Source: Phycisphaerae bacterium
GTDB taxonomy: Bacteria > Planctomycetota > Phycisphaerae > Sedimentisphaerales > Anaerohalosphaeraceae
Assembly: GCA_018052735.1 (NCBI GenBank)
Contig: JAGPMT010000005.1
Span: 1 to 64,000, forward strand
DNA length: 64,000 nucleotides
Direction of reading: 5' to 3'
How positions within the stretch are numbered: the stretch's first letter is position 1; every line of letters starts with the position of its first letter. The position numbers and the translations under genes were made by a program. This document shows, one piece after another, positions 1 to 64,000 of the stretch. Below the pieces are notes generated by a model that was not told the origin of the DNA, made no database searches, and saw nothing but the letters and a program-made list of their open reading frames with translations.

Positions 1-407
1 AAGTTCCCGGCTTATTTCAAGTTTGCCTGCCATGCAGAACATATTTAATGAAAACGAGAAATTTTAGATGATTGAGATAGTTTTTTCAAGCCAAAAATCC
101 TGATTCTGGGTCGTATTTTAAGCAGGTCTTAATGACGATGGGAGTGAGATTACATGGGATGCTATTATAGCAGATATAATAGAGGTTGTAAGTTTGGATA
201 TGAGGTTATCGGAACATATTAAAAAAATGGTGCTTAAATAGAATATGTTTTCAGACTTTTTGCACTAATTAGACAAGCAACAGGCAAAATGGTGAAGTTG
301 TTTATTATTCACAAGTTAAGTAACCGGCTGGCCGAACCGAGTAAAAAAGTGTTTTTAATGGGCGATCCGCTGGAAAGAAACAGTATTTATGACAGGAGAT
401 TACTCGG
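1..407. other. Intergenic or truncated-gene region, no gene recognised
   Basis: AT-rich stretch at the window edge. Short open frames run in from position 1 and close by about position 81, so the end of an upstream gene cannot be excluded. A TATAAT hexamer sits at 175-180 without a convincing -35 box. The last 15 bases carry the ribosome binding site of the next gene (AGGAG at 394-398). Confidence 0.4.
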
Positions 408-773
408 ATGGATTCATTGATGGAACGTCGCAGAGAAGAACGATTGCGGTACAGTTGGCCGGTCTGGTTTGCAGAAGATTTTGATGATATTTTAACACAA
501 GGGCAGATGGTTGATATATCCAGCAGGGGGGCTGCTTTTACTTGCTATGCTGATCGCTGCCCTGCAAATGGCGAGATGATTACAGCCAGATTCAGCGTGC
601 CGAAATTTGAGGATTCAGACTCCTTCGATATGGAGAACTTCATCCGTGACGGAAGGATTTGCCGAATAGATGAGCTCGGACCGTACATTCGCCGGGTTGC
701 TATTCAGTTTTCCGAGCCGCTTCCTTTTAATCCGGCTGCCTGTCATAGACAGGAACGTTTGGTATGCGTTTAA
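408..773 (+). CDS. PilZ-domain protein
   Basis: A 121-residue single-domain protein. Residues 7-11 (RRREER) give the RxxxR part of the PilZ c-di-GMP site, and DISSRGA at about residues 37-43 gives the [D/N]xSxxG part. PilZ proteins bind cyclic di-GMP and act as effectors for motility, adhesion or polysaccharide output. There is no signal peptide or membrane segment, so it should be cytoplasmic. The ATG at 408 has AGGAG nine bases upstream. It stands alone and is closed by a strong terminator, so its target cannot be read from context. The family call is fairly safe; the biological role is unknown. Confidence 0.8.
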   Translation: MDSLMERRREERLRYSWPVWFAEDFDDILTQGQMVDISSRGAAFTCYADRCPANGEMITARFSVPKFEDSDSFDMENFIRDGRICRIDELGPYIRRVAIQFSEPLPFNPAACHRQERLVCV

Positions 774-826
774 TAATTTAAATCCAAACTGCCTTGGGAC
801 AGTTTGGAGCCCCCTTTAGTTACAAG

Positions 827-865
827 AAAAGCCCGTACAGCAAAGGAGCGTACGGGCTTTTTTTT
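827..865 (+). terminator. Rho-independent terminator after the PilZ gene
   Basis: Arms AAGCCCGTAC (829-838) and GTACGGGCTT (850-859) form a perfect 10-bp stem with an 11-base loop, followed by eight T. An A run before the stem could make it work on the minus strand too. A second hairpin lies upstream (784-791 with 800-807) but has no T tract. Confidence 0.9.
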
Positions 866-966
866 GAAAAATCAAAAGAATGCTTGTTTTTCTGATTGTA
901 AAGCCAAAACAAAAACGCCAAAATAATAATGTAAAGTTCAAATTATACACAGGGAAAGATTTAGTA

Positions 967-1254
967 ATGTCAGCCAAGGCATCCAACAATTATCAGCAGC
1001 AAATTATTCAAAATTACTATAAAAACCGCGATACTATTCTTCTAACCCGTTTGCAGGAAATCGTAACAGATCTGTATTTGGCCGAAACAGGCGTTGTCCG
1101 CAAGAAACTCTGGAAACGCGTCGAAGCAACATTGGATAAAATGGAAATACCTCAATCAGTTAAAGCCCATATTATCCAGCAAAAAGATGTCCAAATTTTG
1201 GCAAAAAATCTTGAGGAATGGCTGCGGACAGGGAAAGACAAAAAGAATTTATAG
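967..1254 (+). CDS. Small charged protein of unknown function
   Basis: I start this at the ATG at 967 (MSAKASNN), preceded by AGGGA eleven bases upstream, rather than at the in-frame ATG at 880, which lies just behind a terminator and would add a low-complexity Lys/Asn/Gln lead. The product is about 95 residues, helical and charged. It has a run of alternating hydrophobic and basic residues (LLTRLQEIVTDLYLAE, then KKLWKRVEATLDKM) and no signal peptide or membrane segment. I do not recognise a named domain. The pattern resembles a small cytoplasmic helical protein, possibly nucleic-acid or protein binding, but that is a guess. Confidence 0.6.
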   Translation: MSAKASNNYQQQIIQNYYKNRDTILLTRLQEIVTDLYLAETGVVRKKLWKRVEATLDKMEIPQSVKAHIIQQKDVQILAKNLEEWLRTGKDKKNL

Positions 1255-1358
1255 GGCATCCAAATTGTCTGGAATACATCTTGCAATGATATACTGACCA
1301 CAGATATTGTCCTTTTCCGTAGTTTTGAATATTTCCCTTTATCGTAATACGTTTTTTC

Positions 1359-1387
1359 TTGTTCTGGCCATACGAAGCTGTTATAAT
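1359..1387 (+). promoter_or_regulatory. Candidate sigma-70 promoter
   Basis: TTGTTC (1359-1364), a 17-base spacer and a perfect TATAAT (1382-1387). Transcription would start near 1394 and give a leader of about 360 bases before the secreted-protein gene at 1753. A second -10-like site with an extended TG (TATACT, 1290-1295) lies upstream without a good -35. Confidence 0.5.
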
Positions 1388-1752
1388 GTCAATGATTTAT
1401 CTGTATTCTATTCGTTGAAAAAGGATGGGAGATGAGGGACCAATTTTTATCTTTTCGCTACATACATTAGCCATCAACAATCACTCTCGAACTTTCAGAA
1501 AGCTAAAAATTTCTTAAAAAAAGGTTTTTTACATAAAAACGTTCGCTTGCCATTAAAATAGGTAGGTAATTTGTGGATATTCGCCGCAGCTCGAAAGGAG
1601 GTGTTTATCGATAACAGACAGTTTTTGAATGGGGAAAAAGTGTCGAATCTTCTTGGTGTTTATGGAAACGAAAAAATTTTATTTCTAAAAAATACAAGAG
1701 GCGGCCACATGTAAATTGAGAGATATAATTAAAAGCGGAAAGGGAGAAAATT
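1388..1752 (+). other. Long 5' leader region of the secreted protein
   Basis: No gene of normal size is present. At 1595-1603 lies AAGGAGGTG, an almost perfect match to the anti-Shine-Dalgarno sequence, but with no ATG/GTG/TTG at normal spacing. The frame through GTG 1601 stays open for 37 codons to TAA at 1712-1714 and would sit at the optimal distance only if ATC at 1607 served as start. It may be a leader peptide or chance. The real start at 1753 has its own AGGGAG. Confidence 0.35.
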
Positions 1753-3381
1753 ATGAAAAGTACAAGACTGTTAATTTTATTAATGTTGATGACAGCTCTG
1801 GCAGCACCTATATTTGCCAATATCAATGGGGCGATTTTTACTACCGAAAGTCAGTGCGATGGCACCAATGTAAACCTCTTTAACAGCAAAGAAGCTGTAT
1901 ATCTGGATGGCGGTCCCCGAAAGCCCGGCGCTGCAGGGTTGCCGGATGGATATTATTATATTCAGGTTACCTCGCCGAATGGCCAACTGCTGGGCATCAG
2001 CCCAACAGCTGCTGTCCATGTTACGAATGGTGAGTTTGATACATGCTATCAACTTTGGAGTATTCTTATAAAAGCCAGCGATGGCTCTATGGGGTATGAT
2101 ACAACTCCGAACAATGGCGGCGTTTATAAGGTCTGGGCTACGCCGGAGGCGTATTTCAGCCCGGGAGATGGAACAAATGGTTTTATTAATGCTTGGTGCA
2201 AAACAGACAACTTCAAGGTTAAAACAGATGCTGTGTGTGTTCCATCAACCATATCCGTGAGGAAATTTCACGATTCAAATGCCAATGGCATTCAAGATGC
2301 CAACGAACCCGATCTTGAATGGCTGATTGATATTACCGATCCGGCTGGAAGTCCTAATACCTATTTGTCGCCGCTGACGGTATTAACAACGCTGACAGGT
2401 ACTTGGCAAATCTGTGAGCAGTATGACAGCCGCTGGATTCAAATAGCGCTGTTTGTGGATTCTGCCGCAATGCCGGTTTCGCTTTGTGCAGGTGTAACAG
2501 TATCAGCCGGATGCGACGAAGTACACGAAGTTGTGTTCGGGAACATCCAAGCCGGCAGCATCACCGCCTGCACGTTTAACGATGAGAATGTCAATGGAAT
2601 CAGGGACATCGGTGAATTGCCGGTCGAAGGTGTCCGTTTTGTTCTTTCTGGAACCAACATCAGAGGCGAATCTGTAGATTTAATTGCCTATACAGGCGCA
2701 GACGGCTGCGTTTCATTCACCGGCCTTCTGCCCGGCAGCTATGAGTTATGTGAAGTTGTGCCGATAAATTGGACGGCTACCACAGATGAATGCCGTCAGA
2801 TAACCTTGGAGGAAGGACAGGATATATCCTTCGATTTTGGAAATTTCTGCGGCGGATTTGCCGACTTCAATACCAAAGGATACTGGCATAACAAGAATGG
2901 ACTTGATGAAACGGAAGATGCAGATATTGCCTACATCAATACCCTTGCCCCCTGGCTGGCGTGCAGTACAAATACCCAGCCGTTCGGCCCCATCAATGGT
3001 AAATACTGCAGCGGTTCAAATGTTCCTGCTGCAAAGGTCGGGGGAGCAATCATTGCTCCAGCAGGGACCCCCAAGGCCGAACAATCTATCTTTCTGGTTT
3101 ACAAAAACAGCATTGTAAAACTTCAGTTGGCACAGCAGCTGTATGCATTTATTTTGAATGTGCGTCATCGGCTGACAGAATGCGGACCCGATAGCTGGAT
3201 TCTTCTGTCCGACGGCACCTGGAAGCAGGCATCCGTGCTGATAAGTGAAGCCCTTGCTAAATGGGCTTCCGGCACAAACGCAGAAAGGTCGGCCATTACA
3301 AAGGAGCTGGACTGGCTGAACAACTCGATGGTTGCATACAGGAGCTGCACTCCCTGTGAGATTGTTTATCCTTTGCCGTAA
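1753..3381 (+). CDS. Secreted SdrD_B-like repeat protein
   Basis: A 542-residue protein with a clear Sec signal peptide (residues 1-22, hydrophobic core then AAPIFA). After a unique N-terminal part come two SdrD_B/Cna_B-like beta-sandwich repeats, each opening with a calcium-loop motif: FHDSNANGIQDANE at about 172-185 and FNDENVNGIRDIGE at about 275-288. The C-terminal third (from about 365) starts with a GYWHNK motif (376-381), resembling the GYWKNH domain that follows SdrD_B repeats in other extracellular bacterial proteins. Cysteines are frequent, as expected for an exported protein. There is no LPXTG, PEP-CTERM or C-terminal membrane helix, so how it stays at the surface is unclear. AGGGAG precedes the ATG. 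Role inferred: matrix or envelope protein. Confidence 0.7.
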   Translation: MKSTRLLILLMLMTALAAPIFANINGAIFTTESQCDGTNVNLFNSKEAVYLDGGPRKPGAAGLPDGYYYIQVTSPNGQLLGISPTAAVHVTNGEFDTCYQLWSILIKASDGSMGYDTTPNNGGVYKVWATPEAYFSPGDGTNGFINAWCKTDNFKVKTDAVCVPSTISVRKFHDSNANGIQDANEPDLEWLIDITDPAGSPNTYLSPLTVLTTLTGTWQICEQYDSRWIQIALFVDSAAMPVSLCAGVTVSAGCDEVHEVVFGNIQAGSITACTFNDENVNGIRDIGELPVEGVRFVLSGTNIRGESVDLIAYTGADGCVSFTGLLPGSYELCEVVPINWTATTDECRQITLEEGQDISFDFGNFCGGFADFNTKGYWHNKNGLDETEDADIAYINTLAPWLACSTNTQPFGPINGKYCSGSNVPAAKVGGAIIAPAGTPKAEQSIFLVYKNSIVKLQLAQQLYAFILNVRHRLTECGPDSWILLSDGTWKQASVLISEALAKWASGTNAERSAITKELDWLNNSMVAYRSCTPCEIVYPLP

Positions 3382-3409
3382 AGAAAGAAAACAAGCGAAT
3401 AGGATAATT

Positions 3410-3449
3410 AAAAGCCCGCCTTTTTCTAAGAAGGCGGGCTTTTTGTTTT
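3410..3449 (+). terminator. Terminator, probably bidirectional
   Basis: Arms AAAAGCCCGCCTT (3410-3422) and AAGGCGGGCTTTT (3431-3443) form a 13-bp stem with an 8-base loop, followed by more T. It ends the secreted-protein transcript. Read on the minus strand the stem is followed by TTTT, so it can also end the tRNA-Leu transcript. Confidence 0.9.
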
Positions 3450-3465
3450 TGACAGCCGATAATAA

Positions 3466-3549
3466 TGCGGATGAGAGGAGTCGAACCTCCACGGGGTTGC
3501 CCCCACAGGCACCTGAAGCCTGCGCGTCTGCCAATTCCGCCACATCCGC
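3466..3549 (-). tRNA. tRNA-Leu (anticodon CAG)
   Basis: The minus strand reads GCGGATG at the 5' acceptor arm and CATCCGC plus discriminator A at the 3' end, a perfect 7-bp stem. The D arm has the Leu-type TGGCGGAATTGGCAGACGC. The anticodon stem is CAGGC/GCCTG with loop TTCAGGT, giving anticodon CAG. A variable arm (GGGGGCAACCCC) and a GTTCGAC T-loop follow. CCA is not encoded, so it must be added after transcription. Confidence 0.95.
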
Positions 3550-3560
3550 AGCAAAAAAGC

Positions 3561-3590
3561 ACTATATACACTTTTTTTTGAGTTCGTCAA
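3561..3590 (-). promoter_or_regulatory. Promoter of tRNA-Leu
   Basis: On the minus strand: TTGACG (3590-3585), 18-base spacer, TATAGT (3566-3561). An overlapping TATATA would give a 16-base spacer. The start would fall about five bases before the mature tRNA end. Confidence 0.65.
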
Positions 3591-3660
3591 CCCCTTTTTT
3601 CGGCACTTTGAAATTTATTCAGGATCATACTGATTCGAACATACGCAACCGATGTTATGG

Positions 3661-3689
3661 TTGATTTTTTACGATTCCATTATTATGAT
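3661..3689 (+). promoter_or_regulatory. Candidate promoter of dnaE
   Basis: TTGATT (3661-3666), 17-base spacer, TATGAT (3684-3689). The start would be near 3696, leaving a 35-base leader that contains AGGAAGG before the dnaE ATG. Confidence 0.55.
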
Positions 3690-3730
3690 ACGGTTTTAGT
3701 TGATAGACTTGAAATCTACAGGAAGGTTCG

Positions 3731-6700
3731 ATGGCAGATAAAGGATTTACGCATCTTCATTTACATACACAGTATTCCCTTCTGGACGGGGCAATTTCGG
3801 CTAAAAAACTGTTCAGCCGATGCAGCGAATTGGGAATGAGTGCAGCCGCGATTACCGATCATGGAAATATGTTCGGGGTAGTAGATTTTTATATTCAAGC
3901 CAAAGAGGCGGGCATCAAGCCCATATTGGGGATGGAGGCTTATATTGCCCCGGAAAGCCGTTTCGACAGACAAAAAGGTGGTGGTGTTAAGGAAAATGCC
4001 TTTCATTTGCTGCTGCTGGCTGAAAACCTCACAGGATACAGGAACCTCCTTAAGCTCAGCAGTATCGGCTTCACAGAAGGTTTCTACTATCGCCCGCGAA
4101 TTGATATGCAAGTATTGGCTGAAATGAATGATGGCCTAATTTGTACAACGGCCTGCATAGCAGGGCAGGTGCCGTCTGCACTTATTCGAAATGATTGGGA
4201 GGGAGCAAAAAAGGCGGTCAGCCAATATCTGGATATTTTTAGCAGGGAACGTTTTTTTATTGAAATACAGGAGCATGACAACGAAGAATACCCTGACCTG
4301 CGATCCAAGCTGATTCATCTGGCAAAAGAGATGGGTGTTCGGTTGGTAGCGACAAACGATGTCCATTTTCTCGAAAAAGAGGATTTCGAGGCGCATGAGG
4401 TACTCTGCTGTATCAACACAGGGAAAAAAATTACGGATCCTGACCGGCTGAAATATCCCCCCAGTGCTTATTTGAAAAGCCCTCAGCAGATGCGGGAGAT
4501 GTTTTCCGATGTGCCGGAAGCCTGTGATAATACGCTTCTGATTGCCCAAAGATGCTGTGTTGAGCTGGATTTAAGCACCCGCCATGCCCCTGTTTATCGG
4601 CCGGAAAACGGCAGCACGCCGGAAGAGTATCTGCGCAAACTGGTATATGAAGGGGCAAAAAAGAAATACGGCAGACTAACCAGTGAGATTGAACAGCGCA
4701 TCGAAAGGGAATTAACTGTCATATCCGGCAAAGGATTTGCCAGCTACTTTCTTATTGTGTGGGACTTTTGCAATTATGCCCAGAAAAACAATATTCCAGT
4801 CGGCGCCAGAGGCAGTGCCGTCGGAACAGTGGTTGGCTACTGCCTTGGGATATGCGATGTGGATCCCATCCGTTATGACCTTCTTTTTGAGCGTTTTATG
4901 GATCCGGAGCGGACGGAGATGCCTGATATTGATATAGATATCTGTCAAGTATCCCGTCCGGCCGCCTTGGAATATGTCCGGCAGAAATATGGTCAGATTG
5001 CACAAATAATAACGTTCGGAACCATGAAGGCCCGCGCCGTCATTCGGGATGTTTGCCGGGTGATGAATGTGCCCCTGTCAGAGGCAGACCGACTGGCAAA
5101 ACTCGTTCCGGCGGAGCTGAAAATGACGCTGGATAAAGCGTTAGAAGTTGAACCTGACCTGAAGGCGGCCTATGAGAAAGACCCGGCCACAAAGCGAGTC
5201 ATTGATATCGGGCGAAGATTGGAGGGTTTAGCTCGCCATGCCTCAGTGCATGCCTGCGGTGTGGTTATTGCCGATGAGCCGCTGACGAATTTTCTGCCGC
5301 TTTATAAACAAGCTGGTTCCGATGATTTGATTACGCAGTTTGAAGGCCCTACCGTTGAAAAGGTGGGCCTGCTGAAAATGGATTTTCTGGGGCTTAAGAC
5401 GTTAAGCGTCATCCAGCGGGCGGTGGATTTGGTAGAAAGTCTGCACGGGAAAAAAATTGATATCGAGTCTATCGATATTGCAGATCAAAAAGTCTTTCGG
5501 GACATCTTCGGGTCCGGACGAACCAAAGGGGTTTTTCAGTTTGAATCCGGCGGGATGCAGGATTTACTGATGAAGCTCAAGCCGGACCGCATTGAGGATT
5601 TGATTGCAGCCAATGCGCTGTATCGGCCCGGGCCAATGGCTTTGATTCCTGATTATATTGATCGCAAGCACGGGGCGAAGTGGGATGTGCCTCATCCAAT
5701 TATGCGTGAGGTTTTGGCGGAAACGTTTGGTATTATGGTCTATCAGGAACAGGTCATGCGCATCTGCAACCGCTTGGGTGATATTCCCCTGCGGGAGGCT
5801 TATGCCCTCATCAAGGCCATTGGTAAAAAGAAAGAAAAGGTCATCAAGGCCGAAAAAAAACGCTTTGTGGAAGGATGCCTTAAAAAAGGCCTGACGGAAT
5901 CTCAAGCAGAGGAAATTTTTGACCTGATTGAGCGGTTTGCCGGCTACGGATTCAATAAAAGCCATGCGACCCGCTATTCATTTGTAGCTTATCAGACGGC
6001 TTGGCTGAAATGCTACTATCCGGTGGAATTTATGGCGGCTCTTCTGACCTATGAAATGGGCTCAACCGATAAGGTAGTTGAGTATATTGAAGAGTGCAAG
6101 CAGATGGGAATAGAAGTTCTGCCGCCGGATATTAATGAAAGCTTCGTTGATTTTACGGTCATTTACAACACCCAGCGCGGCCCGCACCCAGACAAAGGAG
6201 TTATCCGTTTTGGCTTGGCGGCGGTTAAAGGCGTTGGCCAAAAGGCAGTCGAACAGATTATTGCGGCCAGAGAAAAAACAGGGCGTTTTAAGAGCTTGTT
6301 TCATTTCTGTGAAACGGTTGATCTTCGGGCGGTTAATAAGCAGGTTCTTGAGGCACTGATAAAAGCCGGGGCGTTTGACAGCTTGGGCGGCAGCCGTGCG
6401 CAGATGATGGCGGCACTGGAAAAGGCCATGCAGGTCGGAGCATCTATGCAGGCCGATCGGGTCAGCGGACAGATGAATTTTTTTGGCACAGGGATATTGA
6501 ATACAACCGCGCAGGAGGATGCAAAAAATCTCCCCGATGTGCCGCCTTGGCCCGAACAGCAGATGCTGCAGTATGAAAAAGAAGTACTTGGATTTTATGT
6601 TACCAGCAATCCACTCAGCCGCCATGCCGAGATGATTAGTGTCTACTCGACTGCCAACACCAGCCAATTGGCACAGAAAGGCGAGGGACATTCAGTAATC

Positions 6701-7204
6701 ATCGGGGGAATGATAGCCAAAATCCGCTATACGGTCACTAAAAACGGCAAAAGCGCCGGATCTAAAATGGCCGTATTTGATCTGGAAGATGTGCAGGGAA
6801 AGTGCGAAGTTGTTTTGTTCCCGAAAACATTGGAAAAATACGGCGCCCTGCTGAAGGTAGATGAGATTGTATTTGTTCGGGGAACGGTGGACTGCCGCAG
6901 GGAATTGCCGAATATTGTTTGCGATGAGCTGTATTCGATGAATGAAGCGGCTGAGAAACTGGCTGCCCGCGTCCGAATTGATCTGCTGACGCTGGATGTA
7001 ACAGAAGAAAAAATCAGAAAAATCCGTCAATTGTGTTCTACTCACCGAGGCAAAAGCCCTGTAAATATAAGCGTGCAGACACCCGGCGGTTACCAGATAG
7101 TTGCCTTGGCAGATAAAACGCTCAATGTCCGGGCCGATGTGGACTTTATCCGTAAAATGGAGACAGTGGTAGGGCGGGGAAAAGTCAAACTGTTGCGACA
7201 TTAG
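3731..7204 (+). CDS. dnaE: DNA polymerase III subunit alpha
   Basis: The replicative polymerase catalytic subunit, 1157 residues, normal for DnaE1. Domains in order: an N-terminal PHP domain beginning HLHTQYSLLDG at residues 8-18; the PolIIIC palm with the PDIDID aspartates near residue 400; fingers and beta-clamp binding regions; a tandem helix-hairpin-helix near residues 830-850; and an OB-fold (VIIGGMIAKIRYTVTKNGK) near residues 990-1010. The palm motif reads PDIDIDICQVSR where the usual form is PDFDIDFC, a conservative change. Start ATG has AGGAAGG just upstream and its own promoter. It is the first gene of a run with tmk and holB. Confidence 0.97.
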   Translation: MADKGFTHLHLHTQYSLLDGAISAKKLFSRCSELGMSAAAITDHGNMFGVVDFYIQAKEAGIKPILGMEAYIAPESRFDRQKGGGVKENAFHLLLLAENLTGYRNLLKLSSIGFTEGFYYRPRIDMQVLAEMNDGLICTTACIAGQVPSALIRNDWEGAKKAVSQYLDIFSRERFFIEIQEHDNEEYPDLRSKLIHLAKEMGVRLVATNDVHFLEKEDFEAHEVLCCINTGKKITDPDRLKYPPSAYLKSPQQMREMFSDVPEACDNTLLIAQRCCVELDLSTRHAPVYRPENGSTPEEYLRKLVYEGAKKKYGRLTSEIEQRIERELTVISGKGFASYFLIVWDFCNYAQKNNIPVGARGSAVGTVVGYCLGICDVDPIRYDLLFERFMDPERTEMPDIDIDICQVSRPAALEYVRQKYGQIAQIITFGTMKARAVIRDVCRVMNVPLSEADRLAKLVPAELKMTLDKALEVEPDLKAAYEKDPATKRVIDIGRRLEGLARHASVHACGVVIADEPLTNFLPLYKQAGSDDLITQFEGPTVEKVGLLKMDFLGLKTLSVIQRAVDLVESLHGKKIDIESIDIADQKVFRDIFGSGRTKGVFQFESGGMQDLLMKLKPDRIEDLIAANALYRPGPMALIPDYIDRKHGAKWDVPHPIMREVLAETFGIMVYQEQVMRICNRLGDIPLREAYALIKAIGKKKEKVIKAEKKRFVEGCLKKGLTESQAEEIFDLIERFAGYGFNKSHATRYSFVAYQTAWLKCYYPVEFMAALLTYEMGSTDKVVEYIEECKQMGIEVLPPDINESFVDFTVIYNTQRGPHPDKGVIRFGLAAVKGVGQKAVEQIIAAREKTGRFKSLFHFCETVDLRAVNKQVLEALIKAGAFDSLGGSRAQMMAALEKAMQVGASMQADRVSGQMNFFGTGILNTTAQEDAKNLPDVPPWPEQQMLQYEKEVLGFYVTSNPLSRHAEMISVYSTANTSQLAQKGEGHSVIIGGMIAKIRYTVTKNGKSAGSKMAVFDLEDVQGKCEVVLFPKTLEKYGALLKVDEIVFVRGTVDCRRELPNIVCDELYSMNEAAEKLAARVRIDLLTLDVTEEKIRKIRQLCSTHRGKSPVNISVQTPGGYQIVALADKTLNVRADVDFIRKMETVVGRGKVKLLRH

Positions 7205-7255
7205 ACTCTTGTCCAAATTTGTTGAGGATGTACACTAAATTAGTTGTGTAAAAAG

Positions 7256-8035
7256 ATGGTACAAAAAGCATTTGATATAGTCAAAGCCCGCTGGCCCGAA
7301 GCCGTTCTGATTGTGGTCCTGCAGGCAGCGCTGATGTTGCTGGCAGAGCAGCTTCTTTCGATTTCTCAGATTGAACAGGGAGTGAAACCGCCTCAATTGT
7401 CTTTCTGGGCTGGTTTTCTGCTCGGAATGGGCTCTATATTATATGTAGTATTGTGGCAGATGATATACCTTGGATTTCTCAAGACCGCAGCCGCTGAAGG
7501 CCGGCAGGCACAAGTGCCGACAGAATTGGTGCGTTCGGGACGGCCTTATTTCTGGCGAATTGTTTTCTTTCAGGTGCTGCTGGGATTTGTTGTGTTTTTT
7601 ATCAATGGGATTTTGGTGGGTATCGGAGGGGCTATTTTCTGGAAAGGGCGGCCTCTTTCACAGATTCCGGAATGGTTTGGTCAATTGTGCGGGCTTGCAG
7701 CACTGCTGATTGTGCTTAAGCCGATGCTGCTGGTGCCGGCCCGGGTGCTGGTATATGACGAATCTGCATTAGAGGCATTTGTCAAAGTACGATATTATAG
7801 AATCGTGCATATGGACTCGCTGCCACAACTGGCCTTAGTTGGTGTGGGTGTAATCGCGTTAACGACACTGCTGGGCACAACAATAACACCAAAGACAATT
7901 TGGCATGTTGTTTTTATGGGTCTGCATCATCTTATCTTTTCTTTTGTATTTTTGATGCCTGCACTGACAGCTGTATTGTGGATGCAGCAGCAGTATGACA
8001 AAGAGCATTATTCACAAGAGGAAAATACCGAATGA
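7256..8035 (+). CDS. Multi-pass membrane protein of unknown function
   Basis: About 259 residues with five or six hydrophobic segments (for example AVLIVVLQAALMLL near the start, WAGFLLGMGSILYVVLW, IVFFQVLLGFVVFFINGILV, LALVGVGVIALTTLLG and a last one near LIFSFVFLMPALTAVLW). No recognised motif. The ATG at 7256 is chosen. A TTG at 7244 would add four residues, and neither has a good Shine-Dalgarno. The stop overlaps the tmk start by 4 bases (ATGA), so it is probably translated together with tmk. It does not resemble a known replication protein. Confidence 0.75.
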   Translation: MVQKAFDIVKARWPEAVLIVVLQAALMLLAEQLLSISQIEQGVKPPQLSFWAGFLLGMGSILYVVLWQMIYLGFLKTAAAEGRQAQVPTELVRSGRPYFWRIVFFQVLLGFVVFFINGILVGIGGAIFWKGRPLSQIPEWFGQLCGLAALLIVLKPMLLVPARVLVYDESALEAFVKVRYYRIVHMDSLPQLALVGVGVIALTTLLGTTITPKTIWHVVFMGLHHLIFSFVFLMPALTAVLWMQQQYDKEHYSQEENTE

Positions 8036-8649
8036 GCAGCATGCTGAAGGGTAAATTTATAGTGTTGGATGGCCCCGACGGCTGCGGCAAGAGTACACAG
8101 GTTCGCCTTCTGGCAGAGCATATCGCCGGAGCAGGAATAGATGTGGTGTCCTATCGGGATCCCGGCACAACTGTAGTCGGAGAAAAAATACGTGCTATTC
8201 TGCTGGATCCGTCACATGAAGGGATGGGGGATAATGTTGAAGTATTGCTTTATATGGCAGCAAGGGCACAGTTATGGCTCGAGCATATTGGTCCGGATTT
8301 AGCAGCCGGAAGATGTGTACTGATGGACAGGTGGGTATCCAGCACGTGTGCCTATCAGGGCTGGGCGGGTGGATTCGGGATAGAGCGGGTGATACGAATT
8401 GCCGCCGATGCCTTGACACGTGTGTGGGCCGACAGAACTATTATCCTTGATGTTGATTTAAACACAGCTAAACAGCGGATGTGCCGGCAGCTAGACCGGA
8501 TGGAACAAAAAGGAGATGCTTACCACGCAAAGGTGCGGGAAGGATTCTTGAAGCTTCCTGACTATGATTCGAATGCCCGGATTGTCAACGGTCGGCAGTC
8601 TATTGAAAATGTGCATCGGGATATCTTAAATTGGATACAACAGGTTTAA
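8032..8649 (+). CDS. tmk: Thymidylate kinase
   Basis: Converts dTMP to dTDP with ATP in DNA precursor synthesis. 205 residues, the usual length. Walker A GPDGCGKST at 14-22, the DRWVSSTCAYQG substrate-binding segment near residues 99-110, and a LID-type region with several Arg/Lys (RMCRQLDRMEQKG) near 149-161. The start overlaps the previous stop by 4 bases and the stop shares one base with the next start (TAATG), so translation is tightly coupled. It sits between dnaE and holB, as tmk-holB do in many bacteria. Confidence 0.95.
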   Translation: MSSMLKGKFIVLDGPDGCGKSTQVRLLAEHIAGAGIDVVSYRDPGTTVVGEKIRAILLDPSHEGMGDNVEVLLYMAARAQLWLEHIGPDLAAGRCVLMDRWVSSTCAYQGWAGGFGIERVIRIAADALTRVWADRTIILDVDLNTAKQRMCRQLDRMEQKGDAYHAKVREGFLKLPDYDSNARIVNGRQSIENVHRDILNWIQQV

Positions 8650-9779
8650 TGGCTCTGAAAGATATATTTTGTCAAGATAAAGCTGTTGAAATCCTTCAGC
8701 ATGCATATGCATCAGGCCGAATGGCACATGCATACTTATTCAGCGGCGATGATGGTGTCGGCAAAAGAACAACAGCCCGGGCATGGGCTAAAATGCTCCT
8801 TTGTGAAAACAAGCGGATTATCAGCCAAAATCCTTATTTTGCAGACAGTTGCGGCCAGTGCCATTCGTGCAGAACATTTGAAGGCGGAGGACATCCGGAT
8901 TTTCAAATGATCACCAAAGAGCTGATTCAATTTACCCGGGAGGGTAAAAACAAAACAACACCGATAAAGATGCCAATTGATGTCATTCGTGAATTTCTTA
9001 TTGAAAAAATTGCCAATCGCCCCATGATGGGGCAATATGTTGTTTATGTTATAGACGAAGCAGAAAAAGTCAATCGTGAAAGTCAGAACGCCTTGCTCAA
9101 GACACTGGAAGAACCGCCGAAATATTGTGTGATAATTTTATTATGTTCTCAATTGGATGAAATGCTCCCTACAACCCGGTCTCGATGCCAGCTGGTACGT
9201 TTCGGTCCGGTCTCAGAAGAACGGATTGTTCAGCGGCTTTGCTCGGGGGGTGTTTCCAAGACAGAGGCGGTCTTCTGGAGCCGCTTTTCGCAAGGAAGCA
9301 TTGGGCAAGCATTGGTTTGGTCACAGTTGCAGATTGACGATGATGCGGGCCTTTTTGCTGTCAAAAAAGAGCTTATTGAAAAGATTGCATCACTAAATTT
9401 GCCGGACGTTCTGGATATTGCGGATTGGTTGTCTCAAAATACAAAAAAAATTGCAGCGGCTTGGAATAGCATTTCTAAAAATGTCAGCATATCTGATATT
9501 ACCCGGCGTGTGGAAAAGGGACTGATCCAAATGGTGGTTTTCGCTCTAAATGATGCGATGAAGCTGGCCAGCGGTTTCTCTTCTTCAGATTTGGTCAATG
9601 AAGACCAGCTCGACAGTATTCACAAATTAGCTGACAAATATGATGCAGAAACGGCCGCTAAACAGGTTGAAATATGTTATCGGCTGCTGAACTGGGTTGA
9701 TTCAAGCGTTAACGAAAAACTTATCTATGAACAACTCTTGTTTAATATTGCAAATTCGGATATAATGTATAGTTTATAA
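8649..9779 (+). CDS. holB: DNA polymerase III subunit delta'
   Basis: Clamp-loader subunit, AAA+ fold. 376 residues from the ATG at 8649, which shares a base with the tmk stop; an upstream in-frame ATG at 8631 lies inside tmk and is less likely. Features: GDDGVGKRTT at 33-42 (Walker A position), zinc-module cysteines C51, C67, C70 and C73 (CGQCHSC), IDEAEKVN in the Walker B position, and the TRSRC sensor motif. The degenerate P-loop agrees with delta' being a poor or non-ATPase. Works with DnaX and HolA, both encoded in this window. Confidence 0.9.
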   Translation: MALKDIFCQDKAVEILQHAYASGRMAHAYLFSGDDGVGKRTTARAWAKMLLCENKRIISQNPYFADSCGQCHSCRTFEGGGHPDFQMITKELIQFTREGKNKTTPIKMPIDVIREFLIEKIANRPMMGQYVVYVIDEAEKVNRESQNALLKTLEEPPKYCVIILLCSQLDEMLPTTRSRCQLVRFGPVSEERIVQRLCSGGVSKTEAVFWSRFSQGSIGQALVWSQLQIDDDAGLFAVKKELIEKIASLNLPDVLDIADWLSQNTKKIAAAWNSISKNVSISDITRRVEKGLIQMVVFALNDAMKLASGFSSSDLVNEDQLDSIHKLADKYDAETAAKQVEICYRLLNWVDSSVNEKLIYEQLLFNIANSDIMYSL

Positions 9780-9845
9780 AATAATTAGATATTTTGCATA
9801 ATTAGTCGGATTTATTCTCTGCGTCTTTGAGGAGTTTTATATAAG

Positions 9846-11153
9846 ATGTCGCAGGTTGACAGTACAAAAAGCAAAGCAGCAAAAAATGTCAAATTGATGC
9901 TCGTTCGATATGGACGGCTTGGATTGCTCGGATGGTTTGAACATCATGAGCCGCGCATCCCGCGTCTGAACTCGCATGTTGTTATTAAAACAGAACGGGG
10001 CTTGGAATTGGGGGAAATTGTCGGCATTCACAGTTATCGTGCTGGACAATTTAAAAGTACTCCCGAGCAGGTTGAGCAGTATTATTATAATCGCACCAAA
10101 GACTATCCGATAGGCGAAGGGGGTACATTTGTTCGATTTGCCACACGAGAGGATTTGCATGAGCAGGAACACCTTGAAAAAAATGCAATTGCAGAAGCGA
10201 AATGCTGCCAGCGGATAGCAGATGAGTTAGGTCTAAATATGAGAATTATTGAAGCCGAGCATCTGTTTGGAGGAGAACGGATCATTTTTTATTTTACAAG
10301 CGAAACCCGCGTGGATTTTCGTGACTTGGTGAAGCGGTTGGCCAAGGAATATCAGACACGAATTGAACTGCGGCAAATCGGTTCGCGTGATGAAGCGCGT
10401 TTAATCAGCGATTATGAAACCTGCGGCCAGCAATGTTGCTGCAGCCGGTTTTTAAAGATTCTGGAACCAGTTAATATGCGGATGGCTAAACTCCAAAAAG
10501 CCACGCTGGACCCGTCAAAAATCAGCGGGCACTGCGGCCGGTTGAAATGCTGCCTTCGCTATGAAGATGAAACGTATCTCGAATTAAAGCAGCGATTGCC
10601 TCATCGCGGTACGGCAGTTCAAACTCCCAAAGGTGTCGGCAAGATTGTAGATATGCAGATATTAACACAATTGGTTGTTGTGCAGACTGAATCAGGAGAC
10701 CGTCAAGCATGGCCGCTGGAAGAGATAAAGATTCTTTCTTCAGAAGAGGCAGAAGCGCTGACGGCAAACAAGCCGGCACAGAGCAGCAATTCTCAAGAGC
10801 CGCCTTTTGTGTATGATAATGCCGGCGGAAGTAAAAAAGCAGATGAAGCATTAGAAGAGAATTCGGTACTTGATGATTTGAACGATGAGGAAGGGATTCT
10901 GCCGCTGTCTGAAGAACCGCAAAATGGCCGCCTAAATCAGCAGTCCGCTCCGGCTGTGCGGCAAAACGGCTCATCTCAGGAGATTAATCGCAGTAAAAAC
11001 CGCCGCCGCAGGTCAAAAAATAAAAACAGAAAACCGCAGAACGCTCCGGCCGGCAACGCCGGCCGGGACCTTGCCAGCCAGAATGGACAAACCCGGTCCA
11101 ATCCATCGGATTCATCGTCCAATCAACCTTTTTCTGCCCCCTCTGGAGAATAG
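9846..11153 (+). CDS. PSP1-domain (RicT/YaaT-like) protein
   Basis: 435 residues. The first ~290 match the PSP1 family: a start with LMLVRYGRLGLLGWF, and the cysteine-rich block CGQQCCCSRFL near residues 196-206 followed by SGHCGRLKCCLRYE near 228-241. In Bacillus, RicT binds Fe-S clusters with RicA and RicF and affects RNA processing and development; homologues occur widely next to holB. The C-terminal ~140 residues are low-complexity, first acidic, then very basic (NRSKNRRRRSKNKNRK), then Ser/Asn/Pro rich, typical of a disordered RNA-binding tail. GAGGAG precedes the ATG. Five bases separate it from metG. Confidence 0.85.
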   Translation: MSQVDSTKSKAAKNVKLMLVRYGRLGLLGWFEHHEPRIPRLNSHVVIKTERGLELGEIVGIHSYRAGQFKSTPEQVEQYYYNRTKDYPIGEGGTFVRFATREDLHEQEHLEKNAIAEAKCCQRIADELGLNMRIIEAEHLFGGERIIFYFTSETRVDFRDLVKRLAKEYQTRIELRQIGSRDEARLISDYETCGQQCCCSRFLKILEPVNMRMAKLQKATLDPSKISGHCGRLKCCLRYEDETYLELKQRLPHRGTAVQTPKGVGKIVDMQILTQLVVVQTESGDRQAWPLEEIKILSSEEAEALTANKPAQSSNSQEPPFVYDNAGGSKKADEALEENSVLDDLNDEEGILPLSEEPQNGRLNQQSAPAVRQNGSSQEINRSKNRRRRSKNKNRKPQNAPAGNAGRDLASQNGQTRSNPSDSSSNQPFSAPSGE

Positions 11154-11158
11154 CATCT

Positions 11159-13165
11159 ATGCGAAAATTACTGGTAACTTCAGCCTTGCCATATGCGAAC
11201 GGCCCAATTCATATTGGACATTTAGTAGAATATCTGCAAACGGATATATGGGTGCGCTTTCAAAAAATGATGGGGAATGAGTGCCGTTATTTCTGTGCGG
11301 ATGATACCCATGGTACACCGGTAATGATTCGGGCACGCAGCGAAGGAATTGCTCCCGAAGCGCTGATACAGCGTGTTCATTCCGAGCACTATCGGGATTT
11401 TACCGGTTTTGGAATTGAGTTTGATAATTATTACACCACCCACTCGGAAGAAAACCGGCAGCTGAGCGAGCGCATCTATCAGCAAGCTTTTAAAATTGGT
11501 GCCATTGTCAAAAAGGTTATCCAGCAGGCCTATGATGAGCAGGAAAAAATGTGGCTGCCGGATCGCTATATTAAGGGAACCTGCCCCCGCTGCAAAGCAG
11601 AAGAGCAATACGGCGATTCCTGTGATGTCTGCGGTGCGCATTATCAGACAACCGAATTGATAAATCCGGTCAGCACCATCAGCGGAAAGCCGCCGGTATT
11701 AAGAGAAAGCACACATTATTTCTTTCGGCTTGGTCATTTTGAATCGGCGCTTAAGGAATTATTTGCACAGGGATATGTCCAGGCCACGGTTCAAAATAAA
11801 CTGGATGAATGGTTCAGCGCTGGTCTAAAGGATTGGGATATCTCGCGAGACGGGCCATATTTCGGCTTTAAGATTCCGGGGGAGGAGGATAAGTATTTTT
11901 ACGTCTGGCTGGATGCTCCAATTGGTTATATGGCCTCGTGCAAAAATTACTGTGATCGGAACGGACTGGATTTTGAGCAGGTCTGGAACGGCGGGGAATA
12001 TGAAATCTATCATTTCATCGGCAAGGACATAATGTACTTTCATGCCCTGTTTTGGCCGGCCCTGCTCCTTGCTGCCGGCCTGCGGACGCCGGATAAGCTC
12101 TTTGTTCATGGTTTTTTGACGGTCAATGGCCAAAAAATGAGCAAGAGCAAAGGAACATTTATTATGGCCGAAACCTATCTGCGGCATTTGGATCCGCAGT
12201 ATCTGCGGTATTATTATGCATCTAAACTGTCTGGAGATGTGGGAGATATTGACCTAAATGTTGAGGATTTTGTCAATCGCGTTAATGCCGATTTGGTAGG
12301 CAAACTGGCCAATCTGGCCAGCCGCTCCGGCCCGATGCTCACGGAAAAACTGGGCGGCAGACTCGGCCGTCTGGATACAGAGGGTCAAATGCTGTTTAAG
12401 GAGCTTGCGGCTGCCAAAGAAGAGATCGTCTATAGCTATGAGAACCTGAATTATGCAGCAGCGATTCGCAGGATTACGTCACTGGCAGATATATGCAACA
12501 AGTATGTTGAACAGCACCAGCCTTGGGCGGCAATCAAATCCAATCCGGAGTATGCCCGTACGTCTCTGACGTCTATCCTGAACGCTGTCAGGGTGCTGAC
12601 CCTTTATTTAAAGCCGGTCCTGCCGGCCTTTGCGGCCAAAATCGAACAGTTTTTGAATGTTAAGCCGCTGACATTTGCCGATACAGAAACACCGCTGGAA
12701 AATCATACAATTCAAAAATTTATTCGTTTGATAGAACGCATTGAAAAGGAAAAGGTGGATGCTATGATTGAAGAAAGCAAACCGCAGGCAGCTGCGCCGG
12801 CCGTTACAGAACCTGTATCACTGGATGAGCCCTTAGCGGCAGAGTGCACGATAGAGGATTTTATGAAGGTGGATTTGCGGATTGCCCGGATCACCAAAGC
12901 TGCTGCGGTCGAGGGAGCCGATAAACTGCTGGCTTTGGAACTGGATTTGGGAGCCTTAAAGAAAAATGTTTTTGCCGGCATTGCCAAGGCCTATAGGCCC
13001 GAAGAATTGGTAGGGCGGCTGGTAGTCTGTGTGGCGAATTTAAAACCCCGCAAGATGAAATTTGGGATATCCGAAGGAATGATTTGTGCTTCCGGACCGG
13101 GTGGGACGGAAGTCTTTCTTATCAGTCCTGACACCGGCGCCAAGCCCGGCCAGCGGGTTCATTAA
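11159..13165 (+). CDS. metG: Methionyl-tRNA synthetase
   Basis: Charges tRNA-Met. 668 residues. The class I signature HIGH is at 18-21 (PIHIGH), the zinc module CPRC...CDVC near residues 142-160, and KMSKS near 326-330. An anticodon-binding helical domain follows. A C-terminal EMAP/Trbp111-type OB-fold tRNA-binding domain (from about residue 560: FMKVDLRIARI, then NLKPRKMKFGISEGM) gives the dimeric long form. The linker between them is Ala/Pro-rich. It is five bases after the RicT gene, so part of the same operon. Confidence 0.96.
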   Translation: MRKLLVTSALPYANGPIHIGHLVEYLQTDIWVRFQKMMGNECRYFCADDTHGTPVMIRARSEGIAPEALIQRVHSEHYRDFTGFGIEFDNYYTTHSEENRQLSERIYQQAFKIGAIVKKVIQQAYDEQEKMWLPDRYIKGTCPRCKAEEQYGDSCDVCGAHYQTTELINPVSTISGKPPVLRESTHYFFRLGHFESALKELFAQGYVQATVQNKLDEWFSAGLKDWDISRDGPYFGFKIPGEEDKYFYVWLDAPIGYMASCKNYCDRNGLDFEQVWNGGEYEIYHFIGKDIMYFHALFWPALLLAAGLRTPDKLFVHGFLTVNGQKMSKSKGTFIMAETYLRHLDPQYLRYYYASKLSGDVGDIDLNVEDFVNRVNADLVGKLANLASRSGPMLTEKLGGRLGRLDTEGQMLFKELAAAKEEIVYSYENLNYAAAIRRITSLADICNKYVEQHQPWAAIKSNPEYARTSLTSILNAVRVLTLYLKPVLPAFAAKIEQFLNVKPLTFADTETPLENHTIQKFIRLIERIEKEKVDAMIEESKPQAAAPAVTEPVSLDEPLAAECTIEDFMKVDLRIARITKAAAVEGADKLLALELDLGALKKNVFAGIAKAYRPEELVGRLVVCVANLKPRKMKFGISEGMICASGPGGTEVFLISPDTGAKPGQRVH

Positions 13166-13273
13166 TATAGGGGCAGCCAATTTAGGTGCTGTTGGACATT
13201 CGTAAGGCCCAGTTGCTTGAAAGATTTTTGCTGGAAAATCTAATTATTTCATAGAACAGCAGGAAAGACAGCA

Positions 13274-13654
13274 GTGAAAAAAACAATAGAGGAGATTGCT
13301 CATCAGGATGGCCGTTATGATGCCCGGGCGCTGAAGTTTGTCTTTGAGGGGCTGGCCGCAACGATCGACAAGCTCCGTCGGCAGGAAGATCCTGAAGCAG
13401 CTCCGCGTCATATTACCGGGCAGGAACTGGCTTGGGGGTTGGCTGAAGCAGCACAGAAACGCTGGGGACGGCTGGCGGCGATGGTTCTCGGCTACTGGGG
13501 CGTACATACCACCCGGGACTTTGGTGAAATTGTTTATCTGATGATTGATTCCGGCTGGATGACCTCGCAGGAAACCGATACTATCGAGGATTTTGACGAT
13601 GTCTTCGATTTTGCCGAAGTTTTTGAAAAACAGTACCGCATCGAGATACGATAA
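13274..13654 (+). CDS. Minf_1886 family protein
   Basis: 126 residues from a GTG start with AGGAAAG six bases before it. The sequence (HQDGRYDARALKFVFEGL, then WGVHTTRDFGEIVYLMID, then an acidic end with DDVFDFAEVFE) matches my memory of the Minf_1886 or Plancto_Ver_chp family (TIGR04138), which is confined to Planctomycetes and Verrucomicrobia and has no known function. It is soluble. It lies 27 bases before the sigma-factor gene, so the two may be co-transcribed. Confidence 0.8.
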   Translation: MKKTIEEIAHQDGRYDARALKFVFEGLAATIDKLRRQEDPEAAPRHITGQELAWGLAEAAQKRWGRLAAMVLGYWGVHTTRDFGEIVYLMIDSGWMTSQETDTIEDFDDVFDFAEVFEKQYRIEIR

Positions 13655-13680
13655 CAAGATATCGCAGAGGTGAAGGATGT

Positions 13681-15321
13681 ATGAGAATCCGCATCAGTCA
13701 TCCAGCGCTGAGAGATTTGTTCGACCAGCTTCGTTTTTCGCCTCTGTCCCAAAAGAAAAAGCAGCTTGCTGCCGCCGAACAGCTGGGTATGATCATTGAC
13801 TCCCAGCAGGAATATCCTTATGATTTCATTGTCTATCGGATTACGGGCTATCGTCCCCGTATGGATACGCCGCTGCCGCTTATTTCAGGCAAGGACCTGC
13901 TGTTAGATCTGCGGGTATGGATCGCGCAGCTCAGCAGCGAACTTCATATCCAAGCGGATGAGCAGCCCGAACCCCTTCTTACAATCCAGCAGATCGCCCG
14001 CCGATTCTCCGTATCGGCCAAAACTGTCCGGCGCTGGCAGAAACGGGGTTTAACAGGCAAAATGTATGTATTTAGAGACGGCCGCAAGCGCATGGGTTTT
14101 TTGGAATCGGCTGTGCAGGATTTTGCTCAAGCCCATTCGGAACAAATACAGCGATCAAGCAGATTCTCTCTTTTGAAAAGCGAAGAAATACTGCAGATTA
14201 AAGCGATGGCTCGGGAATTATCTGCAACCCGCCGTTTTCGAAGCCGCAACGAGCTTATTCTTGAAATCTCTTCCCGTCTGCACCGGTCGCGTCAAACGAT
14301 ACGCTCGGTTCTAAATCGATGGCAGAAAGAAGAGAAAAATCCGCCGTGCATGCCCTTTACACGGGGAAAAATCGGGCCGCGAGAAGCCGCTCAGTTATAT
14401 AAGCTTAGGCAGCAAGGCTGCTCCATTCCCGACCTGATGCAGCGTTTCAGACGCAGCCGTTGTTCTATTTACCGGATTATCAATCAGCAGCGTGCCAAGG
14501 AACTGCTGGCCCGCCGTTTAGAGTACATTGACAGTGATGAATTTCATTGCGGTGATGCTGAACAAATTATTTTGCAGATGCCATTAGGCGACTTGCTCTC
14601 CGGACGTCAAGCCGAGACTGTTTTATTAAGCCGACAGCAGGAAATAGAATTGTTTCGCCGCTATAATTATCTCAAATATCTGGCCTTTCAGGAGCGCAGC
14701 CGGCTGGAACGCAGGTGTATCCGCTCAGAACAGTTAGGCCGAATTGAAAAGCTTCTGAAGGAAGCTGAAGAAGTCAAAAATATCATTATCGAGGCGAATA
14801 TGCCGCTGGTTGCCAGCATAGCCGGCAGGCATCTGTCTTCGGGGCAAACACTAAATGAATTGGTCAGCGAAGGGAATATGACTTTGCTAGCGGCGGTTGA
14901 AAAATTTGATTACCGCCGGGGGTATCGCTTCAGCACGTATGCAAGCTGGGCGATTGCCAAAGATTTTGCCCGCCTGCTGCCGGCAGAAAGCAGGCGTCCG
15001 GATCGGGCGGCAGGAACAGACTTGGCAAATTTGCCTGCCGATCTTCGGCTGGAGCAGCTGTCAGATGCGGCCGCAGTTGAACAGGCACAGCGCGACTTAC
15101 GGAAGATTATTGAAAATAATCTTGATTCACGAGAACAGTACATTATCCTGAACCATTATGCGCTCGATGCCGGCGCGATTCCTAAAAAATCCAAAACCCT
15201 CAAACAGATCGGAGAGGAATTGGGATTAAGCCAGGAACGGATACGACAGATTGAACTGCAGGCGCTACAGAAATTGCGGCAAAGTTTGAGCCCCGAACAG
15301 TTTGACCTGCTGACCAAATGA
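13681..15321 (+). CDS. Sigma-70 factor with N-terminal HTH array
   Basis: 546 residues. The C-terminal half is a sigma-70 factor: region 1.2-like LLSRQQEIELFRRYNYLKYLAF (315-336), region 2 from NMPLVASIAGRHL to FSTYASWAIAKDFARLLP (373-434, promoter melting and -10 reading), and region 4 with a C-terminal HTH (GEELGLSQERIRQIE, about 511-525). Only about 50 residues join regions 2 and 4, so sigma domain 3 is missing. The N-terminal ~290 residues hold what I read as three further helix-turn-helix units: about 100-123 (TIQQIARRFSVSAKTVRRW, MerR/excisionase-like), 190-215, and 237-270 (resolvase-like). Start ATG 13681 follows GAAGG. Probably an alternative sigma factor that carries extra DNA contacts. 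Confidence 0.8.
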   Translation: MRIRISHPALRDLFDQLRFSPLSQKKKQLAAAEQLGMIIDSQQEYPYDFIVYRITGYRPRMDTPLPLISGKDLLLDLRVWIAQLSSELHIQADEQPEPLLTIQQIARRFSVSAKTVRRWQKRGLTGKMYVFRDGRKRMGFLESAVQDFAQAHSEQIQRSSRFSLLKSEEILQIKAMARELSATRRFRSRNELILEISSRLHRSRQTIRSVLNRWQKEEKNPPCMPFTRGKIGPREAAQLYKLRQQGCSIPDLMQRFRRSRCSIYRIINQQRAKELLARRLEYIDSDEFHCGDAEQIILQMPLGDLLSGRQAETVLLSRQQEIELFRRYNYLKYLAFQERSRLERRCIRSEQLGRIEKLLKEAEEVKNIIIEANMPLVASIAGRHLSSGQTLNELVSEGNMTLLAAVEKFDYRRGYRFSTYASWAIAKDFARLLPAESRRPDRAAGTDLANLPADLRLEQLSDAAAVEQAQRDLRKIIENNLDSREQYIILNHYALDAGAIPKKSKTLKQIGEELGLSQERIRQIELQALQKLRQSLSPEQFDLLTK

Positions 15322-15500
15322 GGCTTGGAATGGACTTTCACACGCTGTATATGCAGACGAAAATCGGAATGGTCTTAAAAGAATTTCTTGACATTACTGA
15401 AAGTGAGCAGTTGAATACAACAACAGATAAAACAATGGTCAAAATTACCCAGCATCAAACTTTGAAGAAAATTCCATACAGAAAAAAGGGGAAACAATGA
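15318..15500 (+). CDS. Possible small ORF between sigma factor and proC
   Basis: A 60-codon frame whose start overlaps the sigma-factor stop (ATGA) and whose stop overlaps the proC start (ATGA). The double overlap favours a coupled gene. Against it, the peptide is low in information, Lys/Thr/Gln-rich towards the end, and a good TTGACA promoter element lies inside. An internal ATG at 15330 is another possible start. No family recognised. Confidence 0.3.
   Translation: MRLGMDFHTLYMQTKIGMVLKEFLDITESEQLNTTTDKTMVKITQHQTLKKIPYRKKGKQ
15388..15416 (+). promoter_or_regulatory. Candidate promoter of proC
   Basis: Perfect TTGACA (15388-15393), 17-base spacer, weak -10 TTGAAT (15411-15416). It would give proC its own transcript with a leader of about 75 bases. 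Confidence 0.35.
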
Positions 15501-16324
15501 ATACCATCGGCTTGATCGGGGCAGGGAATATAGGTGAAGCGCTTATCCGTGGAGTTTTGTCGTCCAAGCTGTATCTGCCCGATGAAGTCATTGCCTCGGA
15601 TGTTCGGCCGGAACGACTGGATTATATTGCCAAAGAGTACGGTATTCGAACCACGCAGAATAATCTCGAATTAATTAATTATGCCCGGGTACTGATTATT
15701 TGTGTAAAGCCCCAGCAGGTTGCCCGTATGCTGGATGAGATAGCCGGCAAGCTAAACCCTGATACGCTGGTCATTTCCATCGCAGCTGGAATTACGACGA
15801 AATACCTTCAAAACCGGCTCGGCAATATCCAAATAATCCGTGCTATGACCAATACCCCTGTAATGGTTGGAGAAGGAGCAACCGCGTTATATTCGGCAAC
15901 AGCCAAAAAAGAAGGTGTAGAACACGCCATCCGTCTTTTTTCGGCCGTAGGAAAAGCAGTTGTTGTGGACCGAGAAGAATTGATAGACGCAGTAACAGCT
16001 GTCAGCGGCTCTGGTCCGGCCTATTTTTTCCTGCTTATGGAAGAAATGGTTACCGCAGCAGAAGAATTGAATATACCGGCCGATATTGCTGAAACACTTG
16101 TATTTCAAACAGCCCGTGGAGCCGGAATGCTGGTAAATCAGGCCTATGCCCGCGGCGAAAGTCCTGCAGAACTTCGCCGGAAAGTAACATCCCCGCGCGG
16201 CACAACAGAAGCAGCCATTCATGTCTTTCTTGAACGGGATTTCGGCGGAACCATATTTGCGGCTATAAAACGAGCGCGCGACCGCAGCTTGGAATTATCC
16301 CGGGAAGCTGAACAGGAAAATTAA
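15497..16324 (+). CDS. proC: Pyrroline-5-carboxylate reductase
   Basis: Last step of proline synthesis: reduces pyrroline-5-carboxylate with NAD(P)H. 275 residues, normal length. N-terminal Rossmann motif GLIGAGNIGEAL at 5-16, the ICVKPQQV segment, the AMTNTPVMVGEGATALY substrate loop, and the family signature near residues 225-245 (ELRRKVTSPRGTTEAA). AGGGGA precedes the ATG. It converges with pruA, which handles the same intermediate, with only 30 bases between the stops. Confidence 0.96.
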   Translation: MNTIGLIGAGNIGEALIRGVLSSKLYLPDEVIASDVRPERLDYIAKEYGIRTTQNNLELINYARVLIICVKPQQVARMLDEIAGKLNPDTLVISIAAGITTKYLQNRLGNIQIIRAMTNTPVMVGEGATALYSATAKKEGVEHAIRLFSAVGKAVVVDREELIDAVTAVSGSGPAYFFLLMEEMVTAAEELNIPADIAETLVFQTARGAGMLVNQAYARGESPAELRRKVTSPRGTTEAAIHVFLERDFGGTIFAAIKRARDRSLELSREAEQEN

Positions 16325-16354
16325 TAATTACACCGGTAAATGGGATATTGAGTA

Positions 16355-17989
16355 TTATTCCTGTTCCATAAACGGGTAGCGATAATTCCGAACGGGCAGA
16401 AAGTTTTCTTTTACAGCCCGTACGGATATCCATCGCAGAAGGTTAAGCGGTGAACCGGCCTTATCATTGGTCCCCGATCCGCGTGAACCTCCAAAGGGTT
16501 GCTGACCGACTACAGCCCCGGTAGGTTTGTCATTAATGTAAAAATTACCCGCCGCATTGCGAAGTGTTTCATATGCCTTGCAGATTGCATATCGGTCTTG
16601 TGCAAAAACACAACCTGTCAAGCCGTAAGAACTGGTTTGGTCGCATAATTCCAGCATCTTTTCATAATCTTCATCTTCGTAAATATAGGCCGTTAGAATC
16701 GGAGCAAAAATTTCTTCCACCATTGATTTATACTGAGGATTTGATGTAAGAATGAGTGTCGGTTCAATAAAATAGCCTTCCGCATCATTGCTGCCGCCCC
16801 CGCAGAGTATTTCTGCGTCGGAGGCGCAGCGGGCATGGTCTATATAGCGCTGGGCATTATCAAAAGCCGGTTTATCAATAACCGCATTCATAAAATTGCT
16901 GAAATCCTGTACGGGGCCCACTTTTATATTTTTAATCTGCCCGACCAGCTCATCTCGTACCCTTCGCCATAGACTCTTCGGCAGATACATCCGCGACAGG
17001 GCAGAACATTTCTGCCCTTGATATTCATAGGCCCCGCGGATAACGGCGGCAATAAGCGTTTCGGGATCGGCGGAGATATGGGCCACAAGAAAATCTTTTC
17101 CTCCCGTTTCCCCGACAATTCGAGGATAGGTTTTATAATTTCGAATGTGTTTGCCGATGAACGTCCACATCTCATTAAAAACTTCACTGCTGCCGGTAAA
17201 GTGCAGACCAGCCAAAAGGGGCGAAGCCAGAACTGTTTTGCCTATCTGACTGCCGGAACCGGGTATAAAATTGATGACACCGTCAGGAAGACCCGCCTCC
17301 TGAAGAATTTTCATAATGAAATAGTTGGAATACACGGCCGTTGAAGCCGGTTTCCACACTATCGTATTGCCCATCATAGCCGGCGCTGTCGGCAGATTGC
17401 CTCCAATGGAGGTGAAATTAAAAGGTGTAACCGCAAAAACAAATCCTTCCAAGGGGCGATATTCGACATAGTTTAATGTTCCTTGCGGGGAACAGAGCGG
17501 CTGGTCTTTGTATAACTCCTGCATAAAATAACAATTAAATCGCCAAAAGTCGACCAGCTCGCAAGCACTGTCGATTTCCGCCTGATAAGCGTTTTTGCTC
17601 TGATTGAGCATCGTTGCCGCATTCAGTGTATAGCGGTATTTAGAAGACAGCAATTCAGCTGCTTTTAAGAAGATAGATGCCCGCTGCTGGTAAGGCATGG
17701 TCTGCCAGCAGATTTTGGCCTTTTGGGACGCTTCTATTGCCATGAGAACTTCCTTTTCGCTTGCCATATGAAAAACCGCCAGGCAGGAGCTATGGCAATG
17801 AGGCTGAATACAGCGGCCCAGATGACCGGTCTTAACCTCTTTTCCGCCGATAATCAGAGGGATTTCTATTTGCTCTTGCTCAAGCCGGTGGAGTTCCTGC
17901 TTAAGCAGAGTTCGAGGGGCTGTTTGGGGGGCATAAGAATAAACCGTTTCATTTAGCGGCTTGGGGATATTACTCACCGTATTCTGCAC
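16355..17989 (-). CDS. pruA: L-glutamate gamma-semialdehyde dehydrogenase
   Basis: Oxidises glutamate semialdehyde (from pyrroline-5-carboxylate) to glutamate with NAD+. 544 residues, the length of the single-domain RocA/PruA1 type without a proline dehydrogenase fusion. Aldehyde dehydrogenase motifs: FAVTPFNFTSIGGN (cofactor loop), GETGGKD with the general-base glutamate, and GQKCSALSR with the catalytic Cys. The start is GTG at 17989 with AAAGG nine bases before it, and a candidate promoter lies upstream. No proline dehydrogenase is nearby, so it may serve proline, ornithine or arginine breakdown. Confidence 0.93.
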   Translation of the reverse strand: MQNTVSNIPKPLNETVYSYAPQTAPRTLLKQELHRLEQEQIEIPLIIGGKEVKTGHLGRCIQPHCHSSCLAVFHMASEKEVLMAIEASQKAKICWQTMPYQQRASIFLKAAELLSSKYRYTLNAATMLNQSKNAYQAEIDSACELVDFWRFNCYFMQELYKDQPLCSPQGTLNYVEYRPLEGFVFAVTPFNFTSIGGNLPTAPAMMGNTIVWKPASTAVYSNYFIMKILQEAGLPDGVINFIPGSGSQIGKTVLASPLLAGLHFTGSSEVFNEMWTFIGKHIRNYKTYPRIVGETGGKDFLVAHISADPETLIAAVIRGAYEYQGQKCSALSRMYLPKSLWRRVRDELVGQIKNIKVGPVQDFSNFMNAVIDKPAFDNAQRYIDHARCASDAEILCGGGSNDAEGYFIEPTLILTSNPQYKSMVEEIFAPILTAYIYEDEDYEKMLELCDQTSSYGLTGCVFAQDRYAICKAYETLRNAAGNFYINDKPTGAVVGQQPFGGSRGSGTNDKAGSPLNLLRWISVRAVKENFLPVRNYRYPFMEQE

Positions 17990-18037
17990 GATTAAAACCT
18001 TTCGTTATTAAAAATCCACACAAAACAGATGGCATTT

Positions 18038-18067
18038 GTTATAGTGAAAAACAGGCAGAGTCTTCAA
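18038..18067 (-). promoter_or_regulatory. Candidate promoter of pruA
   Basis: Minus strand: TTGAAG (18067-18062), 18-base spacer, TATAAC (18043-18038), about 50 bases before the GTG start. Confidence 0.4.
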
Positions 18068-18182
18068 GACAATCTGACACAATACTTATTTTTCGAATTG
18101 CATATGTGATAGGGACGGCTGATTAAAATGCACCTTCTGTTTGTATCTCTGTTTTGGCGACGTTCACTGTTGAGAATGGTAA

Positions 18183-18365
18183 TTATTCGACTACAATCGC
18201 CTCGACAGGGCATTCATCAGCAGCTTGCTGGACAAGTTCCTCCAGTTCTGCCGGGATTTCCTTAACGATAACCTCGGCATGTTCGCTGCCCATTTGGAAA
18301 ACCTCGGGGCAGGTATCTACACAAAGACCGCAGGCAGTACAATTGTCTTCGATGTGCACAATCAT
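18183..18365 (-). CDS. Single-cluster [4Fe-4S] ferredoxin
   Basis: 60 residues, acidic. Cluster ligands are in CTACGLC (C10, C13, C16) and the distal CPVEAI (C52), with C20 (CP) left as the spare Cys often seen in this family. It is a low-potential electron carrier, a plausible partner of the Kor and Nfn enzymes encoded further along. AGGAG is well spaced before the ATG. It is monocistronic and divergent from the SRP RNA and dnaX. Confidence 0.92.
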   Translation of the reverse strand: MIVHIEDNCTACGLCVDTCPEVFQMGSEHAEVIVKEIPAELEELVQQAADECPVEAIVVE

Positions 18366-18504
18366 ATTTTTCTCCTACGATTAAACTACGGTACTCTCTT
18401 GTCCAGAAAGCCGGACTCTTGATGGTCCATTCTTAGTATATCTGATGATCAATGTCTGCGAAATATTTTTTATGATTTTTCAGTGGAAATTTTGTTTTTT
18501 TTTG

Positions 18505-18528
18505 GTACATTACTTCTTCAAAATGTAC
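18505..18528. repeat. Inverted repeat upstream of the SRP RNA
   Basis: GTACATT (18505-18511) and AATGTAC (18522-18528) form perfect 7-base arms around 10 bases. A T-run lies before it, but it has no T tract on the correct side to be a terminator for either neighbour. Could be an operator in the divergent ferredoxin/SRP RNA region, or chance. Confidence 0.3.
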
Positions 18529-18556
18529 TGGGAAAGACATCGTTATTCATTGTGAC

Positions 18557-18652
18557 GGTCGGGTCCCATGCAAGCATCGGGCGTGAACCTGGTCAGGCGG
18601 GGAACCGAGCAGCCATAAGCGATTCTGATGTTGTGCTGTGGTAAACCCGACC
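18557..18652 (+). ncRNA. ffs: Signal recognition particle RNA, small bacterial (4.5S) type
   Basis: The ends GGTCGGGT (18557-18564) and ACCCGACC (18645-18652) pair perfectly. The apical part carries the diagnostic SRP domain IV: GGTCAGG, stem CGG, GGAA tetraloop, CCG, then AGCAGCC (about 18591-18613). About 96 nt with no Alu domain. A T tract follows at 18656-18660. It partners Ffh to deliver membrane proteins. The position just before dnaX-recR matches the SRP RNA-dnaX-recR order in Bacillus and relatives. Confidence 0.93.
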
Positions 18653-18763
18653 ACCTTTTTGGGCGTGTGAATTCCTGTTTTCGATTGCATTTTACCGTTC
18701 TCAGATGTATTGTATAAAAAGCCGTTTTTTTAATTGTTGAGACTGCATATTTGGATATTTTAG

Positions 18764-20470
18764 ATGGCTTATACGGTAATAGCACGACGCTATAGATCAC
18801 AGACATTTGACGATGTAGTCGGGCAGGATGGAGTTGGAAAGACGCTCAAAAATGCCATCCAGACGGGGCGTGTGGCTCATGCTTATCTTTTTTGCGGCAC
18901 ACGCGGCGTTGGCAAAACCACGATGGCAAGAATTTTAGCGAAATCACTTAATTGCCTCCAATCAGACAGCCCCACGGTTACTCCATGTCTCAAATGCGAC
19001 AGTTGTGTGTCAATCAATGCGGGGGAAGACATTGATGTGGTGGAAATTGACGGTGCCAGCAACCGCGGTATTGACAACATCCGTGAGCTTCGTCAGAATG
19101 CGTTATACCGGCCGGCGCGTTCGCGGTATAAGATTTATATCATTGATGAAGTGCATATGCTGACAACGGAGGCATTCAATGCACTTCTGAAGATATTGGA
19201 AGAGCCGCCGGCTCATGTGAAGTTCATCTTTGCTACAACGGAACCCAATAAAGTACTGCCTACAATCCAGTCACGCTGCCAGCGGTTCGATTTTCAAAGC
19301 CTCAGCCCTGAGGTTATTGGCCGGCAGCTTGAAAAAATCCTGAAGAATGAAAATATTGAATACGAAAAAGACCTCGTTATATATTTGTCACGACTGGCCA
19401 ACGGTTCGATGCGGGATTCACTAAGCCTGCTGGATCAGCTTATCAGCTCAGGAACGCAGCCCTTATCAACTCAGCAGCTTGCCGAATTGATAGGCATTCC
19501 CGACAGGCAGAAGGTGTTGAACCTTTTGAATGCCATAGCCTGCCATGATGGAGCGGCCACTCTCCAGTCTCTTGACCAGCTTATAAGCAGCGGGCAAAGT
19601 ACAAGGCAGATATGCAGGACACTGATTGATTTTATGCGTGATTTGATGGTCTTCCTCTGTGCCGGCCCGGACAACAAAATTTTGATGCTGACCCAGCAAG
19701 AAAAACAACAGCTTAGTCAAATCGCGCAGGAATTTGATATTGCGTCACTGATATACAACATAACCACTCTTGAAAAACTTGAATGGACAATTCACAACAG
19801 CGAATCCGGTCGGGCACTGCTGGAAGCCTCCTTGCTGCGGCTGGCACTCAGCGAACATTTCATTGGACTTGACCAGTTGCGTTCGGCGATGGGAAAAGAT
19901 TTGCCTGGCGGCGGCTCCTCAGGTTCTGTAAAAAAAAAATCTCTGACCGATAATTCCCCGGCAGGAACAAGTCCCTCTCTGTTTGAAAATTCTACGCCGC
20001 CGTCAGTTGCACCAAATCCTGAATCGCCAACATCGTTCTGGTCAGCCCTTATCAAACAATGCGGCGATGCAGATGCCAGTCTGCCAGCTTATTTGCAGCA
20101 GGCCCGCGCCATATCTTTTGAAAATTCAACGCTTTGTATTCAATTTCCACGCACGGGGCAGGGGCAAATAGCCAAAAATAGATGTGAAAGCAAATTGGAC
20201 ATTCTGGGTAAGTTTGCTTCTCAGCAGGCACAAACACCTGTCCGATTGCGTATAGAATTTGAGCCGGACAGTTCAAGCCAGCAGATAGAAAAAACCATGG
20301 CCCAAGCAGATTCTGCCCCCATAGTTAACCGCATGAAACGTCAGGAAATTTTAAACGATCCGGCGGTTCAGATGGTGCTTCAGGGGCTAAATGCCACACC
20401 AGTTGAAATACAAAAAGTAGATATTGCAGAGACAGATATTGAAAACCAGCTTTTGGAAGGTGCAGAGTAG
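18764..20470 (+). CDS. dnaX: DNA polymerase III subunits tau and gamma
   Basis: The clamp-loader ATPase, 568 residues. AAA+ motifs: Walker A GTRGVGKTT near 45-53, four zinc cysteines (LNCLQSDSPTVTPCLKCDSC, about 64-83), Walker B IIDEVH, and the SRC sensor (QSRCQRF). Domain III ends near residue 370. It is followed by a Gly/Ser linker that contains three AAA lysine codons at residues 390-392 made of ten consecutive A, and then a tau-specific C-terminal domain. The A10 tract is a candidate slippage site that would yield a gamma-like short form. recR follows three bases after the stop; the usual ybaB between them is missing. Confidence 0.95.
   Translation: MAYTVIARRYRSQTFDDVVGQDGVGKTLKNAIQTGRVAHAYLFCGTRGVGKTTMARILAKSLNCLQSDSPTVTPCLKCDSCVSINAGEDIDVVEIDGASNRGIDNIRELRQNALYRPARSRYKIYIIDEVHMLTTEAFNALLKILEEPPAHVKFIFATTEPNKVLPTIQSRCQRFDFQSLSPEVIGRQLEKILKNENIEYEKDLVIYLSRLANGSMRDSLSLLDQLISSGTQPLSTQQLAELIGIPDRQKVLNLLNAIACHDGAATLQSLDQLISSGQSTRQICRTLIDFMRDLMVFLCAGPDNKILMLTQQEKQQLSQIAQEFDIASLIYNITTLEKLEWTIHNSESGRALLEASLLRLALSEHFIGLDQLRSAMGKDLPGGGSSGSVKKKSLTDNSPAGTSPSLFENSTPPSVAPNPESPTSFWSALIKQCGDADASLPAYLQQARAISFENSTLCIQFPRTGQGQIAKNRCESKLDILGKFASQQAQTPVRLRIEFEPDSSSQQIEKTMAQADSAPIVNRMKRQEILNDPAVQMVLQGLNATPVEIQKVDIAETDIENQLLEGAE
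19928..19955 (+). other. A10 slippage candidate within dnaX
   Basis: Ten A at 19930-19939 encode V389 (last base) and K390-392. With one extra A the frame reads about four codons and stops at TAA. With one A lost it stops at TGA two codons after the run. Either way the product ends near residue 394-396, right after the AAA+ and collar domains. Thermus dnaX makes gamma by transcriptional slippage on a similar A9 run. Confidence 0.6.
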
Positions 20471-20473
20471 CTG

Positions 20474-21076
20474 ATGAATCCAGCTTATACCAAGACACTC
20501 AATGAACTCGTTGAACAGTTTGCCAAACTGCCGGGTATTGGTCCAAAAACCGCTGAACGGCTGGCTTTTCATATCCTCAAATCAAGTACGGATGAGGCAA
20601 TGGCATTGTCGCAGGCCATTTCAAATGTTAAAAGCAGGATTCAACAATGTCAAATTTGCTATAATCTTGCCGAAAGTGAGATTTGTGGTATTTGTTCAGA
20701 TTCCCGACGAGATAAATCCGTCATTTGCGTGGTGGAACAGCCCAAAGATGTAATCAGCTTGGAAAAAACAGGCCTCTGTAAATGGGTTTACCATGTCCTA
20801 AATGGTCATATAGCTCCTCTTGAAGGTATTGAACCAGAGGATTTAACCATTGAGGCACTGCTCAATCGAGTCCGCCAAGGTTCTGTTAAAGAAGTGGTTA
20901 TGGCAACTAATCCGAACCTTGAAGGCGATGGCACATCTCTCTATATTCACTCTCTGTTGCGGCCGTTTGGAATTAAAATAACAAAGCTGGCAAGGGGGCT
21001 TCCGGCCGGTTCCACGATAGAATTTTCCAGCGGTTCAATTCTTACAGATGCTATCTTAAACCGAAGCGAATTCTGA
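20474..21076 (+). CDS. recR: Recombination mediator RecR
   Basis: 200 residues, normal length. N-terminal helix-hairpin-helix (LPGIGPKTAERLAFHIL), a zinc finger with CxxC pairs (CQICYNLAESEICGIC, near 56-71), a Toprim domain (VICVVEQPKDV then ATNPNLEGDGTSLYI) and the C-terminal Walker-like LARGLPAGSTIEF. It acts with RecO in loading RecA at gaps. Three bases separate it from dnaX, so translation is coupled. Confidence 0.96.
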   Translation: MNPAYTKTLNELVEQFAKLPGIGPKTAERLAFHILKSSTDEAMALSQAISNVKSRIQQCQICYNLAESEICGICSDSRRDKSVICVVEQPKDVISLEKTGLCKWVYHVLNGHIAPLEGIEPEDLTIEALLNRVRQGSVKEVVMATNPNLEGDGTSLYIHSLLRPFGIKITKLARGLPAGSTIEFSSGSILTDAILNRSEF

Positions 21077-21188
21077 AATTTTTCATGCATGGCATAGATT
21101 TTTCGCCTTATTTTTGTATAATTTGGAGAAGACGAAAACTGTGTGACTACACCCATATACTTTTTTATCTCAAACTAACGCGGAGACG

Positions 21189-22673
21189 ATGATGAAACTT
21201 TCTATGACAGGCCAGATGCGAATGGAGCAGAAGATGAAACTGGCTCCGCGGATGATTCAATCGATGGAGGTTTTGCAGCTTCCGATGCTGGCGCTGCAGG
21301 AAAAAATCGAGGCCGAACTGAATAGCAATCCTGTTTTAGAAATAGCCGAAAACCGTGAAGAGTCGGCCGAAGCTTCATCTGATGAGTTTTCTGAAGTATC
21401 ACAGGAAAGAGAATTAGTAGTACGAGAAGATTCGGATTATATTGATGACTTCCAGCGTCTGGAAAACATCAAAGACGTTTATGGCGATTATATCGGCAAC
21501 GATGAATCGTTTTCATATCGGGTTTCCCGCCTATCGGCTTCCAGCGGAGAAGAGGACAAGAAGATGGAAGCCCTCCAGAATACAGCAGCTCAACAATTGT
21601 CGCTCCATGATTACTTGAAGGAACAGTGGAGGATGGTTGAAGCCGACACGGAGATAAAAGCTGCTGGGGATATGATTATCGATTATATAGATGAAAAAGG
21701 GTATTTATCCGTCCATCTGGAGCAGCTTCACAATAAGGACAAACATGGATTTGGAATGGAGCATTTGCAGAAGGCCTTGGAGTTGATTCAAAAACTTGAG
21801 CCTGCCGGTGTCGGTGCCCGCGATTTGCGGGAATGCCTGCTGATACAAATGCGTCAGTTTCCTGATGATATGTCGTTAGAAATGCGCGTGGTGCAGGAAT
21901 GCTGGGAAGAATTGCTGGAAAATCATCTTCCATTAATTGCAAAAAAATTAAACTGTTCTTTGGAACAGGTAAACCGGGCTATTGAGCGGATGAGCAAGCT
22001 CGATACCTCTCCGGGTCTTCTTGTGGGGCGGAACGAAAACCATCCCATATCCGCCGATATAATTGTAGAACCGGATGAGCACGATGGATATACAGTTCGC
22101 TTGGTCGAAACAAAGCTGCCAAATCTGCGCGTTAGCGAATTTTATCAGAAAATGGCACACGATCGCCGCATTGATGAACAAACACGGCAATTTCTCCAAA
22201 AGAATATACGATCGGCCCAGTGGTTTATGGATGCCATTCGCCAGCGCAAACACACTCTTCTGCGGGTGGCAAATGCCATTGTTAAGCACCAGAAAGATTT
22301 CTTTGATAAAGGCAAGCTCTACCTCAGGCCTTTGCCGATGGCTGCAATTGCACAAGAAGTAGGCGTGCACATCGCCACGGTTTCCCGTGCAGTTTCGGGT
22401 AAATATATGCAGTGTCCTCAAGGAATCCTGCCGCTTCGCAGTTTCTTTAGCGGAGGAATGGAAGATGCCTGCGGCCAAGAGCACAGCTGGGATGCGGTCA
22501 AGGCCAAACTGCAGGAAATTGTGGACAAAGAAGACAAATCCAATCCGCTGAGTGATGATGAAATCCGTGAAAAGCTTATGGCCGAAGGAATGGGCAATAT
22601 CGCCCGACGAACAGTTGCCAAATACCGCAAACTGTTAAATATTCCAACGGCTCGCCTGCGAAAAAAATACTGA
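21189..22673 (+). CDS. rpoN: RNA polymerase sigma-54 factor
   Basis: 494 residues, typical. N-terminal glutamine-rich activator-interacting region (KLAPRMIQSMEVLQLP), a short acidic region II, the core-binding region, an HTH (MAAIAQEVGVHIATVSRAVSGKY), and the C-terminal RpoN box ARRTVAKYRK (about 474-483) that reads the -24 element. ATG at 21189 or 21192 can serve; GGAG precedes both. No enhancer-binding protein is encoded in the window. A TATAAT lies about 70 bases upstream without a clear -35. Confidence 0.96.
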   Translation: MMKLSMTGQMRMEQKMKLAPRMIQSMEVLQLPMLALQEKIEAELNSNPVLEIAENREESAEASSDEFSEVSQERELVVREDSDYIDDFQRLENIKDVYGDYIGNDESFSYRVSRLSASSGEEDKKMEALQNTAAQQLSLHDYLKEQWRMVEADTEIKAAGDMIIDYIDEKGYLSVHLEQLHNKDKHGFGMEHLQKALELIQKLEPAGVGARDLRECLLIQMRQFPDDMSLEMRVVQECWEELLENHLPLIAKKLNCSLEQVNRAIERMSKLDTSPGLLVGRNENHPISADIIVEPDEHDGYTVRLVETKLPNLRVSEFYQKMAHDRRIDEQTRQFLQKNIRSAQWFMDAIRQRKHTLLRVANAIVKHQKDFFDKGKLYLRPLPMAAIAQEVGVHIATVSRAVSGKYMQCPQGILPLRSFFSGGMEDACGQEHSWDAVKAKLQEIVDKEDKSNPLSDDEIREKLMAEGMGNIARRTVAKYRKLLNIPTARLRKKY

Positions 22674-22779
22674 CATTTTGATCTTTTCACTCGTATCAGA
22701 TTTTACCGATCAGGAAAGAGCGTAAATTTTCTTGAGTTGATGTTTTTTGCTGCCTTAGTGCAACTGCCTGTCAGGCTCA

Positions 22780-23379
22780 TTAACTTACTTTTTTAGTACA
22801 GCAGTAGATAACGGCAGGGGGGACATTGACCCAAATGACACGAGAAACCTGCACAGGTCCAAAAATGCGATGAAGCTGCTGGCGAAATCTTTTTGCTCCC
22901 GGCAGCGTCAGGGCATGTACATATCCGAATGCTGCGAATTTTCCCCCCGGTTTTAAGACCGCCTCAGCTTCCATCAAGATCTCATCTTGAAGCTGCGGTT
23001 CAAAACTGGCCCATGGTAATCCTGAAATGATGCAGTCAGCAGCTTCAAATCGATGAGCTTTCATAATGCGTTGGATTTTCTGAGCGGAACCTGCCGCGAT
23101 AACAGCTTTGTCAAACTTCTTGCGAAGCAGCAGCGCAAGGTTAGGATCTGCTTCAACTGCCAGCAATCGGGCATTCGGGGGCATTTCTGCAAGGATCTCT
23201 TTGGTAAATGCTCCTGTCCCCGGTCCAAACTCTACAATTGTCTGCGATTGAGCTACATTTGCTAAGCGCACAATCTCTTTGGCAAGAAGCGGGCTGCTTG
23301 GGGCTATGGCTCCGATTTGACGCGGGAATCGAAAAAACTTTCCCACAAAAACAAGTTGTCTTTGAATTGTATAAATCAT
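22780..23379 (-). CDS. SAM-dependent methyltransferase, phospholipid N-methyltransferase-like
   Basis: 199 residues with a class I SAM fold: motif I VEFGPGTGAFT near 48-58 and an acidic residue ending beta-2 (LLAVEADP), then the SGLPWASF segment in the motif IV position. The N-terminus with IGAIAPSSPLLAKEI resembles the short PmtA/KsgA-like phospholipid methyltransferases. It acts on phosphatidylethanolamine in known relatives, but substrate assignment here is inference. It is convergent with rpoN and divergent from the thi operon. Confidence 0.7.
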   Translation of the reverse strand: MIYTIQRQLVFVGKFFRFPRQIGAIAPSSPLLAKEIVRLANVAQSQTIVEFGPGTGAFTKEILAEMPPNARLLAVEADPNLALLLRKKFDKAVIAAGSAQKIQRIMKAHRFEAADCIISGLPWASFEPQLQDEILMEAEAVLKPGGKFAAFGYVHALTLPGAKRFRQQLHRIFGPVQVSRVIWVNVPPAVIYCCTKKVS

Positions 23380-23462
23380 TTCAGGACAAAATTATACCCA
23401 AAATAAAGCATTTATTTTAAACGCTTATTATATTGAATTCCAGTCCAAAATTAACAAAGTTC

Positions 23463-23491
23463 TTGCATTTTATTAAACTCTTTTATAGGAT
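23463..23491 (+). promoter_or_regulatory. Candidate promoter of the thi operon
   Basis: TTGCAT (23463-23468), 17-base spacer, TAGGAT (23486-23491). A TATAGT at 23498-23503 is an alternative -10. Either would place the start at or just before the riboswitch. Confidence 0.4.
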
Positions 23492-23509
23492 TCTCCGTAT
23501 AGTTAGCAA

Positions 23510-23614
23510 GTGTCAGGGGAGCAATGGGCTTAAAAGTCCCAGAGCTGAGAGTACGCGATTGTAAAGCAGACCCTTAGAACCTGATCCGGTTAATGCCGGC
23601 GAAGGGAGCCACAC
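23510..23614 (+). promoter_or_regulatory. TPP riboswitch (THI element)
   Basis: All conserved parts of the THI element are present: AGGGGAGC at 23515-23522, CAGAGCTGAGAGTAC (about 23550-23564), AGACCCTTAGAACCTGATC (about 23568-23586), and the CCGGTTAATGCCGGCGAAGGGA block to about 23608. P1 is closed by GTGT (23510-23513) with ACAC (23611-23614). It binds thiamine diphosphate and would shut down the thiFSGH operon. Confidence 0.97.
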
Positions 23615-23630
23615 GAAAGAAAGCATGTGC

Positions 23631-23664
23631 GCCCCTGCTTTGGATCCGGCAGGGGCTTTTTTTT
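23631..23664 (+). terminator. Riboswitch-controlled intrinsic terminator
   Basis: Arms GCCCCTGC (23631-23638) and GCAGGGGC (23649-23656) form a perfect 8-bp stem with eight T after it. CCCCTG of the left arm is also complementary to CAGGGG (23514-23519) in the riboswitch P2 strand, giving a possible antiterminator when TPP is absent. Confidence 0.9.
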
Positions 23665-23725
23665 GGTACAAAAAAGGGCTGCCCTTAAGACATAGTGCTG
23701 TGTATAATTAAAAAAGAGGCCAAGA

Positions 23726-24331
23726 ATGGCATTGCCTATATCATTCGAGTTAAAAAATGCTGTTGTAGGTATCGCAGGTCTGGGCGGGCTTGGGTCTAAT
23801 GTCGCTGCGGCATTGGTTCGGCTGGGGGTCGGCAAACTTATTCTGGCAGATTTTGATGTTGTAGAAGAAAGCAATTTAAACCGGCAAAACTATTTTGCAG
23901 ACCAGATTGGAATGCATAAAGTAGATGCTACGTTAACAAATCTTCGCAGAATTAATTCCCAGATTCAATTGCAGGGGCACAAGATTCGCTTAACAGCTGA
24001 GACGATTCCAGAAGTATTTAAAGACTGTCAGGCTATTGCAGAATGTTTCGATCGTGCAGATCAAAAACAAATGATTGTTGAAACTGTTTTGTCTAAAATA
24101 GCCGGTGTTGTTATCGTAACTGTCAGCGGTCTGGCTGGTTATGGTCGGAGCAATGACATTATAACACAGCGCATTTCAGAACGCCTGATACTAGTAGGAG
24201 ATACTGTGTCTGGAACGGGACCCGGAGTTCCTCTTACCGCACCGCGGGTGGGAATTGCGGCTTGCCATCAGGCCAATGCTATTGCAGAAATTCTTCTCAA
24301 TGAAAAGTGCCAAAGAAAGAAAACCGGATGA
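23726..24331 (+). CDS. thiF: Sulfur carrier ThiS adenylyltransferase, short type
   Basis: Adenylates the ThiS C-terminus with ATP in thiazole synthesis. 201 residues, matching the short ThiF family 2 of anaerobes rather than the ~250-residue E. coli type. Nucleotide-binding GIAGLGGLGSNVA near 16-28, the DFDVVEESNLNRQ segment, and the following conserved Asp in CFDRADQK. It lacks the zinc CxxC pairs of longer ThiF/MoeB. The stop overlaps thiS (ATGA). First gene after the TPP riboswitch. Confidence 0.9.
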   Translation: MALPISFELKNAVVGIAGLGGLGSNVAAALVRLGVGKLILADFDVVEESNLNRQNYFADQIGMHKVDATLTNLRRINSQIQLQGHKIRLTAETIPEVFKDCQAIAECFDRADQKQMIVETVLSKIAGVVIVTVSGLAGYGRSNDIITQRISERLILVGDTVSGTGPGVPLTAPRVGIAACHQANAIAEILLNEKCQRKKTG

Positions 24332-24540
24332 GTGCGAAATTAAAAATTAACGGCCAAAACAAGATATTTGAAGGCGGTCTGCCCGAAACCTTAGGGAAAC
24401 TGCTTGACGATTTAGCAATCAATCAAGCCACCGTTGTTGCGGAAATTGACGGGTGCATTATTGAACGCAAAGATTTTGCTCGTACGCCGCTTAAGGAAGG
24501 CCAGACGATTGAATTGATTCGTTTTGTCGGGGGCGGATAG
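24328..24540 (+). CDS. thiS: Sulfur carrier protein ThiS
   Basis: 70 residues from the ATG that overlaps the thiF stop by 4 bases. Beta-grasp fold with the required C-terminal Gly-Gly (FVGGG at the end), the site of adenylation and thiocarboxylate formation. An in-frame ATG 21 bases upstream lies inside thiF and is unlikely to be used. Confidence 0.94.
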   Translation: MSAKLKINGQNKIFEGGLPETLGKLLDDLAINQATVVAEIDGCIIERKDFARTPLKEGQTIELIRFVGGG

Positions 24541-24559
24541 ATCGAAATGAACAGAGCGG

Positions 24560-25348
24560 ATGCAGACCATTATGAAGCCATTGATAATTGCAGATAGACA
24601 ATTCAGCTCCCGCCTGTTTATAGGCACGGGCAAATACGCCTCCAGCCGAATTATGGCTCAGGCGATTGAAGCCAGCGGTACAGAAATGGTGACGGTGGCG
24701 CTTCGCCGGGTGAATATCGATGATGAAAACGACAATATGCTGGCAGCAATAGACCGAAATCGCTGCCAGTTGCTTCCCAACACATCGGGCGCACGCGATG
24801 CAGCAGAAGCAGTGCGGCTGTCTTGCCTGGCCCGGGCTGCAAGCGGAATCTGCTGGATCAAACTGGAAGTGACCCCCGATCCCTATTATCTCCTGCCGGA
24901 TGGCGAAGAGACACTGAAAGCGGCAGAGGTTCTGGTAAAGGATGGCTTTGTGGTGCTGCCCTATATCAATGCAGATCCTGTTCTGGCTAAAAAACTTCAG
25001 GATGTCGGTTGTGCTGCGGTAATGCCCTTGGCAAGCCCTATCGGCTCTAATCAGGGTTTGAAAACAAAGGCATCCATTGAAATTATTATACGTCAGGCAT
25101 CTGTTCCCGTAATTGTGGATGCTGGTTTAGGTGCCCCATCCCATGCCGCCGAATCAATGGAAATGGGAGCGGATGCGGTTTTGGTAAATACAGCCATCGC
25201 AACATCCGCTGATCCTGTACAAATGGCAGCGGCATTTAAGATGGCTGTCGAAGCAGGGCGCATTGCATTTGAAACAGGCCTTCCCCCTCAATATGCCGCC
25301 GCCAATGCGTCCAGTCCCTTGACAGGTTTCTTGAGAGATGAGCTGTGA
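24560..25348 (+). CDS. thiG: Thiazole synthase ThiG
   Basis: Forms the thiazole phosphate ring from DXP, dehydroglycine and ThiS-thiocarboxylate. 262 residues, a TIM barrel. Typical segments: [18 protein letters not shown] (the Schiff-base Lys strand), and the phosphate-binding [22 protein letters not shown] split over two loops. ATG at 24560 or 24572 could start it. The stop overlaps the thiH GTG (GTGA). Confidence 0.95.
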
Positions 25349-26496
25349 TCCGTCAGACGACAATCCAAACGATTCTTGCCGAAAAGCATCTGGATCAAAA
25401 TCCAGAATACTGGCTGGGGACGCTTGGAAATATCAAAACCGATCAGGTCAGGCAGGAATTGTCTAAACCTGCAGGTTTTTTTTCTTTCGACCGTCTGCTG
25501 GTTTTGCTTTCTCCTGCCGCTGAAGAGTATCTTGAACAGATGGCCCAGCAGGCCCAGCGTTTAACCGTCCAAAGATTTGGCAAAACCATTCAGCTGTATG
25601 CCCCGCTGTATCTATCGAACGTCTGCGTCAACAGCTGCAGGTACTGCGGCTACAATAGAACCAACGCAATTAAACGGACACGACTGACCATCGAGCAGGC
25701 GCTTGCAGATGCCGAGGTAATAGCGGGTGAGGGATTTCGCCATTTACTGTTGGTCAGCGGAGAGGATAGAGCGTTTATTACAACAGATTATCTTATCAAG
25801 TTGGCTGAACATCTCAAACGCTGGTTTTCTTCCTTGTCGATTGAGATTTACCCTATGGCTCAGAAAGACTATGAAGCTTTATTTCTTGCCGGCATTGATG
25901 GGGTAACATTATATCAAGAAACCTATGATCGTCGTGTTTATGCCCAATATCATCTGGCAGGTCCCAAAGCCGATTACGATTATCGTCTTCAGACACCAGA
26001 CCGGTTCGCATCTGCTCAGATGCGCCGTATCGGTCTGGGGGTGTTGTTGGGATTGGCCGATTGGCGGCTGGAAACACTGGCGCTGGCAGAACATGCGGCT
26101 TATTTGATGAACAAATACTGGCGGTCGCAGGTCTCTTTTTCGTTTCCTCGTATTCGTCCTGCCCGCTGTGTGCATGCTCAATGGCCCCATTTGGTCTCGG
26201 ATAAAAATCTTGTTCAGATGATGCTGGCCTTGCGGCTGTGTTTTGCGGATGCGGGAATGGTTTTATCTACCCGTGAAAGTGCAACTTTCCGCGATCATGT
26301 GATTGGTTTGTGTATTACCCAAATCAGTGCAGGTTCAAAAACAAATCCCGGCGGCTACAGCAGCGCCAAACAAGCAGCCGAACAGTTTGAAATCGCCGAT
26401 ACGCGAACCCCCGCTCAAGTGGCCCAGATGATTTGCGCACATGGGTATGAACCCGTTTGGAAAGATTGGGATGTGTCTTTCAGCAAATCCTGTTGA
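25345..26496 (+). CDS. thiH: 2-iminoacetate synthase (radical SAM) ThiH
   Basis: Cleaves tyrosine to dehydroglycine and p-cresol by radical SAM chemistry, the oxygen-independent route. 383 residues, GTG start overlapping the thiG stop. The radical-SAM cysteines are CVNSCRYC (about residues 94-101, CxxxCxxC). The C-terminal biotin/thiamine synthesis-associated domain has [11 protein letters not shown]. Choice of ThiH over ThiO fits anaerobic life. Confidence 0.96.
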
Positions 26497-26556
26497 CGCA
26501 GCGAAGGGCAGTTCGTATGATAGTGCTCATCCGGTTGTAGTTTCATAAGGTAGAAA

Positions 26557-26784
26557 ATGGCTAAAATTCATTTTGATACACATCGGTGCAAAGGATGCGG
26601 ACTTTGTGTTTTATTCTGTCCACAGAAAAATCTGCGAATGTCTGAAGACCTCAATGATCAGGGACTGTCTTATCCGGAAGAGATTAATCCAGACTGCTGC
26701 ACAGGATGCGGTTTGTGCTTCCGGATGTGCCCTGATACGGCCATTGAGGTCGTCAATGACAAAACGGACAAACAAGATGTATAA
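26557..26784 (+). CDS. korD: 2-oxoacid:ferredoxin oxidoreductase, delta (ferredoxin) subunit
   Basis: 75 residues holding two [4Fe-4S] motifs, CKGCGLCVLFCP (about 11-22) and CTGCGLCFRMCP (about 48-59). It carries electrons from the catalytic subunits to free ferredoxin. First of four genes in order delta-alpha-beta-gamma. 81 bases separate it from the alpha gene. Confidence 0.9.
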   Translation: MAKIHFDTHRCKGCGLCVLFCPQKNLRMSEDLNDQGLSYPEEINPDCCTGCGLCFRMCPDTAIEVVNDKTDKQDV

Positions 26785-26865
26785 TGAATACGTCCTTCGC
26801 TAGACAAAGATATGTTTGCGGCTTATAAATGTCGGAGCTGCTGATTCAAGGAAGTATAAATAAGC

Positions 26866-27954
26866 ATGGGCCAAAAGATATTGCTAAAAGGCAATGAGGT
26901 AATGGCAGAAGCGGCTATTCAGGCGGGATGCCGTTTTTTTGCCGGGTATCCTATTACCCCTCAAAATGAAGTTCCGGAATATATGGCATCACGCATGCCT
27001 GAGGTTGGAGGTGTCTTTATTCAGGCCGAAAGCGAAGTTGCTGCAATTAATATGATTTTTGGCGCCTCTGCCGCAGGGGCACGCTGTATGACAAGTTCAT
27101 CCTCGCCGGGCATCAGTTTAAAGCAGGAAGGCATCAGTTATATCGCGGCCGCTGAATTGCCGTGCGTGATTGCTAATATGCAGCGGGGCGGGCCAGGGCT
27201 GGGAAATATTCGAGCCTCACAGGGCGACTATTTTCAGGCTGTAAAAGGCGGCGGGCATGGCGATTATCGGCTTATTGTTGTATCTGCCGCAACCCTCCAG
27301 GAACTTTACACACTGACGATGAATGCCTTCGACTGGGCAGATTACTATCGCAATCCAGTTTTGATTCTGGGCGATGGCATTCTGGGGCAAATGGCTGAAC
27401 CGGTTGAGATTCTGCCCTATCGTCCGGTACTGGAGATTCCTCCAAAGGATTACATTTTAACCGGCTGCAAAGGACGCAATCCTCGTGTTATTAAAACTCT
27501 CATCTTAGATCCTGCTGAAGGATTGGTACAGCACAATGAACATCTGCAGGAGAAATACAGCCGAATCGAGCGGGAATTGTGCCTGTATGAAACCTATCAA
27601 ATTGAAGATGCAGAACTGATTGTAACCGGATTTGGCATAACCGGACGCATTGCCAAAGCGGCTGTCCGCAAAGCCCGCCAGAAAGGACTGGCAGCGGGGC
27701 TGATTCGGCCGATTACTCTATGGCCTTTTCCAAAGAAGATTTATCAACGGGCTGCAATGACGGCCCAGAAGGTACTGGTTGTGGAAATGAACCATGGCCA
27801 GATGATTGAGGATGTCAAACTTGCAATGGACTGTGCTATTCCGACAGAATTTCTCGGCAAAGGGGGCGGTTGGTATCCAGACGAAAAAGCCGTGCTGGAG
27901 GCAATCGAGTCAATGCTTGAGTCGCCTGCGGCGTCGGTGAAGGGAGGGGCATAG
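26866..27954 (+). CDS. korA: 2-oxoacid:ferredoxin oxidoreductase, alpha subunit (KorA/VorB-like)
   Basis: 362 residues. Starts with [28 protein letters not shown] in pieces typical for the pyrimidine-binding domain, and has [17 protein letters not shown] and the QRGGPGLGN segment. It most resembles the VorB/KorA branch. Substrate (2-oxoglutarate or branched-chain 2-oxoacid) cannot be settled from sequence reading. AAGGAAG precedes the ATG. Confidence 0.9.
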
Positions 27955-27956
27955 CT

Positions 27957-28694
27957 GTGGCAGTTTTCAAGCGAACGACGGTCTTGAAAGAACAGCTGAC
28001 TCACTATTGCCCCGGCTGCGGACATGGTATTGTGCATCGCCTTGTTGCTGAAGTCATCGACGAATTGGGGATTCGGGAGCAAACCATAGGCACCGCGCCT
28101 GTCGGCTGTGCTGTTCTTTTATACAATTATTTCAACTGTGATATCATAGAATGTGCCCACGGCCGTTCCCCGGCGGTAGCGACCGGCATTAAGCGGGTTC
28201 ATCCGGATAGAATTGTTTTTGCCTACCAAGGCGACGGCGATTTGGCAGCCATCGGTACCGCCGAAACGATTCATGCCGCCAATCGCGGTGAAAATATTAC
28301 CGTCATCTTTGTCAACAACGCCATTTATGGTATGACTGGCGGGCAGATGGCCCCCACAACAATGCCCGGGCAAATCACGACGACTACTCCTCAGGGACGG
28401 GGCTGCCATAAAGAAGGCCCCCCGATAAAAGTATGTGAATTGCTGGCAGCACTGGATGGAGTATCTTATTTGGAGCGGACAGCAGTAAGCAGCCCGAGGG
28501 ATGTCATGAATGCCAAGAAAGCAATTAAAAAGGCATTCCAAAACCAGATAGAGGGCAAAGGATTCTCGCTGGTGGAGGTGCTCTCAATGTGTCCAACGGA
28601 CTGGAAGCTGTCGCCAGCTCAATCCGTAGAGTTTGTCAATGAGAAAATGAAGAAGATTTTCCCGCTGGGCGTATTCAAAGACCAACAGATATGA
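27957..28694 (+). CDS. korB: 2-oxoacid:ferredoxin oxidoreductase, beta subunit (TPP-binding)
   Basis: 245 residues, GTG start three bases after korA. CPGCGHG near residues 18-24, GHRAxA-type [14 protein letters not shown], and the TPP/Mg motif [10 protein letters not shown] then [11 protein letters not shown]. It binds TPP and decarboxylates the 2-oxoacid. The cofactor is a product of the pathway whose thi genes lie just upstream. Confidence 0.93.
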
Positions 28695-29260
28695 ATGAAA
28701 CCAAAGTTTTAGTAGCCGGCACCGGCGGACAAGGTGTTGTTGTCATCGGAAACATCCTGGCACGAGCCGCCGTAATTGAAAACAAGAATGTGGTCGGAAT
28801 GGTTGCCTATGGGGCTGAAATGCGGGGCGGCACGGCCTATGCTGCCATCATTATAAGCAATGAGGAAATCGGCAGTCCCATTGTTGACCGTCCTCATATT
28901 GCGATTATCCTCAACCAGCCTTCTCTTGACAAATTCGAAGAGGATATTCTTCCCGGCGGATTGGCCCTGATAAATACGGCAATGGTAGCAAAGCCGGTCA
29001 AACGCCTCGGTCTGCAGCGAATCGAAGTGGCTGCTACCCAAATTGCTCATGATTTGGGAAATGTCAAGGTCGCTAATATTGTAGCTATAGGAGCATTGAT
29101 AAAGCATACAAACCTGCTTTCAATGAGCAGTGTTGAGCAGGGTCTTACCGATTTATTTACAGCCAAAAATCCCAAATTGGTCCCGCTGAACCTGAAAGCC
29201 CTGCACGCCGGAGCAGAACACAGTGTCTATGTACCCAGTTCTGTACCGGTGGATATTTGA
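28691..29260 (+). CDS. korC: 2-oxoacid:ferredoxin oxidoreductase, gamma subunit
   Basis: 189 residues, overlapping the korB stop by 4 bases. Typical [14 protein letters not shown] near 10-23 and [16 protein letters not shown] near 42-57. Completes the four-subunit complex. Confidence 0.92.
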
Positions 29261-29282
29261 GATGGACAGCTGTCACAAATGA

Positions 29283-29768
29283 ATGAGTACTAAACAGAAC
29301 ATATCTGCTTTTTGGCAGACTGCTATAGGTGCAGTAAACTCCCGTCGGCGGCTTCCCATCGGAATTCGAATGACCCCGATGATAGATGTGATTTTTTTAT
29401 TGTTGACCTTTTTTGTCCTGACTGCCGAGTTTCAAAAACCCGAACATACGCTCCCTTTTTCTCTGCGAAAGACAGGTACCCATGCTGCAGCAGTCCCGAA
29501 TGAAACAGTAAAAATATACATTAAATCCCAGCAGAATACCTGTCTGATTGACATTGACAATAGGCTTGAGATTACCCTTGATGCCCAAAATCCGCAACAG
29601 GGGCTTCTGATGCTGGCACAAAACATTCAGCAAATAACGGAAAACTTTGGTGCAGTACCGATAGAACTATATTGTCAGGATTCAGTCCTATGGGATTATG
29701 TTGTCAAAATTTATGACGTATTATATGCTTTGGGGGCTTATTCTATTACGTTCCGCATCGAAGAATGA
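29283..29768 (+). CDS. ExbD/TolR-type biopolymer transport protein
   Basis: 161 residues. A short cytoplasmic lead, one transmembrane helix beginning MTPMIDVIFLLLTFFVL (about 31-47) that contains the proton-path Asp, and a periplasmic domain. ExbD/TolR works with an ExbB/TolQ partner to couple proton flow to envelope work; none is encoded next to it here. It lies 22 bases after korC and may simply be read through. Confidence 0.85.
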   Translation: MSTKQNISAFWQTAIGAVNSRRRLPIGIRMTPMIDVIFLLLTFFVLTAEFQKPEHTLPFSLRKTGTHAAAVPNETVKIYIKSQQNTCLIDIDNRLEITLDAQNPQQGLLMLAQNIQQITENFGAVPIELYCQDSVLWDYVVKIYDVLYALGAYSITFRIEE

Positions 29769-29796
29769 TGCTGGAAGTTAATTTTAAAAGCGTTTG

Positions 29797-29825
29797 TTGC
29801 AGGCAAAATCCCTGTCTGCTATAAT
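29797..29825 (+). promoter_or_regulatory. Promoter of clpX
   Basis: TTGCAG (29797-29802), 17-base spacer, perfect TATAAT (29820-29825). Start near 29832 and a 60-base leader with AGGAG before the clpX ATG. Confidence 0.65.
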
Positions 29826-29892
29826 ATCTGCAGATTTTTTTCTTTGAGAAGCAATCCTGACAAGAGATAAATCATAAAACAGGAGTTTTTAT

Positions 29893-31164
29893 ATGGCAAA
29901 ATCATCCGGGCAGGGATCCCGGCGGGAGATGTGCAGTTTTTGCGGCCGGACCAAACGGCAAATGGACGCTTTTGTAGAGGGTCCGGGCGGGATCTTTATC
30001 TGTCCAGACTGCATAGACCTTTGTTATAACATTGTTCGTCAGGAACGGCGAAGGTCGCACGGTGCAGGCACATTGTTTGAAGAGGTCCCCAAGCCCCGTC
30101 AAATCAAAGAATTTCTCGACCAGTACGTCATAGGTCAGGAGCGTGCCAAACGCAGCCTATCCGTAGCGGTTCACAATCATTACAAACGTCTGCTGCATGC
30201 CGACAGCGATAATGACGATGTCGAAATTGAAAAATCCAACATCTTGCTGATTGGTCCAACCGGTTCTGGCAAGACCTTGCTGGCCCGTACGCTGGCAAGA
30301 ATGCTTCATGTGCCGTTTGCTATTTGCGATGCAACCACTGTAACTGAGGCCGGCTACGTCGGCGAGGATGTCGAAAATTTCCTGCTTCGTCTTTTGCAGG
30401 CGGCCGATTATGATATTGAGGCTGCTCAGCGGGGTATTGTCTATATCGATGAGATCGATAAAATAGGAAAGACTACACAGAATGTTTCAATTACCCGCGA
30501 TGTATCCGGCGAAGGTGTCCAGCAAGCCCTCTTGAAAATGCTTGAAGGGACGATTGCCAATATCCCGCCGCAGGGCGGGCGCAAGCATCCGGAGCAGTCC
30601 TACATCCAGATGGACACCACCCAGATTATGTTTATCTGCGGCGGAACATTTGTCGGTCTGGACAATATAATAAAAAAACGGCTGGGCAAGCGGATGATTG
30701 GTTTTGACAGCGAGCATCAGGCACACCACGATAAAAAAGCCGACTACAGCGAAATTATCTCACAGGTTACGCCGGAAGATATTATCTCCTTTGGAATGAT
30801 CCCAGAAATGGTGGGACGACTGCCTATCATTACAACCCTCACCGCCCTCGATGAAGCGGCTTTGGTAGACATTCTGACCAAACCGAAGAATGCCTTGGTC
30901 CGCCAATACCAGCGGCTTTTCGAAATGGAAGACGCCGAATTAAAATTCACCGATGAGGCGCTGGATTTGATTGCCAAAAAGGCCATTAAACGGGATACCG
31001 GTGCGCGGGCTTTGCGTGCAATTATGGAAGAATTGATGGTGGATCTGATGTACCGCCTGCCGGAAGAGCCTAAGCCGGGCAAATATATCATCACGCCTGA
31101 GGTTGTCGAAGGCAAGGTCAATCTCTTCGAACAAGCCCGCAAGGTCAAAAAAGAATCAGCCTAA
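29893..31164 (+). CDS. clpX: ATP-dependent Clp protease ATP-binding subunit ClpX
   Basis: 423 residues, full length. N-terminal zinc-binding domain [10 protein letters not shown]...CPDCIDLC (about 15-50), Walker A GPTGSGKT near 124-131, Walker [10 protein letters not shown], the pore-loop GYVGED, sensor and C-terminal AAA+ lid. The IGF-type ClpP-binding loop is present as IGFDSE near residue 275. clpP is not adjacent, unlike in many bacteria. It has its own promoter and terminator. Confidence 0.97.
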
Positions 31165-31228
31165 CGTCAATAATCTGCCATCTCCGTTCTTATGCAAGAC
31201 GAATGTCAGACATTTTGTATTAGGAATT

Positions 31229-31252
31229 AACGGCCGGAGGCGGTCGTTTTTT
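31229..31252 (+). terminator. Terminator after clpX
   Basis: AACGGCC (31229-31235) pairs with GGTCGTT (31242-31248), one G-T pair, loop GGAGGC, followed by a T run. Confidence 0.75.
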
Positions 31253-31491
31253 CAGTCAATCAGATAAAGCCCCGCAGGACATTACACCCTGCAGCAGGAG
31301 AAAGATTTTCGTCTCTTATGTATTGAGAAGCAATCCGGTTTTGTGTAATATATCCCCCATATTTAAATCTGTCGGACTTGATCCAGCAGTCAGCCAGTTA
31401 AAGACCTGAAATCTGGTGGCCAAGTTTTTTTTGAGCGGTTGTAAGGAAATTGCGGATTTATAAATGCTTTTTTTCCTAAAAAGGATACGAT
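31253..31491 (+). other. Leader region of purL, no element recognised
   Basis: I looked for a purine, PRPP-type or THF riboswitch and did not find the conserved cores. Weak hairpins exist (GCAGG with CCTGC near 31275-31292). AAGGA stands before the GTG start of purL. No convincing -35/-10 pair. Confidence 0.3.
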
Positions 31492-34377
31492 GTGAAGCAG
31501 TGGCGATTTGAAATTTCATCAAAACAGGGATTTTTAGATGTCCACGGCAGGGATATTCTGGATGACATTCGGCAGTTTAATATCCTTTCCGTTGAAGACG
31601 TTATATCTGAAAAGGTCTATTTGATAGAAGCAGATTTTGACCAGCCGTTCGCCGAGCGGGTGGCCCGCGAATTGCTGACCGATCCAGTCTGTCAAGAGTG
31701 GCACATCGGCAAAAGCGGCATTCCGGCCGGCCCCATGCCTGCAACCCTTATAGAAGTACACCTTAAAAGCGGTGTAACTGACCCAGTCGCTGAATCGGTA
31801 ATGGCCGCCCTGAAAGACATGGGAGCAGGGGCAGTCGAATCAGTTCGTACGGCCCGCAAGTATGTTCTGCTGGGAAATGTAACAGAAAAAGACCGGGAAA
31901 CAATTGCACGTCGGATATTAGCCAACGACTGTATCGAGGAGGTCATTTATGGGATGGATGCCGAACCTCCAAGCCCGCATACCAAGCCCTATGAACTCAA
32001 CCTTATACAGATTCCGATTTGCGGACTCGACAATGAACAGTTAGTTCAATTAAGCAAAAAGATGGATTTGTTCCTGAATCTTAAAGAAATGCAGACGATT
32101 CAGGCCTATTATAGGGAAATTGGCCGTGAGCCGACGGATATAGAGCTTGAAACTTTAGCCCAGACGTGGAGCGAACACTGCGTCCATAAAACACTTAAAA
32201 GCAGTGTTGATATGGACTTGGACGGCCGGAAACTGCATTTTGACAATCTTCTGAAAGATACTGTTTTTAAGGCGACAAAAGAGCTCGATAAAAAGTGGTG
32301 CATATCGGTCTTTTCTGACAACGCCGGAGTTGTCGAATTTGATGATGAATACGCTGTCTGTTTCAAAGTTGAAACACACAATCATCCATCTGCACTTGAT
32401 CCCTATGGCGGGGCGGCTACGGGCATCGGCGGTGTTATCCGAGACCCGATGGGCACTGGTCTGGGGGCTAAACCCATTGCCAATACAGATATTTTTTGCT
32501 TCGCCTACCCCGATATGAAACTTGAAAATGTTCCCAAAGGCGTTCTGCATCCCCGGCGGATTATGAAAGGCGTGGTGGCAGGGGTTCGGGATTACGGCAA
32601 CCGCATGGGTATCCCCACGGTCAATGGCGCCATTTATTTTGATGATCGCTACATTGCCAATCCGCTGGTTTTCTGCGGCAATGTCGGCCTGATACCGCGC
32701 GATAAATGCTTTAAGCATCCGCAGGCAGGAAATCTGATTGTAGTCGTGGGCGGCAGGACCGGCCGTGACGGCATTCACGGAGCCACTTTCTCCAGCGGCG
32801 AGATGACCCACGAACATGAAACAATTTTTTCGCATGCCGTTCAAATCGGAAATGCCATTACCGAAAAAAAGATGCTGGATACTCTTCTGCAGGCACGCGA
32901 TGCAGGTCTGTATGAGGCGATCACAGACTGCGGTGCTGGGGGACTCAGCAGTGCCGTCGGAGAAATGGGCGAGAAACTCGGAGCCGAAGTAGATTTAGAA
33001 AAAGTACCGCTCAAATATGCGGGACTTTCCTATACTGAAATATGGATCAGTGAAGCACAGGAACGAATGGTTATCGCCGTCAAACCCGAAAACATCGAGT
33101 CCATTATGAAGATTTTTGCGGCTGAAGATGTTGAGGCAACGGTCATCGGCCGTTTCACCGGCGATAAGAAGCTGACGCTTCGTTACAATGGTGTTCAGGT
33201 TGGCCAGCTGGATATGCAGTTTCTCCATGAAGGCATTTGCAAATACAGCCGAAATGCCGTATGGAAGACAAAATCATTGAGCGAACCGGTTCTTCCTTCA
33301 CAGAAAAACTTTACCGAGGACCTTCTGAAGATTCTTGGCTCCTACAATGTTGCATCGAAAGAATGGGTGATTCGACAATATGACCATGAGGTGCAGGGCG
33401 GCAGTGTTATTAAGCCGTTGATGGGGGCTCAAAATGACGGGCCAATGGATGCAGCTGTTATTCGTCCAAGATTTCATCACAACAAGGGAATTGTAATCAG
33501 CTGCGGCATGAATCCGTGTTATGGAGATATCGATCCCTATTGGATGGCCTTGGCGGGCATCGACGAAGCCGTTCGAAATCTGATTTGCGTGGGGGCCAAT
33601 CCCGACCGGATTGCTCTGCTGGATAACTATTGCTGGGGCGATTGTTCCCGACCGGAAATGCTCGGGGCTCTGGTAAGGGCTTCACAGGCCTGCTATGATG
33701 CAGCTATTGCCTATGGAGCACCGTTTATCTCAGGCAAAGATTCTTTGAACAATGAATTTGTCTGCGATGACGGCAGCCGCATTGTGATTCCCTATACCCT
33801 GCTGATAAGCGGCATCGGCATTGTAGAGAATATTCAACAATGCATCACAATGGATGTGAAAAAGCCCGGGAATCTGATTTTTATTATCGGGCTGACAAAA
33901 AATGAATTGGGCGGGTCACACTACTACAAAATACATGGGCATCTGGGAGCCAATGTCCCGCAAACCAACCTGTCGCAGGCACCTGTTATTGCCAGCCGGA
34001 TTGCCGAGGCAATTCGGCGAGGATTGGTACGTTCCTGCCATGACTGCTCAGAGGGCGGACTGGCTGCTGCACTGGCAGAAATGGCTTTTGCCGGCGCCTT
34101 CGGCATTGAGGCCGATCTGCGGGGTCTTCCCCTTAGTCCAGATTGTGTCACGCCGGCAGCGGCACTGTTCAGTGAATCGACTGCCCGGTATCTTGTCGAG
34201 GTAGAGCCGCAGCATTATGATGCATTTGCAAAGCTTATGCTGAATGTGCCGTTCGGACAATTGGGCGAAGTGATCGAAGACAAAAAACTGCTGATTCGCG
34301 ATACACAGCAGAAGACAGTTATTGAAGCAGAATTGGATATCCTAAAAGAGGCTTGGAAGAAGCCTTTGGCATGGTAA
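31492..34377 (+). CDS. purL: Phosphoribosylformylglycinamidine synthase PurL with two PurS-like domains
   Basis: Fourth step of purine synthesis: FGAR plus glutamine to FGAM. 961 residues, GTG start. The first ~160 residues look like two PurS-like units in tandem (about 3-72 and 86-156; each ends with an NDC/CQEW-type turn after a beta-alpha-beta run). Then the PurL catalytic part: SEHCVHKT near 227-234, the VETHNHPSALDPYGGAATGIGG core in two pieces, and repeated GGLSSA/GGLAAA ATP-binding halves. It lacks a glutaminase domain, which is the separate purQ 98 bases downstream. No stand-alone purS is seen. Confidence 0.93.
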   Translation: MKQWRFEISSKQGFLDVHGRDILDDIRQFNILSVEDVISEKVYLIEADFDQPFAERVARELLTDPVCQEWHIGKSGIPAGPMPATLIEVHLKSGVTDPVAESVMAALKDMGAGAVESVRTARKYVLLGNVTEKDRETIARRILANDCIEEVIYGMDAEPPSPHTKPYELNLIQIPICGLDNEQLVQLSKKMDLFLNLKEMQTIQAYYREIGREPTDIELETLAQTWSEHCVHKTLKSSVDMDLDGRKLHFDNLLKDTVFKATKELDKKWCISVFSDNAGVVEFDDEYAVCFKVETHNHPSALDPYGGAATGIGGVIRDPMGTGLGAKPIANTDIFCFAYPDMKLENVPKGVLHPRRIMKGVVAGVRDYGNRMGIPTVNGAIYFDDRYIANPLVFCGNVGLIPRDKCFKHPQAGNLIVVVGGRTGRDGIHGATFSSGEMTHEHETIFSHAVQIGNAITEKKMLDTLLQARDAGLYEAITDCGAGGLSSAVGEMGEKLGAEVDLEKVPLKYAGLSYTEIWISEAQERMVIAVKPENIESIMKIFAAEDVEATVIGRFTGDKKLTLRYNGVQVGQLDMQFLHEGICKYSRNAVWKTKSLSEPVLPSQKNFTEDLLKILGSYNVASKEWVIRQYDHEVQGGSVIKPLMGAQNDGPMDAAVIRPRFHHNKGIVISCGMNPCYGDIDPYWMALAGIDEAVRNLICVGANPDRIALLDNYCWGDCSRPEMLGALVRASQACYDAAIAYGAPFISGKDSLNNEFVCDDGSRIVIPYTLLISGIGIVENIQQCITMDVKKPGNLIFIIGLTKNELGGSHYYKIHGHLGANVPQTNLSQAPVIASRIAEAIRRGLVRSCHDCSEGGLAAALAEMAFAGAFGIEADLRGLPLSPDCVTPAAALFSESTARYLVEVEPQHYDAFAKLMLNVPFGQLGEVIEDKKLLIRDTQQKTVIEAELDILKEAWKKPLAW

Positions 34378-34475
34378 GAGAAAATAAGAAATTCAGGCAT
34401 GTTGCGAGCCGGGTGTTTGGTCTCTTTTATATGTTCTTGGCTTGATCAATGCCGTTTGCAGAATAGGGATTTTCA

Positions 34476-35276
34476 ATGACAACAGTGAGGGCAATCGTAT
34501 TAAGAGCCGCCGGCATCAATTGTGATGTAGAAACCGAGCATGCCCTGCAGCTTGCAGGAGCACAGACAGAACGGGTGCACATCAATCGGCTGATTGCTGC
34601 GCCTGCAATGCTGGACGACTTTCAGATTCTGGTTGTGCCCGGCGGTTTCAGTTACGGCGACGATGTAGCCGCTGGAAAGATTCTGGCTAATCAGACCGTC
34701 CATCACCTCAGCGACATCCTGCAGCGTTTTATTGAAAACGGCAAGCTGGTACTGGGTATCTGCAACGGATTCCAGGTGCTTATAAAAACAGGCATTGTGC
34801 CGGGGCTCAGCGGAGCAGGCCGGCTGACTCTGGAGGGGGAAGGCGTCACGCTGACCAACAACGATTGCGGTCATTATCTGGATTGCTGGGTGCACCTTGC
34901 ACCTGCTACAACTCGGTGTGTGTTTATTGACCCTAACCGCCGGCTGTATCTGCCGATTGCTCACGGCGAAGGAAAAATTGTCGCCGACAGCATTGAGCGG
35001 CTGCAGCAAATCCGCACCGGCGGGTATGTGGCTTTTCGGTATGTCGATGCGGATGGCCAAACAGGATTGTACCCAATCAATCCCAATGGTTCTCAGGATT
35101 CTATTGCGGCTCTGACCGATTCGACCGGCCGCGTACTGGGAATGATGCCGCATCCGGAGCGTTTTGTCCGCTGGACACAGCATCCCCACTGGACGCGATT
35201 GAAGCAGCAAGATGAGCTGACTGACGGCATGACAATCTTTACCAATGCCGTAAATTACATAAAACAAACTTTTTAA
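34476..35276 (+). CDS. purQ: Phosphoribosylformylglycinamidine synthase, glutaminase subunit PurQ
   Basis: 266 residues, somewhat longer than the ~227 of Bacillus PurQ. Class I glutaminase: [14 protein letters not shown], nucleophile Cys in LGICNGFQ, and the C-terminal His/Glu of MMPHPER. Provides ammonia to PurL. Same strand and direction as purL. Confidence 0.95.
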
Positions 35277-35298
35277 GCAGACGAGGAATTTCCAGCTG

Positions 35299-36525
35299 AT
35301 GATTCAAATCAATGAAAATTTTTTGAAATTGAAGGCCGGCTATTTATTCCCGGAAATTGCAAGGCGGGTATCAGCTTTCGCTAAAGCCAATCCGAAAGCT
35401 GATATCATCAAACTGGGCATAGGCGATGTCACCGAGCCGCTGCCGCAGGCCGTTATAAAAGCAATGCATAAGGCTGTTGATGAAATGGCCACCCGAGAGG
35501 GTTTTCATGGATATGGCCCTGAGCAGGGATATGAATTCCTGCGCAGCACTATTGCGGAAAACGATTTTCTGCCCCGCGGCGCCAATGTTTCTCCTGATGA
35601 AATTTTTATCAGCGACGGAGCCAAGTGCGATACCGGCAATATTCAGGAAATCTTCGGACTTGACAATGTTGTAGCGGTAGGCGACCCTGTATATCCCGTC
35701 TATGTGGATACAAATGTTATGGCCGGGCGCACAGGCGAAAATGACGGCACAGGACGGTATGCAAAGATTGTTTATATGCCCTGCACGCCGGAAAACAATT
35801 TTGTTCCCCGGCTGCCTGAAGAACCTGTCGATATGATTTATCTGTGCTATCCGAACAATCCTACAGGTGCTGTCGCAACCAAAGAACAGCTCAAGCAATG
35901 GGTGGACTATGCTGTTGCGCACAAGGCCGTTATCCTTTTCGACGCTGCTTATGAGGCCTATATCCGGGACGACAGCATACCGCATTCCATTTATGAAATA
36001 GAAGGCGCCAGACAGGTTGCCGTCGAATTCCGCAGCTTTTCCAAAACAGCCGGCTTTACAGGCCTTCGCTGTGCCTTCACGGTTGTCCCCAAAGAACTGG
36101 TAGCTTATACAAAATCAGGCCGGCCGCAGCCCCTGCATCCTGTCTGGAACCGACGGCACTGCACAAAATTCAACGGGGTCAGCTATGTCACACAGCGGGC
36201 TGCTGAGGCCGTTTACAGCCCGGAAGGCAAAAATCAGGTCAAAGCCATCATCAATTTGTATATGTCCAATGTCGACACAATGTGCCAGTCTCTGCAGAAA
36301 TTCGGCTATTGTGTATATGGCGGCGTACACGCACCATATATCTGGCTGCAGACCCCCCGAGGCTTTGATTCATGGAGTTTCTTTGATACGCTGCTGCATC
36401 AGGCCCATGTTGTTTGTACCCCGGGGGCGGGCTTCGGCGCTGCCGGTGAAGGATTCGTGCGGCTGAGTGCATTTAATCATCCGGATCGGATTAAAGAAGC
36501 AATGGAACGTATAGGCAAGCTGTAA
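35299..36525 (+). CDS. dapL: LL-diaminopimelate aminotransferase
   Basis: Converts tetrahydrodipicolinate directly to LL-diaminopimelate with glutamate, the short route of lysine/DAP synthesis found in plants, Chlamydiae, Planctomycetes and some others. 408 residues. N-terminus [12 protein letters not shown] and [13 protein letters not shown] are typical for DapL. Schiff-base Lys in [21 protein letters not shown] upstream. Ten bases separate it from folK. Confidence 0.96.
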
Positions 36526-36534
36526 ACTGCAACG

Positions 36535-37623
36535 ATGACAGAACAAACCGCATATATCGGACTGGGCAGCAATCTTCCGGATTGCCGGGTCAATCTCTGC
36601 AAAGCAATTGGTTTGCTGGGGCGCCACGGAAAGGTTTCGGCTGTTAAGGCCAGTTCTTTTTATCAAACCAAGCCTCTCGGTCCTGTTAACCAGCAGGATT
36701 TTCTGAATGCTGTCGTGCAGGTCAAGACCTCTATGGATGCAAAAGAGCTGTTTGACTATCTGCGGGACATTGAGCAGCAAATGGGGCGTCAGAGGCAGCA
36801 GCCTTGGGGACCTCGAACGATTGATCTGGATTTGCTTTTATTCGAAAACCAAACCATAAATGAGCCGGATTTGAAAGTGCCGCATCCGCAGATGCATCTA
36901 CGCAGTTTTGTGCTGGATGGCTTATGCCAAATAGCTCCGGCAGTGGAACATCCTGTCCTAAAGCGGTCTATGTCCGAATTGGCTAATCGTCTTAACGGAC
37001 GCAGTTTCCGGCTGGATTCCCAAAAAGCCCAGTTAGTCTCGGTGGCAGGAACTATCGGCGTCGGCAAAACAACCTTGGCTGCCGGATTAGCCAAGCGGCT
37101 TGGGGCTGAGTTTATAGCCGAACAATACGATGACAATCCCTATTTGGCTGATGTCTATGCGGGGCATCAGGAGCTGGCTTTGGATTCCGAGCTGTTTTTC
37201 CTTTCCAGCAGTGTGTCCCAGTTATCCAAATACAAACTGACAGCGGGAAATTGGTATGTCAGCGATTACGTGTTCGAAAAAGGCATGCTTTATGCATCCA
37301 GCTGGCTGAAATCCAAAGATCTGGCTGTGTACAAAGAGCATTATTGTGCAGTCAGCAGCACTGTGGCTAATCCGGTCCTCGTTATCGTTATGCAGGATAC
37401 CGCCCAAAACTGTCTTGAACGCATCCGCCGTCGGAACCGGCCCTATGAACAGCAGATTGAACCGGTGTTTTTAGAGCATCTTTCCCGCGGATTTGTGCGG
37501 TTTTACAATCAATATTCCGGATGTCCGGTAATTCGAATCTCGCCGGATGCCTGCTGGACAGACCAGCAGATAGACTGCCTTGCTGAAGAGGTTCGCTGGT
37601 ATCTTGCAAAGATGGAAAATTGA
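36535..37623 (+). CDS. folK: FolK fused to a deoxynucleoside kinase
   Basis: 362 residues with two domains. Residues 1 to about 158 are HPPK (6-hydroxymethyl-dihydropterin pyrophosphokinase): GLGSNLPD near 9-16, QxxQPWGPRTIDLDLLLF near 86-103, VPHPQMHLRSFVL. Residues about 165-362 are a deoxynucleoside kinase-like P-loop protein: Walker A GTIGVGKTT (172-180), EQYDDNPYL substrate segment, SDYVFEKG in the catalytic-base/DRS position, and a LID with RRRNRPYEQ. The first domain makes folate precursors; the second likely phosphorylates a deoxynucleoside. The reading frame is continuous with no stop between them. panC starts at the next base. Confidence 0.9.
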   Translation: MTEQTAYIGLGSNLPDCRVNLCKAIGLLGRHGKVSAVKASSFYQTKPLGPVNQQDFLNAVVQVKTSMDAKELFDYLRDIEQQMGRQRQQPWGPRTIDLDLLLFENQTINEPDLKVPHPQMHLRSFVLDGLCQIAPAVEHPVLKRSMSELANRLNGRSFRLDSQKAQLVSVAGTIGVGKTTLAAGLAKRLGAEFIAEQYDDNPYLADVYAGHQELALDSELFFLSSSVSQLSKYKLTAGNWYVSDYVFEKGMLYASSWLKSKDLAVYKEHYCAVSSTVANPVLVIVMQDTAQNCLERIRRRNRPYEQQIEPVFLEHLSRGFVRFYNQYSGCPVIRISPDACWTDQQIDCLAEEVRWYLAKMEN

Positions 37624-38487
37624 ATGGAAATAATCCATACAATAGAGCAAATCCGCCAATGCGTAAAAGCAGCGCGAAACAGAAATCTCACAGTAGGGCT
37701 TGTTCCCACGATGGGGGCGCTGCACGAAGGGCACGGCTCGCTTATAATAGCTGCCAAGAAGCAATGCGGCTATGTTGTAATCAGTATTTTTGTCAATCCG
37801 ACACAATTCGGCCCCAGCGAGGATTATAACCGTTATCCTCGTACTTTTGATGCCGATGCAGCGTATTGCCGAAATCTGGGTGTGGATGCGGTTTTCGCCC
37901 CTTCCGTTGAGCAAATGTATCCTGCCGAACAGTTGGTTTGGGTACATCCAGAGAAATTAACAGACCACTTATGCGGGGCTTCGCGGCCCGGACATTTTCG
38001 CGGTGTAGCAACCGTCTGCACCAAGCTGTTTAATATTGTACAGCCGGATATCGCTTATTTCGGACAGAAAGATGCACAGCAGGTGGTTGTGATACGCCGA
38101 ATGGTTCAGGATTTGAATATTCCGATTCAAATCTGCGTCTGTCCGATTATCCGCGAACCGGATGGTTTGGCTATGAGCAGCCGAAACCGGTATTTATCCC
38201 CAGCCGAACGCCGTCAGGCCTTGTGCCTTTACAATGCCCTTACAGCATGTCGCAGCCGAATAGCCGCCGGCCAGAGAAATGCTAAGCTGCTCATTGATTT
38301 GATGGCTGGCATCATAGCAGACAGCGGCGGACGAATTGATTACATCAGTATTGTCGATCCGCACACACTTGAACCTCTCGAATATATTGAGCAAACAGCT
38401 CTGGTCGCATTGGCCGTCCATATTGGAAATACCCGTCTGATCGATAATCTTCTAATCGACTTGAACAATTTGTCTGGGCCTGTATAA
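37624..38487 (+). CDS. panC: Pantothenate synthetase
   Basis: Joins pantoate and beta-alanine with ATP. 287 residues. VPTMGALHEGH near 27-37 (HIGH-type), SIFVNPTQFGPSEDY, the FGQKDAQQ motif near 140-147, and the KMSKS-like MSSRN. ATG follows the folK stop with no gap. Supplies coenzyme A synthesis together with panD. Confidence 0.96.
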   Translation: MEIIHTIEQIRQCVKAARNRNLTVGLVPTMGALHEGHGSLIIAAKKQCGYVVISIFVNPTQFGPSEDYNRYPRTFDADAAYCRNLGVDAVFAPSVEQMYPAEQLVWVHPEKLTDHLCGASRPGHFRGVATVCTKLFNIVQPDIAYFGQKDAQQVVVIRRMVQDLNIPIQICVCPIIREPDGLAMSSRNRYLSPAERRQALCLYNALTACRSRIAAGQRNAKLLIDLMAGIIADSGGRIDYISIVDPHTLEPLEYIEQTALVALAVHIGNTRLIDNLLIDLNNLSGPV

Positions 38488-38518
38488 TAATGCCTAACTG
38501 CTTTTCAGGAATAATGTT

Positions 38519-38881
38519 ATGTTAATCAAAGCGTTAAAAGGGAAAATTCACCGCTGTCGGGTCACGCAGACCAAAATTGATTACCCCGGCAGTATTGGGA
38601 TAGATGCACAAATGCTCGCTGCGGCCGGCATTTCCCCGTACGAAGAAGTGCTCTTGGCCAACGTAACCAACGGCGAACGCGTGGAAACCTATGTCGTTCC
38701 GGCCCCAGCCGGCAGCCGAGATATCATCATTCTTGGCGCGGCGGCCCGATTATTCAGCCCCGGTGATATTGTGATTATTATGAACTTTGCTTATTACTCT
38801 CCAGAGGAATTACAAAATCTCCAGCCCAAAGTGCTTGTCTGTGACGAACACAATAATTATTCTGTCCTGCAGAAATCGTAA
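38519..38881 (+). CDS. panD: Aspartate 1-decarboxylase
   Basis: Makes beta-alanine for pantothenate. 120 residues, pro-enzyme. The self-cleavage site is G24-S25 in YPGSIGID, giving the pyruvoyl group. K9 and the conserved GAAARL segment are present. 31 bases after panC. The stop is followed at once by lgt. Confidence 0.95.
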   Translation: MLIKALKGKIHRCRVTQTKIDYPGSIGIDAQMLAAAGISPYEEVLLANVTNGERVETYVVPAPAGSRDIIILGAAARLFSPGDIVIIMNFAYYSPEELQNLQPKVLVCDEHNNYSVLQKS

Positions 38882-39829
38882 ATGCATCCGGAACTTTTTA
38901 CTATACCGTTTCTGAATATCTCCGTCAAAAGCTACGGAACAATGATGGTCATTGGTTTTCTGGCTTCTGTATGGCTGATGCGGCGGATGATGAACCGTAT
39001 GGGTCAAAATCCTGAATGGATAACCAATATCGCTATGTATGCACTTCTCTGGGGCATTGCGGGGGCAAGAGTTTTTTATGTCGTTCATCATAATGATGTA
39101 TTTCGCAGCCGGCCGCTTGAGATATTTGCTGTCTGGCAGGGGGGGCTGGAACTTCTGGGGGGAGTGCTGACAGCGATTGCTTTTTTGGGATTCTATCTTC
39201 GCCGGAGAAAACTTCCAATAGTGCTGTATCTGGATGTGCTGGCCGTCGGGCTTATGGTGGGTTTGGGATTCGGACGAATCGGCTGCTTTCTGAACGGCTG
39301 CTGCTACGGCAAAGTAACCGATGTTCCTTGGGCGGTTCGTTTTCCCTACGGCAGCCCGGCATTCTATGGTCAGATACAGCCCGACCCCTCACGCGGACGC
39401 AGCCAACCGCATATGGAGCTGCCCGATTCGTATTTTCAGGACGGGTATCTCAAGCCGTTGGCGTTGTTGACGCCCGAACAGAAACAGGCCATTTCTGATG
39501 GTGCTGTCTGCTCTTTGCCGGTTCATCCCACACAGATTTATTCGAGCATCAACGCTTTTCTGATTGCAGGCATCCTGTATGCTCTCTGGATGAAATTCGC
39601 CGAGTCTCGACCCGGCATAGTGATGAGTTTAATGCTTGTTTTTTATGGAATTACGCGCATCTTCCTTGAAAGTCTCAGAGACGATAATCCGTTTGAATAT
39701 AATTGGTGGGCAGTCTATAAAGGCGGAACAGTCTCGCAGAATATCTGTATCTATCTGATTTTAACCGGTATTATCCTGCTGATTTACTTTATCACACGAA
39801 CACCGACACGACTAAAAACTCATCGCTAA
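38882..39829 (+). CDS. lgt: Prolipoprotein diacylglyceryl transferase
   Basis: Transfers diacylglycerol to the lipobox Cys of prolipoproteins at the inner membrane. 315 residues, multi-pass. Typical N-terminal SYGTMMVIGFLASVW, the GGLELLGGV segment, the GRIGCFLNGCCYG signature near residues 134-146, and HPTQIYSS. Its stop overlaps that of the convergent broken lipoprotein gene. Confidence 0.95.
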   Translation: MHPELFTIPFLNISVKSYGTMMVIGFLASVWLMRRMMNRMGQNPEWITNIAMYALLWGIAGARVFYVVHHNDVFRSRPLEIFAVWQGGLELLGGVLTAIAFLGFYLRRRKLPIVLYLDVLAVGLMVGLGFGRIGCFLNGCCYGKVTDVPWAVRFPYGSPAFYGQIQPDPSRGRSQPHMELPDSYFQDGYLKPLALLTPEQKQAISDGAVCSLPVHPTQIYSSINAFLIAGILYALWMKFAESRPGIVMSLMLVFYGITRIFLESLRDDNPFEYNWWAVYKGGTVSQNICIYLILTGIILLIYFITRTPTRLKTHR

Positions 39830-40458
39830 CGGCCATCCGTCTTCTTTTTGCGAGTCATTTTTCCTGACTCTTCCATATAGCTTCCGTCAGGCATAAGAAT
39901 GCGTTCCGTTGCAATCGCGATGTCGTTATTGATTTTCTCTATGATCCGTGTGCTTTTGTGACCTGTCGCCCATTTCCAATCCATAATCTCCCGCTTTCCG
40001 TCGCAAGTTCCTCTGCCTTCGGCGATGCACCGCAAGCTGTCAAAAAGATATCCGATCGTCTCTCCTGTGCGCTGGTCAATTGTATAAACCTCCAGCGAGC
40101 AAAAGGGCTGATTCTTAAATCGCTCTATTTCTTCGTCCGAAGCATGAAGCTGCTCTTTGAGGTACTGCAGTTGTTCCGGCGTTATCTCGGTGACCACGGC
40201 AGTACCTTTGTGAAAGCGAAACTGCCCGTTAAGTGCCAGCTCGGTCCGCCCCTCGCCGGTGCCATACCCCGCATCGGATTAGCCCGTCAGTTCCCAATCG
40301 CCCACAAGCCAAGTGCTCCACGCATCCTGACGGGGCAGAGGATTAAACCTATAATTGGCGGATTCAACGATAGTGGGAGTATCTTTTGTAACCCGATGGC
40401 ATGATATGCTAAAGAATGCAATCACAATGGCCGACATTGTAAGGATTGAACGTATCAT
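39826..40458 (-). pseudogene. DUF1579-like lipoprotein gene with one in-frame TAA
   Basis: Read on the minus strand from an ATG at 40458 with a perfect AAGGAGAT before it, the frame gives a lipoprotein-type signal (MIRSILTMSA..., Cys at residue 20), then ...STWLVGDWELTG, a TAA stop at codon 60 (40281-40279), then continues in the same frame SDAGYGTGEGRTELAL and on for 150 more codons to TAG. The part after the stop keeps the order of DUF1579/THAP4-like beta-barrel proteins (TIDQRTGETIGYLFDS, ..., ILMPDGSYMEESGKMTRK). Only one base would restore it (for example GAA to TAA). The downstream part could also be read from an internal GTG at 40197. It may be a recent pseudogene, a recoded stop, or an assembly error. 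Confidence 0.75.
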
Positions 40459-40565
40459 AATAAATCTCCTTAATTTGGACGGCCTGTATTATACCCTTCC
40501 AAAAATAAATGCGGCCAGTAAAAAATCTCCAATAAATCGATTAGGGCCGCATATAAAAACACGGA

Positions 40566-41726
40566 TTAGATAATCCCTTCCAGTGCCTGTATTAATTCTG
40601 TCAGGTGTTTTTCTGTATGGGCGGACTGGACGGAGACCCGGAGGCGGGCGGTATTTTGTGGAACGGTAGGGGGGCGGATTGCACTAACAAAAAGACCCTG
40701 CTCATAAAGGCGGCGGGATACCGCTGCTGTTTCTCGGGAATCCCCTATTATAACGGGGATAATGTGGGTTGTGCTTTGGCCAATATTCAATCCTAATTGC
40801 TGGAATTGATTTCTTAAATAAGCTGCATTGTTGTGCAGACGCTTGCGCCGTTCCGGCTCGGCTTGAATAATGTCTAATGCCTTCAATGCGGCAGCGGCTA
40901 TGGCACAAGATGGAGCGGTCGTATAAATAAAAGAACGAGCTCGGTTAATCAGATAGTCTATTACCGTTTCAGGCCCGGCCGCAATGGCCCCGCTGACACC
41001 TGCCGCTTTACCCAACGGCACGATGAGGATGTCAATATCCGACAAGAGGCCTTCTTGCTGGCATAAACCTGCACCCGCCGAACCAAAGCAGCCGAAACTA
41101 TGGGCCTCGTCGACAATCAAGATAGCATTATACTTCTTCTTCAGCCGTACTAATTCGGCCAGATTGGCAGTATCCCCATCCATTGAAAAGACGCTTTCAG
41201 TTACAATGAAGCGGTTTTTATAGTTTTTTTCGCTCAAATACTTTTCCAGACGCTCCAGCTGATTGCGTCGATAGGTGTGAAAAATCGCCTCGCATGCTCT
41301 GGCAGCATCGATAATAGAAGCGTGGTCAAATTTATCCAGCAAAACAATGTCGCCTTTCTGCGGCAGGGCTGTCAAAACCCCCTGATTTGCCATCCAGCCG
41401 GAAGGGAAATAAAGAGCAGCTTCTTTGTCTAAAAATGCGGCAAATGCCTGTTCCAGTTCTGTATGCGGCCGCTGGGTTCCGCAAATCAGCCGTGAGGCTG
41501 ACGCTCCAAGACCGTACCGCTGAATAGCTTCTATGGCTGCATGACAAATCCTTTGATCTTCTGCCAAATTAAGATAGTTATTGCTGCAGAAAAGCGTTTT
41601 TTTGCTTCCGTCGGCCATTTGTACCGTCGGCCCCTGTGCTGAATCTATGCATACACACCGCCGCAACAGACCGTCCTGCTCTAAGTGAGCCAGCTGATTT
41701 CGGTAAAAATCAAAGGTATCCATCAT
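40566..41726 (-). CDS. bioF: 8-amino-7-oxononanoate synthase or related alpha-oxoamine synthase
   Basis: 386 residues, PLP-dependent. NNYLNLAEDQ near the start, GLGASASRLICGTQ, the DEAHSFGCFG motif, and the PLP Lys in PLGKAAGVSGA. BioF joins pimeloyl thioester and alanine for biotin. KBL or serine palmitoyltransferase-like members share these motifs, and no other bio gene is adjacent, so the exact substrate is less certain. Start ATG at 41726 (the next codon is also ATG). Confidence 0.82.
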   Translation of the reverse strand: MMDTFDFYRNQLAHLEQDGLLRRCVCIDSAQGPTVQMADGSKKTLFCSNNYLNLAEDQRICHAAIEAIQRYGLGASASRLICGTQRPHTELEQAFAAFLDKEAALYFPSGWMANQGVLTALPQKGDIVLLDKFDHASIIDAARACEAIFHTYRRNQLERLEKYLSEKNYKNRFIVTESVFSMDGDTANLAELVRLKKKYNAILIVDEAHSFGCFGSAGAGLCQQEGLLSDIDILIVPLGKAAGVSGAIAAGPETVIDYLINRARSFIYTTAPSCAIAAAALKALDIIQAEPERRKRLHNNAAYLRNQFQQLGLNIGQSTTHIIPVIIGDSRETAAVSRRLYEQGLFVSAIRPPTVPQNTARLRVSVQSAHTEKHLTELIQALEGII

Positions 41727-41814
41727 TTTGGCATTTTACTATTGAACCCGTTTCAATTTTGGTAGATATTATAATCATTGATTTGCCTAATTATAGCATA
41801 TTTTAGGAAACCAA

Positions 41815-42663
41815 ATGGGTATTTATGACAGAGATTACAGCAGGCCAGTTCGCCAAGAGCTGTATAGCATGGGGATGGGCTTTCGGACATTGCCGCCGGT
41901 GGTCAAATGGCTGCTGATAGGCAATTTTGCAATTTTTGTTGCCGCTAATCTGCTTCCCAAAGCGGGTAAGCAGATTTACCTTTTCGGGGCAGTTCTTCCT
42001 GTTAACGCCGTTTATATGATTCAGCTTTGGCGGGTTATTACCTATCAATTTCTCCACGGCGGGGTAGGCCACCTTTTGTTTAATCTGATGGTGCTCTACT
42101 TTATGGGGCCGTTGGTAGAATGCCAGTGGGGTTCAAAAGCATTTTTAAAGTTCTATTTGATTTGCGGAGCAGCCGGAGGAATTGTATACACGCTCTTGGT
42201 GCTGCTTCATGTGCTTCCTGCCGCTATGATGGTTGGAGCATCAGGAGCAATATACGGCGTCATGGCGGCGCTTGCGGTTATGTTTCCGCAAATGAGGGTG
42301 CTGCTGTGGGGAATTATACCTATGACAATGGTCCGTCTGATTATCCTGCTGGTTATTGTGAGCATGCTGATGATTGCCTTCGGGGAAAATGCCGGCGGGG
42401 AAGCTGCCCATCTGTCCGGTTTGGCAATGGGTTTTTTGTATATGAAGGTCAAACCTTGGGCGGTGCGGCTTCGCATGGAACGCAGCAAGGGGGCTTGGGC
42501 AAGAAAAATAGAGCAGGACAGACTCTTTCAGGCAGAAGTTGACCGTATCCTTGAGAAAGTGCACCGGCAGGGAATCCATTCCCTCACCGCACAGGAAAAA
42601 CAGACTCTCCAAGAAGCCACACGTCGGGAACAGGAAGCTTCGGTAAAATCTTCTCTGCAATAG
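41815..42663 (+). CDS. Rhomboid-family intramembrane serine protease
   Basis: 282 residues with six membrane segments. Catalytic Ser143 in GASGAIYG and His199 in AAHLSG. HLLFN (86-90) supplies the conserved His/Asn of TM2. The cytoplasmic C-terminal tail (about 215-282) is charged and helical. Substrate unknown. Confidence 0.93.
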   Translation: MGIYDRDYSRPVRQELYSMGMGFRTLPPVVKWLLIGNFAIFVAANLLPKAGKQIYLFGAVLPVNAVYMIQLWRVITYQFLHGGVGHLLFNLMVLYFMGPLVECQWGSKAFLKFYLICGAAGGIVYTLLVLLHVLPAAMMVGASGAIYGVMAALAVMFPQMRVLLWGIIPMTMVRLIILLVIVSMLMIAFGENAGGEAAHLSGLAMGFLYMKVKPWAVRLRMERSKGAWARKIEQDRLFQAEVDRILEKVHRQGIHSLTAQEKQTLQEATRREQEASVKSSLQ

Positions 42664-42810
42664 AAAGAGCGGTTCCTGTTTTTGTGAGGCTGTTTTAGTC
42701 AGAAGAAATGTTTCTTAATCCATATTATCCGCTGCTTTGTACTTATTCCTGTCAGGATTTTTTTCAGTTTATCTTGAAATCAGTGTGGTCTTGTGTTAAA
42801 AATTTCGGCC

Positions 42811-44208
42811 ATGCAGACTTTAAGAAATAAAATAGTATGCCTGAGCGGCTTTATTGGCCTGGTCATCGGCTTTGCGCAGGGCGATGTGGTTCAGGATCTT
42901 ATTGTACGTCATAAACAGACGAAAACCGTATTTTCGATTATGGCTGTCGAAGCGAAAACGGGGGCTGTTCTTTACCAGCTCCATCCTGACAAGCCCATGA
43001 TACCCGCATCTAATATGAAGCTGATTACCACTTCGGCGGCGCTGCACTACTTGGGCGGGGATTATATATTCAAAACCAAAGTTGGAATTCTCGGCAGCGA
43101 TTTAGTGATTGTAGGGGGCGGTGATCCTCTGTTGGCAGATCCCAAGAATGATTCCGCACCCGGCCAAGCAGCCACGCTTTTGATAAGCAGAATTCTCTTG
43201 GCAGTCAAAGATTCCGGAATCCACCAGATTGATAATATTATTGTTGATACCAGCTTCTTTGACAACAACAGAGTCCATCCTTCTTGGCCGAAAGAGCAGT
43301 TGAATCAGTGGTACGCCTGCGAAGTCAGCGGACTGAATTTCCACAACAACTGTATCCGATTAACGGCTGCCCGAAATGGAAAAGAAGCTGCTCTTTCAAT
43401 GATACCTGAAAACTCATATGTTCATCTGATTAACCAGATACAAGTCGCTTCAAGCGGGACCAGTGCCGTAGGAGCCTATCGCAATTCCGTCCCCAACAGA
43501 CTGCTGGTGAAAGGCAAGCTTAATCAGGCAGCCGGATTTGATGTGGCCATTGAAAATCCGGCTGGACTTCTGGCTTCCATTGTAAAAGATCGGCTTCAGA
43601 AAGAAGGATTTCCGGTTCGGGGACAGATTCTGCAGCAGTATATTAAGCAGAATGAGGCGATACGTTATCTGGTTATCATAGAAACCCCTATTGCCGAAGT
43701 GCTGAAACGCTGTAACACCAACAGTTTGGGTTTAGCTGCAGAATGTTTGGTCAAAACCATTTCGGCCGAAAACACGCAGGGACACATCAACGGAGAATGG
43801 CCGCATGGATTAAATCTGATTTCTCGGTATCTCGACTCACTGGGTATTCCAAAAGAACAATACGTTCTGGATGACGGCAGCGGATTGAGCCGGAACAACC
43901 GTTTGTCCGCGTACTGTCTCATCACGGTCTTGAAAGACATGTATTTTCATCCGGATTCATCCATTTTTCTGTCATCGCTGGCTGTCGGAGGCCTTGAGGG
44001 AACAGCCGAAAAATATTTTCAGGAACCTCCTTACAAGGGTACAATTCTCGGAAAAACCGGCTATATTGCCGGCGTGCGCTCGTTTTCGGGCATCTGCAGA
44101 ACTCCCGCCGGCGATATCCTCTTCAGTATTCTGTCAGAAGGGCCAAGCAGTGCAGCGCGGTCCTGTATCAATGACATTACAAAAGCCATCTACGACAGAA
44201 AATTATAG
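42811..44208 (+). CDS. dacB: D-alanyl-D-alanine carboxypeptidase/endopeptidase, PBP4 type
   Basis: Family S13. I use the ATG at 42811, which begins directly with a signal peptide (residues 1-24); a GTG at 42793 would add six residues. 465 residues. Catalytic SxxK is S67-N-M-K70 (IPASNMK), the SxN element is in GSGLSRNN, and the KTG is in LGKTGYIAG near the end. The family has a large insert domain, seen here as the region around residues 90-260. Acts on peptidoglycan cross-links in the periplasm, in keeping with a peptidoglycan-bearing planctomycete. Confidence 0.92.
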   Translation: MQTLRNKIVCLSGFIGLVIGFAQGDVVQDLIVRHKQTKTVFSIMAVEAKTGAVLYQLHPDKPMIPASNMKLITTSAALHYLGGDYIFKTKVGILGSDLVIVGGGDPLLADPKNDSAPGQAATLLISRILLAVKDSGIHQIDNIIVDTSFFDNNRVHPSWPKEQLNQWYACEVSGLNFHNNCIRLTAARNGKEAALSMIPENSYVHLINQIQVASSGTSAVGAYRNSVPNRLLVKGKLNQAAGFDVAIENPAGLLASIVKDRLQKEGFPVRGQILQQYIKQNEAIRYLVIIETPIAEVLKRCNTNSLGLAAECLVKTISAENTQGHINGEWPHGLNLISRYLDSLGIPKEQYVLDDGSGLSRNNRLSAYCLITVLKDMYFHPDSSIFLSSLAVGGLEGTAEKYFQEPPYKGTILGKTGYIAGVRSFSGICRTPAGDILFSILSEGPSSAARSCINDITKAIYDRKL

Positions 44209-44217
44209 ACGCCTGTT

Positions 44218-45216
44218 TCAGACTGCCAGTTCGCCTGTCAATTCCTCAATCAAATCGGATATTGTAATCAGCCCGACGGCGCGTCTGGTTCCTTTGCTGT
44301 AATCTACAACCAAAGCGATGCGGTCGCGGCGATTCCGCAGAATATTTATAGCTTCGATGATGGAAGCAGTCCGGCTGACTTCTGCAAGAGGCATCACATA
44401 GGGGCAGACTGTCTCAAAATCTTCCTTGCTGCTCAGTACATCATAAATGGAAAGATAGCCTACAATATCAGATGGATTTCGGTCATATACAAGCTGCCGT
44501 GTAAACCGGCTTTGCGAGAGGTGCCGGAGCAAATCCTGACGTGTTATCATCAAGGGGATTTTGCCCGCTTTTTCGATAGGAACCATCATAGAAGCAGCAG
44601 ACACGCCGGGTATATCAATTAATCGGTTAATCATCTCTCGCTGCGTCTGAGAAAGCAATCCTTCTTCCTGCGTTTCATGGATAATCTGGCGAACCTGATA
44701 ACGCTGGGTCTTATCAACAGCTTCTGTCGTATTTGTACTTAGGTTTAAAATCTTCGAAAAAAACAGTGAAAGATGCTTAAAAATCCAAAGAAGTCCTGAT
44801 CGGCAAAAGAGACGATGGATGTACCAGATGCCCCAAGATAAGCGGGGCAAAAGCGTGTCGGCCTTGTAGTAGAAAATATTTTTGGGAATCATCTCGCAGA
44901 AAATAAAAAGCAGGGGGGCCAGCAGAATCGCTGCATAAATTTCGGCTTTGTGCTGATTTTCAAGCTTGCGGTAAAGAAGGATTGTGACGATACTTGTAAT
45001 CAAATAATTCACACAGTTATTGCCCAGCAGCAGGGACAAGATAAGCATCGGGCCTTCATTGACCGCTTTCGACAGGATGGTGTAGGCCTTGCGTTTCTGC
45101 TCAACGCCCAGCCGCAGGCGGAATCGGCTTAAACGGTAAACACCGGTTTCTGCCCCTGAAAAAAGACCGCTGAAAATCATTAAAAATACTGCAAATCCAA
45201 GTCCAATCCAAACCAT
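44218..45216 (-). CDS. CNNM/CorC-type transporter protein, second gene of the pair
   Basis: 332 residues. N-terminal DUF21 membrane domain (FSGLFSGAETGVYRLS near 15-30, LGNNCVNYLITS, EMIPKNIFYY), then a CBS pair with the substitution-prone region near 205-325. The CorC_HlyC C-terminal domain is missing, unlike its neighbour. The start shares one base with the stop of the upstream paralogue (TGATG). Family members move Mg2+ or Co2+, or regulate such transport. Confidence 0.85.
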   Translation of the reverse strand: MVWIGLGFAVFLMIFSGLFSGAETGVYRLSRFRLRLGVEQKRKAYTILSKAVNEGPMLILSLLLGNNCVNYLITSIVTILLYRKLENQHKAEIYAAILLAPLLFIFCEMIPKNIFYYKADTLLPRLSWGIWYIHRLFCRSGLLWIFKHLSLFFSKILNLSTNTTEAVDKTQRYQVRQIIHETQEEGLLSQTQREMINRLIDIPGVSAASMMVPIEKAGKIPLMITRQDLLRHLSQSRFTRQLVYDRNPSDIVGYLSIYDVLSSKEDFETVCPYVMPLAEVSRTASIIEAINILRNRRDRIALVVDYSKGTRRAVGLITISDLIEELTGELAV

Positions 45217-46511
45217 CAGTGCGCTTCCATTGAATCGGAATTCACAAGCGGTTCCAGATTCAATATGACCGATTGAATCCGGTTGTTTTTCACTTGCTCT
45301 ATAGTAAACGTCATATTCTTAAACCGGATTTTATCGCCGGTTTTAGGAATCTTGCCCAAAAGGGCTGTTACAAATCCCCCGATAGTTGTCAGCCGGCCCT
45401 CATCCAGATTAATCCCGAAGGCCTCCGACCAATCATAAATGGCCAGATCCGCCAGCAGCCGGTATTGCAGAGGCCCGATGGCTTCTATTGGATTCTGTTC
45501 AGGCAGTTCTTCCATCGGACCAAGAAGATGTTCTATAATATCTTCCAGCTCGACAAATCCGGAAACGCCTCCGTATTCATCTACAACAACTGCATGATCA
45601 GTCTGGGTGTTTTTAAAAAAACCGATCAGCGATTCAACTGTCTTCTGTTCCGGAACAAAGTGAACCTTCCGCACCAGACAAGCCAGAGGCTGCTGGGAAT
45701 TTAAGAGGGTATCACACAGATGTACCATACCGACAATGTCATCGACTCCTGTTGCATAAACTGCCATCTTATCGATTCGGCGGGCAATCATTTCATCTCT
45801 GACAGCTGCCGTTTGCGAAGCAATCGAACAAATCGGCATTTCCACCCGCGGCAGCATAACATGGCGGACCTTTAAAAAACTAAACTTTAATATCTCCGTC
45901 AGCAGCAGGTTTTCATCATTGCTGATTAAGCCCTGTCGCCGGGACGATTCAAGGAGTATTTTCAGCTGATTTATTGAAATAGAAGGCGTTTGCTGATGAC
46001 GCACAAACAGCCGCAAGCTGGGCTGCACCACAAGCCAATCCAAAGCTCTCAGGATCGGTTTCAGCGAAGTCAGCACAATATAACAAACCGGCGACGCCCA
46101 CAGGCAAAACCGAACGGTATTGGCATAAGCCAGCGTCTTGGGCAGTATTTCTCCAAACAGCACAAGCATCATAAAGCAGATGATTCCTGAAATGGTTCCT
46201 GCAGCCGGACCATACCGATGACCAATTTTAAGAAGCAGTATGCTTGAACCGGCAAAAAAAAGCACATTCACAATCATATTGCCGAACAGCAGGGCCGTTA
46301 AAAAGCGGTTGGGATCTTTCAGAATTTCCGCAATCAGCCGTTCAATCGGCAAGGTCGAATGGGCAAACTGACGCACTGTTTTGCGCGGAAGCTGGAAAAA
46401 AGCCGTTTCAGAACCTGAAAAAAATGCAGAACAGGCCAGCAGTCCCGCCATCCAAATCATCTGCAGGCCGTAATCAAACACAAATGACGCCAAAACAGCA
46501 GTCGTGGGCAT
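45216..46511 (-). CDS. CNNM/CorC-type transporter protein, first gene of the pair
   Basis: About 431 residues from the ATG at 46511, which has AAGGAT nearby and lies 28 bases after the histidine-kinase stop; an in-frame ATG further upstream (46628) would overlap the kinase gene. DUF21 domain (CSAFFSGSETAFFQLP, FGNMIVNVLFF, GEILPKTLAYAN), two CBS motifs (VHLCDTLLNS, VVVDEYGGVSGFVELEDIIEHLLG) and a C-terminal CorC_HlyC domain (YRLLADLAIYDWSEAFGI to the end). Co-translated with its paralogue. Confidence 0.88.
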   Translation of the reverse strand: MPTTAVLASFVFDYGLQMIWMAGLLACSAFFSGSETAFFQLPRKTVRQFAHSTLPIERLIAEILKDPNRFLTALLFGNMIVNVLFFAGSSILLLKIGHRYGPAAGTISGIICFMMLVLFGEILPKTLAYANTVRFCLWASPVCYIVLTSLKPILRALDWLVVQPSLRLFVRHQQTPSISINQLKILLESSRRQGLISNDENLLLTEILKFSFLKVRHVMLPRVEMPICSIASQTAAVRDEMIARRIDKMAVYATGVDDIVGMVHLCDTLLNSQQPLACLVRKVHFVPEQKTVESLIGFFKNTQTDHAVVVDEYGGVSGFVELEDIIEHLLGPMEELPEQNPIEAIGPLQYRLLADLAIYDWSEAFGINLDEGRLTTIGGFVTALLGKIPKTGDKIRFKNMTFTIEQVKNNRIQSVILNLEPLVNSDSMEAH

Positions 46512-46539
46512 GAATTCAATCCTTTTTGGAAAGCTGCTT

Positions 46540-47358
46540 TTAAGGTCTCTGTTTTGGCAGCAGAATCCTAAAGCGGCTGCCTTGTCCCAACACCGAATCT
46601 GCAGCAATGCAGCCGCCATGCATTTCAATTATCTTTCGGCAGAAAGCCAATCCCAGTCCATTGCCGTTTTTTTTACCGGATGTGTAAAAAGGAGTAAAAA
46701 GCCGTTGCAGGTCATCCGGTTTGATTCCGCAGCCCGTATCCGTTATTTCGATTCGGATAAATTCAGCCCCGTCATCGGCAGCAATTGTCAGTACGCCTCC
46801 TTTTTCACGCATGGCCTGATGAGCATTCAGTATGAGGTTCATCATAACCTGCCTGAGAGCATCAACATCCCCATAAATGAAGAGTGCTTCAGGAACGTGT
46901 CGAACAACAGTTATTTTGTCCTTGGAAAAATCACGGCCTAAACATCCAAACACATCATCCAGCAAGGATGTGAGAAGGCATTTTTTATTCTCCTGCCTAC
47001 CGGCACCTGCCAAAAGCATAACTTTTTCCAGTATTTGCACAGCTTGCTTGGTTAAATACAGTGTTTTCTCTAAGGTTTTATCCAGCAGGGCGGCATCTTG
47101 GGGATTTTGCATCGCCAATTGTGTATAATTAATAACTGGCGTAAGCAGGTTATTCAATTCGTGAGCTGTCATGGCCCATGCCATACCAAGATTGGCAAGC
47201 GGTTGTAGTTGTGTTAGCTGCTCTTCGAGTTTTAGGCACTGATTTTCAAAATGAGCAATTTGATGATGTAGCGATTTCCGATTTTCAAGTAAGTGCGCCA
47301 AAATGTCCTGCTCCATCAGCAATCTGCGATAAATAATTTTTTTAGAAATATCTGCCAA
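46540..47358 (-). CDS. Cytoplasmic sensor histidine kinase
   Basis: 272 residues if started at the TTG at 47358; ATG at 47316 is an alternative, and neither has a clear Shine-Dalgarno. An N-terminal helical/coiled-coil lead (about 15-50), HisKA with the phospho-acceptor H66 in TAHELNNLLTPV, and HATPase_c with NLILNAHQAM (N box), DTGCGI (G1), LFTPFYTSGKKNGNGLGL (F and G2). There is no membrane segment or PAS/GAF domain. Divergent to the response regulator at 47567, a likely partner. Confidence 0.85.
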   Translation of the reverse strand: MADISKKIIYRRLLMEQDILAHLLENRKSLHHQIAHFENQCLKLEEQLTQLQPLANLGMAWAMTAHELNNLLTPVINYTQLAMQNPQDAALLDKTLEKTLYLTKQAVQILEKVMLLAGAGRQENKKCLLTSLLDDVFGCLGRDFSKDKITVVRHVPEALFIYGDVDALRQVMMNLILNAHQAMREKGGVLTIAADDGAEFIRIEITDTGCGIKPDDLQRLFTPFYTSGKKNGNGLGLAFCRKIIEMHGGCIAADSVLGQGSRFRILLPKQRP

Positions 47359-47501
47359 AATAATATCGGCAATTATCTAACCTTTTCTTGAAAAAAGACC
47401 CGATAAAGATAATTCTAATCCATTTGTAATGCATTTTTTAAAGAAAGCTGCTGGGCTTTGAGAAGTACCTGCTGCTTCTGTAGTCTGCCGGCGAGATTTT
47501 A

Positions 47502-47530
47502 TTGACAAAGAACGGTTAAAACAGTAGCAT
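47502..47530 (+). promoter_or_regulatory. Promoter of the response regulator
   Basis: Perfect TTGACA (47502-47507), 17-base spacer, TAGCAT (47525-47530). AAAAAGGA lies before the ATG at 47567. Confidence 0.55.
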
Positions 47531-47566
47531 TTGATATTATAAATAAATCCAAAAAGGAAAACATAG

Positions 47567-48028
47567 ATGCCTGACGATAATTATCGTAAACCGAGAGTTT
47601 TAGTTGTTGATGATAATATCCAGAATCTTGAATTGATTCTGGCCTATCTGGAAGACGTCGAATGTGAAACTCTTTCTGCGGAAGGGGGGCAGCAGGCATT
47701 AGATATCATTTACAATGATCCCCCTGATTTAGTTCTTTTGGATGTGATGATGCCGAAAATCAGCGGTTTCGAAGTGTGTAAACGCATCAAAAACAACCCA
47801 AAAACGTCCGATATTCCCGTAATTATGATTACCGCATTGAATGAAATGGGTGATATTGAACGGGCCATTAACTCCGGAACAGATGATTTCCTGAGCAAAC
47901 CTATCAACAAATGGGAGCTTTTGACTCGAGTTAAAACGATGCTGAAATTGAAGCATCTAACGGATAAATTGGAACGCACTTTGGCCTATTTAAACGAAAT
48001 AGAGCAAAATCCGCTTCAGCAGTCGTAA
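47567..48028 (+). CDS. Single-domain response regulator (CheY/DivK type)
   Basis: 153 residues. Acidic pair in VVDDN (about 13-17), phospho-acceptor D59 in LLDVMMPK, Thr of the ITA switch and Lys in LSKPINKW. After the receiver domain there is only a helical tail (about 125-153), no output domain. It probably acts by protein contact. Divergent from the kinase at 46540. Confidence 0.92.
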   Translation: MPDDNYRKPRVLVVDDNIQNLELILAYLEDVECETLSAEGGQQALDIIYNDPPDLVLLDVMMPKISGFEVCKRIKNNPKTSDIPVIMITALNEMGDIERAINSGTDDFLSKPINKWELLTRVKTMLKLKHLTDKLERTLAYLNEIEQNPLQQS

Positions 48029-48247
48029 ACTCCCTTCCATTCTAGCATGTTCGTGTCTTGAATCTTCTTTTGGCGGCTTGTCAATCGTTATATTCTATAC
48101 AATTGCTCCAATTAGTGTATTGGTTCTGCTGCCGGCCAACTGTTTTCCTGCCGTGCCGATTAATTCGCTCCAATGTCCTGTCGATGTACTTGTACAGATG
48201 TATCAGCAATATGAGACGATTTTCCCAGTGCGACAGGAATTCATTGA

Positions 48248-49873
48248 ATGAGCAAGCTTTTTGAGATCTTTGGAAAAGGAATCACAATCAGCACAGCAGA
48301 TATCATTTGGCACTGGCTGGGCCAAATGCTGCCTCCAGCGGATTCAAGCAGTAACGATGTGTCATTTGTAAAAATTCTGGACCATTTGGCCAACCGCGAG
48401 ATTGTTCAGGCAGAAGAGATAATCCGGTCTTGTCTTATAAAATCTCCTGATTGCGTATGGGCCCGCATGGCCGCTTCGGCCGTCTGTTTAATGCAGGATA
48501 ATATTGCTGAATCGCTTCAGCATGCCCAAAGCGTCTATTTCCGCCAGCCTTCCAATACAATGGCTCTGTATGTAATGGGCTATTGCTGCGAGCGTCTGGG
48601 ACAGCCAGAACAGGCACTGGAATTTTATCAGGACTGTGTCAAATTTAAAAGGCATCTCCAGCTGCCGCATCAGCGGATGGCTGCCATTTATCTGCGGGAC
48701 GGAGGCATTGATAAGGCGGCGGCAGAATACGAGCAGATTACGGCTGAGCATTATGAGGATATCCAATCGCTGGTGCTTTTGGGCTATCTCTATCTTGATT
48801 CTGGAAAAATAGAGCAGGCTATCGATGCTCTTAATCTGGCCATCGTTTCGCATCCTGATAATTTTATGGAGTTTCACGAGCCCGACGAAATCGAAACGCT
48901 TATACAGGATGAGATGTTCGAACAGGCAATCGAGAGGATACGCTGGACAATCGAACAGATCGGGACCTTGCCGGATCTGGTGGTGCGGATGGCCGATATT
49001 TACAGTGCATGGGGAAAAGAAGCCGAAGCCTTAGCCTGCTATGAGCATGCTGTTCATCTTCAGCCCAGCTCCTTGGAGGCCGCCATAAAGCTGGCAACTC
49101 ATTACCTGCGCAGCCATCGTTTTTCTCTTGCTGCAGAGCAATTCAATCGGGCTGCGGATATAAATGAAGAAATTGTCGATGCCTATATGGGATTGGCAAT
49201 CGCCCAAGAAACCAGCGACCATTCTGAAGCCGCTTTGGAAACCCTGTCGCTGGCTTCTGCAATACTCCAAAACAGTATATTGCTGTACTCTGAGTCAGCA
49301 TGTCTGCAGTTTCAGTCTGTTATCGATGAAACATTTACTGACACTGCAGGCAGAACCATTGTTTCCGCCAATGATGTAATCAAAGCGTATAAAGAACAGC
49401 TCAAATACAGCGGCAGCCGACCCGATGTCAATTACAAATACGGCATCCTGATGATCGGAGAAAATAATCTGCCGCTTGCATCCTGTTTATTCGAAAAAAC
49501 ATTGGATATTAATCCAATGTATTATCGGGCACGGCATAAATTGGCCCTGTGTGCGTTTATGGACGGCCATCCGCAAAAAGCTCTTAAAATACTGAGGAAC
49601 AATCCCTCCGCAGGAAAAACTGTATTTGAGAAATATTATCAGCTCTCGATTTTATACTCCAACAGAAAAAAGTTCAGCGAAGCCATCAGGCAGCTGAGTG
49701 TTTTAGAAACATCCGATATGGCGGATTTGTCTCAAACACAGGCTAATCTTGAAATCATTCTTGAGAATTTGGGGCTTATCGATAGGACCATGACCAGCTG
49801 GCAGCGGCTGAACGAAACCTCTGAGTGTCTGGTAAAAATCAAAGAGAAAAAACCGATTTCAAATGTTCTGTAA
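48248..49873 (+). CDS. Tetratricopeptide-repeat protein
   Basis: 541 residues, mostly helical repeats. TPR consensus (A-x3-Y at spaced positions) is visible in at least six units, for example residues about 95-128 (MGYCCERLGQPEQALEFYQ), 160-195 (LGYLYLDSGKIEQAIDALN), 240-275 (ADIYSAWGKEAEALACYEHA) and 285-320. No signal peptide or enzyme motif. It starts 219 bases after the response regulator and could be its partner, but that is inference from position. Confidence 0.85.
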   Translation: MSKLFEIFGKGITISTADIIWHWLGQMLPPADSSSNDVSFVKILDHLANREIVQAEEIIRSCLIKSPDCVWARMAASAVCLMQDNIAESLQHAQSVYFRQPSNTMALYVMGYCCERLGQPEQALEFYQDCVKFKRHLQLPHQRMAAIYLRDGGIDKAAAEYEQITAEHYEDIQSLVLLGYLYLDSGKIEQAIDALNLAIVSHPDNFMEFHEPDEIETLIQDEMFEQAIERIRWTIEQIGTLPDLVVRMADIYSAWGKEAEALACYEHAVHLQPSSLEAAIKLATHYLRSHRFSLAAEQFNRAADINEEIVDAYMGLAIAQETSDHSEAALETLSLASAILQNSILLYSESACLQFQSVIDETFTDTAGRTIVSANDVIKAYKEQLKYSGSRPDVNYKYGILMIGENNLPLASCLFEKTLDINPMYYRARHKLALCAFMDGHPQKALKILRNNPSAGKTVFEKYYQLSILYSNRKKFSEAIRQLSVLETSDMADLSQTQANLEIILENLGLIDRTMTSWQRLNETSECLVKIKEKKPISNVL

Positions 49874-50054
49874 GTCTAACTAAATAAAAATGTTGCATAC
49901 ATTTAATCAGGCATTTCCATTCGGTATTGAATAGCCGCCAATGCAACATAAGATACATTATGAGACGTTACAAATTGCGTTTTTTTAGATGCAGCTATCG
50001 GGCGGCATTCCATTACCTTGCAATTGTCTCTATCGGTATCCTATTGCTTGGATT

Positions 50055-50663
50055 TTAAAATGCATCTCTGAAAGCCAGCGGCTTATCCAGAATTTCTTTT
50101 AAGATTACCGAATTCCGCAGATTCTCCGGCGAGCGCATTGTTTGCCAGAGGCCGACAGTGAAAGGTTTGACAATTTTATTTTTGTCAGACAATATAGCTG
50201 TTATCTTTTTTTCTTCTTGTGTAACAGCAGATGATGTTTTCGTAGGGATCGATGCTGGCGGCTTTATAAAATATTGATTGCCAGAACCACCTACCATCTG
50301 GCCGCCAATAGGAGATACAATACGTCCGATAAAGCTCTCCCGAGCAGGGGGCTTATATGTCTGACTTTTCTGCTGTGCAATGCTTTGTGCGGAAAACCGA
50401 ACCTGCGGTATAACCGCGGCTTTTTGACTTTTCTTCTGTGCAAGGCGGCGATCCCACTCCGAAATCTGCCTGCCCCTGTCCTTTTTAGGGCTGGATAATG
50501 CAGATGATCGGCCGGACGGCTGGTCTTGCGATTTCGCACGATTTGCCAAGGCCTTGGCTATCGCTCCTGCAAGATAAAACAAAGCAATCACGATAAATGT
50601 TGCAATATCGCCCCACCCATTAGCTAAAACCAGCAGATTATTGCTGCTGTTGTAATGAATCAT
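50055..50663 (-). CDS. One-TM protein downstream of floA, unknown function
   Basis: 202 residues. One membrane helix near the N-terminus ([18 protein letters not shown]), then a basic, Gln/Ser-rich likely disordered linker with repeated AQKKSQK-type pieces, and a C-terminal segment [17 protein letters not shown]. That end resembles a motif I recall at the C-termini of planctomycete hypothetical proteins. The start overlaps the floA stop (ATGA), so it belongs to the operon. It has no recognised domain. Confidence 0.75.
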
Positions 50664-51703
50664 TTTTCTTCCTCTGGTTTAGATGCGGTGCCTCGTGCGA
50701 TGGAATCCCGCATGGACGTATCCGCATTGATGTTCTTCATTCTGTAATAATCCATAATCCCCAGATTTCCCTTGCGGAAGGCCTCCGCAATAGCTTTGGG
50801 AACTTCCGCTTCTGCCAGCATGACCTTGGCACGATTTTCCTCTACCAGCGCCCGCATTTCCTGTTCGCGGGCAACAGCCATTGCACGGCGTTTTTCTGCC
50901 TCGGCTTTGGCCCGCTTGAGGTCTGCCTCGGCCTGTGCAGCCTGAAGCTGGGCACCGATGTTTTCACCCACATCGACATCTGCTATATCAATGGACAGAA
51001 TTTCAAATGCTGTTCCTGCATCCAATCCTTTTGCCAGCACCGAGCGGGAAATATTATCCGGATTTTCCAGAACGCTTTTATGGGTAATCGCGCTGCCAAT
51101 GGTCGTAACGATGCCTTCCCCAACACGGGCAATAATCGTTTCCTCTGTTGCGCCTCCGATAAGACGGTCAATATTAGCCCGCACCGTAACCCGTGCTTTG
51201 GCCTTCAGCTGGATGCCGTCTTGGGCAACTGCATCAACTGTTTCTTTGCCTTTTCGCGGATCAGGACAATCGATGACCTTCGGATTGACGCTGGTCTGAA
51301 CCGCATCCAGTATATCGCGGCCGGCCAGATCGATAGCGGTCGCCGTTTTCCACGACAGGGCGATATTCGCCCTGTTGGCAGCAATTAGCGCTCGAACCAC
51401 ATTGGGCACCCGCCCCCCTGCCAAATAGTGACTCTCCAGCTCACGCTGGGAAATATCCAATCCTGCCTGAACCGCTGTAATGCGGCTTAAAACAATTGTT
51501 CGCGGTTCAACTTTTCGAAGCCACATCCCAATCAGTTCCGAAAACTTTACATCCGCCCGCGACAATTTCGCCTGAAGCCACAATTTGAAAAAGGCGGCAA
51601 TAATCAGGATAAATATCAGCGCTGTAATCCCGACCAAAACAAGGATTGCCACCAAAATAATGTCCATTGCCCCCGCAGCCAGTAAACCGCTCAATTGTTC
51701 CAT
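50660..51703 (-). CDS. floA: Flotillin-like protein FloA
   Basis: 347 residues. N-terminal membrane anchor (about 13-42, hydrophobic), SPFH-like domain, and a coiled-coil rich in Ala/Glu ([19 protein letters not shown], about 255-300). Matches the bacterial YqfA/FloA family, which organises membrane microdomains. AAAGGAG precedes the ATG. It follows two nfeD genes, the usual partner arrangement. Confidence 0.95.
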
Positions 51704-51724
51704 TGCTTGTCTCCTTTCGCCGGT

Positions 51725-52213
51725 TTATTTGTTCACCGCAACCACAACACGCATTCCCTCAACAAAAAGCACCCGAACGGGTTCGTTTTTATCAATGAAG
51801 CCGCATTCGGCTGTACACTGCACGCGCAGCCCATCAAAATCACAGGTGCCGACCGGACGCAAAGGCGTCACGGTCTTTCCCTGTCGGCCTGTTAATTTAT
51901 CCAGCAGCGATTTATCCGGTATGGCATCGCCCTGCTGACGGTTGGGAGGTGTCAGCATCACGCTGTGTCCAAACCGGGTTTTCGGCAGCAGTTTATAAGC
52001 CAATACCAAAACGCCCGGAATCAGAAACATTGCTATAATGACACCAATCCAGCCTGCTGTTGAACTGATACGGAAGAAAATCACTCCGCCCCCTGCCGCA
52101 CATGCCAGTGCACAAATGCTCAGTAATCCCCCGCTGGGGACAAAAACCTCTGCAACCAGCAAAACAGCACACAGAATATATAAAACAATGGCAAGGAAAA
52201 GCCACCAGAACAT
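51725..52213 (-). CDS. Short NfeD-like membrane protein
   Basis: 162 residues. Three or four membrane segments in the first 90 residues (FWWLFLAIVLYILCAVLLVAE start), then a C-terminal OB-fold-like NfeD domain (GKTVTPLRPVGTCDFDG, VRVLFVEGMRVVV). It lacks the protease part. The start shares a base with the long nfeD stop (TGATG). Encoded just before floA. Confidence 0.9.
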   Translation of the reverse strand: MFWWLFLAIVLYILCAVLLVAEVFVPSGGLLSICALACAAGGGVIFFRISSTAGWIGVIIAMFLIPGVLVLAYKLLPKTRFGHSVMLTPPNRQQGDAIPDKSLLDKLTGRQGKTVTPLRPVGTCDFDGLRVQCTAECGFIDKNEPVRVLFVEGMRVVVAVNK

Positions 52214-53754
52214 CAGCTTGGCTCCTCGATTTTCTTTACAACAATGCGATTGCCTGAGACCTGTACTACTTCAATGACACTGGCCTTGTCAATAAACTCG
52301 GCCTGACAAACTACATCATAAAGCGTGCCGCCGATACGGGCAGTGCCTGCCGGCCGCAAGGGGGTAACTGCTGCCCCCCTGTCGCCGACAGCAAGACGGA
52401 TGCTGTCCTGCTGAGGTGGATTTGCTTGGAGGGATTGCCCAATTGCCGGCACCAGAATAAATCCGCTCAAGAAGCCCAGTTTCGGCATATATTTTGCCAA
52501 TACCCACGCAATCACCAGAAATCCTGCCACACCGCCGATAATTCCCAACACGCCCTGTGCAAAAAGTGTCCACGCCTCCTCTGTCTGCGGCCACGGAATT
52601 TCGTCCGGCCGGTTTTTGACCAGCATTGCAAAAAAGCCCACTAAAATACAGACAATCCCTGCAATTCCGGTTATCCCAAAGCCGGGAATCACAAATATCT
52701 CAAGCAGCAGCAGAATAATGCCCAGAACCAGTATCGCCACTTCAATCCAGTTGGCAAGACCCGTCAGGTACTTGCTGCCGACTAAAATCACAAGGCAGAC
52801 AAGTGCTGCCAGACTGGGAAGCCCCAATCCCGGGGTATGGAGTTCGATGTAGATGCCCAGCAGAATACCCAAAATTAGAATACTTACAACAACAGGTGAA
52901 TTCAGCCACCGAACAAGCTCCTCTGACCACAAGGTTTCAAGACGAAGAATGTCTTTTGAAAAAACAACCCCATCCTGTTTGGCTAAGAAATCCAGCATTT
53001 CCTGTTCATTCTGGACAACTGCCCGTGCAATGCCGTATTCCAACGCCTTTTGGTCTGTAAGGGTCAGAAGCTCGCCTTCTTTGACAACGAGTTTTTTGTC
53101 CGCAAGGTCATACAGATTAGGATCCGTTGGAAGATAATCTTTCTCAAAATACTCGAATGTCCGGCTTTTCTTGTTTTTCACCTGCCAGACCTCCAGTTTT
53201 TGGGTCACCATCGCCTTCAGCAGCGCCTCGGGATAGCCGTTGGCTTGGGCTGCACGGCTGAAGGCAGCACGGACAAAACTCTCAGCCTTCTCACGCTCCG
53301 CTTCACCCATCTCTGTATCGCCCATGACAATAGGCGCACTGCAGCCGATTGTGGTGTTCTGCCGCATAATGATATCTTGGCAGGAAACGCTTATCATAGC
53401 GCCTGCAGAGATGGCTTCCGTGCTGACATAGGCGACTGTACGGGCTTTTTTCGCCAAATCAAGAATCAAGTACTTGCTGATGTCATCGGCACTTTTGACC
53501 AAGCCCCCGTAAGTTTGGATATCAAGGATGATATAATCAACCCCCCTGCGCACCGCTTCTTCACTTCGCCGGACAACCGATTGATAGAGGCCATGGTCAA
53601 TCATCTCATAACAGGTCAGGATGGCAGCGGTTTTAAGGGGCTTTTCCTGCTCCTGAGGCTGAGCCTGCAGCAGTGAGGCCCCAATAAAGCAGGCAAAGGC
53701 CGCCAGGATGGCAAAGACCAGCCATCTGGATATTATAGACTCTTTCTCACGCAT
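52213..53754 (-). CDS. Long NfeD protein with ClpP-like serine protease domain
   Basis: About 513 residues from the ATG at 53754; an upstream in-frame TTG at 53790 falls in the promoter. A signal/anchor (VFAILAAFACFIGASL), then a ClpP/crotonase-fold protease domain with the nucleophile Ser in AISAGAM and DIIMRQNTTIGCSAPI, like the archaeal 1510-N protease. Four or five membrane helices follow (about 300-410) and then an OB-fold NfeD domain (VTPLRPAGTARIGG). Long NfeD and FloA act together at the membrane in known systems. Confidence 0.92.
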   Translation of the reverse strand: MREKESIISRWLVFAILAAFACFIGASLLQAQPQEQEKPLKTAAILTCYEMIDHGLYQSVVRRSEEAVRRGVDYIILDIQTYGGLVKSADDISKYLILDLAKKARTVAYVSTEAISAGAMISVSCQDIIMRQNTTIGCSAPIVMGDTEMGEAEREKAESFVRAAFSRAAQANGYPEALLKAMVTQKLEVWQVKNKKSRTFEYFEKDYLPTDPNLYDLADKKLVVKEGELLTLTDQKALEYGIARAVVQNEQEMLDFLAKQDGVVFSKDILRLETLWSEELVRWLNSPVVVSILILGILLGIYIELHTPGLGLPSLAALVCLVILVGSKYLTGLANWIEVAILVLGIILLLLEIFVIPGFGITGIAGIVCILVGFFAMLVKNRPDEIPWPQTEEAWTLFAQGVLGIIGGVAGFLVIAWVLAKYMPKLGFLSGFILVPAIGQSLQANPPQQDSIRLAVGDRGAAVTPLRPAGTARIGGTLYDVVCQAEFIDKASVIEVVQVSGNRIVVKKIEEPS

Positions 53755-53762
53755 AACTGTAT

Positions 53763-53790
53763 ATTGTAGCCGTATTTTTTCCAGAAACAA
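53763..53790 (-). promoter_or_regulatory. Candidate promoter of the nfeD-floA operon
   Basis: Minus strand: TTGTTT (53790-53785), 16-base spacer, TACAAT (53768-53763). The expected start falls only a few bases before the ATG at 53754, so the mRNA would be leaderless or nearly so; no Shine-Dalgarno precedes this ATG. Confidence 0.4.
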
Positions 53791-53886
53791 CAGTAAAAAT
53801 ACCGTATAACTAAACGCCTCCGCTTCTGTCCTGTTTCGAAAAAAAACCGCTGTTTAATAGACAGCCATGCAGCAGAACAAAGATGG

Positions 53887-55779
53887 CTATTTTTCCCCAA
53901 CCAGAACTTCGGCAATATTAAATGCGTGGTCTTTAATGCGGCGGTATGCCGTTAGCATATCCGTATAAATCAAACCCAGTAAAGGATTTGTAACTCCTTC
54001 TCCCACACGGACCAGATACCGGGAGCGGCATTCCTTCATCAAATTGGTAATAGCCAGTCCCTTGGTCTGCATTTCACTGAAAAATTCCAAGCTGCTGTCT
54101 TCCCGTTCAATTCCTTGACAGATTAAATCAAGGTACTGGTCCACCTTGTCGTGGAGACTGATAAGGTCAGCAAGCCCCCCCTCGCTGAATTTCTGCTGGG
54201 TGTCTCTCACTTTCAGACGCAGTTTCATCAAGCCCTGTATGTAATCGCTGATTGACTCCAGCTCATCGGCTATCCGCAATTGGCCGCTGGCTTTCTGCAT
54301 AAGCTCATGGGAAATGCTGCCGGTCATAATCTCGCCGATAAACTCGACGATTTCTTTTTGGATAACATCCAAATCATTTTCCTTCTGGAAAATTTCAGAC
54401 GCCAGCTCCCGATTGGGTTCGTCGTTCGACAGAAAAGATCGGAAACTCTTCAGCATCGACTGGCAGGTTTGCGCCATTTTTATCAATTCTTTGTAGGACT
54501 GCTGAATCCCAATAGCCGGAGCATCCAGAATACGAATGTTCAGGTACGTCAGTTTGGGTTTTTCCGGGGCTTTCTTGTCCGGCACCAGCCACATCAGAAA
54601 ACGTGCCAAAAGACCGATAAACGGCATAAAGAGAATGGTATTTACGATGTTAAATCCGGAATGAGTCAGGGCGATAGCCGGACCTGTAAAGCTGTATTTT
54701 GTTCCTGCGGGGGTATAAAGGGGCAAATCGGCCAACGTATGCTTTTGTACGGCCTTTTCAAATTCTCCGGCCATTACATAGGAACTATTTTCAGGCAGGA
54801 CATCTCCCTTCAGATTCACCCGATATCCGTCCGGATGAGTAAAATACAGCACCTCTTCAGAAATGTTATATTCCTTGGCGTACTGCTTAATTAAATTATC
54901 CTCGTTTGTTTCCACCACAACAGCCTTGAGATGCCGAAGCTGCGGTTTCGTTGTAAGCCATGACACCATGTTGGTATAAGGTGTGAAAATTGCTGTAATC
55001 CAGCATACGCCGATGACATTAAAAGCCACATGAGCATAAGCCGCCCGGCGCGCATTGGTGGCGGCACCCAGCGAAGCAAGAACAGCTGTAATGGTTGTAC
55101 CGATATTCTCTCCTAAAATCAGTGCAGCGGCTGTTCGATAATCAATCGTTCCTGTCAGCGCCAAGGCCATGGTGATGCCCAAAGTCGCCGACGAAGATTG
55201 AACAATGGCCGTCAACGCAGCTCCCACCAGAACACATTTCCAAACATCAAAGTAAGTATCCGGATGGAAGCGATGAAACCATGCGATGAATCCCGGCATT
55301 TCCTTGATTGGCGCAAAACCCTGCGTCATCAGCTCCAGCCCGAAGAATACCATCCCCAATCCCATCAGAAACATAAAGAAGAAACGGATAGAATCCCGCT
55401 TGGAAAACAAATAGAAAAACGAAGACGCTCCCAGCAGTGGGAGCCCGTATTTGCTGATTTTAATCACCAGTATCCAGCCGGTAATTGTGGTGCCGATATT
55501 GGCCCCTAAAATCACTCCGATGGCCTGCAGCAGGTTCATAATGCTGGCGTTGACCATGCCTACAACCATTACGGTGGTAACCGAACTGGACTGAATAATA
55601 CAGGTAACCAGCGTTCCTACGCCGCAGGCAAGAAGGCGGTTATTGGTGACAGCCCCAATCATTCTTCGCAGCCGTTCACCGGCTACTGCCTGCATTCCCT
55701 CTGACATGTTTTTCATGCCCAGAAGGAAGATGCCAAGACCGCCGCACACCTGAAAAATAATTTCTAATGCTTGACTCAT
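53887..55779 (-). CDS. Na+/phosphate cotransporter, NptA type with PhoU-like tail
   Basis: 630 residues from the ATG at 55779, which has GGAG upstream; an in-frame start further up (55860) would lie over the promoter. Two inverted Na/Pi repeats carry QSSSVTT near 65-71 and QSSSATLG near 198-205, each with a GANIGTT/GENIGTT loop. The long C-terminal part (about 430-630) is helical and PhoU-like. Moves phosphate with sodium. Confidence 0.92.
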   Translation of the reverse strand: MSQALEIIFQVCGGLGIFLLGMKNMSEGMQAVAGERLRRMIGAVTNNRLLACGVGTLVTCIIQSSSVTTVMVVGMVNASIMNLLQAIGVILGANIGTTITGWILVIKISKYGLPLLGASSFFYLFSKRDSIRFFFMFLMGLGMVFFGLELMTQGFAPIKEMPGFIAWFHRFHPDTYFDVWKCVLVGAALTAIVQSSSATLGITMALALTGTIDYRTAAALILGENIGTTITAVLASLGAATNARRAAYAHVAFNVIGVCWITAIFTPYTNMVSWLTTKPQLRHLKAVVVETNEDNLIKQYAKEYNISEEVLYFTHPDGYRVNLKGDVLPENSSYVMAGEFEKAVQKHTLADLPLYTPAGTKYSFTGPAIALTHSGFNIVNTILFMPFIGLLARFLMWLVPDKKAPEKPKLTYLNIRILDAPAIGIQQSYKELIKMAQTCQSMLKSFRSFLSNDEPNRELASEIFQKENDLDVIQKEIVEFIGEIMTGSISHELMQKASGQLRIADELESISDYIQGLMKLRLKVRDTQQKFSEGGLADLISLHDKVDQYLDLICQGIEREDSSLEFFSEMQTKGLAITNLMKECRSRYLVRVGEGVTNPLLGLIYTDMLTAYRRIKDHAFNIAEVLVGEK

Positions 55780-55831
55780 AAAAACTCCATAACATGCTTG
55801 CTGATACTGGAGAAAGACACATTTTTGTGGA

Positions 55832-55860
55832 TTTATACCTTTTCCCCCAATAAAAATCAA
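55832..55860 (-). promoter_or_regulatory. Promoter of the Na/Pi cotransporter
   Basis: Minus strand: TTGATT (55860-55855), 17-base spacer, TATAAA (55837-55832), about 50 bases before the ATG. Confidence 0.6.
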
Positions 55861-55900
55861 CGAGAATAAAAAACTTGCGGCAGTAAAAATGCTTTATCGG

Positions 55901-57049
55901 CTACAGTTTATGAATCGGAAATACAGTTTGCTTAACCTGCTCAATGATCTGATTGACGGCGGGTTCCAGATTCTGACGCTGCCAAGCAGACGGAATCAGC
56001 ACGCGGTCCCGCAGGCCTGCCCCGCCGGCCCAGTCCATATTTTCCAGCATAACTCCTCCCATTCCAGCGGTCATATCCTGTGCCAGCTGTTCGCCGCATA
56101 GTGCCGTCCATATCAGTGCCCACGCCCGCACAGTATTCTGGACGTTGTATCCTCCCCCGCCGACGGCAAGAATCGGTTTCCCAAACGCCAGCAGACTGTT
56201 GATAATGTCGACAAAAACATTATTGGTCAGACACAAACCGGCCAGCGGATCTCCCTGCAGGGTATCTGCTCCGGCTTCCAAAACCAGAACATCCGGCTGG
56301 CGGGCACTGATTAAGGGCACAACAACCTGATGAAAGGCCTTCAGGTAAAGCTCATCATAAGTTCCCGGAGGCATCGGAAGATTGACGGCGTATCCCCTGC
56401 CTTCGCCTGCACCAATTTCGTCCGTAAATCCTGTTCCGGGAAAGAGGGTCCGGCCATCCTGATGCAGGGAAATGGTCATGACATCGCAGCGGTCGTAAAA
56501 GGCCGCCTGCACCCCGTCGCAGTGGTGAACATCAATGTCCAAAAAAACCACCTTTTTGCCGGCCCCTGCCAGTTCCATGCAGCCCAGCACGACATCGTTA
56601 AGATAACAGAATCCGCCGGCGTGGTCATCAAAGGCATGATGATAACCCCCTGACGGATTGAACGCCGCGGCCGCCGCGCCTGCAATAATCGCACGGGCAG
56701 CTGTCAGGGTCGCCCCTGCCGCCCAGGCAGCATAATCATACATTCCTGCAAATACAGGGCAGTCACCTGTTCCGAGATTCATATAGAGCATTTCATAGTC
56801 ATAATCGCCCTTGTCAGCCCGCTGAATCGCCTGCAGATACTCTTTGGTATGAAAGCGGGATAATTCCTCGAAGGTGGCTTTTTGCGGAGCAGCAACAGAC
56901 TTGTTGGGTCCGGTTAAAAGCCCCATAGAATCGAGCATCTTTCGGACTTGTCCGGCACGGCAGGTCTTAAAGGGGCAGCTTTGGGGGTATGGATACTGCT
57001 CTAATTCGGTACAATGGACAAAAATGTTCTTTTTTTCAGATTCGGTCAT
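55901..57049 (-). CDS. Histone deacetylase-family hydrolase (AcuC-like)
   Basis: 382 residues, class I HDAC fold. GGYHHAFDDHAGGFCYLND carries the active-site His pair, LDIDVHHCDGVQ the zinc Asp/His, and LEAGADTLQGDPLA the second zinc Asp. The GGGGYN loop follows. All catalytic residues are in place. Bacterial members deacetylate acetyl-CoA synthetase (AcuC) or polyamines; which one applies here is not known. Confidence 0.92.
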   Translation of the reverse strand: MTESEKKNIFVHCTELEQYPYPQSCPFKTCRAGQVRKMLDSMGLLTGPNKSVAAPQKATFEELSRFHTKEYLQAIQRADKGDYDYEMLYMNLGTGDCPVFAGMYDYAAWAAGATLTAARAIIAGAAAAAFNPSGGYHHAFDDHAGGFCYLNDVVLGCMELAGAGKKVVFLDIDVHHCDGVQAAFYDRCDVMTISLHQDGRTLFPGTGFTDEIGAGEGRGYAVNLPMPPGTYDELYLKAFHQVVVPLISARQPDVLVLEAGADTLQGDPLAGLCLTNNVFVDIINSLLAFGKPILAVGGGGYNVQNTVRAWALIWTALCGEQLAQDMTAGMGGVMLENMDWAGGAGLRDRVLIPSAWQRQNLEPAVNQIIEQVKQTVFPIHKL

Positions 57050-57154
57050 AAATCGGCCCTCAAACAGAATGAATTATATCCATTTCCGGCCGGTCCGCAA
57101 ATTAAATCTCCGCCGGTACCTTGCTGAATTTGGCTTATTTGGCGGTTTTTGTGC

Positions 57155-57183
57155 TTGCCTCAAATCGCAAATTCGATTAGACT
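57155..57183 (+). promoter_or_regulatory. Candidate promoter of the EF-G paralogue
   Basis: TTGCCT (57155-57160), 17-base spacer, TAGACT (57178-57183). GGAGG lies ten bases before the GTG start. Confidence 0.4.
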
Positions 57184-57239
57184 TCTGCTTTTCGTAGAAA
57201 TTTAAGACGTAGTTTAAGGAAAATTGGAGGTTATAGGCA

Positions 57240-59276
57240 GTGGCGAATCTTAAAGACATTCGTAATATCGTGCTTCTCGGGCACGGCAATGCCGGCAAGA
57301 CCTCACTTGTTGAGGCCATTCTTCATACTGCAGGCGTCACCACCCGCTTAGGCAGCGTCGAGGAAAAGAACACCGTCAGCGATTACGACGACGAGGAAAA
57401 ACAGCGAGGCAATTCGATACATTCCTCCCTGATGTACATAAACTTCAATGGAACCCACATTAATCTGATTGACACCCCCGGTTATCCGGATTTTGTAAGC
57501 CCTGCCCTTGTGAGCATTCCGGCAGCCGAAACCGCACTGATTGTCATTAGCGCCTCAGCGGGCATCGAAATGAATACTCGCAAGCTGTTTGCCGCTGCAA
57601 CGAGTGCAGGCAAGGCACGCGTGATTGTTGTTAATAAAATGGATTCGGAAAATGCTGATTTAACCGAGCTTGTCAGCCAGATTCAGGAATCGTTTGGCCA
57701 GCAGTGCCGGTGTGCGAATTTGCCGTCGGCAGATAAGACTTCGGTGATTGACTGCATCGCCAACGAGGCGGGGCAGTCGGCTGTTATGGATGTGGCCCAA
57801 GCCCATACGGAGCTGCTGGAAAGCGTCATCGAAGCCGATGATGCCCTGATGGAAAGCTATTTGGGCGGCGAAGCGGTTTCGCCTGAAAAGATTGCAGATG
57901 TTTTTGTTAAGGCCGTGATGGCCGGCACGGTTATCCCGATTGTGTTTACCAATGCCCGCAAGGAAATCGGCATCAAGGAACTGCTGACGCTTATTGCCAA
58001 CTGCACACCCTCTCCGGCGGATGTGCCGCCGGCAGTCCTCAAACACGGCGACAAGACAATCGAGGTCAAGGCCGATCCCAATGGTCCGCTGGCGGGTTTG
58101 GTTTTTCGAATCGGCTACGATCCCCGCTCCAATATGAAATACGCCTCTATTCGTCTGTTCAGCGGCTCGCTGGACAGCGGCACGCAGCTGTATATCAACG
58201 ATGCCAAAAAGCCGGTGCGGCCGGGACATCCTCTCAAAATGCAGGGCGGCGAGGTTAAAGAGGTCGAAAAAGGTCTCTGCGGCGACATTATCACGCTGGC
58301 CAAGATTGATGAACTCAAGCTTGGCGATACCGTGCACAACGGGTCGTTTGAGGGCAAATTTGCTATGCCGCCTGTGCCCAAACCGATGTTTGCATTGGCA
58401 CTGGAGCCGGTAGCCCGCGGCGATGAAAATAAAATCAGCGCCGCTCTGGAAAAACTGGCCGATGAAGACGCATGCTTCAAGGTTACCCGTGACACGCAGA
58501 CGAAGGAATTGGTTATCAATGGTTTGGGAGATCTGCATCTGCGGGTGATGCTCAGCAAGCTGGAAAACCGCTATAAGGTTCATGTCAACACCAAGCCCCC
58601 GAAAATCCCCTACCGCGAGACCATTACCGGCAAGGCGGAAGGACACTACCGCCACAAGAAGCAAACCGGCGGGGCAGGCCAGTTCGGCGAAGTGTATCTG
58701 CGGGTTGAGCCGGCGCCGCGAGACTCTGACCCATCGCTGATTTATTCATGGGATATCTTCGGTGGGTCCATCCCGGGCCAGTTTGAGCCGGCCATTCTCA
58801 AAGGCATTAACGATGTGATGGAAAACGGCTTTTTGGCGGGTTTTCCGATGCAGGATATCAAAGTGTCGATATACGACGGAAAGTACCACCCCGTTGATTC
58901 GAAGGAAGTGGCCTTCCGCACGGCTGGCAAGGGCGCGTTTCTGGATGCCCTTGAAAAAGCCAAGCCCACCCTGCTGGAACCGATTGTCAATATCGAAATT
59001 ACCGTGCCGGCGGAAAATATGGGCGACATCACAGGCGATTTGGCCTCGCGGCGCGGACGCGTCAGCGGTCAGGAGATGCTGCCGGGCGGGATGATGGTTA
59101 TCAAGGCACAGGTGCCGCTGGCAGAGGTTGCCAACTACAACAGCCAGCTGAAAAGCGTTACCGGCGGTCAGGGCAGCTATTCGATGGAATTGAGCCATTA
59201 TGAGCCGACGCCGCCCAATATCCAGCAGCAGGTCATCGAACAGTACAAGAAAGAAAAGCAGGAGGAGAAGGAATAA
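57240..59276 (+). CDS. Elongation factor G-like GTPase
   Basis: 678 residues, GTG start. G1 GHGNAGKT (14-21), G3 DTPGYPDF, G4 NKMD; domains II-V follow in EF-G order, ending with the domain IV/V segment MLPGGMMVIKAQVPLAE. The switch I reads RGNSIHSS where canonical EF-G has RGITI, so it is closer to the EF-G-2 type paralogue (as in Thermus EF-G-2) than to main FusA. Codon use is visibly richer in C-ending codons than in the neighbours, as in well-expressed genes. Monocistronic with its own terminator. Confidence 0.88.
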   Translation: MANLKDIRNIVLLGHGNAGKTSLVEAILHTAGVTTRLGSVEEKNTVSDYDDEEKQRGNSIHSSLMYINFNGTHINLIDTPGYPDFVSPALVSIPAAETALIVISASAGIEMNTRKLFAAATSAGKARVIVVNKMDSENADLTELVSQIQESFGQQCRCANLPSADKTSVIDCIANEAGQSAVMDVAQAHTELLESVIEADDALMESYLGGEAVSPEKIADVFVKAVMAGTVIPIVFTNARKEIGIKELLTLIANCTPSPADVPPAVLKHGDKTIEVKADPNGPLAGLVFRIGYDPRSNMKYASIRLFSGSLDSGTQLYINDAKKPVRPGHPLKMQGGEVKEVEKGLCGDIITLAKIDELKLGDTVHNGSFEGKFAMPPVPKPMFALALEPVARGDENKISAALEKLADEDACFKVTRDTQTKELVINGLGDLHLRVMLSKLENRYKVHVNTKPPKIPYRETITGKAEGHYRHKKQTGGAGQFGEVYLRVEPAPRDSDPSLIYSWDIFGGSIPGQFEPAILKGINDVMENGFLAGFPMQDIKVSIYDGKYHPVDSKEVAFRTAGKGAFLDALEKAKPTLLEPIVNIEITVPAENMGDITGDLASRRGRVSGQEMLPGGMMVIKAQVPLAEVANYNSQLKSVTGGQGSYSMELSHYEPTPPNIQQQVIEQYKKEKQEEKE

Positions 59277-59292
59277 GCGGCCGAAAATAATA

Positions 59293-59326
59293 CAAGCCCG
59301 GTTTGGTAGCGAACCGGGCTTTTTTA
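59293..59326 (+). terminator. Terminator after the EF-G gene
   Basis: AGCCCGGTT (59295-59303) and AACCGGGCT (59312-59320) form a perfect 9-bp stem with an 8-base loop followed by T6. Confidence 0.92.
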
Positions 59327-59441
59327 TCGGCTCACACTTGTTCTGCCAGCTCGGCCTGAACGCCGATTCTACTGCTGGTGCGATCGAGAAAGTCCAGCGT
59401 CTGTCCGGTCAGCCGGCGTCTTAGTTGAAGTTATCTCGGTG

Positions 59442-60911
59442 CTATTGCTGTCGGCCAGCCAGATAGCGGTTGATGGCGGCGGCAGCAATGCGACCTTGCC
59501 CCATTGCCAGAATAACGGTGGCAGCCCCGAGAACAATATCGCCGCCGGCGTACACACCTTCCATTGAGGTTTTGCAGTTTTCATCAACAACAATATTACC
59601 CCATTTGTTGAACTCCAGCCCCGGCGTTGTTTGCTGGATAAGCGGATTGGCTTCATTGCCAATGGCAACAATGACGGTATCGACGTCCAGCATAAACTCG
59701 CTGCCCTTGATGGGCACAGGGCGGCGCCGGCCGGATTCATCCGGCTCGCCCAATTCGTACCGGAGACATTCGATGCCAGCCACATGGCCGTCTGAATTGC
59801 CGAGAATTCGTTTGGGATTCTGCAGGGTGCAAAACTGCACGCCTTCTTCTTTGGCGTGATGAACCTCTTCCACACGGGCAGGCATTTCTTTTTCGCTGCG
59901 GCGATAGACCAGATAGACATTTTGCGCCCCCAAGCGCACTGCCATTCGGGCGGCATCCATTGCTACATTGCCGCCGCCGAGCACCGCGACATTTTTGCTG
60001 ACAGCAATCGGGGTATCGGCCCCCCTGCCGAAAGCATACGCTTTCATCAGATTAGCCCGGGTCAGATATTCGTTAGCGCTGTAAACGCCGATCAGATGTT
60101 CGCCCTCAATGTTCATAAATTTCGGCAAGCCGGCACCCACACCGATATAAACAGCGTCAAAGCCGTCTTCGGTCATCAATTGCTCTATCGTGCGGGTGCG
60201 TCCGACAATAAAATTACAGACAATCTGGACGCCCATTTTCTTTAATACATCGATTTCTTTCTGCACGATGGCTTTGGGGAGGCGAAATTCGGGTATGCCG
60301 TAAACCATTACGCCACCGGGCTTATGGAATGCCTCAAAGACAGTAACATCGTGGCCGGCCCGGCGGGTATCCGCAGCGGCTACGATGCCGCCGGGTCCAG
60401 AGCCGATGACTGCCACTTTCCTGCCGGTAGCAGAAGCAACCGCCGGAACAGAATCTTGCCGGCTGCAAAAGTCAGCTGCAAATCGTTCTAAACGGCCGAT
60501 GGATACGCTTTTGCTGACATCTTTGAACTTCAGGCCTACGGTACATTTTTCCTGACACTGGACTTCCTGCGGGCAGACGCGGCCGCAGACAGCCGGCAGG
60601 AGGGAATTTTGCTTGATGATGGAAAGCGCTTCTTCAAATCTGCCGTCTGCTATAGCTGCCACAAACTGCGGAATGCGGATTCGCACTGGACAGCCGTCAA
60701 TGCAGGGTGCATTCTTGCATTGCAGGCAGCGCAGCGCTTCCAGCCGGGCCTGCATAGGGCTATAGCCCAAGGCGACCTCGTTCATATTGCTTCGCCGCCG
60801 GACAGCATCTTGCGAGGGCATATCCTGCGGGGGAATAGCAAAGCGGTCTTTGGGTTTCAACAAGCCAGCTTTATGTTTTTCTACTAATTCCTGAAATTCT
60901 TTCTCCGTCAC
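59442..60911 (-). CDS. nfnB: NfnB/SudA/GltA-type NADPH oxidoreductase, large subunit
   Basis: 489 residues, GTG start at 60911 with AGAGG before it. N-terminal cysteine motifs for two [4Fe-4S] clusters (CLQCKNAPCIDGC, then CGRVCPQEVQCQEKC), FAD-binding GSGPGGIVAA near 170-179, and NADPH-binding GGGNVAMDAAR. This is the GltD-like family used by glutamate synthase small subunits and by electron-bifurcating NfnB. The partner FNR-like gene directly upstream argues for Nfn/Sud rather than glutamate synthase. Confidence 0.88.
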   Translation of the reverse strand: MTEKEFQELVEKHKAGLLKPKDRFAIPPQDMPSQDAVRRRSNMNEVALGYSPMQARLEALRCLQCKNAPCIDGCPVRIRIPQFVAAIADGRFEEALSIIKQNSLLPAVCGRVCPQEVQCQEKCTVGLKFKDVSKSVSIGRLERFAADFCSRQDSVPAVASATGRKVAVIGSGPGGIVAAADTRRAGHDVTVFEAFHKPGGVMVYGIPEFRLPKAIVQKEIDVLKKMGVQIVCNFIVGRTRTIEQLMTEDGFDAVYIGVGAGLPKFMNIEGEHLIGVYSANEYLTRANLMKAYAFGRGADTPIAVSKNVAVLGGGNVAMDAARMAVRLGAQNVYLVYRRSEKEMPARVEEVHHAKEEGVQFCTLQNPKRILGNSDGHVAGIECLRYELGEPDESGRRRPVPIKGSEFMLDVDTVIVAIGNEANPLIQQTTPGLEFNKWGNIVVDENCKTSMEGVYAGGDIVLGAATVILAMGQGRIAAAAINRYLAGRQQ

Positions 60912-60948
60912 GCTGAACCTCTCTTGATTCTTTCCAATGTCCCATTCA

Positions 60949-61815
60949 TCACGGGGTTGTTTTGGGATTTAAGCCGATTTTACAGACATGGGTGCGGAAT
61001 TCCTCGTAGGCCTTCTGTTCGAGACTTTTGTAGGCGCTCATCCGCTTTATCATGAGGTCGAAATTGACTTGATGGCCATCGAATTCAGGCCCATCCACAC
61101 AGACAAATTTGGTCTGCCCCCCCACTTCGACGCGGCAGCCGCCGCACATGCCTGTTCCGTCCACCATAATCGTATTGAGGGACACCTGCGTCGGGATGCC
61201 ATATTCTTTTGTTGTTTGACAGCAGAATTTCATCATCACGGCAGGCCCAATGGCGACAGCCAAGTCGGGTTTCGGCTCCCGCCGGCAGACCTCTTGGAGC
61301 GGCTCGGTAACAAGCGCCTTTCGGCCTTTGGAACCGTCATCTGTAACAATAATCAATTCGTTGCTGACGGCTTTGAATTCCTCTTCCAGAATCAGCAGTT
61401 CTTTGGAGCGTGCCCCGATGATGCTGACAAGACGATTGCCTGCCTCTTTGAGAGCAGCGGCAATAGGCAGAAGCGGAGCCGCACCGATTCCGCCGCCGAC
61501 ACATACGACTGTGCCAAATTTGTCTATGTGGGTGGGACGACCCAGAGGACCAGCTACATAAGCCAGCGAATCCCCCTGCTGCAATTGAGCCATTTGTGCA
61601 GTGGCTTTGCCGACACGCTGGAAAATCAGCCGGATTGTGCCTCTGGAGGCATCTGCTCCGGCAATGGTCAGAGGGATGCGTTCGCCTGCATCGGTATCAG
61701 CTGAAACGATGACAAACTGCCCTGCTTTTCGTGCACGGGCCACCATAGGCGCTTCCACGTCAAACTGAAAAACATTTTCCGATAATTGCCTTTTGCTTAC
61801 AATCTTAAAAGACAC
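60949..61815 (-). CDS. nfnA: NfnA/SudB-type ferredoxin-NAD(P) reductase, small subunit
   Basis: About 288 residues from the GTG at 61815 (AAAGGAA upstream); an in-frame ATG at 61887 would add 24 residues that do not look like the family. FAD/FMN-reductase fold with GERIPLTIAG, CVGGGIGAAPLLPIA nucleotide-binding motif, and the [2Fe-2S] cysteines in GMCGGCRVEV and FVCVDGPEFDG. With nfnB it would use NADH and reduced ferredoxin to make NADPH by electron bifurcation. Confidence 0.88.
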   Translation of the reverse strand: MSFKIVSKRQLSENVFQFDVEAPMVARARKAGQFVIVSADTDAGERIPLTIAGADASRGTIRLIFQRVGKATAQMAQLQQGDSLAYVAGPLGRPTHIDKFGTVVCVGGGIGAAPLLPIAAALKEAGNRLVSIIGARSKELLILEEEFKAVSNELIIVTDDGSKGRKALVTEPLQEVCRREPKPDLAVAIGPAVMMKFCCQTTKEYGIPTQVSLNTIMVDGTGMCGGCRVEVGGQTKFVCVDGPEFDGHQVNFDLMIKRMSAYKSLEQKAYEEFRTHVCKIGLNPKTTP

Positions 61816-61862
61816 TGCAGGGTTCCTTTTGTCGTATTCAAGATAATATTTTAAGATAAATG

Positions 61863-61903
61863 AATAAGTTTTACTTATTAACAGCAACCAGCAAAGTTTT
61901 CAA
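61863..61903 (-). promoter_or_regulatory. Promoter and overlapping palindrome of the nfn operon
   Basis: Minus strand: TTGAAA (61903-61898), 17-base spacer, TAATAA (61880-61875). A perfect palindrome, AATAAGT-TTT-ACTTATT (61863-61879 on the plus strand), overlaps the -10 box and the likely start. That is the position of a repressor site, but I cannot name the regulator. It is not an obvious Rex or FNR site. Confidence 0.5.
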
Positions 61904-61941
61904 GTATTTTCTGCCGATTCAAAACAGATTTTGAATGCTTT

Positions 61942-62925
61942 TCATTTTTGCTGTGCGGAAATGATTTTCACTATCAGCCGCTCCATGGCAGAAGAAGCTG
62001 TTGTGCGGCCTGTTTTCATCTCATAGTCAATGCGACCTAATTCTGCTAAGATGCTGGCCAGCTGCGGCAGCGAGAGTCGGTCGGCTTGGGCAAGCAGATC
62101 GTCCGGTCTGCGGCTGTCTACGTTTTTTGCTGCCTGTATCGGGGGTGTTCCGCGGCTCATCAGGGCCTTTACCCTGAAAAGACGGCGAAAATGGTATCCA
62201 AACGCCCCTATTACAGTGTATTCCGAGTCCCTGTCGGCGGCAAACATCCGCCGCAGCCGGCTGATGGCATCTTCTGTCCGGCCTGTACTGACGGCGTCGA
62301 TGACATCGAATGCGTCGAACAGGCGGTTGTGACCGATTAAGGCTTCGATATCCTTTAAGGAAATAGTTTTGGACGGCGCTGCATAAGCGGCCAGCTTATC
62401 TATTTCTCTGCATAAGCGGCCGGGGTCATCGCCCGTCAGCTCAACCAGCCAGCGGCTACATTGGCTGTCCAGCCGGATGCCATAGGTCTGCTGGGCATAA
62501 TTAGAAACGAATGCAGGAAGCTGGTACGTCTTGATGCCGGGTATTTCGATAACGGCATTGAGTTTCTGAAGCTTTTTGTGCAGCCGCGTGCGTTTGTCCC
62601 AAGAGGTGGCGGTTAGAATGAGCACGCTGGAGGGACTGGGATTCTCTATGTACTCTTCCAGAGCTTCAAGGTTGGACCTAATAAACGATTCTGCATTTTT
62701 GATAACAACAATTCGTTTGGAGGCCAAAAACGGCAGGGTCCACAATTCTTCCAGAATGTCCGCAATTCTGGCTTCCTCAGCTCGCGGCTCATACAGCGCC
62801 ATTTCGCGTTCGTTTTGATCCAGCAATGAATCCAGAAGCCGCTGGCATTCGACACTGACGACATAGGGATCGTCGCCGCAAAGCACGATAAAAGGCCGGG
62901 ATGTTTCTGTTGTCTTTTTTGACAC
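61942..62925 (-). CDS. holA: DNA polymerase III subunit delta
   Basis: Clamp-loader wrench that opens the beta ring. 327 residues, normal. N-terminal CGDDPYVVSVECQRLLDSL, the PFLASKRIVVIKNAE segment, and the central ELTGDDPGRLCREIDKLAAYA that is characteristic of HolA. 15 bases after gyrA on the same strand, so likely read from the gyrA transcript. Confidence 0.93.
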   Translation of the reverse strand: MSKKTTETSRPFIVLCGDDPYVVSVECQRLLDSLLDQNEREMALYEPRAEEARIADILEELWTLPFLASKRIVVIKNAESFIRSNLEALEEYIENPSPSSVLILTATSWDKRTRLHKKLQKLNAVIEIPGIKTYQLPAFVSNYAQQTYGIRLDSQCSRWLVELTGDDPGRLCREIDKLAAYAAPSKTISLKDIEALIGHNRLFDAFDVIDAVSTGRTEDAISRLRRMFAADRDSEYTVIGAFGYHFRRLFRVKALMSRGTPPIQAAKNVDSRRPDDLLAQADRLSLPQLASILAELGRIDYEMKTGRTTASSAMERLIVKIISAQQK

Positions 62926-62940
62926 GGGATTTCTGTCCGG

Positions 62941-64000
62941 CTACGGTTTGGATTGGTCGTCCTGAATGTCCTGCTGGTCCTCTTCTACAATGAGCCGCTC
63001 GGCTGCAACAAGCTTGTCGCCTTCCTTGAGCGAAATCATTCTGACGCCGGCAGTGTTGCGGCCGATAGCCCGAACTTCTTCAAGACCTGTTCGGACGATC
63101 ATCCCGTTGGCTGTAATCATCATGATTTCGTCATCGTCGTGAACCGCTTTGATGGCTACAACCTTTCCGTTGCGTTCGGTTGTCTTGATGTTGATCAGGC
63201 CGATCCCGCCGCGTCCCTGCACCCGATAATCCGACAATTCGGTGCGTTTGCCATAGCCGTTTTCACAGACGGTCAGCAAAAAGGCTCCTTCTTCTGCTAT
63301 AACCATGCCGATAACCCGGTCCTCGTCCCGCAGGGTAATGCCACGTACCCCGCGGCTGACGCGTCCCATCGGGCGGACATCCGTCTCATGGAAGCGGATC
63401 GCCATTCCATTGCGCGTGCCGAGAATGATGTCGTCGCTGCCGGAAGTGATAGCGGCCCCTATCAAGACATCTCCCTCATCCAGCTTGATGGCAATAACGC
63501 CGCTGCTGCGCGGATTGCTGTAGGCACTGAGGGCTGTTTTTTTGACGATGCCGTTCTGGGTAGCCATAACAAGCTGCCGCTTGTCGTCAAATTCGCGAAC
63601 ATTGATAATCGATGTAATTTTCTCGTCTTTGTCCAGCTGGAGAAGATTAATGATATTGCGTCCTTTGCTTTGTCGGGACATGGCAGGCACATTGTAAACC
63701 TTCAGCCAGTGGCACATGCCTTTGCTGGTGAAAAACATCAGCGTATCGTGCGTGGATGCCACAAACAGATGCTCCAGAAAATCCCCTTCTTTGGTGTCCG
63801 AGCCGATGACACCTTTGCCGCCCCGCCCCTGTTTGCGATAGGCATCAATTTCAGTTCGCTTGATATAGCCGGCGTGGGTAATTGTCACAAGCGTTTCCTC
63901 GTCGGCAATCAGGTCTTCAATCTCCAGCGTATCGGCCTCGTCCATGACAATCTGCGTGCGGCGCGGGCTTTTGTATTTTTCCTTGATTTCAAAAAGGTCC
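62941..64000 (-). CDS. gyrA: DNA gyrase subunit A, C-terminal part (runs off the window)
   Basis: The frame is open to the window edge and encodes at least 352 residues. Visible is the C-terminal beta-pinwheel domain with repeated blades (VTITHAGYIKRT, LVMATQNGIVKKT, ILGTRNGMAIRF, LLTVCENGYGKRT, MMITANGMIVRT) and the GyrA box QGRGGKG, which allows negative supercoiling. The tyrosine active site lies outside the window. The tail after the last blade is short and acidic. Confidence 0.95.
   Translation of the reverse strand, partial: DLFEIKEKYKSPRRTQIVMDEADTLEIEDLIADEETLVTITHAGYIKRTEIDAYRKQGRGGKGVIGSDTKEGDFLEHLFVASTHDTLMFFTSKGMCHWLKVYNVPAMSRQSKGRNIINLLQLDKDEKITSIINVREFDDKRQLVMATQNGIVKKTALSAYSNPRSSGVIAIKLDEGDVLIGAAITSGSDDIILGTRNGMAIRFHETDVRPMGRVSRGVRGITLRDEDRVIGMVIAEEGAFLLTVCENGYGKRTELSDYRVQGRGGIGLINIKTTERNGKVVAIKAVHDDDEIMMITANGMIVRTGLEEVRAIGRNTAGVRMISLKEGDKLVAAERLIVEEDQQDIQDDQSKP

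Follow-up and report, generated by a model that had tools for sequence, protein, structure and literature searches.

The gene at positions 13681 to 15321 of the window, by which we mean the whole analysed stretch of 64,000 nucleotides from the metagenome-assembled genome of a Phycisphaerae bacterium, raises the question of how a sigma factor would choose its promoters when it lacks one of the domains that commonly serve this task and carries DNA-binding modules of its own instead. As a rule, a sigma factor recognises its promoter through domains 2, 3 and 4, and an activator is a protein in its own right. An initial annotation had described the product as a sigma region 2/4 core preceded by about 290 residues with three helix-turn-helix (HTH)-like segments, with domain 3 apparently missing. 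The present analysis bears out this architecture and suggests that the way in which the protein selects and controls its promoters is probably unusual. The features to which the text refers are as follows.

13274..13654, + strand: Minf_1886 family gene, 5' neighbour of the sigma gene (TIGR04138, 4.9e-38), outside the proposed mechanism
13681..15321, + strand: gene of the HTH-array sigma-70 family protein (ATG start, 546 aa)
13681..13950, + strand: N-terminal alpha/beta domain, residues 1-90 (AlphaFold2 model, no Pfam match)
13972..14139, + strand: HTH1, residues 98-153, winged, MerR/HTH_17/BldC-like (profiles, model, superposition)
14173..14340, + strand: HTH2, residues 165-220, homeodomain-like tri-helix (profiles, with HTH_23 at 0.0012 the weakest of the three; model, superposition)
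14368..14535, + strand: HTH3, residues 230-285, resolvase/Mor/sigma4-like tri-helix (profiles, model, superposition)
14614..14703, + strand: region-1.2-like segment, residues 312-341 (LLSRQQEIELFRRYNYLKYLA), shortened in the window protein
14776..15003, + strand: sigma region 2, residues 366-441 (Pfam), with changed -10-reading residues
15004..15078, + strand: linker replacing domain 3, residues 442-466 (alignment to E. coli sigma70)
15079..15288, + strand: sigma region 4, residues 467-536 (Pfam), with group-1-type -35-contact residues

Pfam analysis of the sigma half revealed both core regions well above their curated cut-offs, with Sigma70_r2 matching residues 370-428 (1.4e-13, 50.8 bits, cut-off 24) and Sigma70_r4 matching residues 480-534 (9.9e-18, 63.8 bits, cut-off 24.1). 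Both regions were detected in all 29 homologues scanned, and the Pfam scan of the window protein gave no region 1.1 match. The distance between the equivalents of R441 and E585 amounts to 87 residues in the window protein versus 143 in E. coli RpoD, the latter value being also that of another sigma factor of the window genome. Spacings of 79-89 residues were obtained for 34 long intact homologues, 83-92 for 24 short paralogues and 83-91 for four phage relatives (see below). Domain 3 is thus absent from the window protein and from every long intact member.

In sigma70, residues E585, R588 and Q589 touch the -35 element, while W433/W434, Q437 and T440 read the -10 element. Nearly all of the 34 long intact members retain the three -35 contacts. 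At the -10-reading positions, all 34 depart from the canonical pattern: W434 is never a tryptophan, Q437 is always lysine or arginine and T440 is always alanine. The window protein itself carries W, A, K and A at the equivalents of W433/W434, Q437 and T440. As regards putative binding to core RNA polymerase, it has the equivalents of E407 and N409, with Q406 replaced by serine. Judged from these substitutions, the -10 element that is read would have to differ from TATAAT. Region 2 is the best-conserved part of the protein in the intact clades (63-78% mean pairwise identity in clades with many members, 55% among three others), as would be expected if the protein works as a sigma factor.

Comparison with the established sigma groups gave a mixed picture. 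As in group 1/2 sigma-70 factors (RpoD/SigA/SigB), whose solved SigA/SigB chains align with regions 2 and 4 (E down to 9e-27), residues E585, R588 and Q589 are kept, and a region 1.2 is recognisable in the Pirellulaceae-like members (families f47, f80 and f87; this label, like 'Rhodopirellula-like', is tentative). Unlike these factors, the HTH-array protein has no domain 3, has W434, Q437 and T440 replaced, and adds three HTHs and an alpha/beta domain in front. The succession of region 2, a short linker and region 4, with neither a region 1.1 match nor domain 3, corresponds to group 4 (ECF) sigma factors. The protein might therefore be an ordinary ECF-like sigma factor whose N-terminal extension is a sensing or inhibiting domain, a role already suggested for the extensions of planctomycete ECFs, with the HTHs serving protein contacts or autoinhibition. 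In line with this explanation, planctomycete ECF sigma factors with N-terminal extensions, formerly classified as ECF87-89, have been reviewed, none of which has been studied by experiment (PMC8103513). Judged by their description, they resemble the present protein in having such an extension. No conserved anti-sigma-like neighbour was seen among the gene neighbours examined, which also fits this explanation. However, the HTH-array protein is far larger than ECF factors, and its family profile, in a comparison of scores, stands nearer to the domain-3-containing sigma L002 (131 bits) than to the ECF-like sigmas of the same genome, L005-L007 (27-50 bits). Group 4 sigma factors lack the first helix of region 1.2 (PMC4598750). 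A region-1.2-like segment is present in shortened form in the window protein, and Pirellulaceae-like members carry a longer one of group 1 type, LPPYLASLYEVPLLTREQE, which speaks against the ECF explanation. As the conserved recognition-helix residues described below also fit DNA binding, we consider the ECF explanation quite improbable. Nevertheless, since planctomycete ECFs with N-terminal extensions are already on record, the HTH-array sigma is better regarded as a variant than as a new category. In the literature searched, with most subscription journals outside its scope, we found no description of an HTH-array sigma factor without domain 3. MzaA of the MZA anti-phage system is likewise a large sigma-70 protein with a long N-terminal part and an alignable sigma core, but the match is confined to that core and reaches 107.8 bits against an NCBIfam curated cut-off of 800, and the window gene is located among housekeeping genes.

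Turning to the N-terminal half, three separate segments were matched by HTH profiles when the whole window protein was scanned and when the segments were scanned singly. HTH_23 and HTH_28 matched 29 of 29 homologues, and HTH_17 matched 28 of 29 with E-values down to 2.3e-13. For HTH1 of the window protein, scores of 26.8 bits for MerR (cut-off 28.2), 25.7 for HTH_17 (27) and 22.4 for MerR_1 (21.6) were obtained. An AlphaFold2 model of residues 1-300 (pLDDT 76.6, built from an alignment of three sequences only; the full-length model was poor, with pLDDT 61) contains the HTH folds that had been proposed for this part of the protein, together with the separate alpha/beta domain of residues 1-90 that the initial annotation had missed. 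In the model, HTH1 comprises helices 102-109 and 113-121 and a beta wing at 127-141, HTH2 helices 189-200 and 204-217, and HTH3 helices 249-256 and 260-284. HTH1 superposes on BldC (Z 6.6, 2.4 A, 32% identity) and, with its MerR/HTH_17 profile matches close to the cut-offs and its modelled wing, may belong with MerR/BldC-type winged HTHs, from which it differs in being one of three tandem HTHs inside a sigma protein. HTH2 superposes on the IS-element protein TnpE, and HTH3 on the HTHs of sigma region 4 and Mu C. As Z scores below 8 are frequent by chance, the profile matches carry more weight than these superpositions. A Foldseek search of the PDB with the N-terminal model yielded no match at E <= 0.001, which is uninformative as to a new fold. 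T115, R118, W119, T206, R208 and R265, all situated in HTH recognition helices, are among the most conserved positions of the N-terminal half, and their invariance would fit with DNA binding by the HTHs. At locus L208 (G264:C93, reverse strand, ~583-1719), the N-terminal domain (residues 1-83) is joined straight to a sigma half, with the HTH array absent. This fusion suggests that the alpha/beta domain is a separate module; an equal partial match of the domain was observed in G309, a genome of the same family.

The closest named relatives, with 63-69% identity across the full protein, come from metagenome-assembled genomes labelled Sedimentisphaerales and Planctomycetales, and most of the searched genomes of the order encode a full-length homologue. 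Among 139 Phycisphaerae genomes, 134 contain the N-terminal half (132 of them in a single copy), and phylum-wide it is present in 50 of 176 genomes, including all f47, f80 and f87 genomes among those listed. Long intact forms from these Pirellulaceae-like families match end to end, with the sigma half intact. Given this breadth, the architecture is not a one-off fusion, and the recurrence in related genomes that the initial annotation had linked to a distinct sigma class was indeed observed, within a lineage lacking domain 3. Many of the same genomes encode short paralogues of ~300-400 aa, which lack the HTH array but share the domain-3-less sigma half and, in front of it, the short IEYIDSxEF-like motif. 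In a tree of the sigma halves, the long, short and phage forms split from two domain-3-containing sigmas with support 99/96, and their inner order is unsupported. A single clade was rejected neither for the long forms (p-AU 0.375) nor for the short forms (p-AU 0.422), the base of the tree being without resolution, so that the HTH array may have been either gained or lost. The phage forms are short domain-3-less sigmas of the same lineage on contigs of a viral collection (L090, L091, L092 (~4719-5702, +), L094, L095 and L098), which possibly represent planctomycete phages. L090-L092 score 303 bits against the family profile, and a full-length relative was absent among the 80 viral loci retained.

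A development that the initial reading of an HTH-sigma fusion had not foreseen became apparent in four Phycisphaerae families (f10, f22, f24 and f25), where the orthologue retains its N-terminal half but shows decay of the sigma half. In 9 of 9 proteins scanned from these families, region 2 does not reach the Pfam cut-off; region 4 is absent or weak, and the HTHs persist. The sigma contact residues are gone in 21 eroded proteins, and the mean pairwise identity of region 2, 63-78% in the larger intact clades, drops to 26-40% and does not exceed that of the HTHs. We infer that the HTH half serves an independent function that outlived sigma function, so that the role of the HTHs is not sigma-dependent everywhere; sigma activity appears to be dispensable in these four families. 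Genomes of the same families were also found to encode short sigma paralogues whose contact residues are intact. Together, these observations speak for an alternative in which the protein is mainly a DNA-binding transcription factor and its sigma half a polymerase tether that rarely or never initiates alone, and hence can be lost in some lineages. In the intact clades, however, region 2 is the best-conserved part and the -35 contacts are nearly invariant, which suggests full sigma function there, and we therefore regard the transcription-factor alternative as unlikely.

A possible target of the array emerged from the upstream regions of the sigma gene, where alignments from two Pirellulaceae-like genera share a strongly conserved block. 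GAACTT-N13-17-CGTC precedes 11 of 111 long genes, all of them in f47, versus 0.1 expected from shuffling. The extended pattern TGYGAACTTTT-N8-13-CGTC gave 14 matches in 12 whole f47 genomes (1-3 per genome where present, none for the reversed control), of which 10 lie upstream of the sigma gene, in 10 of the 12 genomes. The palindrome TTCGYATGCGAACTT, joined to the promoter-like CGTC element, occurs exactly once per genome in six f47 genomes, each time upstream of the sigma gene, and was not found in five other genomes of the family. As the pattern was derived from these very upstream regions, its presence there is unsurprising, and its absence elsewhere is the informative part. Autoregulation is the likeliest reason for a box unique to the upstream region of one regulatory gene. 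The earlier proposal that the array reads upstream elements or acts as a fused activator thereby gains indirect support, namely a gene-specific palindromic box at the protein's own promoter region in Pirellulaceae-like members; promoter reading by the HTHs remains putative. A relaxed version of the promoter pattern was mostly chance (33 matches versus 17 for the reversed pattern), neither the window's genus nor genus g2 yielded a conserved promoter box 5' of the sigma gene, and matches to the box within the window were at chance level, with none upstream of the window gene.

Of the four remaining matches to the extended pattern, two precede a Phe-Glu-Ser-Ser-His tRNA cluster in a pair of genomes from a single genus and would allow for a wider role. 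There, a half-palindrome with the CGTC element is located 5' of the cluster (L251:1500-1526 (+) and L254:1500-1526 (-)), and the cluster ends in a gene partly similar to IscB/Cas9d. The half-box at this second kind of site would also suit the view that some other regulator, or an ECF sigma factor, acts on the palindromic box and CGTC element, with the HTH-array protein controlling an unrelated gene set. The sequence GAACTT-N14/15-CGTC, which resembles ECF promoters, points in the same direction. Another sigma factor may accordingly read the box, which does not resemble the TTGACA predicted from the region 4 residues. This combination of an ECF-promoter-like box and a group-1-like region 4 is the main doubt about anchoring of the protein at promoters. 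On the other hand, a site that occurs once per genome and always 5' of the same regulatory gene typically indicates autoregulation, and we hold a different regulator to be somewhat unlikely.

We give about an even chance to the reading that the protein is a sigma70 variant of Planctomycetota which its own HTH array anchors at promoters, and which is probably autoregulated in Pirellulaceae-like members. According to this proposal, region 2 would bind the clamp of core RNA polymerase and melt DNA, region 4 would read a -35-type element, and the HTH array would bind DNA at the promoter or next to it. It would thereby make up for the specificity and holding energy lost through the changes in the -10-reading surface and the absence of domain 3, and in Pirellulaceae-like members it would most likely bind the palindromic box upstream of its own gene. 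A more far-reaching interpretation, which we put forward only tentatively and consider rather unlikely, is that the family forms a sigma class of its own. In this class, the three-HTH array would have taken over promoter choice from the core, leaving the latter with polymerase binding and melting, and in the four eroded families the protein would have become a transcription factor once sigma function was lost, a transition that could be traced. A near-universal, single-copy protein of an entire class that unites sigma and DNA-binding modules without domain 3 would constitute a natural test of how far promoter recognition can be handed to extra modules, and the lineages in which only the DNA-binding half is intact would document successive evolutionary steps that lead from a sigma factor to a transcription factor. 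The protein is also a candidate core regulator with a defined DNA site for Planctomycetota, a phylum whose promoters are poorly known.

The genomic setting of the gene, in the order tmk, holB, ricT, metG, the Minf_1886 gene, the HTH-array sigma gene and proC, indicates a housekeeping environment and neither a mobile nor a defence island. In several families of the order proC follows the sigma gene, and the other neighbours examined vary. The Minf_1886 family gene, which belongs to a family of unknown function and is present in one copy in the window genome, indeed precedes the sigma gene as initially annotated. The functional link suggested by this arrangement did not hold up, as the two genes adjoin within the window's genus only, and we dismissed Minf_1886 as a partner, its adjacency being a genus-level coincidence.

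Rhodopirellula baltica RB12251, a 567-aa protein annotated as 'RNA polymerase specialized sigma factor' whose gene is repressed by heat, cold and salt (PMC2754498), was considered as a possible counterpart and ruled out. Its number places it far from rpoA (RB12626) and near asnB (RB12191), whereas in a Pirellulaceae-like genus that may be Rhodopirellula, five genomes (G288:C1, G270:C1, G437:C1, G375:C1 and G413:C1) have the sigma gene and rpoA on one strand, some 32 kb apart, and no asparagine synthase gene was found near it in those genomes of this genus with comparable coordinates. In the window, the HTH-array sigma gene is followed, 6 kb further downstream, by the gene for another sigma factor, rpoN (sigma-54; TIGR02395, 2.3e-116), at positions 21189-22673.
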